From assembly GCA_947177615.1 (NCBI GenBank), contig CAMWUY010000004.1, forward strand, positions 1 through 37,478: a stretch of 37,478 nucleotides of DNA. The letters are read 5' to 3'. Below are positions 1-37,478 of this stretch, one piece after another. Position 1 is the first letter of the stretch. Every line of letters starts with the position of its first letter. The notes under the pieces are model-generated. The model was not told where the DNA came from, ran no database searches, and saw only the letters and a program-made list of their open reading frames with translations. The DNA comes from an uncultured Porphyromonadaceae bacterium. GTDB taxonomy: Bacteria > Bacteroidota > Bacteroidia > Bacteroidales > Muribaculaceae. Made by a program: the position numbers and the translations under genes.

Positions 1-132
1 TTTCCTTTGCGATCTTGGCGGTCTTTGCGCGTGATATTTTTCCTCGCGCGAAGCACGCAGAGTCCGCTAAGTTTTTCCTTTGCGTTCTTGGCGCTCTTAG
101 CGCGTGATATTTTGACTCGCGCGAAGTACGCG
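1..132. repeat. Two ~59-bp imperfect direct repeats (1-59 and 74-132, period 73), each with a GCGCG...CGCGC inverted repeat around an AT-rich loop
   Basis: tttcctttgcgatcttggcggtctttgcgcgtgatatttttcctcgcgcgaagcacgca versus tttcctttgcgttcttggcgctcttagcgcgtgatattttgactcgcgcgaagtacgcg, aligned by eye. Confidence 0.85.
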
Positions 133-145
133 ATGGGTCGTTTGC

Positions 146-1264
146 TTAGCGCGGGGGATTGGTGTTGCGGAGGCGGATGCGGCGGGTCAGCCAGATGTTG
201 AGGATAATCCAGATGATGACATCGGCCAGGAAGATGAAGGTAATGTTAATGTAGCGTGACAGCCAGATATTGATCGCTGACATTGCAGCCGAAAATGAAA
301 TAATAGTGATCATGGCCAAACGCTGATGCATACCCGCAGCCAAAAGCTTATGATGGATATGATTCTTATCCGGTAAGAAAGGATTACTGCCATTGCGTAT
401 ACGATGCAGATACACACGCACCACATCCAGACAGGGCACCAACAAGGGTGAGAAGGCAACCACACCATAATTGTAATCCACATGCGTGTTAGAGTCCGGC
501 TCATTGGCCAGACGCAGCGCCAGCGCCGATAAAATAATACCCACCGTCAGCGTGCCGGTATCGCCCATGAAGATTTTCTTACGCTTGGTGGCATCGCCAA
601 ACACGTTGAAAGAAAAGAAAGTAATAAGAGCAGCAAAGAGACAGAAAGCTATCTGTGAAAATAAAAATATAAAATTGTCAAAACAGAATATACCATACAC
701 CAGACAAGCTATCAGGCTCAGTCCCGAGGCCAGACCATCGATACCGTCGATCAGATTGATCGCATTAGTGATAAAGACTATCAATAATATAGTAAGCCCG
801 ATAGCGAATACAATGTTGATATTCTGAAGACCGAAAAGGCCATGAAAGTCGTTAAATATCAGATCGGAAGCGACAAGGAGCACCGCAGCGCCGATCTGTA
901 CGGTAAACTTGGCGCGATATCTGACCCCGATCAGGTCGTCCGCTATACCGACGATGAAGAGCGCCAGTCCGCCACAAGCCAGGAATACTCCCTCCTTGAT
1001 CTGATCAATCGGTATCTCCTTAAGCCAGTTGTAGTCATACAGCAATCCGAAACCGATATACAGCATTATGGTGAACAGGATCACCGGCATAAAGGCAATG
1101 CCACCCAGACGCGGTACGGGGAGAGTGTGTATCTTGCGCTCATCCGGTTCATCGAAAAGCTTCTTTTTGAAAGCTATAAGAAGAATTTGAGGTATCAGAA
1201 AGCCCGTCAGTACGGCCACAGTGAGAAACGATGCAAGATCAATAATAATCCAAGTAGTATCCAT
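146..1264 (-). CDS. Undecaprenyl-phosphate sugar-1-phosphate transferase, WecA/TagO/MraY family (initiating transferase)
   Basis: Polytopic membrane protein with GIADDLIGVRYRAKF, NAINLIDGIDGLASG and FMGDTGTLTVG motifs. The ORF track extends to 1414, but Met51 (1264) fits the family N-terminus and lies downstream of a good promoter inside the extension. Confidence 0.9.
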   Translation of the reverse strand: MDTTWIIIDLASFLTVAVLTGFLIPQILLIAFKKKLFDEPDERKIHTLPVPRLGGIAFMPVILFTIMLYIGFGLLYDYNWLKEIPIDQIKEGVFLACGGLALFIVGIADDLIGVRYRAKFTVQIGAAVLLVASDLIFNDFHGLFGLQNINIVFAIGLTILLIVFITNAINLIDGIDGLASGLSLIACLVYGIFCFDNFIFLFSQIAFCLFAALITFFSFNVFGDATKRKKIFMGDTGTLTVGIILSALALRLANEPDSNTHVDYNYGVVAFSPLLVPCLDVVRVYLHRIRNGSNPFLPDKNHIHHKLLAAGMHQRLAMITIISFSAAMSAINIWLSRYINITFIFLADVIIWIILNIWLTRRIRLRNTNPPR

Positions 1265-1335
1265 AAGGTATTTATTACAAGCTCGAGAGGCCAACAAACG
1301 AAGTCGGTCGAGCCTGTCGAAAGGAGATATTTTTG

Positions 1336-1367
1336 CAAATATAGCGAAATAAAACGTCAAAAGCAAA
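1336..1367 (-). promoter_or_regulatory. Bacteroidetes-type promoter for the WecA-like gene (TTTG-N20-TATATTTG)
   Basis: On the minus strand, TTTG (1367-1364), 20-bp spacer, TATATTTG (1343-1336); consensus is TTTG-N19-21-TAnnTTTG. Confidence 0.65.
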
Positions 1368-1467
1368 AAAATGTTAAATAACACAAAATGCAGCCACTCC
1401 AAAAAAGTGGTCATTTGACCGTTTTCTTGGAGTGGTAACTTGTGGATGGCACAAACAGTTTGTAAAA

Positions 1468-1498
1468 TTGCATAATAGTGTAAAAAATATTATCTTTG
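1468..1498 (+). promoter_or_regulatory. Bacteroidetes-type promoter for the polysaccharide operon (TTG-N20-TATCTTTG)
   Basis: TTG 1468-1470, 20-bp spacer, TATCTTTG 1491-1498; first large ORF at 1677, leaving a leader of ~170 nt. Confidence 0.65.
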
Positions 1499-1676
1499 CA
1501 GATATAGAGCGCTGTAAGCCCTATTCAAGTGCTCGAAAACCCAACGCGCTATGACGTTAAAAGAGTTTCAATTAACGCCTTACGCCGGTGATCCCGTGTC
1601 GCCGACGGCGCCGTAGGCATATCCTTATCCCAAATCTATGTATAGTGGCAATTGACATAGAAGATAGTTTAGAATT

Positions 1677-3488
1677 ATGCAGGCAATAATATTAGCGGCC
1701 GGAATGGGTCGACGATTGGGCGAGTTTACCGCCGACAATACCAAATGTATGCTTAAGGTCAATGGTGTACGTCTCATCGACCGAATGTTAGAGCAACTTG
1801 GCAGCCTTGAACTTTCACGTATCGTCATAGTGACCGGATATGAGGGCGCAAAGTTACAATCATATCTTACCAAGAAATATCCATCACGCTCTTTGGTATT
1901 TGTTGAAAATCCGGTATATGACAAGACCAATAACATCTACTCCTTATGGTTGGCTCGAGGCTATATGGCCGAGGAGGCTACACTGTTGCTTGAGTCTGAT
2001 CTTATATTTGAGGATGCAGTTCTATATTCAGCCGTCCATAATGATTACAAAGACTGTGCCCTTGTCTCCAAATATGAGTCGTGGATGGATGGTACAGTGG
2101 TGAGAATTGATGATGACAACAACATACTAAACTTTATCACCAAGAAGGGTTTTAATTATGCTGACGTAGACTCCTATTATAAGACCGTTAATATTTACAA
2201 ATTCTCCAAAGACTTCATAGTCAATCATTATCTACCCTTTCTTGAAGCTTATATTCGGGTTTTAGGTGAAAATGAATACTATGAGCAGGTGCTCCGTGTC
2301 ATAACACTGATAGACGGCAGCGGTATTAAGGCGTTGCCCATTACAGGTATGCACTGGTATGAGATCGATGACGTGCAGGATCTACGCATCGCAGAGACGA
2401 TCTTTGCCGAACCGGAGGCACGTCTTGAGAAGATACAGCACTCATACGGAGGTTATTGGCGGTACCCGGGTCTGCTTGACTTCTGTTATCTGGTCAATCC
2501 CTACTTCCCGCGTCGCCGCATGATAGAGGAGATGAAGGCCAATTTCGAACCTCTGCTGCGCGACTATCCATCGGGGATGGGTGTCAATTCGCTGTTGGCT
2601 GCGAAATACTTTTCACTGCGCCACGACTATGTAGTGGTTGGTAACGGAGCTGCCGAACTCATAAAGAGTCTGATGGGTTATCTCACCGGCAAGGTTGGTA
2701 TACTATATCCAACATTTGAGGAATATCCCAATCGTCTGGCGTCGGATCGTATAGTGCCCTTTGTGTCTGAAAATGATGATTTCAGCTATACCGCCGATGA
2801 TCTCATTGATTGGTATGACGAGCACCCGGTAGAAAATCTGTTGGTGGTCAATCCGGAAAATCCGTCAGGTAATCTGATAGACCGTGTCGGCTTAGACCGC
2901 CTGATATCTTGGGCCGAGGCGAAAGGAATACGTCTGATCATCGATGAGTCATTCATCGACTTTGCAGACGAGGCAGCCTCCTTGACGCTCTTGCGCAATG
3001 AAGTCCTCTTATCCCATCCTACATTATGTGTGATGAAGTCGATATCGACGTCGTATGGTGTGCCCGGCCTTCGTCTGGGAGTGCTTGCGAGCGGCGACTG
3101 CTCTCTGATAGAGTATATGCGAAAGGATGTAGGAATATGGAATATAAACTCATTTGCCGAATTTTATTTACAGATATACGGTAAGTATGAGAAAGATTAT
3201 GAACGCTCATGCGATAAATTTCGCGAAGAACGTGCAATCTTTTTCGATGAGTTGTCAGCCATACCATATCTGAAAGTCTATCCGTCGCAAGCCAATTACT
3301 TCCTCTGTGAAGTGACCGGAGGGAAGACAGCCCACGAGCTGACTCTACGTCTGCTGACCGACCACAACATCCTCATCAAGGACTGCACCGCCAAAAAAGG
3401 CTTCACCCACGGACGTCAATACATCCGCATCGCCATCCGCGACCGCCACGACAACCACCGCCTCACCGAAGCATTGAAAGCGTATTAA
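1677..3488 (+). CDS. Fusion: N-terminal LicC-like nucleotidyltransferase plus C-terminal HisC/CobD-like PLP-dependent aminotransferase/decarboxylase
   Basis: N-term MQAIILAAGMGRRLGEFTADNTKCMLKVNG (NTP transferase signature); C-term VNPENPSGNL, LIIDESFIDFAD and MKSISTSYGVPGLRLG (fold-type I PLP, HisC-like lysine motif). Confidence 0.88.
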   Translation: MQAIILAAGMGRRLGEFTADNTKCMLKVNGVRLIDRMLEQLGSLELSRIVIVTGYEGAKLQSYLTKKYPSRSLVFVENPVYDKTNNIYSLWLARGYMAEEATLLLESDLIFEDAVLYSAVHNDYKDCALVSKYESWMDGTVVRIDDDNNILNFITKKGFNYADVDSYYKTVNIYKFSKDFIVNHYLPFLEAYIRVLGENEYYEQVLRVITLIDGSGIKALPITGMHWYEIDDVQDLRIAETIFAEPEARLEKIQHSYGGYWRYPGLLDFCYLVNPYFPRRRMIEEMKANFEPLLRDYPSGMGVNSLLAAKYFSLRHDYVVVGNGAAELIKSLMGYLTGKVGILYPTFEEYPNRLASDRIVPFVSENDDFSYTADDLIDWYDEHPVENLLVVNPENPSGNLIDRVGLDRLISWAEAKGIRLIIDESFIDFADEAASLTLLRNEVLLSHPTLCVMKSISTSYGVPGLRLGVLASGDCSLIEYMRKDVGIWNINSFAEFYLQIYGKYEKDYERSCDKFREERAIFFDELSAIPYLKVYPSQANYFLCEVTGGKTAHELTLRLLTDHNILIKDCTAKKGFTHGRQYIRIAIRDRHDNHRLTEALKAY

Positions 3489-3500
3489 AAAAGGAGAAAA

Positions 3501-4502
3501 ATGACTATTTGTATATGCGGAGGAGGGGGATTAGGATTGGTTTGCGCAGGTGTATTCCTGTCGCGAGGTGTTAAGGTCAGACTTATGACCGGACACCCGG
3601 CCGACTGGTCACGCCATATCAAGGTATACGATAAGAGTGGAAAAGAATATAGTGGAGAATTATCACAAATATCATCCGACCCACAGGATGTAATACCCGG
3701 TTCGGACATAATATTCCTTACACTACCCGGCTATCTGATTCAAGAGACCTTAGAGCACATCCGCCCATATCTTGACGCGCATGCGAGTGTAGGAACAGTA
3801 GTTAGCAGTACCGGATTCTTCTTCGCAGCTCATGAAGTTCTCCACGATAAATATACTTTATTCGGATTCCAAAGGGTACCTTATATTGCCCGTGCCCGTA
3901 AATACGGCGAAATTGGAGATTTGTTGGGATATAAGGATAGCCTGAAAGTAGCAATTGAGAATTGCCCGGAAGCTGAAGAATTACGACAGAAATTGGAATG
4001 GCTGTTTGACACACCTGTAACGCATTTGAATAACTTTTACGAAGCATCGCTGACAAATAGTAATCCTATCTTGCACACCGGCCGGATGTATGCCATGTGG
4101 CGAAACTGTCAGAATGAGAAGTATGACAGACAGTCATATTTCTATTCAGATTGGGACAATGAATCATCCGAATATATCATAAGTATGGATGAGGAATTTC
4201 AGAAACTATTACGTACACTCGGCATAAAGGAGGGGGTAATTCCACCTCTGTTAAACTATTACGAATCCGCCGACGCTGAGAGTCTGACCCGAAAAATTAA
4301 AAGCATCCCGGCCTTTCAGTCCATAATGTCCCCGATGAAGCAGGAAGGCGATATATGGGTGCCGGACTTCACAAGCCGCTATTTCACCGAGGACTTCCCC
4401 TACGGACTACGCTTTATCAAGGAGTTGGCTGCGCAACACTCGGTTGCGACCCCCGTTATTGACGAAGTCTATGACTGGGGCATGAGCATGATTGGCCAAT
4501 AG
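3501..4502 (+). CDS. NAD/NADP octopine/nopaline (opine) dehydrogenase family protein
   Basis: Rossmann start TICICGGGGLGLVCAGVFLSRG; GSDIIFLTLPGYLIQETL; SLTNSNPILHTGRMY resembling the opine dehydrogenase NxxxHPG motif. Confidence 0.75.
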   Translation: MTICICGGGGLGLVCAGVFLSRGVKVRLMTGHPADWSRHIKVYDKSGKEYSGELSQISSDPQDVIPGSDIIFLTLPGYLIQETLEHIRPYLDAHASVGTVVSSTGFFFAAHEVLHDKYTLFGFQRVPYIARARKYGEIGDLLGYKDSLKVAIENCPEAEELRQKLEWLFDTPVTHLNNFYEASLTNSNPILHTGRMYAMWRNCQNEKYDRQSYFYSDWDNESSEYIISMDEEFQKLLRTLGIKEGVIPPLLNYYESADAESLTRKIKSIPAFQSIMSPMKQEGDIWVPDFTSRYFTEDFPYGLRFIKELAAQHSVATPVIDEVYDWGMSMIGQ

Positions 4503-4544
4503 AAAAACAGATAGAATTTAAATCAAATTATTATAACAACTTTA

Positions 4545-5357
4545 ATGGAGCTACCATTTCCACATATTGAGGAGCATAAGAAATATCCATCTACATTTTT
4601 GATAAATGTAGAGTGGCGTTTACATTTCAACATCAATAATACCGATAGCTCTTATGATAAATTCTACGGATTTATTAAAGACACCTTTGGTCTGGAATTA
4701 AGACGCGAGGACTACAATGCTATGGGGATATTGCCACTGCGATATAGCCAAAGCGAAGACGCTGCGAATATCAAGATATCAAACAAATTTGCAGAATTCA
4801 GCTTTAATTCCAACGGCTATACATCCTTTGGGGATTCTGCAAGGGATATTCTTGTATCGTTCGTACGATTGATATATCAGTGTGAGGGGAGCGTAAATCA
4901 TATCATGTGTAATAAGAAAAATCTTGTGACCATGCAACGCAACTTCGAGTGTGATGAGTCCGAGATATTATCTATCGTCTTCAGTGATTCGCTGATTGAA
5001 GCGCCCTCACAATTGGTGCGTCCCGCCGACTTCACCAGAGACACTGTTCCTTCAACTCACTTCTATACCGTATCTGCCTATGATTTGATAATACAGGCAT
5101 TATATGGGGTGTATGGAAAACCGGGTACTACTGAATATAACGGCATGGCGATGTACGAATATGGAGCGATGCTTGAATCACAATGTGATTGTCCGGTCTC
5201 CACTAACGCAGCCGATGAATGTATCCGACGTATCGATTCGATTAATGATGTCATGTATGATTTTATTCATTGGGCATTATCTCCCCATATATTTAGAATA
5301 ATGGAGACAGAAAACCAGAATGGTGAATCTGAATTCGATGTTATAGAAATTGAGTGA
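4545..5357 (+). CDS. Hypothetical protein, possibly TIGR04255-like
   Basis: Intact 270-aa ORF in operon context; weak overall resemblance to TIGR04255 (VEWRLHFN..., ISNKFAEFSFNSNGYTSFGD), not certain. Confidence 0.7.
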   Translation: MELPFPHIEEHKKYPSTFLINVEWRLHFNINNTDSSYDKFYGFIKDTFGLELRREDYNAMGILPLRYSQSEDAANIKISNKFAEFSFNSNGYTSFGDSARDILVSFVRLIYQCEGSVNHIMCNKKNLVTMQRNFECDESEILSIVFSDSLIEAPSQLVRPADFTRDTVPSTHFYTVSAYDLIIQALYGVYGKPGTTEYNGMAMYEYGAMLESQCDCPVSTNAADECIRRIDSINDVMYDFIHWALSPHIFRIMETENQNGESEFDVIEIE

Positions 5358-5358
5358 A

Positions 5359-5943
5359 ATGAGCAGCATATCATTACAGATAAAAGACTCTTCGACCGGT
5401 TTTCAGTCCGGATGGAAGAAGTATGACGCTATTTCGTCACATTGCTCCGGTGAATATGACACTGTTAAAGTCGGTAATACATTAATGAAAGTTTACCGTA
5501 ACGACAGCGACCACGCAATATTCCTATGGAATAACATCGCCAAGTCACGACAGCACTTGTATCTGAAATCTTTAGACAAACCGGCGGCAACAATATCTTT
5601 AGTTTCCACAAAATGGCCTGTTAAGCGGATTGAATTATTATCTATCGAACAATTGGCCGAATTGAATAAACTCAACTTCGGACTCAATATCTCCCCTGAG
5701 CGCCTTATCTTCGGAGAAGTATCCGACAATCAGACTACTTGTATAGCCCTCGACTTGGGATATGGTATACGCGTACGCATCACAGCCTATTATGGTGACT
5801 TCGACACATATTATCTCTCATTCTTCGAGGGAGACGATATAATCCGTCAGGAGCATTTGGACTTGGACAACACCATTGCCGGCATAAACAACGTATTGAG
5901 AGAATTACATCGCGAGGCTGCTCGTAGGAATGTCACAATCTAA
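5359..5943 (+). CDS. Hypothetical protein
   Basis: Intact ORF; ATG at 5359 one nt after the preceding TGA (track uses TTG at 5350); no family recognised. Confidence 0.65.
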   Translation: MSSISLQIKDSSTGFQSGWKKYDAISSHCSGEYDTVKVGNTLMKVYRNDSDHAIFLWNNIAKSRQHLYLKSLDKPAATISLVSTKWPVKRIELLSIEQLAELNKLNFGLNISPERLIFGEVSDNQTTCIALDLGYGIRVRITAYYGDFDTYYLSFFEGDDIIRQEHLDLDNTIAGINNVLRELHREAARRNVTI

Positions 5944-6742
5944 GAAAATGACTGTACACGATAATCCGGCTTATCCGGTAGAGTTGCTACCCTCCGCGTC
6001 ACACATATATCCCCTGGAGGCTGACTCATTTACAGACACAGACAAAACCATAATGCACCGTCGCAGTGATATTGGATATGAAGAATGTTTCTACAACGGC
6101 GTCATCGACCGGTTACACTTCCGGACTGAATGCTCGTCAGAGATTTTCAAACATCCTTACAACCTCTCTCTAAATCTTTTAGGCGGACAATTCATAGCTG
6201 ACCGACACGCTATATGGCGTCAGACCAAACCGGGTAACGACTATTGGCTCGGTGGCACGGATATCAATCTTTCCGACTATTCCGCTTGTTACTCTCAACA
6301 TAATACGGCATATCCTGACTTCTATTTCAAAGTCTCGGACTTGCACGATAAGCCGATAAAATATCCTCGGACTTTCAACCGACAATCTGAAAGTTGGCCA
6401 TATAAAGCGGTTGTAACCGGATTGCGGATAATCGACCATAAAAGTGGTGATAAGAAGATAAAAGGACAGGTGACTGAAGATGTAAAAGGTGTTTTAAAGC
6501 TGAAGCATCGACCCACTAACCTGAATTACTGGCACTGGCAACTCGAGGCAGCGACTTTGAGAAAGGTAACTGTCGGCAACAAGGAGATAACGATTTTAGA
6601 ACCACTCCTCGAAAAGCAAAAATCCTCTGGGTGGGGTAAAAAATTATTATCGGCACAGCGAGAACACCTCTTGTCAGTAATAATGTTCCAATGTCCCGAC
6701 TTCAACACTATTCCGAAAGAGTTCTATCTTCTTCCGGATTAA
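5930..6742 (+). CDS. Hypothetical protein
   Basis: Intact 270-aa ORF overlapping the previous stop by 14 nt; no family recognised. Confidence 0.65.
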   Translation: MSQSKKMTVHDNPAYPVELLPSASHIYPLEADSFTDTDKTIMHRRSDIGYEECFYNGVIDRLHFRTECSSEIFKHPYNLSLNLLGGQFIADRHAIWRQTKPGNDYWLGGTDINLSDYSACYSQHNTAYPDFYFKVSDLHDKPIKYPRTFNRQSESWPYKAVVTGLRIIDHKSGDKKIKGQVTEDVKGVLKLKHRPTNLNYWHWQLEAATLRKVTVGNKEITILEPLLEKQKSSGWGKKLLSAQREHLLSVIMFQCPDFNTIPKEFYLLPD

Positions 6743-6896
6743 GAGTCAGGACCCAACTCGAATATCTCCTCAAAAGAAACGACATCAAAAGCTCAAATAA
6801 TATCGCTGCCCCCCTCTCCTAAATCACACACTACCGGTGAATATACAGATACTTGATAATTTATACTATCCACCAGACTTAAGATTTAGATAAAAT

Positions 6897-7124
6897 ATGG
6901 AAGAAAAAATAATCAATACTATCGCTTCAATTTTAGAAGTTGAACCATCTGAAATCGAACTCGATACTGCCGTCGGTGATTTGCCCGAATGGGATTCCAT
7001 GCACCACATTCAGATAATTGCAGCCTTGGAAAAGGCTTATGGAATAAAATATGCAGCAGAAGACCTCGCTGAAATCGAGGATGTCGCTGACCTGATATCC
7101 TTAACACAAGAGACAATAGGCTGA
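6897..7124 (+). CDS. Acyl carrier protein
   Basis: 75 aa, acidic, LPEWDSMHHIQIIAALEKAYGI with the DSM phosphopantetheine site. Confidence 0.9.
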   Translation: MEEKIINTIASILEVEPSEIELDTAVGDLPEWDSMHHIQIIAALEKAYGIKYAAEDLAEIEDVADLISLTQETIG

Positions 7125-7125
7125 T

Positions 7126-8586
7126 ATGCAATCCGTAGAACAGGATATATGGCGAAATGCGTCTGTTAATCCGGAAAAGGTCGCCGTTAAAAGCGGAAAA
7201 GAGATAGTTACGTACGCTGAGCTGACAGCTCGAATAGTCGTAGCCATGGAGAAGCTGCAACAACTACCCGACTACGCACCCGGGAAGTGTATCATTGTCG
7301 GGGCAAGCAAACAGATTGAATTCGTCTATATCTATTTCGGGGCGCATTTGGCCGGACTTACTGTCGCGCCTATCGACACGGAAACCAATCCCGACCGATT
7401 TGCGTATATTTCAAATACGTTACACCCGATATGTGTTATCGGACTTGACAGGATTACCACAGAGACTCCCATATTGAGTCTTAAAGAATTCAAAAGCCTT
7501 AATAATATATCCGGGAACACGGTCAGTGACGAAATAAAATTTCCACCCGCAGATAGCATTGCAGATATTCTGTTCACTACAGGCACGACCGGCACTCCCA
7601 AGGGTGTACCTCTGACATATCTCAACGAAGCCGCCGCTGTAAGGAATATCAATAGTTTCATCCGGAACAGCACTGACGATGTCGAACTCTTGGCACTTCC
7701 CGTCTCACATTCATTCGGATTGGGGAGACTAAGATGTTGTCTTGCCAATGGGCAGACAATAATCTTATTAGGTTCATTCGTCAATCTGAAAAAATTCTTC
7801 CGCACTATCGAGGAGGAAAATGTAACCGGTCTTACTATGGTGCCGGCATCATGGAAGTTTATAGAAAAGATGTCCGGAGAGAAGCTCGCAGAATATTCTC
7901 CACAACTCCGCTATATCGAAATGGGGTCAGCGTTTTTCTCTGCGGAAGACAAGCGTCGTCTGGCTGAACTGTTCCCTGTAACACGGGTCACAATGCACTA
8001 TGGTCTCACAGAGGCCAGCAGAAGTGCCTTTATGGAATTTCATGAAGACATCTCCCATATTGATTCAGTAGGCAAGGCGAGTCCTTATACAGATATCAAA
8101 ATATATTCAGAACAAGGTCGGCCACTGGACACTAATGAGGAGGGAGAAATATGTATAAAAGGAGAGCATGTCACCAAAGGTTACGCCTACATTGATAATG
8201 ATAATACCTTTTACGATAGTTATTTCCGGACCGGAGACTATGGTATGATTGACGTTGACGGATATATATATCTTAAGTCCCGGATTAAAGAACTAATCAA
8301 TGTCGGGGGTAAGAAAGTATCACCATCCGAAGTTGATGAACAGATATTGAAAATTGACGGAATTGAGGACTGCGCATGTGTAGGCATCCCGGACCCCGAG
8401 GGCATCATGGGTGAACTTGTTAAAGCCTATATTGTCAAGTCAGCCGGAAGCTCACTAACCATTGAAGAAATCAGAAAAGCGCTGACGGGCAAATTAGAGA
8501 GTTACAAGCTGCCTGTTGAATATGAATGGATCGAGGCCATACCTAAAACGCAGAATGGCAAAATTCAACGCAATCTTCTCAAATAA
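7126..8586 (+). CDS. AMP-dependent acyl/aryl synthetase (adenylate-forming ligase)
   Basis: ILFTTGTTGTPKGVPLTY (P-loop), MHYGLTEASRS, YFRTGDYGMIDVDGYIYLKSRIKELINVGGKKVSPSEVDE and C-terminal PKTQNGKIQRNLL. Confidence 0.93.
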   Translation: MQSVEQDIWRNASVNPEKVAVKSGKEIVTYAELTARIVVAMEKLQQLPDYAPGKCIIVGASKQIEFVYIYFGAHLAGLTVAPIDTETNPDRFAYISNTLHPICVIGLDRITTETPILSLKEFKSLNNISGNTVSDEIKFPPADSIADILFTTGTTGTPKGVPLTYLNEAAAVRNINSFIRNSTDDVELLALPVSHSFGLGRLRCCLANGQTIILLGSFVNLKKFFRTIEEENVTGLTMVPASWKFIEKMSGEKLAEYSPQLRYIEMGSAFFSAEDKRRLAELFPVTRVTMHYGLTEASRSAFMEFHEDISHIDSVGKASPYTDIKIYSEQGRPLDTNEEGEICIKGEHVTKGYAYIDNDNTFYDSYFRTGDYGMIDVDGYIYLKSRIKELINVGGKKVSPSEVDEQILKIDGIEDCACVGIPDPEGIMGELVKAYIVKSAGSSLTIEEIRKALTGKLESYKLPVEYEWIEAIPKTQNGKIQRNLLK

Positions 8587-8591
8587 ATCAT

Positions 8592-10388
8592 ATGATACAT
8601 ATTACCGACAAGACCGAATGTTGCGGATGTAATGCATGTGGCGACATCTGTCCGACACAAGCCATAAGTTTTCACAACGATAATGAAGGTTTCTGGTATC
8701 CTGAGGTAGACCGGAACAAATGTATCAATTGCGGACTATGTGACAAATCCTGTCCGATGCTACACACCGACACATTGCACTCTCACGGACAACGAGAACC
8801 TAAGGTATATGGGGGGTATCACAAGAATATATCAATCCGTTTTGACTCAACATCCGGAGGAGCATTCTCCGCTTTGGCAAACGCAATGTATAAGCAAGGA
8901 GGATATGTCAGCGGTGCAGTATTCAATCCTGATTGGACAGTCTCCAACTATATTTCCAATAATAAGAAAGACCTCTCGCGTCTGAGGTCAAGCAAATACG
9001 TTGAAAGTAACGCCGAGGGACTATATAAGGAGATTAAACGTCTGCTTAAAGAGGGTGAAAAGGTCTTGGCTTGTGGCTCTCCGTGTCAGATGGCCGGACT
9101 GCGTACATTTCTTGGGAAAGACTACGACAACCTGATTATCGTTGACTTTCTATGTCGTGCCACCAACTCTCCCAAGGCCTATCGGCGATATCTTGAATAT
9201 CTTGAAGATGTCTACGGAGGAAAGATAGTTTCTATCAAAGCCAAGAATAAAGACCATGGGTGGCGTTCATTGGCTCGCAAGGTCGTTTTTGACAATGGTA
9301 AAGTATATTATGGTGAGGGTCACGAGGACCCGTACCGCCGTGGCTATCATCTGAACTACTTTGAACGCCCCTGTTGTTATAATTGCAAATTCAAGGGCTT
9401 ACCACGTATCGCCGACATCTCTTTAGCTGACTTCTGGGGCATCGAGAACATTGACAAATCCATCGACGGCAATCTCGGCACATCAATGATTATGATTAAT
9501 ACCGAAAAAGGAGAGAAATTTTTTGACGGTATCAAGAGCAAAATGGTCTTGAAGGAATTTGACGCCCAGAGAGCTTTCAGAGGAAATTTCAGCGTTGTAA
9601 TGGGAGACTGCTGTCATGCGCCCAAAGGTTATGATAGAGAACAAATGTTCAAAGATATGGACGCAATGCGATTTGACGCTCTGGCCGATAAGTACTTCCC
9701 GTATCGTCCGGCATCCGGGATTCGCTCTATCAAATCATTGATTAAAAAACTTCTTAAATTCGGATATAACACGTTACGCAATCCCTCTCAGTTATTACGG
9801 AATATAAAATGGAGTGTATCGCCACATATTGACGGCAAAGTAATCTTTAGAAGCCATTGTGCGGTAGACCTGAGGGATGGAGCAAAAATCATGGTAAACA
9901 AAGGCGGAGTACTGAATTTCGGAGATAAAAGAAATCTGAAATCTAAATTTGAATCCCGTCTTCTGTTGGAAAGAAATTCCCGGCTTATCATAAATGGCAA
10001 CCGTAATATCATGTACGACTGCGACATCCAGATATTCGAAGGAGCGAACCTCACATTCGGCTCGGGACGCTGTAATTCCGGGCTGAAGATTGTATGTGCC
10101 GAGAGCATCATAATCGGTGATAATGTGAACATCGGCCGTGATGTCTGGATTAGAGACAATAACGGAGGACATTTTATCATTCAGACAGGTTACACCGACA
10201 GAGCTGCCGTCATTATCAACGATAACGTATGGATAGGCTCCAATGTTGTCATCATGAAAGGTGTCACAATCGGAGAGGGTGCTGTTGTCGCAGCCAATAG
10301 TGTCGTAACCTCCAATGTCCCGGCGGGGTCAATGGTAAGTGGTAATCCCGCCAAGGTCGTTTCTGAAAATGTAATATGGGTAAAGTAA
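8592..10388 (+). CDS. Fusion: 4Fe-4S ferredoxin / coenzyme F420 hydrogenase-dehydrogenase beta-subunit family plus C-terminal left-handed beta-helix acyltransferase
   Basis: CCGCNACGDICP and CINCGLCDKSCP clusters, F420-beta-like core (ACGSPCQMAGLRTFLG, CCYNCKFKGLPRIADISLADFWG), then hexapeptide repeats IIIGDNVNIGRDVWI...VWIGSNVVIMKGVTIGEGAVVAANSVVTSNVPAGSMVSGNPAKVV. Confidence 0.88.
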   Translation: MIHITDKTECCGCNACGDICPTQAISFHNDNEGFWYPEVDRNKCINCGLCDKSCPMLHTDTLHSHGQREPKVYGGYHKNISIRFDSTSGGAFSALANAMYKQGGYVSGAVFNPDWTVSNYISNNKKDLSRLRSSKYVESNAEGLYKEIKRLLKEGEKVLACGSPCQMAGLRTFLGKDYDNLIIVDFLCRATNSPKAYRRYLEYLEDVYGGKIVSIKAKNKDHGWRSLARKVVFDNGKVYYGEGHEDPYRRGYHLNYFERPCCYNCKFKGLPRIADISLADFWGIENIDKSIDGNLGTSMIMINTEKGEKFFDGIKSKMVLKEFDAQRAFRGNFSVVMGDCCHAPKGYDREQMFKDMDAMRFDALADKYFPYRPASGIRSIKSLIKKLLKFGYNTLRNPSQLLRNIKWSVSPHIDGKVIFRSHCAVDLRDGAKIMVNKGGVLNFGDKRNLKSKFESRLLLERNSRLIINGNRNIMYDCDIQIFEGANLTFGSGRCNSGLKIVCAESIIIGDNVNIGRDVWIRDNNGGHFIIQTGYTDRAAVIINDNVWIGSNVVIMKGVTIGEGAVVAANSVVTSNVPAGSMVSGNPAKVVSENVIWVK

Positions 10389-11512
10389 ACGGTATGATAC
10401 GGTCTATCCTCAGAAAACTCGGCATAACACATTTTGTCAGACGTAGATTATTGCTTGGACGGATTAATAGAGAGAGAAGAAATGAGAGCAATCTAATAAC
10501 TTCCGGCATTCCATCTTCATACTTTGAACCACTGACCCCGGGAGAACGAAATCAAATCATCGAACTATGGGGAGGAATTGACGAGATTAAAGATATCAAC
10601 TTCCGTGAGTTTGAAATGTTCAAGAGAATGAACGGATTTGATGCCCGCTACCTCACACACGATATTTACCTGCCTGTCATTGCCCGGTTACTTAACGATT
10701 ATCGATACACCACTATCTTTGATGATAAAGGATTAGCCGGATATATTAAACCTACTCACATCAGATTCCCATATTGCTATGCACGCAGGATTAATTCCGA
10801 CTACTATGACAACGAAATGCGGCAAATCCCGCTTGAAAAAGTCCTGGAGTTATGCATACATCAAAATGCAATATTCATTAAACCCTCCAAGAATACATCC
10901 GGTGGTCACGGAGCCAAGCTGATTAGGTTTGGGCAGTACCCTATTTCAGAAAGAGAGCGAATACTGTTGGAAGAGATAAATCGACGAAATTATGACTACG
11001 TCATACAGGAATGCATTAATCAGCATCCTGTGATGGCTCAATTCAATCCGTCTTCTGTCAATACCCTGCGTATTACCACTCTTATGCTAAACGGCAGATA
11101 TTCTCTCTGTTCCGTAATATTGAGATGTGGCAAAGAGGGTTTACACGTTGACAACTGGGGCGCCGGCGGACTTCTGGTTCCGGTGACTTCCGACGGTAAA
11201 GTCACCGAAACCGGACTTGACAACCGTCTGAACCAATATACTTCATCGGGCAAGTGCGTATTTGAGAAATGTCAGATACCTCAACTTCCTGAGATACTTA
11301 AATTAGTGGAACGCTGTCATAGGGAGGACTTCGCAATTTGCAAACTCATAGGTTGGGATATTACAATCGACAGTACCGGAAATCCGGTTATAATCGAGCT
11401 CAACAGCTCCCAGCCGGGTGTTATAGGAGAACAACTTCTCCAACAACCGATATTCGGAGACAGGACGCAGGAAGTTATCGAATATTGCAAATCTAAAATA
11501 TTCTCATATTGA
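10376..11512 (+). CDS. Sugar-transfer-associated ATP-grasp family protein
   Basis: FIKPSKNTSGGHGAKLIRFG, QECINQHPVMAQFNPSSVNTLRITTLML, GWDITIDSTGNPVIIELNSSQPG. Confidence 0.75.
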   Translation: MGKVNGMIRSILRKLGITHFVRRRLLLGRINRERRNESNLITSGIPSSYFEPLTPGERNQIIELWGGIDEIKDINFREFEMFKRMNGFDARYLTHDIYLPVIARLLNDYRYTTIFDDKGLAGYIKPTHIRFPYCYARRINSDYYDNEMRQIPLEKVLELCIHQNAIFIKPSKNTSGGHGAKLIRFGQYPISERERILLEEINRRNYDYVIQECINQHPVMAQFNPSSVNTLRITTLMLNGRYSLCSVILRCGKEGLHVDNWGAGGLLVPVTSDGKVTETGLDNRLNQYTSSGKCVFEKCQIPQLPEILKLVERCHREDFAICKLIGWDITIDSTGNPVIIELNSSQPGVIGEQLLQQPIFGDRTQEVIEYCKSKIFSY

Positions 11513-13047
11513 TGGCTGAAAGCAGCTCCAATAAGAAAATAGCCAAGAACAGTATTTTTCTGTATATGCGGTCATTCCTGATAATGGCCGTCAGCCTATA
11601 TTCGTCCCGAATCATTCTTGAAGCTATCGGAATCGCCGATTATGGCCTATACGGAGCTATTGGCAGTCTTGTCGCAATGTTCGTTATGATAAATGGAGTT
11701 CTGGCCGCCGGTACGAGTCGTTTTATGACATACGAATTAGGCCGGGGAAATCAGGAGCGACTTGCCAAGACATTCAGTGCCTCCTTTATTCTTCATGTAG
11801 GATTGGCTGTCATTCTTTTGATTTTACTCGAGACGATAGGATTGTGGTTTGTCAATCATAAGCTTAACATCCCGGAGGGAAGAACCTTTGCAGCTAACGT
11901 AGTTTATCAGCTTTCTGTATTCACATCCATTTTCTCGCTGACTCAGGTGCCATATACAGCAAGTATCATAGCGCATGAGAAGATGCATGTCTACGCATAC
12001 GTCGGTATTGCTGAGGTCACATTCAAATTGGCACTTATATTCCTTCTGCTCTACTGCCCGTTTGCAGACAATCTTATCGCATACGCTATTATATTGGCTA
12101 TATGGACATTAGGGCTTCAGATATGGTATCGTTATTATTGCCATCGTCATTTCAAAGAGAGTCATCTTAAGATAGTACATGACGGGGATATTTATAAAAA
12201 TATGCTCTCGTATTCAGCCTGGGACTTTATTGGTCAATTTTGCGCAACCGGTAATAGTCAGGGGCTGAACATACTGCTAAATATCTTTTTTGGCGTCACT
12301 ATCAATGCTGCACGTGCTGTGGCATATCAGGTGGAAAATGCGGTCACTCAGTTCTCGACTAACTTCCTGACCGCTGTCAATCCACAGATTACCAAAGCAT
12401 ACGCACAAACGGACCATGACAGGTTTATTATGCTTATAAAGGAGTCATCCAAGTTTGCATTCTTTCTACTGTTTATGATTTCCATGCCGGCATTTATCGA
12501 AGCTCCTTATCTACTGAAGATTTGGCTTGCTAAGGTTCCGGATACCTCGGTATCATTTCTGAGGTTTGCCTTATTCTTTGGAGTTTTCAGAATAATCACA
12601 CGTCCCGTCATCACCGGCACACATGCAACCGGCAATATAAAATACCTCAACCTGACAAGCGGTCTATATTCCGCACTGACATTCCTTTCGGTAATATACA
12701 TTGCCTACAAGCTTGGTGCCCCATATTGGATTTGCTTTATCGTCAATTTCATTAACGGTATTATCGTTACAATTTTTGAAATTAGATCCTTACATCGTAA
12801 TGTCCCGTTTAACATACGTAAATTTGTACCCGAAATAATCATAAAGCCTTGGGTGATTTGCTTGTTAGCCACTATCCCTGCGGTCATAATCCATCATTTC
12901 ATGCACGAATCATTTCTGAAGCTATGTGCCGTGTCCCTCTGTTCAATCGTGTGCATCGGGAGCGCTACATATCTGTTCGGATTGAGCAAATCACAGAGAG
13001 AATGGGTTAAATCGTTAATCGGTTCACAATTCAATAGAAAAGGATAG
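11512..13047 (+). CDS. Polysaccharide flippase / MOP superfamily (Wzx-like)
   Basis: ~510-aa polytopic protein starting SSSNKKIAKNSIFLYMRSFLIMAVSLYSSRIILEAIGIADYGLYGAIGSLVAMF; ATG 11512 overlaps the upstream TGA. Confidence 0.88.
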   Translation: MAESSSNKKIAKNSIFLYMRSFLIMAVSLYSSRIILEAIGIADYGLYGAIGSLVAMFVMINGVLAAGTSRFMTYELGRGNQERLAKTFSASFILHVGLAVILLILLETIGLWFVNHKLNIPEGRTFAANVVYQLSVFTSIFSLTQVPYTASIIAHEKMHVYAYVGIAEVTFKLALIFLLLYCPFADNLIAYAIILAIWTLGLQIWYRYYCHRHFKESHLKIVHDGDIYKNMLSYSAWDFIGQFCATGNSQGLNILLNIFFGVTINAARAVAYQVENAVTQFSTNFLTAVNPQITKAYAQTDHDRFIMLIKESSKFAFFLLFMISMPAFIEAPYLLKIWLAKVPDTSVSFLRFALFFGVFRIITRPVITGTHATGNIKYLNLTSGLYSALTFLSVIYIAYKLGAPYWICFIVNFINGIIVTIFEIRSLHRNVPFNIRKFVPEIIIKPWVICLLATIPAVIIHHFMHESFLKLCAVSLCSIVCIGSATYLFGLSKSQREWVKSLIGSQFNRKG

Positions 13048-13058
13048 TATAAACCACT

Positions 13059-13895
13059 ATGCACACGATAAAATTAAGCAACGATATCGAGATGCCCGCT
13101 ATTATAATGTCTACCAACTGGATGGACTATCCGACAATGAAAAAAGTCGTGACAGCAGGGCTACAAACCGGTTATCGCGCTTTCGATACTGCCAGAGACT
13201 ACGGCAACGAACACATAGTAGGCAAAGTACTCAAAGAGTGTCTCGAAGAGCAAGGACTAAAGCGTGAAGATATATTTATCACGACCAAAATCGGGAATAG
13301 CCAGCAACGCGTGGGAAATATCGACGAGCAGATAGACATATCGCTGAAAAATCTTAAAACAGATTATGTCGACTGCTGGATGATGCATTGGCCATATCCC
13401 AACTATTACATAGAGACATACCACAAAATGGAGAAAGTCTATAACAGTGGTAAAGCACGTGCTATCGGAATGGCTAACTATCACGTCCGCCACTTCAACA
13501 AACTTTTGGAGGCAGGAATTGAGATTGAACCACATTGTGTTCAATTTGAACATCATCCTATGCGTACGGCCGACGATATTGTTCAATTTTGTAATGACAG
13601 AAAGATTACAATTCAGGCTTATTCCCCCTTGTGCCGTATGATTGAGCCTATCAGGAATTCCGAGATTTTACATGCTATAGCAAAACGCTACGGTAAGACT
13701 GTCGGCCAAGTTATTCTTCGATGGCACATTCAGCATGGTTCAGTGCCCTGTTTTAAATCAGTCAACCCTGAGAGGCTCAAAGAGAATTTTGATATCTGGG
13801 ACTTCAAACTTACCGATGAAGAGATGAAAGAGATATCCTCTATGGATTGTGACTATAAATATCATCTGGAGTCAGCAAGTTGTCCGGGTTTCTAA
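13059..13895 (+). CDS. Aldo/keto reductase
   Basis: GYRAFDTARDYGNEHIVGKVLKE, TDYVDCWMMHWPYPN, GKARAIGMANYHVRHFNKLLE, VGQVILRWHIQHGSVPCFKSVNPERLKEN. Confidence 0.92.
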   Translation: MHTIKLSNDIEMPAIIMSTNWMDYPTMKKVVTAGLQTGYRAFDTARDYGNEHIVGKVLKECLEEQGLKREDIFITTKIGNSQQRVGNIDEQIDISLKNLKTDYVDCWMMHWPYPNYYIETYHKMEKVYNSGKARAIGMANYHVRHFNKLLEAGIEIEPHCVQFEHHPMRTADDIVQFCNDRKITIQAYSPLCRMIEPIRNSEILHAIAKRYGKTVGQVILRWHIQHGSVPCFKSVNPERLKENFDIWDFKLTDEEMKEISSMDCDYKYHLESASCPGF

Positions 13896-13908
13896 ATTCG
13901 GTAAACAT

Positions 13909-14934
13909 ATGATAAACATAAAAACTCTATCAAAAAAAATAATACGGAAATCTCTGTATTATCTATTGTTATCACCGGTTTTAAAAAGGACGAACTGGTA
14001 CAGGAATATGTTTGTAGAAAACATATATCCGAGCAATTCCTGGTATCGACAAAATCCGGAGCGAAACTTTGATTTGGTCGTTTTGGGGAGTAGTAGTGCC
14101 AAATGGGCATTTGACTTTACAAATTCGGGAATTAAAGCTATGAACTGGGCTCAGCAACCACAGACACTCATTGAAGACTATAATCTGTTCAGAAATTTTC
14201 ATAGTATCTTGCGTAAAGGAGGGGTCGTTTTAATTACAGTCATGCCGTTTACCGGGCTAAATAAGCAGACAGGATTATACGATGCTTTGAAATATCTACA
14301 TGTTGATGCCCATGAACCAATTCAGCCACATTTGTATCGAAAAGCGGCTCTTATCTCACAGATACCCCTCCTGTTAGGGTTGCCGGCTCTCAAAGCATTG
14401 GTAAAATATTGTATCGGTAAGGATGCTCCTTTAAAGTCCAACAAAAATGCCATGGTCAATGAAAATCACATGGATGAAGCACAGTTAATTCAGAATGCAC
14501 TTAATTATATCAATGGTTGGAAGATGCAATTCGGTATAAAAGATTTAAGTAATCCATTGACACCCGGCAATCTCAAGGGGCGTGAATACAGAATTAATTT
14601 AATGCGGACTATTATTGACTTCTGTAAGGAGCGAAACTATTGTCCGATATTTGTAATACCTCCAATGACTGAATATTTAAAGCGGCATTTGACACCTGAA
14701 TTTGAAGAGCTTTATATCTACAGCTTTTTGAGAGAGGTCAATAGAGATATTCCCACATTGGATTACAGTCGAAACGAGACATTCCGGAATCCGAATCTCT
14801 ATTTCAACAGCTTTTTTCTAAATAACAGAGGGAGAAAACTTTTCACACATCAGGTTCTTTCTGACATAGCATCTTTGGATAGCTCAATAATTAGTCCCTC
14901 TCAAAGGGAGTCACTAATCGCTCAAACACATTGA
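13909..14934 (+). CDS. SGNH-like (DltD/AlgX-like) hypothetical protein, probable polysaccharide modification
   Basis: FDLVVLGSSSAKWAFD near the N-terminus and FNSFFLNNRGRKLFTHQVL near the C-terminus; start at ATG 13909, after the AKR stop, preferred over track start 13849. Confidence 0.6.
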   Translation: MINIKTLSKKIIRKSLYYLLLSPVLKRTNWYRNMFVENIYPSNSWYRQNPERNFDLVVLGSSSAKWAFDFTNSGIKAMNWAQQPQTLIEDYNLFRNFHSILRKGGVVLITVMPFTGLNKQTGLYDALKYLHVDAHEPIQPHLYRKAALISQIPLLLGLPALKALVKYCIGKDAPLKSNKNAMVNENHMDEAQLIQNALNYINGWKMQFGIKDLSNPLTPGNLKGREYRINLMRTIIDFCKERNYCPIFVIPPMTEYLKRHLTPEFEELYIYSFLREVNRDIPTLDYSRNETFRNPNLYFNSFFLNNRGRKLFTHQVLSDIASLDSSIISPSQRESLIAQTH

Positions 14935-14935
14935 A

Positions 14936-16021
14936 ATGATAATCGGGATAGTTACGCAGCCACTACTGTCCAACTATGGTGGTATTTTACAGAATTTCGC
15001 ACTTCAACAAGTGTTGAAGTCTATGGGTCATGAACCTGTTACCTTGGATTTTATCCCGGGTTTCTCAGGCTGGAAGGGAATATATTGGACTGCAAGGAGG
15101 TTTGCCGGATATGTGCTTGGAAAACTACCGGATATAAAATCAGTAATTTCCATTTTTGAACCACACCGGACCAATAAATTCATTGATGAATTTGTCAGGA
15201 GATATATAGTTTGCACACCCACATTCTGGGATAATTATTCCACGAAGATAATTGAAAAGGTAGCACCCGAAGCAGTTATCGTAGGAAGCGACCAGACATG
15301 GCGACCTATGTACAATCCCCATTTTTTAAACTCAATGTTCCTTGATTTTGTAAAAGATGATAACATCACGAAATTAGCTTATGCCGCCTCATTCGGCACT
15401 TCAGAGTTTGAATTTACAGAACAACAAGTCAAAGAGATAACTCCTTTGCTAAATCAATTTTCTTCAATATCAGTACGTGAAAAGTCCGGCATGGATATTG
15501 TCAAAAGGCTCGGTGGAGACGCAGTATGCGTTTTGGACCCTACACTGCTGTTAGGTCGAGACGGGTTTGAAAAACTTCTTCCATCGACAAAGAAAAAAAA
15601 CGTATTGGGAGCGTACATTCTGGATGAATCAGATGAAATATCCTCTTTATTAGTTCGTGTTAAGGCTGCAGAAGGATGTGATAATATTCATCGGTTTACA
15701 AAAGGGGAACAGAATATGGGACCGCTTGAATGGATTGATACCATCAGAACTTCAAAATTCGTTGTCACGGATTCATTTCATGGAACAATTTTCTGTCTTT
15801 TGTTTCATATCCCTTTCCTCACAATTGTAAATACCGCCCGCGGAGGTGACAGATTTTACTCTTTATTGGAGCCATTAGGATTGGAAAACCGTTTGATTGA
15901 ATCCTCACTATCTTATGAAAAGCATCCTCATTCTGTAATCGATTGGGAGAAAGTTGATGACATTATTGAAGTAGCACGCAAGAAATCATTCGCTTTTCTT
16001 AAAGACAGTCTTAAAAAATGA
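14936..16021 (+). CDS. Polysaccharide pyruvyl transferase family protein
   Basis: IGIVTQPLLSNYGGILQNFALQQVLKSMGH, VGSDQTWRP, VREKSGMDIVKRLGG, VLDPTLLL, FVVTDSFHGTIFCLLFHIPFLTI. Confidence 0.92.
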   Translation: MIIGIVTQPLLSNYGGILQNFALQQVLKSMGHEPVTLDFIPGFSGWKGIYWTARRFAGYVLGKLPDIKSVISIFEPHRTNKFIDEFVRRYIVCTPTFWDNYSTKIIEKVAPEAVIVGSDQTWRPMYNPHFLNSMFLDFVKDDNITKLAYAASFGTSEFEFTEQQVKEITPLLNQFSSISVREKSGMDIVKRLGGDAVCVLDPTLLLGRDGFEKLLPSTKKKNVLGAYILDESDEISSLLVRVKAAEGCDNIHRFTKGEQNMGPLEWIDTIRTSKFVVTDSFHGTIFCLLFHIPFLTIVNTARGGDRFYSLLEPLGLENRLIESSLSYEKHPHSVIDWEKVDDIIEVARKKSFAFLKDSLKK

Positions 16022-16074
16022 TATCTCGATTATGAACTTTTACCGGAAGACATAATCAAATAAAATATGAAACA

Positions 16075-16812
16075 ATGAATTCAAAACAACTGAGAAAGAT
16101 TTTCCACCCGTTTACCAAGATACCGGGTGTTCGACCCTTATTGGGAGGACTATATAGGAAATTAATCTATGGTCCCGCAAGAAAAAAAGAAATTGAGACT
16201 TTCCAGAAAAATGGTCTCAGAGTGTTACAGGAATTTGACACCATCCTGAGAAGTCTTGATGTCCCGTACTGTCTAATGTGGGGTTCACTCATTGGGGCAG
16301 TCCGCGAAAAGGGCTTTATCAAACATGATTTTGACATTGATGTGGCGATGTGGCGCGAGGATTACTCCGATGCGATGGATAAGGCTTTACTTGATGCCGG
16401 ATTCCGCCACGTTCAGCGATTTCTGATAGATGGCGGTGAAAATGGTATGGAGGACACCTATGAAAAGGAGGGGGTTGCCATAGACATATTCTATTTTGTT
16501 ACGGACTCCAAAACGGGAAGGTCATTCTGCTGTAGTCTTGATTACATCAACGGTGAGGTGACATGGGAAGATTGCTTTAGAAAATATGGCACTACCATCC
16601 TGTTCCGCGATGAGATACCATTACCTCGCAAGTTCGTTTACACACCTTTCGAAACTATTGAACTCCCAATTCCGGAGAACTACGATTTTATCCTTAGACG
16701 AGTATATGGAGATAATTACATGACTCCCGACCCGAATTGGACACGAGAAATTTCCCCGTACATTTGTGAATTTAAGGGTCGTAAGATTGAATATCTAATT
16801 TACGACAAGTAA
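16075..16812 (+). CDS. LicD family phosphotransferase
   Basis: LRVLQEFDTILRSLDVPYCLMWGSLIGAVREKGFIKHDFDIDVAM is the LicD/nucleotidyltransferase-fold signature. Confidence 0.85.
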   Translation: MNSKQLRKIFHPFTKIPGVRPLLGGLYRKLIYGPARKKEIETFQKNGLRVLQEFDTILRSLDVPYCLMWGSLIGAVREKGFIKHDFDIDVAMWREDYSDAMDKALLDAGFRHVQRFLIDGGENGMEDTYEKEGVAIDIFYFVTDSKTGRSFCCSLDYINGEVTWEDCFRKYGTTILFRDEIPLPRKFVYTPFETIELPIPENYDFILRRVYGDNYMTPDPNWTREISPYICEFKGRKIEYLIYDK

Positions 16813-16821
16813 ACAAGAGCA

Positions 16822-17928
16822 GTGCCTACATTCTTACAATCCTTATACTGCCTGCTATATTACCTGTTTGTCGGGCTCATCGGTTACAACGGTAATATGA
16901 ACCGCAGAATCAGAAGGGAGCCGAATCCCAATCTGACTCTGTTTATGATTCTTGCTACCTTTATATACGTTCTGACATATTTTATCGACACGGATTACTT
17001 CCATTATGAGAGAATAATAGATGAACTTTCACAACGTATTGAGGTAACTCATATTGAGGAGATATACACATGGATAGGGCAGGCTGTATTTTACAACTAT
17101 ATTTTATTTCGAATTGTAGTTTGGGGTAGCGCCCTATTTCTGTTCTGTAAGACCGTTAAAATTTCGCATACCAATCTCAACCATGCTCTATACACACTGT
17201 TCATTATATTCATAGGTATATTTGCATACGCGCGTGCAACGTTGGGGATGGCATTTGCATATTGTGGTCTTGCACTAATCGTTCAAAATCCTCCGGGGAT
17301 TAAGAAAATATTCGGATTCGGTCTCTTGCTCTGCTCGATTATCTTTCATAATTCGATGGCATTGATTATAGGAGTCGCTATCATATCCCTTATAATGCCG
17401 TTGAATAAAAAGACACTTCTTATTTCATTGATCGGCACCGTTATCGGTTCCGTGGCAATCACCGGATTATTCATATCAATTTTGACAGACAATCAATTAG
17501 GGGATGCTTATGTGATGTCGAAATTATCTACTTATACCTCGGGTAATATGGAGGATGACCCGACCACTATGTTAGGTAAAATAAGATATTTTCTGGCTGC
17601 CGCTGCATATTATTTGGGAGTTTTCTTCTGCATACAGAGTATATTTAAACTTAAAGCCAAAGGTATGAAAGTGTCAAAACTACAGGAGGTCTTTACAAAA
17701 TGTGCCCTGTTAATCATATTGATATCCACCCTACTGCTGTTCTTACCTTTAGGCGTAAATGTGTTCGCATACCGAATCAGATATATGGCGATGATTCCAA
17801 TATGTATATGTCTGACTTCAATGACAGATAAGGATCTGGTATCATTTAAAAGATATAGGCTGTGTATGGGTGTCGGAGCCGCCGCCATGCTAATGGCTCT
17901 GTTGTACAATGTTAAAGATACTTTATGA
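16822..17928 (+). CDS. EpsG/Wzy-like polysaccharide polymerase
   Basis: Polytopic protein, GTG start; IIFIGIFAYARATLGMAFAYCGLALI and IIFHNSMALIIG resemble the EpsG family. Confidence 0.75.
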   Translation: MPTFLQSLYCLLYYLFVGLIGYNGNMNRRIRREPNPNLTLFMILATFIYVLTYFIDTDYFHYERIIDELSQRIEVTHIEEIYTWIGQAVFYNYILFRIVVWGSALFLFCKTVKISHTNLNHALYTLFIIFIGIFAYARATLGMAFAYCGLALIVQNPPGIKKIFGFGLLLCSIIFHNSMALIIGVAIISLIMPLNKKTLLISLIGTVIGSVAITGLFISILTDNQLGDAYVMSKLSTYTSGNMEDDPTTMLGKIRYFLAAAAYYLGVFFCIQSIFKLKAKGMKVSKLQEVFTKCALLIILISTLLLFLPLGVNVFAYRIRYMAMIPICICLTSMTDKDLVSFKRYRLCMGVGAAAMLMALLYNVKDTL

Positions 17929-19043
17929 AGATAGCATATACCATATCGGGACTGTTCAATTCCGGAGGAATGGAGAATATTCTGACTCAGAAAGCGAACT
18001 ATCTCGCTGACCGGCTCGGATATGATGTGACAATTATCACTACAGACCAGAAAGGACGAGAGGGTTATTTCCCTTTATCAGACAAGGTTAAACGTGTCGA
18101 TTTAGGAGTCAATTATTGCGACTTTAAAGATTCAAAACTCTGGCAAATCAAAAAGGAACTTCTAAAAAAGAGACACCGTGCGCGCCTCTCTGAAGTCTTG
18201 GATGCCGAAAAGTTTGATGTATGTATCTCGCTGATGGATTTTGATTTTGACTTCCTGTACAAAATCAATGACGGCAGTCGCAAGATGATTGAGTCACACT
18301 TCTCACGCTATGCAAAAGTATTAGCTACTCCAAATCGACTGATGCAGTTTGCCCAAAAAGTACGGACATTTTCATGGAAAAACCGCATCAGTAAGTACGA
18401 CCGATTTGTGGTACTCACGCACGAAGATAAAGCTCAATGGGGAGACTTGCCGAATATTGAGGTAATCCCCAACTTTATCAATACCGATCCCACTAACTTT
18501 GCGTCCCAGGATTCCAAAAAAATAATCTCTGTGGGACGCATGGATTATCAGAAAGGTTACGATATGCTTCTGAATGCATGGAAAATTGCACAAAAAAAGC
18601 TTCCCGGCTGGCAACTTGACATTTTCGGAGGGGGTGATAAAAAACCATTTATGGATATTATTGAGACGGAGAACATCAAAGCTGTTACTTTCCATAATCC
18701 GACATCCGAAATAGGCAAGAAATATGCAGAGAGCAGTTTTTATGTGATGAGTTCCAGATACGAGGGATTACCACTTGTGCTGCTTGAGGCGATGAGTTGC
18801 GGACTCCCCGTGGTGTCGTTTCAATGCCCCTGCGGACCGGCTGATATCATAAAGGATAAGTTTGGAATACTCGTACCTCCCGGAGATACTGAGACGCTTG
18901 CCGATGCGATTGTACGATGTGCCGAAAATCAATCCTGGAGAGAATCTGCATCGCAGAATGCAAGGGCTGAAGCACGCAACTATTCAAAAGATGCGATTAT
19001 GAAGAGATGGCAAGACTTATTTCAGGCTTTAAACCATAAATAA
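17925..19043 (+). CDS. Glycosyltransferase family 4
   Basis: ISVGRMDYQKGYDMLLNAWKIA, SSRYEGLPLVLLEAMSCGLPVVSFQCPCGPADII; ATGA overlap with the preceding gene. Confidence 0.93.
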   Translation: MKIAYTISGLFNSGGMENILTQKANYLADRLGYDVTIITTDQKGREGYFPLSDKVKRVDLGVNYCDFKDSKLWQIKKELLKKRHRARLSEVLDAEKFDVCISLMDFDFDFLYKINDGSRKMIESHFSRYAKVLATPNRLMQFAQKVRTFSWKNRISKYDRFVVLTHEDKAQWGDLPNIEVIPNFINTDPTNFASQDSKKIISVGRMDYQKGYDMLLNAWKIAQKKLPGWQLDIFGGGDKKPFMDIIETENIKAVTFHNPTSEIGKKYAESSFYVMSSRYEGLPLVLLEAMSCGLPVVSFQCPCGPADIIKDKFGILVPPGDTETLADAIVRCAENQSWRESASQNARAEARNYSKDAIMKRWQDLFQALNHK

Positions 19044-19056
19044 TAATGTTATTGCA

Positions 19057-19965
19057 ATGATAAGTGTTATTATCCCTGTATATAATGGTTTGGCATTCAT
19101 TACAAGATGCTATAAGTCATTGACAGACCAGACTTTTTCAGACTGGGAGGCTATTTTCATTGATGACGGGAGTACGGATGACTCATACGAACGACTGATG
19201 AAATTGGCCGCACAGGATTCGCGCGTAAAAGTCATCAGAAAAGTCAATGAAGGTGTAGCTATCGCAAGGGAAGTCGGTATAAAGTCTGCCACCCGCGAAT
19301 TTCTCACATTTCTTGATGTGGATGATACACTCGTTGATACCGCACTACAACAGTTTGTAACCAACTTCCATTCGGACAACTCGGACATAGTGATAGGGGG
19401 TATAAACCTTGTCTCCGAAAACGGGGCCATCATCAGCCGCATATACTATACGCCCATGTTAATAAGCGGGAAAAACGCTGGGGAGTACATGTGTACCGGC
19501 ACCCTACGTTGGCAACTTTGTGGCAAAGCATTCAGAAGAAGTGTACTGAACGGCACAAAAACGCCGATAGGTATAAGAAGTGCCGAGGATATGGCAGTCT
19601 GTATTCAGGCTTCAGTATTGGCTCGTGAAGTGGTAGTTCTGGACACATGTCTATACAATTATGTGCAGGTTCAGACATCAGTTACCCATTCCAAAGCAAA
19701 AGAGATATCTTACGATGCTCTTAAAGCTGTGGACTTTGTTAATAACGCGGTCGGAGACAGAATAAAGCCGGCCATGATTGATGCTCTTTATCTGATGATA
19801 ATATCGACCGCATTAAGAGCCGGAATTCCCTCAAATGATATGACATTTCGCAGGGCAGTCAGGGAACATGGAAAAATAAAATCAATTCTTCGTATCCCCT
19901 CCCACAAAGCACTGAACGTCGCTTTCTACAAATACTGTCACCTCAACCTCGCCCGATACCGCTAA
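19057..19965 (+). CDS. Glycosyltransferase family 2
   Basis: ISVIIPVYNGLAFITRCYKSLTDQTFSDWEAIFIDDGSTDDS, FLDVDDTL. Confidence 0.93.
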   Translation: MISVIIPVYNGLAFITRCYKSLTDQTFSDWEAIFIDDGSTDDSYERLMKLAAQDSRVKVIRKVNEGVAIAREVGIKSATREFLTFLDVDDTLVDTALQQFVTNFHSDNSDIVIGGINLVSENGAIISRIYYTPMLISGKNAGEYMCTGTLRWQLCGKAFRRSVLNGTKTPIGIRSAEDMAVCIQASVLAREVVVLDTCLYNYVQVQTSVTHSKAKEISYDALKAVDFVNNAVGDRIKPAMIDALYLMIISTALRAGIPSNDMTFRRAVREHGKIKSILRIPSHKALNVAFYKYCHLNLARYR

Positions 19966-20053
19966 CACCTAATCACTAATAACTAATAACTAATAACTAA
20001 TCACTAATAACTAATCACTCGTCACTAATAACTCGTCACTCGTCACTAATATG
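19963..20053. repeat. Heptanucleotide array (TAATAAC / TAATCAC / TCGTCAC variants), ~12-13 units
   Basis: Read in 7s from 19963: TAACACC TAATCAC TAATAAC x3 TAATCAC TAATAAC TAATCAC TCGTCAC TAATAAC TCGTCAC TCGTCAC TAATATG. First unit holds the stop codon of the upstream GT; last unit runs into ATG 20051. Confidence 0.95.
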
Positions 20054-20863
20054 GCATTTTCAGTTCTATTATCATTATATTATAAGGAGAATCCTGAATA
20101 TCTGAGGCAGAGCCTCGACAGCGTTTTCAGTCAGACTCTCAGACCGGATGAAGTCATACTGGTGGAGGACGGACCACTCACCCCTGAACTTAATGCGGTT
20201 CTTGACGAGTCTGAGAAAAAATATCCGGAATTGTATCGAGTAAAACTACCGGAGAACGGTGGATTAGGCAAAGCACTCAATGAAGGTCTCAAATATTGCT
20301 CATACGATTTGGTAATTCGCACGGATACGGATGACATCTGTTTTCCTGACAGATTTGAGAAACAAGTATCATTCATGGACAATCATCCGGACATATCAGC
20401 ATCAAGCGGGTGGATAGTAGAGTTTGAAGGTAATACTGATAACCGTATTTCGATAAAAAAAGTTCCTGAAGATAACGATGAGATAATAAAGTATGGATCT
20501 TATCGTAATCCAATGAATCATCCGGCCACCATATTCAGAAAAAAAGATGTTGAAGAAGTTGGGGGATATAAGCATTTCCCACTGTTTGAAGATTGGTTTC
20601 TGTGGGCGAGACTGATGGCAAAGGGATATAAATTATGTAATCTCCAGTCCCCTCTGCTATACTTCAGGACAAGTCCGGATATGTATAAAAGACGAGGAGG
20701 AATAAAGTATGCTTACGATAGTTTCAGATTTCAGCTGATGTTGCATAAATTAGGCCTCATAACATACTTACATGCATTTAAAGCCGGAATACTCAGGGGA
20801 ACTGTCTATATTATGCCAAACTTTATCAGAAAAAGCATTTATCAAAATATATTACGTAGATAA
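20051..20863 (+). CDS. Glycosyltransferase family 2
   Basis: FSVLLSLYYKENPEYLRQSLDSVFSQTLRPDEVILVEDG, RTDTDDICFPDRFEKQ. Confidence 0.93.
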   Translation: MAFSVLLSLYYKENPEYLRQSLDSVFSQTLRPDEVILVEDGPLTPELNAVLDESEKKYPELYRVKLPENGGLGKALNEGLKYCSYDLVIRTDTDDICFPDRFEKQVSFMDNHPDISASSGWIVEFEGNTDNRISIKKVPEDNDEIIKYGSYRNPMNHPATIFRKKDVEEVGGYKHFPLFEDWFLWARLMAKGYKLCNLQSPLLYFRTSPDMYKRRGGIKYAYDSFRFQLMLHKLGLITYLHAFKAGILRGTVYIMPNFIRKSIYQNILRR

Positions 20864-20867
20864 TCAA

Positions 20868-21863
20868 ATGAAGATAGCGATGATTGGTGCCAGTGGTTTC
20901 GTTGGCACAAGACTACTTGATTTACTGGGTGAAAATCCACAGAAATATGAATGTAAAAATATAGATCTCCTTCCGAGTCATTTCTTCAATGACATAACAG
21001 TTATCGGCGATGTCCGTGATCAACAGCAGATGGATGAGAAACTTAAAGGTGCTGATATCGTAATTCTCCTTGCTGCCCAACATCGTGATGACGTGACTCC
21101 GGTATCTTTATATTATGATACCAACGTCGGAGGTATGGAAGTGACGCTCCGCGCAATGGAGAAGAACGGTATCAAACGTATCATATTCTTTTCGTCTGTG
21201 GCAGTATATGGTCTGAATAAGCATAATCCCGACGAAACACATCCCGCTGACCCATTTAATCATTATGGCAAATCCAAGTGGCAGGCTGAACAGGTATTGC
21301 AGAAATGGTATGAGTCACACCCTGACTGGAACATTGATATTATTCGTCCTACAGTCATCTTTGGCGAACGCAACCGTGGGAACGTATATAATCTGCTGAA
21401 ACAAATATCTTCCGGTAAATTCCTTATGGTAGGTAACGGTGAGAATAAAAAATCAATGGCTTACGTCGGCAATATTGTAGCTTTTGTGAAATATATGATT
21501 GATAATGTTACCGAAGGATACAATGTATTCAATTACATAGACAAGCCCGATAATAATATGAATCAACTTGTTTCACATGTCAGTCGGGTGCTCGGCAAAC
21601 ATATTCCCGCTACTCATTTCCCGTTCTGGTTAGGTATGTTGGGAGGATATTGCTTTGATATTATTGCTAAAATCACCGGCAAAAAACTTACCGTATCCTC
21701 CGTAAGAGTCAAGAAATTCTGCGCGACAACAGAATTTGACTCTACCAAGGCTCACAACTCCGGTTTTAATCCACCTTATACACTTGACGAAGGTCTGGCT
21801 CGCACTCTCGAATTTGAATTTGTGCATCCTCGGACAGATGATATCCAGTTTGTGAGCGAGTAA
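20868..21863 (+). CDS. NAD-dependent epimerase/dehydratase (extended SDR)
   Basis: MKIAMIGASGFVGTRLL (GxxGxxG), FFSSVAVYG, YGKSKWQAE; ATG 20868 chosen over upstream track start 20772. Confidence 0.92.
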   Translation: MKIAMIGASGFVGTRLLDLLGENPQKYECKNIDLLPSHFFNDITVIGDVRDQQQMDEKLKGADIVILLAAQHRDDVTPVSLYYDTNVGGMEVTLRAMEKNGIKRIIFFSSVAVYGLNKHNPDETHPADPFNHYGKSKWQAEQVLQKWYESHPDWNIDIIRPTVIFGERNRGNVYNLLKQISSGKFLMVGNGENKKSMAYVGNIVAFVKYMIDNVTEGYNVFNYIDKPDNNMNQLVSHVSRVLGKHIPATHFPFWLGMLGGYCFDIIAKITGKKLTVSSVRVKKFCATTEFDSTKAHNSGFNPPYTLDEGLARTLEFEFVHPRTDDIQFVSE

Positions 21864-21890
21864 TAACAATTTTAAGAAAATTCAGATAAA

Positions 21891-21926
21891 GAACCCCATT
21901 CATGAGATTTATCACGGATGGGGTTC
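21891..21926. terminator. Putative bidirectional hairpin terminator between convergent genes
   Basis: Perfect 9-bp stem GAACCCCAT (21891-21899) / ATGGGGTTC (21918-21926) with 18-nt loop, between convergent stops at 21863 and 21948. Confidence 0.6.
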
Positions 21927-21947
21927 GTTATTGTCGATAGGCTGATG

Positions 21948-22976
21948 CTATCTGACAATCCTGTAATTTCGTCTGACTTTGAAACTCACTAAATATATTA
22001 GTATGGAGGCTGTTCTGAATTGCCGTTTTAACATCAATGACAATATCAGGTCTTTTACTTTAGAATCTGTATGCGCTCCTTGAAGTACATCGCTATACTG
22101 ACCGTACCGATTCGATAATTCTTTAGTGAGCGAACTGTCAAACGGAGTTTTGCTATCATATATCGCGAGGGATGTCGTCCATGTGAAGATATCTCGCGCG
22201 ATATAATTTTTCCAATTCGCAAGAGTAGCTTCCCCTATTGGCTCACGCAAATTCAATCGTTCCAACAGCTGATATTTTGCATACCACGCCCTGAAAAGGG
22301 CCTCGGGTTTATGAAGTTTGAAAGAGGCGGACTGCTGATTTTCTATATAATAATATTCATTTTCAGGAATAAACGTCACGCTATGAGTATAATATATATA
22401 ATCAAGTACAAAACATAAATCCTCAGCGAGTGTCATCTTCTCGTCAAAGCGGATAGAATGTTGCTCTATTAAAGCCCGGTCATACAATTTGCTGCATGCG
22501 AATCCTCTGATATGGTCTAAAATATCAGTCATGGACGAGGTAGTAAGAGCATGTTGCACACATTTTATATCAGTTACGACAGTACCGCTAACTCGCTTAA
22601 GACCACATTGTACAAGAGAGTCCGGATGTATATACTTAACCAATTTAGAAAGATACTCCCGACCGATATAATCGTCAGAGTCAATAAAGGTTATATACCG
22701 ACCCTGAGCATGAGAGAGACCCAGATTTCTGGCTGAACTTACACCACCGTTTTTCTTGGGGAAATATCTGAAACGTTCATCCTTATCGACATATTCCAGA
22801 CATATCTGCTCCGAATCGTCGGTACTGCCGTCATTAATCAGGAGCACTTCAAAGTCCGTATACTTCTGACCGATAATACTATCCAGACATTTTCTCAAGG
22901 AACTGCTGCAATTGTATATCGGAATTATAATACTTACAGATACTCTTTTTTTATCATTCTCCATTTGAGTCCGCAT
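21948..22976 (-). CDS. Glycosyltransferase family 2
   Basis: VSIIIPIYNCSSSLRKCLDSIIGQKYTDFEVLLINDGSTDDS, FIDSDDYIGREYL. Confidence 0.93.
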   Translation of the reverse strand: MRTQMENDKKRVSVSIIIPIYNCSSSLRKCLDSIIGQKYTDFEVLLINDGSTDDSEQICLEYVDKDERFRYFPKKNGGVSSARNLGLSHAQGRYITFIDSDDYIGREYLSKLVKYIHPDSLVQCGLKRVSGTVVTDIKCVQHALTTSSMTDILDHIRGFACSKLYDRALIEQHSIRFDEKMTLAEDLCFVLDYIYYTHSVTFIPENEYYYIENQQSASFKLHKPEALFRAWYAKYQLLERLNLREPIGEATLANWKNYIARDIFTWTTSLAIYDSKTPFDSSLTKELSNRYGQYSDVLQGAHTDSKVKDLILSLMLKRQFRTASILIYLVSFKVRRNYRIVR

Positions 22977-22993
22977 GATACTGTATGAATGCG

Positions 22994-24028
22994 TTATTTG
23001 ACAAAAAATTTATTCTGAAGATACCGCCACAGGAATTTTCTGGGTTGGTCAAGGATGACCGCTGCTATAAATATCACCAATACGGCCGAAAGCATAACTA
23101 TAAGACAAACTATACCCGAATAATCTCTGTATAGAGTCCGCATAGACGGAGCAAATACAATTTTCATGAACAGAGAATTATAATGCAATAGATATGCGGC
23201 GAAACAGGATGCACTGACAAAATTGATGAATTTATTGATCCTTATTCTGATGCTGTTAAAATATAGCACCAATCCTAAAGCACCAATAATGTTTAAGGGA
23301 TTATCGTAAGCTGTCAGCCCAAGATGTATATCGGTATAATATTGTGAGACAAAAAGCAATATATTAATCACGCAACATGAGATAAATATTGTCCCGCCGA
23401 CTCTGTGAATTTTAGAATCTTGACAATACAACCTGACGTATCGCGCCAACAGATACAGACAGATAAATGCCCATATTGAATATCCTTTCTTTAAGGTCGG
23501 CATAAGTCCGGTATAGCCAAATATTACCTCGAAGACTAATGCAGATAACAAAACAACCAGAATTTTTCTACGCGATGCGGTCTCTACAAACGAATTTAAC
23601 ACCGGTGAGAGTATATAAAGTCCTATATATGTTTTGATAAACCACTCTTTTTTACCTCCGAAAGTGAAGATGGTAAGAATATTTCCTGCTGACAAATCGG
23701 CATACCCCGACAGGATAAACAGGACATATATGATACAGTAAAAGTACAGACATTGAAAAATAAAGTTACAGAACCCCTTCAACGTACTTCTTATACCGAA
23801 CCATCCGGAAATCAGGATAAAGACATTTACGGCAACTATGGCAATAAACTCAATACCAATCCTTGTCAATGATGAAACAGGGGTTGCAAAATAATCTTCG
23901 GGAGTGGGAATCTCATTGACAAAAAAGTCCGCATGAAGTATCAATACAAACAACATTGAGACTATACGCAACAATTCAAAGTTGGATTGTCTCGGACCTT
24001 TGGTTATGGATGATATCATTTTATTCAT
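22994..24028 (-). CDS. Acyltransferase family 3 membrane protein (OafA/WecH-like O-acetyltransferase)
   Basis: ~344-aa polytopic protein; N-term RQSNFELLRIVSMLFVLILHADFF, GKKEWFIKTYIGLYILSPVLN. Confidence 0.85.
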   Translation of the reverse strand: MNKMISSITKGPRQSNFELLRIVSMLFVLILHADFFVNEIPTPEDYFATPVSSLTRIGIEFIAIVAVNVFILISGWFGIRSTLKGFCNFIFQCLYFYCIIYVLFILSGYADLSAGNILTIFTFGGKKEWFIKTYIGLYILSPVLNSFVETASRRKILVVLLSALVFEVIFGYTGLMPTLKKGYSIWAFICLYLLARYVRLYCQDSKIHRVGGTIFISCCVINILLFVSQYYTDIHLGLTAYDNPLNIIGALGLVLYFNSIRIRINKFINFVSASCFAAYLLHYNSLFMKIVFAPSMRTLYRDYSGIVCLIVMLSAVLVIFIAAVILDQPRKFLWRYLQNKFFVK

Positions 24029-24102
24029 TGTTTAAATAAGAGGGAGTTGAAATTTAAATATCTGCTCTATTACCCGGATGTTTTATATAGATTCAATTTC
24101 TG

Positions 24103-24789
24103 TCAGAGACTGTATGTCAGCTCTTTGTCATTCGGGTCGGGTGTGGTCATTATCTTGAATAAGACACTCTTGTCGAGAATCTCATCTTGCATAGCGCCAA
24201 GCAACGGCCTCATGACGGGCAAATCCTTGATGGCACAAGACCAGTCATTCTTACCGTACAACAGACTTTTCAGAATATAATTCTTATAGTCCATGTCGTT
24301 GGCCTCCTCCTGCGCTACAAGGTTGGATTTGATGGATGCAAGTCCGGCCTCATCACATATTCTGCAAGCTATATGAAACTCTATTGAATAGTCGCTCAAC
24401 ACGTAGTCCTTACATAATGACATCATCGTATGCAGTTTAAAAAAGGTAAACAGATGCTGACTTATGGCTTTCTTTATGTTATTGCCACTCAGACTCGTCT
24501 TCAACTCCAAAAAGATAATGCGCTTGTCCGCACCATTATTATAGAAAATAACACCATCGGAGTCACTGTCCCGAAGATGACTGCTACGGTCGGTCGTTAT
24601 ATGTGTCATCCCTTTATAAAAAGGATTTTTCAGAATGCCGACATCTCCGGTCGGTATCGTAATCTGTACCTTCTTCAGATCTGCATTTCTTGAAGTCTCG
24701 ATAACGGGCACCGACCCGCACTTTACATCGCAATGACCGGCGTGCTTGTCGAATATCTGCTGAAGTTGTTCAATCGTCCGCATCCTCAA
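24103..24789 (-). CDS. Putative PD-(D/E)XK nuclease-fold protein, partner of the ATPase
   Basis: DSDGVIFYNNGADKRIIFLELKTSLSGNNIKKAISQHL has a D...ExK arrangement followed by a helix; 20-nt overlap with the ATPase gene. Confidence 0.5.
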   Translation of the reverse strand: MRMRTIEQLQQIFDKHAGHCDVKCGSVPVIETSRNADLKKVQITIPTGDVGILKNPFYKGMTHITTDRSSHLRDSDSDGVIFYNNGADKRIIFLELKTSLSGNNIKKAISQHLFTFFKLHTMMSLCKDYVLSDYSIEFHIACRICDEAGLASIKSNLVAQEEANDMDYKNYILKSLLYGKNDWSCAIKDLPVMRPLLGAMQDEILDKSVLFKIMTTPDPNDKELTYSL

Positions 24790-26062
24790 AAAGCTCCTCT
24801 AATTTTGATTTGATTCGCAGACTGTCGTCCAATGCCTTATGAAATGATGAGAACGGTACCCCCCGGTCTATATTTTGCTTGATAACAACAGAACGGTTAT
24901 CCTCCGTTCTTTTCAACAGATATGCCGATACTTTAGAGGGGTCGAGCACAAGATTGGGATTGTCATGCAAATACTCACACAACGCGACATATTGTGAGTA
25001 ATCGTTCTTCTCTTTCAAATCGTCTCTCAACTCATATTTCAACACCAACTCATTTATACGTCTCAGAAAGTAGTCACTGTGGGTTGTGACCTGCACACAG
25101 CTCCCCGCCTGAATCATGCACGACAATATGTCAGCCATCATCCTTTGCTTCAATGGATGCAGATGAGCCTCCGGCTCATCTATCATCAGCGACATTGTCG
25201 ATATATCGGTATTATTTACCAGAAACTCCAGCGATGCCAGTTCTCTGACGGAGGCAGCCGCCGCACTCAACGGCATTTCCTCTCCATTGGTCGAATATAT
25301 ATACTGACCTTCACGCCTCTCGACATGTCCGTCCAGCACGTCGCGTATCAATGCTGTCAATTCATCAGGCAGTTTCAACTTATTAGGCTTAGCCATCAAC
25401 ATGGTCTGTATCGCTTTCTGAAACTCGGCATACATACCTGTTATCGGAATAACTGACTCCGTAAGCATCATGCCTCGTGACGGAGGTAATACGTATGACT
25501 CCGTCAGATCTGTAAACTTACCGAATATTTCCTGGATTAAATAGAAACGGAACAGGTATGCGAATGGGGATTCTTCAGCCATACCATTGGCATCCTTAAT
25601 CTTATACGACAGACCCGGAACCTGAATATTGATATAGGTCTCCACATTATCACCGATTTCCACTATTTCATCCGCGACCTTGCATATTATCATATCCGGA
25701 ACAGAGGCAGGCAACTTAATCGTCACTTTTCCATTCAGGTTGTTAGCCTTGACCATATAGCTGAGCCATGTGACGGCATCTTCCGACAACCATTTCTCAA
25801 ATTCGGATTTGGATATTCCCAACTCCAAGGGACCATCCTTAAGATCCTTATGAATGCGGTCAATATCAAATTCTTGCGAATTGAAATAACCCGATATTCT
25901 TTTGGTATCGAGCAATACTGAGAATATATAATGACAGATGATGGATATATAACTCTTGCCGAGTCCCGATTCTCCGGAAAAAATCATGAAGTTGTTGAGA
26001 ATAATCTCATCAGATTCGTCTATCATTCCCAACTTGTGGATTTTAATACTGACCGGTTTCAT
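24770..26062 (-). CDS. ABC/SMC-like AAA ATPase (AAA_15/OLD-type)
   Basis: Walker A FSGESGLGKSYIS, signature-like LSAAAASVRELASLEFLV, Walker B MSLMIDEPEAHLHPLKQ, H-loop VTTHSDYFLRRIN; Met13 (26062) is a likely start, track ORF extends to 26098. Confidence 0.88.
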   Translation of the reverse strand: MKPVSIKIHKLGMIDESDEIILNNFMIFSGESGLGKSYISIICHYIFSVLLDTKRISGYFNSQEFDIDRIHKDLKDGPLELGISKSEFEKWLSEDAVTWLSYMVKANNLNGKVTIKLPASVPDMIICKVADEIVEIGDNVETYINIQVPGLSYKIKDANGMAEESPFAYLFRFYLIQEIFGKFTDLTESYVLPPSRGMMLTESVIPITGMYAEFQKAIQTMLMAKPNKLKLPDELTALIRDVLDGHVERREGQYIYSTNGEEMPLSAAAASVRELASLEFLVNNTDISTMSLMIDEPEAHLHPLKQRMMADILSCMIQAGSCVQVTTHSDYFLRRINELVLKYELRDDLKEKNDYSQYVALCEYLHDNPNLVLDPSKVSAYLLKRTEDNRSVVIKQNIDRGVPFSSFHKALDDSLRIKSKLEELFEDADD

Positions 26063-26136
26063 ATTATAACATATATGTGATGTGGATATACATTGCAAAA
26101 ATAATAATTATAATTTATATTAAGAGCGCGTTCAGA

Positions 26137-26165
26137 TTGATTTACATACAATTTTATTATATTTG
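26137..26165 (+). promoter_or_regulatory. Possible Bacteroidetes-type promoter for the 708-aa gene
   Basis: TTG (26137-26139) N18 TATATTTG (26158-26165), just upstream of ATG 26191. Confidence 0.45.
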
Positions 26166-26190
26166 AAATAAACTAAATTATTTGAAGCAG

Positions 26191-28308
26191 ATGATGACTA
26201 CTAACATATATGAGGATAAGATAGCACTATGTTTCCGGGAGATTATACTCTGCCGGAAGGTTCTCAACACAAAGAGGGCGGACGAGGTAAGCGCGCGATT
26301 GGTCGCGATTTACATTCTGCTCAGAACTGATGACATCACCAAGTTATGGTGTCATTCATTTCCCAAAGAGAGCATTGAGCGCGTACTGGCTGACGAAGCC
26401 AAGAATAAATATAATGCCGGGTTCCGACAGGTGCGTGACAAAATCGGTGCTCATTATCAATCGGCGGATGCCACCAAATCCGCCGATATATTAGCAAGTT
26501 CACAATTATTTTACAGCTTCGACCTCACTGACATCGACAACCTTGTCGATGAACTTATGGCAGCGCGTGACCTCCTCGAAAATACAGAACACACCTATGA
26601 GGATGTCGTGTCCATTCAGGATTTTGCCGAAATACTCCGAATTCTGGATGAGATTCATGATGGTGACAAAGCCTGTTTAACCACCTCGTCCATCGAGCTG
26701 TTCGGGATAAACCGCGGCGGACTGATTTCATGTTCCAAAGAGCAGAGAAAGGGACAGTTCCTGCGCAGTATCGAGCTGATGGTCAGCTATGCCAAAGCGC
26801 TTGCTGAAGGGAGTTACCGCCAGCCTGAAGTCAAGCGTATGTTCACACGTCTTTGGGCATCACTCATATACAGTTACCACGACAACCTCTTCACCCGCAC
26901 GGACATCTCACCGAAAGCATCTCAATACGAAGAAGGGTTTGACCGAATGTATATGAAACTTGTATCCTCCCGTGATGACCCATCCAAGCTCGAAAATATA
27001 TTCACGGAGTTTGACAATCTGCACCATACTTCCGAGTTCTTCCGTCGCAACAGAGACGTAAGAGACCACGCATGCGCACACCTCGATGAGAAAAGTAGTG
27101 TCAGCGATATTGACTCTCAGCTCAACGGCCTTCCGATAGATGAGCTGTATCGGCAGTATGACAATATGTTGAACCTGTTCAACTACCTTTGCCGCAACAT
27201 TTTCTGTCTAACATTCCTGAGCATTGAACCGCGCTCTCCTCTCCCCGGCGCAAGATTTGAAACCATTGTCGGCAATCGGGACTTTTATGGCCGTGAACCC
27301 GTTGAATGTGAACAACCGCAAAATATGTCTCCGGATGAAATCTTGCGGTCTCTGCGTAAGAACGACTCCAATCGTGAATTGGCCGAAACTCTGTTGATTG
27401 AAAGATTACGTTCACAAAACGATGAGCTTTTCTACCCTATGATTGAGGCGATAACACACCGTTTTGAGGGGATGAATACGATTGAGTGTGATTTATGCCC
27501 AATCTTTATTGCGCTGCACAATGCAAGGAGATGTTTCCCGGAACGGTTGCAGGACTCCCTGCTCATACTCCTGACCAATAATAACATATCTGATTACCTC
27601 AGACTATATATCCTCCGCGAGATAGCGTCATTGGCCCGAAGAGCCCGGGATTATGATTTATGGTCAGACCTGACACTATGGATGCAAAGCGAATACTATC
27701 CGATACAGGCTTTCGGCTTTCTTGCAGGACTGCACTTTCTGATGTCTGACAGCACGCTGAATCCTACACCCAAGACTAAACCCCTTGCCGTCAATACGGA
27801 TTATGCCAATCTGCTTGATGATGTCACCGATCCTATCAAAAAACTCGGCATCATACTTCTGCTGAATCAGCACTGGCGTTTCGGAGATGAATATCAGCAT
27901 ATAAGAAACAAAGAGACTGATTATGACAGTTGGCTGAAAGATAGCTTAAACAAAGACATCAGCAAGTATGCCGACTATATCCATTTGAACAATCAGGAGA
28001 TACGTGACTTATGGAGTAAGTATGATAAAGGAGGGTTCTATTTATGCCTGCTTCATAACCTTATCATATCTGAAAAGGAGAGGAACGCTGACCCGAACAT
28101 GTTTCTTGAGCTGTGGAGATGGAACGCTTTCATACGCTATCGGCCGGACAAATATGAGGCTCTGAGTGTTGCACTTATGGACGAACTGAACGGAAATATT
28201 GATGTAGCCCGCGACTTGTTCATACAAATTGCAGCCGACAATCCGGCTGATGCCTGCGTTTATCAGATGCTCCGCGACTTCAACCGGAGAAACAAACCGA
28301 ACCGCTGA
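26191..28308 (+). CDS. Large protein with two HEPN-like RDx3AH motifs and a helical C-terminal region; putative defence protein
   Basis: FRQVRDKIGAHYQ (26434-26454) and NRDVRDHACAHLDEK (27061-27081), same Rx5H spacing. Track start 26182 is TTG; first ATG is 26191. Confidence 0.6.
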   Translation: MMTTNIYEDKIALCFREIILCRKVLNTKRADEVSARLVAIYILLRTDDITKLWCHSFPKESIERVLADEAKNKYNAGFRQVRDKIGAHYQSADATKSADILASSQLFYSFDLTDIDNLVDELMAARDLLENTEHTYEDVVSIQDFAEILRILDEIHDGDKACLTTSSIELFGINRGGLISCSKEQRKGQFLRSIELMVSYAKALAEGSYRQPEVKRMFTRLWASLIYSYHDNLFTRTDISPKASQYEEGFDRMYMKLVSSRDDPSKLENIFTEFDNLHHTSEFFRRNRDVRDHACAHLDEKSSVSDIDSQLNGLPIDELYRQYDNMLNLFNYLCRNIFCLTFLSIEPRSPLPGARFETIVGNRDFYGREPVECEQPQNMSPDEILRSLRKNDSNRELAETLLIERLRSQNDELFYPMIEAITHRFEGMNTIECDLCPIFIALHNARRCFPERLQDSLLILLTNNNISDYLRLYILREIASLARRARDYDLWSDLTLWMQSEYYPIQAFGFLAGLHFLMSDSTLNPTPKTKPLAVNTDYANLLDDVTDPIKKLGIILLLNQHWRFGDEYQHIRNKETDYDSWLKDSLNKDISKYADYIHLNNQEIRDLWSKYDKGGFYLCLLHNLIISEKERNADPNMFLELWRWNAFIRYRPDKYEALSVALMDELNGNIDVARDLFIQIAADNPADACVYQMLRDFNRRNKPNR

Positions 28309-28371
28309 CTATCTGTGTGAAATGAACAGATGCTGCTTTTTCTGCAACAAATAACATTAGTGTACTGAATT

Positions 28372-28403
28372 TTTGGGAGTTCGGTGATTTTGTATTAATT
28401 TTG
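28372..28403 (+). promoter_or_regulatory. Bacteroidetes-type promoter for the polysaccharide export genes (TTTG-N20-TAATTTTG)
   Basis: TTTG 28372-28375, 20-bp spacer, TAATTTTG 28396-28403, upstream of ATG 28495. Confidence 0.7.
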
Positions 28404-28494
28404 TGATTATGGATGGGTTAGGACCTTTATCTAATTTTTTTGTATTAATAAAAGTCGGGATGGCGCAAGCCCTTGACTAACAGATATTGAAACG

Positions 28495-28641
28495 ATGAAG
28501 TTTACTCTTAAGGCAAAGGTGTGGATGACTGCGGCGTTTGTGGCCGTGGCGATGACTGCATGGGCGATGACCGATGATGAGGTTATATCCGTGCACAGTC
28601 GGCTGCCGGCAAGTCCAATCAGGATATCGGTAAGGAACTGA
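28495..28641 (+). other. 48-codon ORF encoding the signal-peptide region of the SLBB protein, out of frame with the SLBB body
   Basis: MKFTLKAKVWMTAAFVAVAMTAWAMTDDEVISVHSRLPASPIRISVRN*; its TGA (28639-28641) overlaps ATG 28641. Confidence 0.8.
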
Positions 28642-30905
28642 TGGCTCGCGGTGTGCCGTCAAGTCAGATACAGCGTATACGTACAAAGTATAATAACGGA
28701 GGATCCAACACAGTAGGGACTATGGTGGAGGCACAATCGGCAGCCATAGTAGATAATGGACGTGATATGCCTGTGGAGACTGCCATTGTAAATACCGAAA
28801 GTGTCGTTGATGTTTTCACTCCCGATGAGGGCAAAGCTGCTCGTGAGGTATATGGACATGATCTTTTCAACTCCCGTAATCTTAATTTTGAGCCGAATAA
28901 AAATATGGCTACTCCCCGTGACTATCGTCTCGGACCCGGCGATGAGGTGATCATCGACGTATGGGGCGCGGCCGAGGAGCATTTGCGTGAGACAATCTCA
29001 CCTGAAGGAAGTATTATGATAGCCCGTCTCGGTCCGGTTCATCTCAATGGCAAGACTATCGAGGAGGCAAATACATATATCAAAAACCTTTTCGCCCGCA
29101 AATATGCCGGTGTCAGCAGTGACCAGACCGATATCAGTGTCAATCTCGGTGATCTGCGTTCGATCCAGATTGACATCATGGGTGAGGTGGATACTCCGGG
29201 AACATTCCGGATGTCACCGTTCTCCAGTGTCTTTCATGCGCTATATAGTGCCGGTGGTATCAACAATATCGGTTCGATGCGTAACATTACCGTGCTGCGC
29301 AACGGTAAGCGTGTGGCCAATGTCGATATCTACGACTATCTCTTCAAAGGCAAACAGACCGGCAATATCCGTCTGCAGGAGGGGGATGTCATAATAGTGC
29401 CCCCTTACGATCAGATAGTCAATATTTCGGGCAATGTGAAGCGACCGATGTATTATGAGATCAAGCCGGGTGAGACTATCGCCTCCCTTCTGGAGTATGC
29501 CGGCGGTTTCTCAGGAGATGCCTATTCGGGTATGGTACGCGTGTCGCGTCAGAATGGTGAGGATAATGACCTTTACAATATTGACAAGGGTGAGTTCGCG
29601 AGTTATCGTCTGCAGGATGGTGACGTGGTGACGGTCGGTAATGTCCTGGATCGCTACAGCAATCGTGTGGAGCTCAAGGGTGCGGTCAACCGTCCCGGCC
29701 TGTATGCGCTGGGCAATAAAGCATCAACGCTTAGCGAGATGATCAGCCTGGCTGACGGACTGACTGATGACGCATACAGGGGTCGTGCCTTGATATATCG
29801 TCAGGGCCCTGACATGACACTGCAAGTCATTCCGGTAGACCTCAATGCCGTACTCGGAGGATATGCCGAGGATATAGTGCTGCAGAAGAATGATGTGATC
29901 GAGATCGCCAGTGTGCAGCTCATAGAGGAGAAGGGTGACTTCCTGATAGATGGCTGGGTGGCAAATCCGGGTGATTATTCATACATGGACAATACATCGG
30001 TGCAGGATCTGATATTGCGTGCCGGCGGTCTGTTGGATGGAGCCTCGACAGTGCGTTGCGAGATCTCCCGCCGTATCGATGATCCGACAGCGCTTACTGA
30101 CTCACAACTGTTGGGCGAATTTTATACCGTAACCCTCGATGGCGGACTTGATACACGCAACCGTGCATCGGAGTTTATTTTGAAACCATACGATAGGGTG
30201 GTGGTGCGTAAATCTCCGCGCTATGTAGAGCAGAAACTTGTAACAGTCGATGGTCAGATCGTCTTCCCGGGAGCTTATACCATCACTAAGCGCAACGAGC
30301 GCCTCTCTGACCTCGTAGAGCGAGCCGGGGGCACGGCTGAAGGTGCATATCTCAAGGGTGCATATCTCAAACGGAGGATGACGGATGATGAATATGAGGA
30401 ACGACAGAATGTGATACGTCTGGCGATGTATAATCAGAATACCCAGGACTCCATTTCGACAACTAAATTAAGTATCGACAGGACGTACAGCGTCGGTATA
30501 GACCTTGTAGCCGCGTTGGACAATCCGGGGAGCTCACAGGATGTAGTGCTGCAGCCCGGTGATGCACTGTTTATTCCGGAGCAACAGAGCACAGTCAAGG
30601 TGTCGGGTGATGTGATGTATCCGAACTCGGTGGTATTTACCGAGGGTAAGAAGGCTTCCTATTATATAGATCAGGCCGGTGGATATGGTCTGACAGCCAA
30701 GAAGAACAGATCGTATATCATCTATATGAATGGTATGGTCGCTAAGGTGAATAGAAAAACCCCGATAGAGCCGGGATCACATATTATCGTGCCCTCCAAG
30801 TCTATGGAAAAGAAGAATGTATGGGAGACTATACTGCCTATGATCTCCGGTATAGGCTCGGTAGCTACAATGGCGGCCGCCGTCGCTTCGCTCTTCCGAA
30901 AATAA
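28641..30905 (+). CDS. SLBB-domain polysaccharide export outer-membrane protein (Wza-like); in-frame ORF lacks a signal peptide
   Basis: DYRLGPGDEVIIDVWGAAEEHLRETISPEGSIMIARLGPVHLNGKTIEEA, repeated GDVITVPP/SLBB motifs (VNISGNVKRPMYYEIKPGETIASLLEYAGGF, VELKGAVNRPGLYALG). Confidence 0.9.
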   Translation: MARGVPSSQIQRIRTKYNNGGSNTVGTMVEAQSAAIVDNGRDMPVETAIVNTESVVDVFTPDEGKAAREVYGHDLFNSRNLNFEPNKNMATPRDYRLGPGDEVIIDVWGAAEEHLRETISPEGSIMIARLGPVHLNGKTIEEANTYIKNLFARKYAGVSSDQTDISVNLGDLRSIQIDIMGEVDTPGTFRMSPFSSVFHALYSAGGINNIGSMRNITVLRNGKRVANVDIYDYLFKGKQTGNIRLQEGDVIIVPPYDQIVNISGNVKRPMYYEIKPGETIASLLEYAGGFSGDAYSGMVRVSRQNGEDNDLYNIDKGEFASYRLQDGDVVTVGNVLDRYSNRVELKGAVNRPGLYALGNKASTLSEMISLADGLTDDAYRGRALIYRQGPDMTLQVIPVDLNAVLGGYAEDIVLQKNDVIEIASVQLIEEKGDFLIDGWVANPGDYSYMDNTSVQDLILRAGGLLDGASTVRCEISRRIDDPTALTDSQLLGEFYTVTLDGGLDTRNRASEFILKPYDRVVVRKSPRYVEQKLVTVDGQIVFPGAYTITKRNERLSDLVERAGGTAEGAYLKGAYLKRRMTDDEYEERQNVIRLAMYNQNTQDSISTTKLSIDRTYSVGIDLVAALDNPGSSQDVVLQPGDALFIPEQQSTVKVSGDVMYPNSVVFTEGKKASYYIDQAGGYGLTAKKNRSYIIYMNGMVAKVNRKTPIEPGSHIIVPSKSMEKKNVWETILPMISGIGSVATMAAAVASLFRK

Positions 30906-30983
30906 TGGCGGGGGCATGGCTTGCCATGTCTTGCCATCTCTTGGTGATCAAAATATAATCGTACTAACAATCGGCATTAATCC

Positions 30984-32108
30984 ATGTCAGAGATAGATAT
31001 AGAAGTCAGAGACGACAATTCCGATAACGGGAAAAGTAATGAGATAGACCTCGTGGCAATTGCTAAAAAGCTATGGAGCGAGCGTAAACGTATCATAATA
31101 TGGAGTGTATGCGGTGCTGTGATAGGTCTTATCGTGGCCTTCAGCATTCCGCGTGAATATACTACCAATGTCAAGTTGGTGCCGGAGTCTGGAGATAGTC
31201 CTTCCGGAAATGCACTCGGCGGATTGGCTGCAATGGCGGGGATCAATTTGGGCGCTGATGGCGATGATGCGCTTTCTCCAAACTTGTATCCGGATGTAAT
31301 AAGCTCGGTGCCGTTTGAACTATCGCTGCTTGAAATACCTCTGACTGATCAATCGGGAAATGAGAAATTTACTCTCGAGCAGTATATTACGGAGGATGTG
31401 CGTAGCCCGTGGTGGAGTGCCGTCATGTCAGCTCCCGGTGCGATATTGTCGTTATTCAGGTCAGGTAATGAGGATAAAGAGACTGAGGTAAGCACAGGTG
31501 ATGATAACGGACCGCTTCGTATCACAATGGAGCAGGCGGGGATGATAAGCTTTCTGCGTGGTGCCGTGGTCTCGGATGTGGACAAGAAGACCGGGGTGAT
31601 CTCCATATCGGTGACGATGCAGGATCCGGTTGTTTCAGCGACATTGGCAGATACAGTTGCTCATCGCCTCCAGGAGTTTATTACAGGTTATCGTACACAG
31701 AAGGCGCGGCAGGATCTGGAGTTTGTCGAGAAGCTTAACAATGAGGCGAAAGATAAATATTACGAAGCGCAGCAGAAGTATGCCAACTATCTCGACAGTC
31801 ACCAAGGATTGGTATTATTTTCGGCTCAGACTATGCGTGATCGTCTGGAAAACGAGGCTACATTAGCATTTAATGTTTATAATCAGACGGCTCAGAAACT
31901 GGAACTGGCGAAGGCAAAGGTGCAGGAGCAGACACCTGTGTACGCTACTATAGAGCCTCCTACAGTGCCTATCATCCCCTCAAAGCCTCGCAAGGTCGTA
32001 TTACTCTTCGGTTTCACCTTTCTCGGTTTTGCAGCATCTTGTGCGTGGATTATCTTTGGGCAACCTTTGATCAATGCATTCCGCAAGGATGAGGGAATGG
32101 AGAGTTAA
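30984..32108 (+). CDS. Wzz/GumC-like chain-length determinant (no kinase domain)
   Basis: IDLVAIAKKLWSERKRIIIWSVCGAVIGLIVAFSIPREYTTNVKLVPE; C-terminal TVPIIPSKPRKVVLLFGFTFLGF. Confidence 0.88.
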   Translation: MSEIDIEVRDDNSDNGKSNEIDLVAIAKKLWSERKRIIIWSVCGAVIGLIVAFSIPREYTTNVKLVPESGDSPSGNALGGLAAMAGINLGADGDDALSPNLYPDVISSVPFELSLLEIPLTDQSGNEKFTLEQYITEDVRSPWWSAVMSAPGAILSLFRSGNEDKETEVSTGDDNGPLRITMEQAGMISFLRGAVVSDVDKKTGVISISVTMQDPVVSATLADTVAHRLQEFITGYRTQKARQDLEFVEKLNNEAKDKYYEAQQKYANYLDSHQGLVLFSAQTMRDRLENEATLAFNVYNQTAQKLELAKAKVQEQTPVYATIEPPTVPIIPSKPRKVVLLFGFTFLGFAASCAWIIFGQPLINAFRKDEGMES

Positions 32109-32114
32109 CAGCCG

Positions 32115-32209
32115 GGAGTGAGCAGTCGACAAGGAGTGTAGGCTTTAGCCTACGCAGTAGTCGACAAGGAGTGAGCAGTCGACAAGGAGTGTAGGCTTTA
32201 GCCTACGCA
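32115..32209. repeat. Two identical 42-bp direct repeats (32115-32156, 32168-32209), each with hairpin GTAGGCT-TT-AGCCTAC
   Basis: ggagtgagcagtcgacaaggagtgtaggctttagcctacgca occurs twice, period 53; hairpins at 32138-32153 and 32191-32206. Confidence 0.95.
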
Positions 32210-32254
32210 ACAATCGAGAATTGATAATCGAGTGCAGAGAGATTAGATTTAATA

Positions 32255-33253
32255 ATGGAATTGAAAAGGATATTATCAATAGTGACGATAGTGATAGCCG
32301 GTGCCACAACGCCGGCTGTCGCTCAATCGGACCTTAATGATATTCTATCCGGAGTCCTTGACGTAATGGACAAGGCCGCGGCACCGCTCAATAGCGGTGA
32401 TGATATTGACGACAGCATGTTGGCCTCCGTGGCGGAGAGTATGTCAGTAAGCGGGACTCTCGACTATCTGTATGAAGTATATAACACACCCACGAAGTCA
32501 TCATATACACATTACAGAACACAGAATTATGGCGGTATGAGATACAATTCGCGACATCAGAATAATAACGGCACCTCCGGCGGTCAGCGTAATTATGCCT
32601 ACCTGATACCGTCCACAGCGGTAAGTCCTGTTGTCGGGCGTGTGACTTCGCGCTATGGATACCGTCCGCAATTCGGGCGTATGCATCATGGGACGGATAT
32701 AGCGGTCAATATCGGTGACACGATTCGGGCCGCAATAGATGGTGTCGTGCTTCGTGTATCTAATGATGCTCACGGCTATGGGGTATTCGTGTGTCTGCAG
32801 CATAACGGTGGACTTGAGACTCGGTATGCGCACCTCAGTGGAGTTCTGGTGGCACCGGGGATGCGTGTGTCCGCCGGTGACCCTATCGCGTTAGGTGGTA
32901 ATACCGGTAACTCTACAGGCCCGCATCTTCACTTTGAGACTCGTGTTGATGGTAAGGCTGTTGACCTCAGCTATATGTTCAATTTCTCGCAACCGGTATC
33001 GACTTATCCTAAGGCCAAATCCTCGGCTTACAGCTATGATGCTGCAGATATCGGTATTATCGCCGGTACGGGCTCGACAGCTGTCTCAGGTACGAAGAGT
33101 GTGTCCGCACGCTCCACATACGTAGTCAAAGTTGGGGATACGATAGAAACAATAGCGCGAAAGAACGGTCTAAGCGTAATTAAGCTATGCAATCTCAATA
33201 TGCTGACCCTAACAGATCAGCTCCTCCCCGGCCGAATGCTTAAGCTGCGCTAA
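32255..33253 (+). CDS. M23 family metallopeptidase with C-terminal LysM domain
   Basis: MHHGTDIAVNIGDTIRAAIDGVVLRV, GLETRYAHLSG, GNSTGPHLHFETR; LysM YVVKVGDTIETIARKNGLSVIKLCNLN. Confidence 0.93.
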   Translation: MELKRILSIVTIVIAGATTPAVAQSDLNDILSGVLDVMDKAAAPLNSGDDIDDSMLASVAESMSVSGTLDYLYEVYNTPTKSSYTHYRTQNYGGMRYNSRHQNNNGTSGGQRNYAYLIPSTAVSPVVGRVTSRYGYRPQFGRMHHGTDIAVNIGDTIRAAIDGVVLRVSNDAHGYGVFVCLQHNGGLETRYAHLSGVLVAPGMRVSAGDPIALGGNTGNSTGPHLHFETRVDGKAVDLSYMFNFSQPVSTYPKAKSSAYSYDAADIGIIAGTGSTAVSGTKSVSARSTYVVKVGDTIETIARKNGLSVIKLCNLNMLTLTDQLLPGRMLKLR

Positions 33254-33291
33254 AATCAATACAGAATTTTTAGTTATTGTAATTGTGGAGG

Positions 33292-33975
33292 TCAGATGGT
33301 GGAGGCGAGGGTCAGGATTGATAGGCGGGCGGTAGGTGCGGCGGTATGAAGGGCGGTGCATGCTTCGATGAGGGTCGCTCCGGTCGTGCAGACGTCGTCG
33401 ATGACGAGGATATGACTGTCTGACAGTTGGTCGGGATGGTGTACGCTGAATGAGCCTGTCGGATTGGCTCGGCGTTCGGCAAGGCTGAAGGCGGTCTGTG
33501 AGCGGTGACGTCTGGCAGCGTAAAGGTTGTCAAGGACCGGCAGATCGGTGACTTCGGATATGCCGTCGGCAAGGTATTCGGTCTGGTTGTAGCCTCGGTG
33601 CATGCGGCGTGTCCAGTGCTGTGGCACAGGCATAATATAGTCGATATCATAGAAATAGCCGTTCATGGTCATCTCTTCGGCCATGAGGGCGCCGATGCGT
33701 CGTGCTAACTGTGGCTGACGGTGGTACTTGAATGTATGTATGATGTGGGAGGTGATATTGCCGTGTATGTAGTATAACCATGAGGTGGCTCGCTCGAAGG
33801 GGAAGATACCGGCGAAACGGTCTATCATCGGATTGGATTCGGGCTGCAGATAATAAAGAGTACGTGGCAAGTCAGAGATACACTGCAGGCATATATAGTC
33901 CTCGCCGGCAAGCAGATATGAGCCGCACCCTACGCATCGTGGCGGGAAGAGAGTATCGATCAGCAATCGGAACAT
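33292..33975 (-). CDS. comF: ComF family amidophosphoribosyltransferase-like protein
   Basis: FPPRCVGCGSYLLAGEDYICLQC; MPVPQHWTRRMHRGYNQTEYLADGIS; ILVIDDVCTTGATLIEA. Confidence 0.92.
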   Translation of the reverse strand: MFRLLIDTLFPPRCVGCGSYLLAGEDYICLQCISDLPRTLYYLQPESNPMIDRFAGIFPFERATSWLYYIHGNITSHIIHTFKYHRQPQLARRIGALMAEEMTMNGYFYDIDYIMPVPQHWTRRMHRGYNQTEYLADGISEVTDLPVLDNLYAARRHRSQTAFSLAERRANPTGSFSVHHPDQLSDSHILVIDDVCTTGATLIEACTALHTAAPTARLSILTLASTI

Positions 33976-34457
33976 AAGGCTGTTAAAGCGGAGGAAATGA
34001 GACCCGGTTCGTAGCCGCGTGAGGCCATCGAACGAAAGAATTTCTGGCGTTGACGGTAGTCGCCGAGGTCGAGTCCCCGGGCTTTGCTCCGTGCAACACG
34101 CATCAGCGAGGCGTTGTATTCGTCATCATCTATCCCGTCGAAGGCGAGGCGGATGTCGCTCTCGGAGATACGTTTGGCGAGCAGAGCCGCCCGTATCTTC
34201 ATACGTCCCCATCCGGCGAAACGGACCTTATCGTTGGTGAGAGCGCGTGCATAACGAGCGTCATCGATAAACTTCTGACTGCGCAGGTCGTCGATGATCT
34301 GCATCATCTGCGCAGCTGATGCACCGGCGCGGCGTAACTTCAGGGCTATGTCATACGAGCATTGCTCCGAACGTGCGCATAGATCGGCCATGCGCAGGCG
34401 AAGCTTGTCAATGTCTATACTTCTATCGGTATCGTTGTCTCTGTCGTTTATCATCAT
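33960..34457 (-). CDS. recX: Regulatory protein RecX
   Basis: CSYDIALKLRRAGASAAQMMQIIDDLRSQKFIDDARYARALTNDKVRFAGWGRMKIRAALLAKRIS. Confidence 0.88.
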   Translation of the reverse strand: MMINDRDNDTDRSIDIDKLRLRMADLCARSEQCSYDIALKLRRAGASAAQMMQIIDDLRSQKFIDDARYARALTNDKVRFAGWGRMKIRAALLAKRISESDIRLAFDGIDDDEYNASLMRVARSKARGLDLGDYRQRQKFFRSMASRGYEPGLISSALTALCSDC

Positions 34458-35344
34458 TTTTGCGGCTTGATGCGTGCTGATATCATGCGTGGACGATGTG
34501 AGATATCATTGACGGTGAGAATATCAACATATCCCTTTGCTTGCAGCATTTGCTCTATCTCACCACAGTACAGGGGGTTGATCTCAAAATAGAGTGTTCC
34601 GTCGTCAGCCAATATCCGAAGGGCGATATCCGATATGGCATTGTAAAAGAGGAGCGGGTCGTTATCCGGAACAAAGAGGGCGACGGAGGGTTCGTAATCG
34701 AGGACGTTGGGCTCCATTTCAGCCTTCTCCCTGTCGCATATATACGGAGGATTACTGACTATAATATCGTATCTGCCGGTGGCTGACAGCGTGGCGGAGG
34801 GAGCGGTGAGTATATCCAGTTGCATAAATCGTATCCCGGCGTGCAATGCTTTCGCATTCTCGCGTGCCACAGCGAGTGCATCAGACGAGATGTCGATTGC
34901 CGTGACCTGTGAGAAAGGAAGGTGACGTGCCAGGGCAATAGCTATACACCCTGAACCGGTACCTATGTCGAGAACGCGCAGATCTTTGTGATCGCGGTAA
35001 CGGTCAAGGATGAGATCGATCAGTTCCTCAGTCTCGGGACGGGGTATGAGGGTGCTCTCGTTGACCTTGAGATCCATACCGTAAAATCGTGTCTGTCCGA
35101 GGATATACTGGATAGGGCGGTGAGTCTGCAGCTCCCGAAGTATCCGGTCTATCTCACCGAGGGTGAAGGGTGAAAGTTCAGTATTGGCGTGTATCAGCAA
35201 GTCAGTGACGCTCCACCCCTTGAGCGCGGCGAAGATGAGGCGTGTCATTGCCTCAGCCTCGCCGCTGCCATGCGTGGGTGTAAGTCGCCGGCGTATCTGT
35301 CGCCGTATGCTGTCTACCGTATTGTGGCCGGAGTCTGTTGTCAT
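34454..35344 (-). CDS. prmC: Peptide chain release factor N(5)-glutamine methyltransferase
   Basis: YILGQTRFYGMDLKVNESTLIPRPETEELI, VLDIGTGSGCIAIALA, IIVSNPPYICDREKAEM. Confidence 0.95.
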   Translation of the reverse strand: MTTDSGHNTVDSIRRQIRRRLTPTHGSGEAEAMTRLIFAALKGWSVTDLLIHANTELSPFTLGEIDRILRELQTHRPIQYILGQTRFYGMDLKVNESTLIPRPETEELIDLILDRYRDHKDLRVLDIGTGSGCIAIALARHLPFSQVTAIDISSDALAVARENAKALHAGIRFMQLDILTAPSATLSATGRYDIIVSNPPYICDREKAEMEPNVLDYEPSVALFVPDNDPLLFYNAISDIALRILADDGTLYFEINPLYCGEIEQMLQAKGYVDILTVNDISHRPRMISARIKPQK

Positions 35345-35353
35345 TGAGTAGAC

Positions 35354-37478
35354 TTAATACTCATCCCAGGCGCGGATCTCTACCTCAGTGGGTTTGAGTT
35401 CGGTGAAAGCTGAGATAAATGCCTCGGCGAGCCGCGTATTGGTGAGCAATGGTATATTGAGGTCAATGGCCGCGCGCCGCAGTAAATAGCCGTCGCTCAG
35501 CTCCTTGGGGGTAAGGTTTTTAGGAACATTGACCATCAGGTCGATCTCGTGATTATGCAGGAGGGTGAGCACCTGTGGCTGCATATCCTTCTCGGACGGG
35601 GTGAAGACGCGTACGGCCGGTATGCCATTCTCGGAGAGGAATGCGTGGGTGCCGCGTGTGGCATAGAGGGTGTATCCGGCCTTATGGAGCAGTTTGGCAC
35701 TATCGAGCATGGCGGCCTTATGGCGGTATGAACCGGTCGACAGAAGCACACCCTTGCGCGGTATGCGATGACCGACAGCCATCAGGGCTTTGAGCACAGC
35801 CTCGCCGGTGTCCTGACCCAGACAGCCTACCTCGCCGGTAGAGCTCATATCTACACCGAGCACCGGGTCGGAACCCTGCAGGCGTGAGAAGGAGAACTGG
35901 GAGGCCTTGATGCCGACATAGTCGAGGTCGAACGCGCTCTTGTTGGGTTTCTCCACCGGGATGCCGAGCATGATCTTGGTGGCAAGATCGATAAAGTTGA
36001 TCTTGAGGACTTTGCTGACGAACGGGAAGGAACGTGAGGCGCGCAGGTTGCACTCTATGACCTTGATATCATTGTTCTTGGCGAGATACTGTATGTTGAA
36101 CGGTCCGGAGATGTTGAGCGCCCTGGCGATCTGTCCGGATATCTTCTTGATACGTCTCACTGTCTCGACGTAGAGCTTCTGCGGTGGAAACTGAATGGTA
36201 GCGTCACCGGAGTGTACTCCCGCAAACTCGATATGTTCCGAAATGGCGTATGCCTTGATCTCGCCATCCTGAGCGACAGCATCCATCTCTATCTCTTTGG
36301 CATCCTGGATAAACTCGGTTACGACGACTGGATGCTGCTTGCTGACGTTGGCCGCCAGACGGAGGAAACGTTCGAGTTCCTCGTGATTGCTGCAAACGTT
36401 CATCGCGGCACCTGAGAGTACGTAGCTCGGGCGGACGAGAACCGGGAAACCGACCTCGTCGATAAATGAGTTGATATCATCCATATTGGTGAGCTCGCGC
36501 CAGCGTGGCTGGTCGATACCCAGACGGTCGAGCATGGATGAGAATTTGTGGCGGTCCTCTGCGTTATCGATACTGCGGGCTGATGTGCCGAGGATATTTA
36601 CACCCTGCTCGTCAAGGCGCATTGCCAGATTGTTGGGGATCTGGCCGCCTACACTCAATATAGTGCCGTGAGGTTGCTCAAGGTCAAGGATATCCATGAC
36701 ACGCTCGAAGGTGAGCTCGTCAAAGTAGAGACGGTCACACATATCATAATCGGTGGAGACTGTCTCCGGGTTATAGTTGATCATGACGGAGCGCCAGCCT
36801 TCCTTCTTGACAGTGAGCAGGGCATTGACCGAACACCAGTCAAACTCCACACTTGAGCCGATACGGTAGGCTCCGGAGCCGAGCACGACAACCGACTTGT
36901 GATCTCCCTCGTATCTGATATCGTTTTCCGAACCGTTGTATGTGATATACAGATAGTTGGTCTGTGCGGGATATTCGGCGGCGAGAGTGTCGATCTGTTT
37001 TACCACCGGAGTGATGCCACGGCTCTTACGATGACGGCGCACCTGAAGGCTGATCTCCTCGGCGGTGCCGCCGGTGTGGCCTAATACCGAGCGAGCGATC
37101 TGAAAATCGCTGAACCCCTGCTGCTTGGCCTGACGCAACAGCTCGTCGGGGAGAGTGTCAAGACTCTTGTATCGCTCGAGCTCGCGGGAGGTATTGATGA
37201 TATTCTGAAGTTTATACAGAAACCAACGGTCTATCTTGGTGAGCTCGTGTATGCGGTCTACGCTGTAACCCTCGTTCATGGCCTTGGCAATGACGAAGAT
37301 ACGATTGTCAGTCGGTTGAGCCAAAGCTGCATCTATATCGTTGATGCGGAAGTCCTTGTTTTCGACAAATCCGTGCATGCCGCGTCCGATCATGCGGAGA
37401 CCCTTCTGCATAGCCTCCTCAAATGTGCGTCCGATAGCCATCACTTCGCCGACAGACTTCATGGATGAGCCGATTTCG
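35354..37478 (-). CDS. carB: Carbamoyl-phosphate synthase large subunit, partial (5' end outside window)
   Basis: EIGSSMKSVGEVMAIGRTFEEA open to window edge, VLGSGAYRIGSSVEFDWC, VIECNLRASRSFPFVSKV, C-terminal MGS-like domain. Confidence 0.95.
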   Translation of the reverse strand, partial: EIGSSMKSVGEVMAIGRTFEEAMQKGLRMIGRGMHGFVENKDFRINDIDAALAQPTDNRIFVIAKAMNEGYSVDRIHELTKIDRWFLYKLQNIINTSRELERYKSLDTLPDELLRQAKQQGFSDFQIARSVLGHTGGTAEEISLQVRRHRKSRGITPVVKQIDTLAAEYPAQTNYLYITYNGSENDIRYEGDHKSVVVLGSGAYRIGSSVEFDWCSVNALLTVKKEGWRSVMINYNPETVSTDYDMCDRLYFDELTFERVMDILDLEQPHGTILSVGGQIPNNLAMRLDEQGVNILGTSARSIDNAEDRHKFSSMLDRLGIDQPRWRELTNMDDINSFIDEVGFPVLVRPSYVLSGAAMNVCSNHEELERFLRLAANVSKQHPVVVTEFIQDAKEIEMDAVAQDGEIKAYAISEHIEFAGVHSGDATIQFPPQKLYVETVRRIKKISGQIARALNISGPFNIQYLAKNNDIKVIECNLRASRSFPFVSKVLKINFIDLATKIMLGIPVEKPNKSAFDLDYVGIKASQFSFSRLQGSDPVLGVDMSSTGEVGCLGQDTGEAVLKALMAVGHRIPRKGVLLSTGSYRHKAAMLDSAKLLHKAGYTLYATRGTHAFLSENGIPAVRVFTPSEKDMQPQVLTLLHNHEIDLMVNVPKNLTPKELSDGYLLRRAAIDLNIPLLTNTRLAEAFISAFTELKPTEVEIRAWDEY

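Follow-up and report, generated by a model that had tools for sequence, protein, structure and literature searches.

The question raised by this locus was whether three adjacent genes, coding for an ATPase, a possible nuclease partner and a large HEPN-like protein, make up one new or diverged multi-gene defence system, as the original prediction had it, or a pair of an already described kind with a separate neighbour. The window, i.e., the whole stretch of DNA that was analysed, comprised 37,478 nucleotides. We consider it probable that the first two genes, A and B, make up an anti-phage pair of the kind known from PD-T4-4, WonAB and PDC-M47, and that the third, H, is a separate gene in the same cassette. 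The features discussed are the following:

21948..22976, minus strand: glycosyltransferase, genomic context outside the mechanism, linked to the pair in the sister species G990
24103..24789, minus strand: B, nuclease partner, ORF of 228 aa with a predicted PD-(D/E)XK fold
24770..26062, minus strand: A, OLD-type ABC ATPase, 430 aa from ATG 26062, putative sensor/regulator of the pair
26063..26190, no strand assigned: AT-rich divergent intergenic region between the A and H starts
26182..28308, plus strand: H, 708-aa orphan protein divergent from A, HEPN-like by motif only

The layout was found as predicted, with three ORFs, an overlap of 20 nt between those of A and B (24770-24789), and H diverging across an AT-rich gap. 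The listed ORF of A runs from TTG 26098 to 24770 on the minus strand (442 aa), but ATG 26062 is the likelier start, since homologues begin there. H is listed from TTG 26182, and its true start may be ATG 26191 or 26194. The gap accordingly measures 83 nt between the TTG starts and about 120-130 nt between the ATG starts. Promoters of both A-B and H presumably lie in 26063..26190, where the promoter-like sequences are consensus matches only. Genes for a glycosyltransferase and an acyltransferase lie to the left of the block and Wza-like, Wzz-like and M23/LysM-type peptidase genes to the right, which places it inside a polysaccharide locus, again as predicted. No long repeats were found flanking the block. 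In the wza-like gene the signal-peptide start at 28496-28641 (MKFTLKAKVWMTAAFVAVAMTAWAMTDDEVIS...) is out of frame with the main ORF at 28641; the gene is a single uninterrupted frame in G990 and other relatives, so that the window copy has either been frameshifted near 28590 or been misassembled.

The gene for A is adjacent to that for B, and the protein carries the expected Walker A, signature-like, Walker B and H-loop motifs (GESGLGKS, residues 30-37; LSAAAAS, near 265; LMIDEP, 292-297; TTH, 326-328). It matches Pfam AAA_15 (PF13175) above the cut-off. Among the PADLOC models, PD-T4-4_A matched with an E-value of 3e-30 over residues 241-433 only, that is, the C-terminal half, which also held the match to PDC-M47A (9e-22); the N-terminal half had no match to PD-T4-4_A models. 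Weaker matches were obtained with the AriA (4e-13), HEC-02A, PtuA and GajA models.

For B, the predicted motif SDGVIF...FLELKTS, including D78, E95 and K97, was confirmed. In an alignment of ten B proteins from A-B pairs the only invariant positions were D76, D78, G79, E95, K97, A108 and Q111, which are the PD-(D/E)XK residues and their neighbours. The PADLOC model PDC-M47B gave a weak and partial match (2e-4) and the PD-T4-4_B models gave none with the window B, although one was weakly matched by four of ten B homologues. A profile-profile comparison of the window B group with the PD-T4-4 B group was not significant (E 0.018, probability 2.6%). AlphaFold2 modelling from seven sequences, the window B and six relatives, reached a pTM of 0.73 and a mean pLDDT of 66. 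The modelled core consists of strands 79-84 and 89-97, helix 102-123 and strand 135-142, and this strand-strand-helix-strand order around D78/E95/K97 is, in the model, that expected of a PD-(D/E)XK core. The top 50 Foldseek matches of the model in the PDB included the restriction-type nucleases Cap4, PaqCI, N.BspD6I, FokI, BamHI and BsmI, all weaker than E 0.001 and suggestive of a nuclease fold. The predicted combination of an OLD/ABC-type ATPase with a restriction endonuclease-fold partner, very probably serving in defence, was thus supported.

The further claim that such a pair matches no named system turned out to be wrong, as PD-T4-4, PDC-M47 and WonAB are all ATPase and nuclease pairs of like kind. 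PARIS, Gabija and Septu share a related OLD/ABC-type ATPase with A, as in the AriA match, but their partner proteins differ from the nuclease B. These partners are Toprim/DUF4435 proteins in PARIS (AriA/AriB), a helicase in Gabija and an HNH protein in Septu. PD-T4-4, reportedly from the work of Vassallo et al. in 2022, comes closer in being a two-gene operon with a PF13175-type ATPase followed by a PD-(D/E)XK protein of about 210-230 aa. The presence of PF13175 and PD-(D/E)XK domains in that system has been documented (PMC10952713). However, the PD-T4-4_A proteins of plasmids and phages were only ~28-34% identical to A over parts of the C-terminal half. Strict membership in PD-T4-4 lacks support, since A matches in that half only and the window B does not match PD-T4-4_B. 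PDC-M47 is a possible match, with hits on both of its models, that of B being weak; it is itself a computational candidate pair in PADLOC, for which no paper turned up in the literature collection searched. WonAB from Vibrio cholerae WASA-1 is, by description, also alike, with two genes for an OLD-type ABC ATPase sensor and a PD-(D/E)XK nuclease effector, although WonB is smaller (16 kDa) than B. WonAB resembles PD-T4-4 and has been placed in a wider family that pairs ABC-ATPase sensors with nuclease effectors, and operons of an 'OLD-ABC ATPase + novel REase' were described alongside it (PMC12137116). Judged by sequence, A-B is a divergent member of this known kind, with an architecture that has already been described, and it is probably an abortive-infection sensor and nuclease.

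Nine further loci, in Bacteroidota and in a Fibrobacter MAG, have the pair without H beside it:

L003/L113: same family as the window genome
L004/L114: same family as the window genome
L005/L115: same family as the window genome
L033: Salinivirgaceae MAG
L034: Fibrobacter MAG
L035 (=L131): same genus, polysaccharide genes around
L036: Bacteroides caecigallinarum
L037 (=L130): same genus, polysaccharide genes around
L038: Prevotellaceae MAG, almost no left flank

BLAST and phmmer searches of the flanks of these loci gave no H, the left flank of L038 being nearly absent. A-B is thus a self-standing two-gene module. At L113-L115, L033, L034 and L036 the pair lies outside polysaccharide loci. Relatives on plasmids and in a Vibrio phage share this arrangement of two genes, with strong PADLOC matches to both PD-T4-4_A (at full length) and PD-T4-4_B.

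H was a different matter. It contains exactly two RDx3AH motifs, as predicted, RDKIGAH at residues 85-91 and RDHACAH at 294-300, each with a polar residue following the R. The expected number in H is 0.006 and two copies occurred in none of 5000 composition-preserving shuffles, for a pattern that was picked post hoc. The general HEPN motif Rx4-6H stayed at chance level (6 against 3.6 expected, P = 0.14). Searches with Pfam, NCBIfam, PADLOC and PHROGs gave no credible match and no HEPN family profile, and sequence searches of solved structures gave no relevant match. A single-sequence AlphaFold2 model was all-helical, with a pLDDT of 35 that is too low to settle the fold; both RDx3AH motifs lie at the ends of helices predicted in it with low confidence, and a fold search with the model returned no meaningful match. 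No internal duplication between the two halves was detectable (local score P 0.28). H is therefore best described as an orphan with neither a family match nor a confident fold, and HEPN-like on account of its two RDx3AH motifs only. The predicted tandem HEPN protein has the motifs in its favour, but neither a profile nor a confident fold. Of the tools named for checking the prediction, structure prediction gave B the PD-(D/E)XK core order and H no confident fold, and PADLOC recognised A and, weakly, B, but not H.

No homologues of H were found in plasmids, phages or genome contigs, and samples of the family, order, phylum and class yielded chance matches only. Three candidates were rejected as relatives of H: a long protease-like ORF (L009), an unrelated small ORF (L010) and a chance BLAST match in an ORF overlapping the ATPase match (L102). 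The search of the genus gave one real relative, in G990, where H lies directly upstream of wza and is 81% identical over residues 193-707. The second RDx3AH motif is identical there; conservation is 93% around it and lowest at the C-terminus, 47-70% over residues 580-708. The dN/dS of 0.24 against this copy shows that H is a real gene under purifying selection. A and B of G990 are 87% and 90-91% identical to the window copies, respectively, and the glycosyltransferase has 91% nucleotide identity to its counterpart at 21948..22976. One G990 contig, 4 kb long, holds glycosyltransferase-B-A and breaks off immediately upstream of A, and another opens with H and runs on into wza. This is consistent with synteny of the three genes and the glycosyltransferase across a contig break inside H; the acyltransferase, unlike in the window, is absent between glycosyltransferase and B. 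Between window and G990 the dS values were 0.30 for the glycosyltransferase, 0.31 for B, 0.87 for A and 0.48 for H, whereas wza reached 2.8 and wzz was saturated. With values so far below those of wza and wzz, the block was apparently exchanged between lineages as a unit. This comparison of sequences suggests a recent exchange of glycosyltransferase-B-A-H, perhaps with internal mosaicism. The G990 data support physical linkage, but not a shared mechanism.

The distribution bears directly on how the three genes should be read. Co-occurrence of the three genes, proposed as a check on the prediction, was seen in G990 alone, against nine pairs without H, which argues against H as a required third gene. 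The multi-gene claim retains from this the joint presence in one sister species, which leaves room for an optional accessory role of H. A system in which A is the sensor, B one effector and H works with A-B, be it as a further effector (an RNase), as a sensor or as a modulator, is possible, yet we consider it unlikely. The presence of all three genes in G990 in a layout consistent with synteny, their apparent joint movement (dS 0.30-0.87 in the block) and the fast-changing C-terminus of H, as expected of a sensor surface, speak in its favour. On the other hand, H is transcribed divergently, the pairs lacking it include L130 and L131, which belong to the same genus and likewise lie among polysaccharide genes, and linkage in two related genomes can reflect hitch-hiking, the glycosyltransferase being linked too. 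Likelier is a small defence cassette in which H and A-B are neighbours that work independently. In the specific form of a stand-alone defence protein, an HEPN-type RNase beside an independent A-B system, this reading has somewhat less than an even chance. It agrees with the occurrence of A-B elsewhere, with the two motifs at predicted helix ends in an all-helical model of low confidence, and with further candidate defence genes that lie close to wza in the genus (PDC-M29A/B-type and DUF262/HEC-06-like), but not with the missing HEPN profile, the low fold confidence and the restriction of H to two genomes that both have A-B. It is improbable, though worth stating, that the three genes make up one defence system, a PD-T4-4/WonAB-like pair coupled to a new family of large tandem-HEPN RNases or sensors in a cassette mobile within Bacteroidales polysaccharide loci.

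A role of the three genes in regulation or synthesis of the polysaccharide instead of defence appears very unlikely. The position of the block between the glycosyltransferase/acyltransferase genes and wza, as well as the two further pairs of the genus among sugar genes, would fit such a role. Pairs outside polysaccharide loci, relatives on phages and small plasmids, and the matched families, all of them defence families, stand against it.

In the preferred reading, a two-gene module with H as a separate gene, A would dimerise via its ABC-type ATP sites and hold B. By analogy with WonAB, we infer that A may detect infection and permit B to act: some change in A set off by the phage would release B or switch it on, and B would then cut nucleic acid, RNA or DNA, and stop the infection, probably by abortive infection. 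In WonAB, defence is lost in catalytic mutants of either WonA or WonB, and an excess of WonB blocks translation, an effect that depends on WonA (PMC12137116). H, as a constrained separate gene, would likely add a second defence function or an accessory one, of HEPN-like type, and be dispensable for A-B. The cassette lies in a variable polysaccharide locus, immediately upstream of wza, and would move with the neighbouring glycosyltransferase.

With A-B, the ATPase and PD-(D/E)XK nuclease kind represented by PD-T4-4 and WonAB would gain a divergent Bacteroidota branch, and H, orphan and constrained, becomes a candidate for a new defence family. Surface-polysaccharide loci, which often specify phage receptors, are among the sites where pairs of the A-B kind land; no earlier case of defence genes in such loci turned up in the literature collection searched. 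Elsewhere, Klebsiella ColRNAI plasmids of ~4.3 kb (L008) carry a PD-T4-4-type pair as their main cargo, with four annotated genes in total, and in a Vibrio Peduoviridae phage (L007:2167-4198) such a pair is flanked by a CI repressor on one side and an integrase-like gene on the other. Within the genus of the window, G069 has an ATPase and its partner near wza (L029:6993-8872) that match PDC-M29A (3e-22) and PDC-M29B (2e-6). In G978 an HEC-06/Orf5-like ORF of DUF262 type is found at the edge of a contig, upstream of wza (L030:1-503), which together with the other cases suggests that the region around wza serves defence genes as a landing site.

Follow-up and report, generated by a model that had tools for sequence, protein, structure and literature searches.

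Split reading frames at the start of a Wza-like SLBB export gene in an uncultured Muribaculaceae genome

In a 37,478-nucleotide stretch of DNA from an uncultured Muribaculaceae bacterium (the window), the signal peptide of a Wza-like polysaccharide export protein is encoded in a different reading frame from its mature SLBB domain. This split arrangement is seen directly in the nucleotide sequence. The explanation that we favour, and regard as probable, is a recent out-of-frame deletion of 7 nt in an otherwise intact export gene, which would leave the exporter non-functional in the sampled genotype. From this arrangement and from comparison with relatives we infer how the deletion arose, that the exporter no longer works and that its polysaccharide has been lost. 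Such an allele would be an ordinary loss of function and would involve no new mechanism.

The split exporter gene and its surroundings

The reading frame that begins at ATG 28495 (28495-28641, forward strand) is truncated to 48 amino acids, reads MKFTLKAKVWMTAAFVAVAMTAWAMTDDEVISVHSRLPASPIRISVRN, and ends at a TGA stop at 28639-28641. It encodes an intact N-terminal signal peptide, MKFTLKAKVWMTAAFVAVAMTAWA; MTDDEVIS comes next, and after it an unrelated, out-of-frame tail. In 53 relatives the homologue of this leader is the N-terminus of the fused protein. The SLBB frame, which differs from that of the leader by 2 (mod 3), is open from 28581 to 30905 and reads IRAQSAAGKSNQDIGKELMARGV. Its first part (28581-28640, forward strand), YIRAQSAAGKSNQDIGKEL, continues the N-terminal domain and has no start codon. 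The stop of the leader overlaps ATG 28641 (TGATG), from which an open reading frame of 754 amino acids extends to 30905 on the forward strand. Its product would begin MARGVPSSQIQRIR and lacks a hydrophobic segment at the N-terminus. A preliminary description of this DNA had located the signal peptide and the stop at these same positions, and had proposed that the SLBB protein would start at ATG 28641 without an export signal; we agree on both points. The open reading frame from ATG 28641 should not be annotated as a complete protein.

The assignment to the Wza family is based on a Poly_export domain (Pfam PF02563, E=1.7e-18; 67 bits, cut-off 28), on SLBB matches to PF10531 in five stretches and to PF22461 in four, and on Wza structures as the best sequence matches in the PDB. 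Immediately downstream lies a Wzz-family chain-length gene (30984-32108, forward strand; PF02706, E=2.6e-9), the probable partner of the exporter, followed by an M23/LysM gene (32255-33253). Poly_export domain, SLBB domains and a neighbouring chain-length or copolymerase gene are thus all present, as in other OPX proteins, whereas the N-terminal secretion signal in the same frame, found in all 53 relatives, is missing in the window. Because the signal lies outside the SLBB frame, we classify the exporter as a broken rather than an intact OPX member. Compared with Wza from E. coli, the exporter of the relatives is longer (about 800 amino acids), with five SLBB matches; judged by eye, the relatives also differ from the Wza family in that their signal is not of the lipoprotein type.

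Upstream of the exporter lies a polysaccharide-type cluster with glycosyltransferases, a pyruvyl transferase, an ATP-grasp protein and an acyltransferase. Four further reading frames of the cluster on the forward strand (4545-6742, 11509-13047, 13849-14934 and 16822-17928) have no Pfam or NCBIfam match, and may hide the flippase and the polymerase. In the interval that separates the glycosyltransferase cluster from the exporter, two overlapping reading frames of 228 and 442 amino acids, the latter with an AAA_15 ATPase domain, occupy 24103-26098 on the reverse strand. The pair resembles the candidate anti-phage systems PD-T4-4 and PDC-M47 (the ATPase with E=3e-30 and 9e-22, its partner with E=2e-4). 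Divergent from it, and just 5' of the exporter, is a reading frame of 708 amino acids (26182-28308, forward strand) with no Pfam, NCBIfam or PADLOC match.

A putative Bacteroidota-type promoter element, TATTAATTTTGT, of the TATTAATTTTG type, is located upstream of the leader at 28393-28404 (forward strand); it was recognized by eye, and similar elements, again by eye, occur upstream of several relatives. The strong promoter that had been proposed here was not confirmed by a sigma-70 scan, which does not cover Bacteroidota promoters. The same region contains an exact 12-nt direct repeat, TTTTGTATTAAT, with copies at 28388-28399 and 28438-28449 (forward strand), 50 nt apart, which is possibly a duplicated promoter element.

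Comparison with intact relatives and the deletion junction

We read the N-termini of distinct loci obtained by searching genomes or taken from named genome contigs, mostly of Muribaculaceae-type MAGs. In all 53 distinct relatives in which the motif TDxxV-x-x-[YF]-[IV] could be recognized, it stands in frame behind a hydrophobic segment, and V and Y/F are always exactly two residues apart. Three loci fall outside this set: one reads MSDQQVIDYI, with S for T in the same register, one is interrupted by the end of its contig, and one is a distant relative belonging to another family; eleven fetched loci gave no open reading frame that passed the filter. The proposal that the second frame encodes the usual N-terminal segment of SLBB proteins is supported by this comparison, since in every one of the 53 the N-terminus with the signal and the SLBB part form one protein. 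Orthologues sharing the split arrangement, which together with a separate functional secretion signal would have overturned the preliminary description, did not appear among these relatives. Within the genus, the gene was found in 68 of 111 genomes at E<=1e-100 (that of the window and 67 others), with no internal stops. Viral contigs searched for DNA of the same species yielded nothing.

In the window the V codon runs almost directly into the Y-I codons, so that the sequence is a net 7 nt shorter than in the relatives. As these keep two residues between V and Y/F, and the window almost none, the lesion involves more than a single base: the out-of-frame position of the signal peptide had been described correctly, its attribution to a 1-nt frameshift had not. 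Likewise, a break between the frames does exist, but the invariant spacing places its junction at about 28581-28590 (forward strand), slightly upstream of the 28588-28596 given before. The letters at the break are those expected if 7 nt had been lost between a pair of TAT triplets. In L003, which at 78% protein identity is the closest relative, TAT does recur at that 7-nt spacing. We take an L003-like sequence as the probable ancestor at this site, its codons being reconstructed from other species, and the TAT microhomology fits slipped mispairing.

Slipped mispairing at the TAT microhomology would thus probably have removed 7 nt from the N-terminal coding region. Translation from the native start would then yield a dead-end peptide of 48 amino acids bearing the signal sequence. 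The remaining 754 amino acids would be made only by reinitiation at ATG 28641, and the product would stay in the cytoplasm, from which a non-functional exporter is predicted. Of the options raised at the outset, a null allele is the best supported. The split in the window and the in-frame fusion in all 53 relatives both speak for it, and the exporter is probably off.

Outside the break the gene shows no sign of decay. The SLBB reading frame aligns with the relatives over residues 1-754, with up to 78% identity. Changes on the branch leading to the window, counted with two outgroups, are distributed over codon positions 1/2/3 as 59/42/159 (of 260) and 53/40/137 (of 230), and those on the branch of the intact sister L003 as 53/43/121 (of 217) and 52/40/146 (of 238). 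Because changes on both branches fall mostly on third positions, the break is recent, and selection has thus preserved the coding sequence throughout almost the whole time since the gene separated from that of L003.

The main rival to a loss-of-function deletion is a misassembly or a minority allele: the gene would be intact in the population, and the 7 nt would have been dropped from the consensus or lost in a faulty join, for example between co-occurring strains. The lack of downstream decay and the intactness of every relative are both compatible with such an artefact, and the source genome is a 2.2-Mb assembly in 213 contigs that is 82% complete, the relatives compared being mostly MAGs as well. 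However, base-calling errors in short reads do not typically take the form of a 7-nt deletion at a microhomology. In addition, we surveyed about 0.8 Mb of the genome of the window for frameshifts with the proteins of two relatives, which gave 127 and 84 orthologous matches (211 protein-to-DNA comparisons) over 145 kb and 98 kb of alignment (about 240 kb). The method detected the exporter frameshift with both relatives, and these comparisons confirmed none outside this gene. Two candidates in the genome of the window (L119 and L140) and one in another genome (G020) proved to be over-extended starts of open reading frames. Indels are thus not widespread in this assembly, which, together with the size of the loss, favours a real allele. 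Of the error proposed in the preliminary description, the pure sequencing variant has become less likely; an artefact of assembly or consensus in general we consider possible, though clearly less probable than a genuine deletion.

The stop-start overlap and the possibility of regulation

The direct TGATG overlap has a layout that permits termination-reinitiation, and the downstream reading frame is fully intact. Coupling at this site, or ribosomal frameshifting, could in principle yield a working and possibly regulatory exporter from a functional split gene. A reinitiated product would, however, lack the signal peptide, and the gene is unsplit in all 53 relatives. Moreover, 16 of these 53 intact relatives carry the same letters, as [CT]TG ATG encoding an in-frame Leu-Met, which argues that TGATG was not selected for coupling and excludes an evolved reinitiation site. 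Most simply, the overlap would be a coincidence of conserved codons older than the break, although it may permit some reinitiation. Between 28560 and 28645 there is no slippery heptamer of the form X XXY YYZ, for which reason we reject programmed -1 ribosomal frameshifting in the overlap. Reinitiation or frameshifting, as suggested earlier, is therefore disfavoured, and we hold a functional split gene to be very unlikely.

Surface polysaccharide loci of Bacteroidales are well known for phase variation, and the deletion could accordingly represent one state of a reversible on-off switch for export. However, there are no runs of four or more identical bases between 28560 and 28645, and the break itself contains no tandem repeat. 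Inverted repeats in the promoter and leader region (28300-28760) have arms of 8-10 nt, a length expected by chance, and none longer than 10 nt; arms suitable for an invertible promoter of the capsule-locus type were not found in this interval. Furthermore, lost unique sequence is not simply restored unless an intact copy is available for recombination, and the genome sequence searched yielded no second copy of the exporter gene. Reversible phase variation thus seems highly improbable. We give equally little credence to the idea that this species maintains the split for regulation, with the exporter made only when ribosomes bypass the stop of the leader, or that the allele coexists with intact ones in the population as a bet-hedging polymorphism of export.

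A second exporter and the meaning of the loss

The broken gene is the only exporter of this long type in the genome sequence searched. A second Poly_export gene, L099, is present on another contig (C7) of the same genome and has an intact signal of the lipoprotein type, MKLNKVLLALGLGLLLTSCKV; the start of the gene that follows it resembles, by eye, a chain-length or copolymerase protein. Probably, then, one route of polysaccharide export has been lost and another kept.

The literature on capsule export in Muribaculaceae and on frameshifts in SLBB genes yielded nothing specific. The inactivation of a capsule-type gene by a small deletion is a common kind of event. Klebsiella pneumoniae in the mouse gut is reported to lose capsule operon genes through IS insertions or mutations (PMC12077207). 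Those losses resemble the present case in that a gene for a surface polysaccharide is disrupted during life in the gut; they differ in that the window comes from another phylum and shows a short deletion instead of an IS element. If the deletion is real, a lineage of gut Bacteroidales has recently lost one route of surface polysaccharide export while keeping another, which would bear on selection by phages and by the immune system in the gut.
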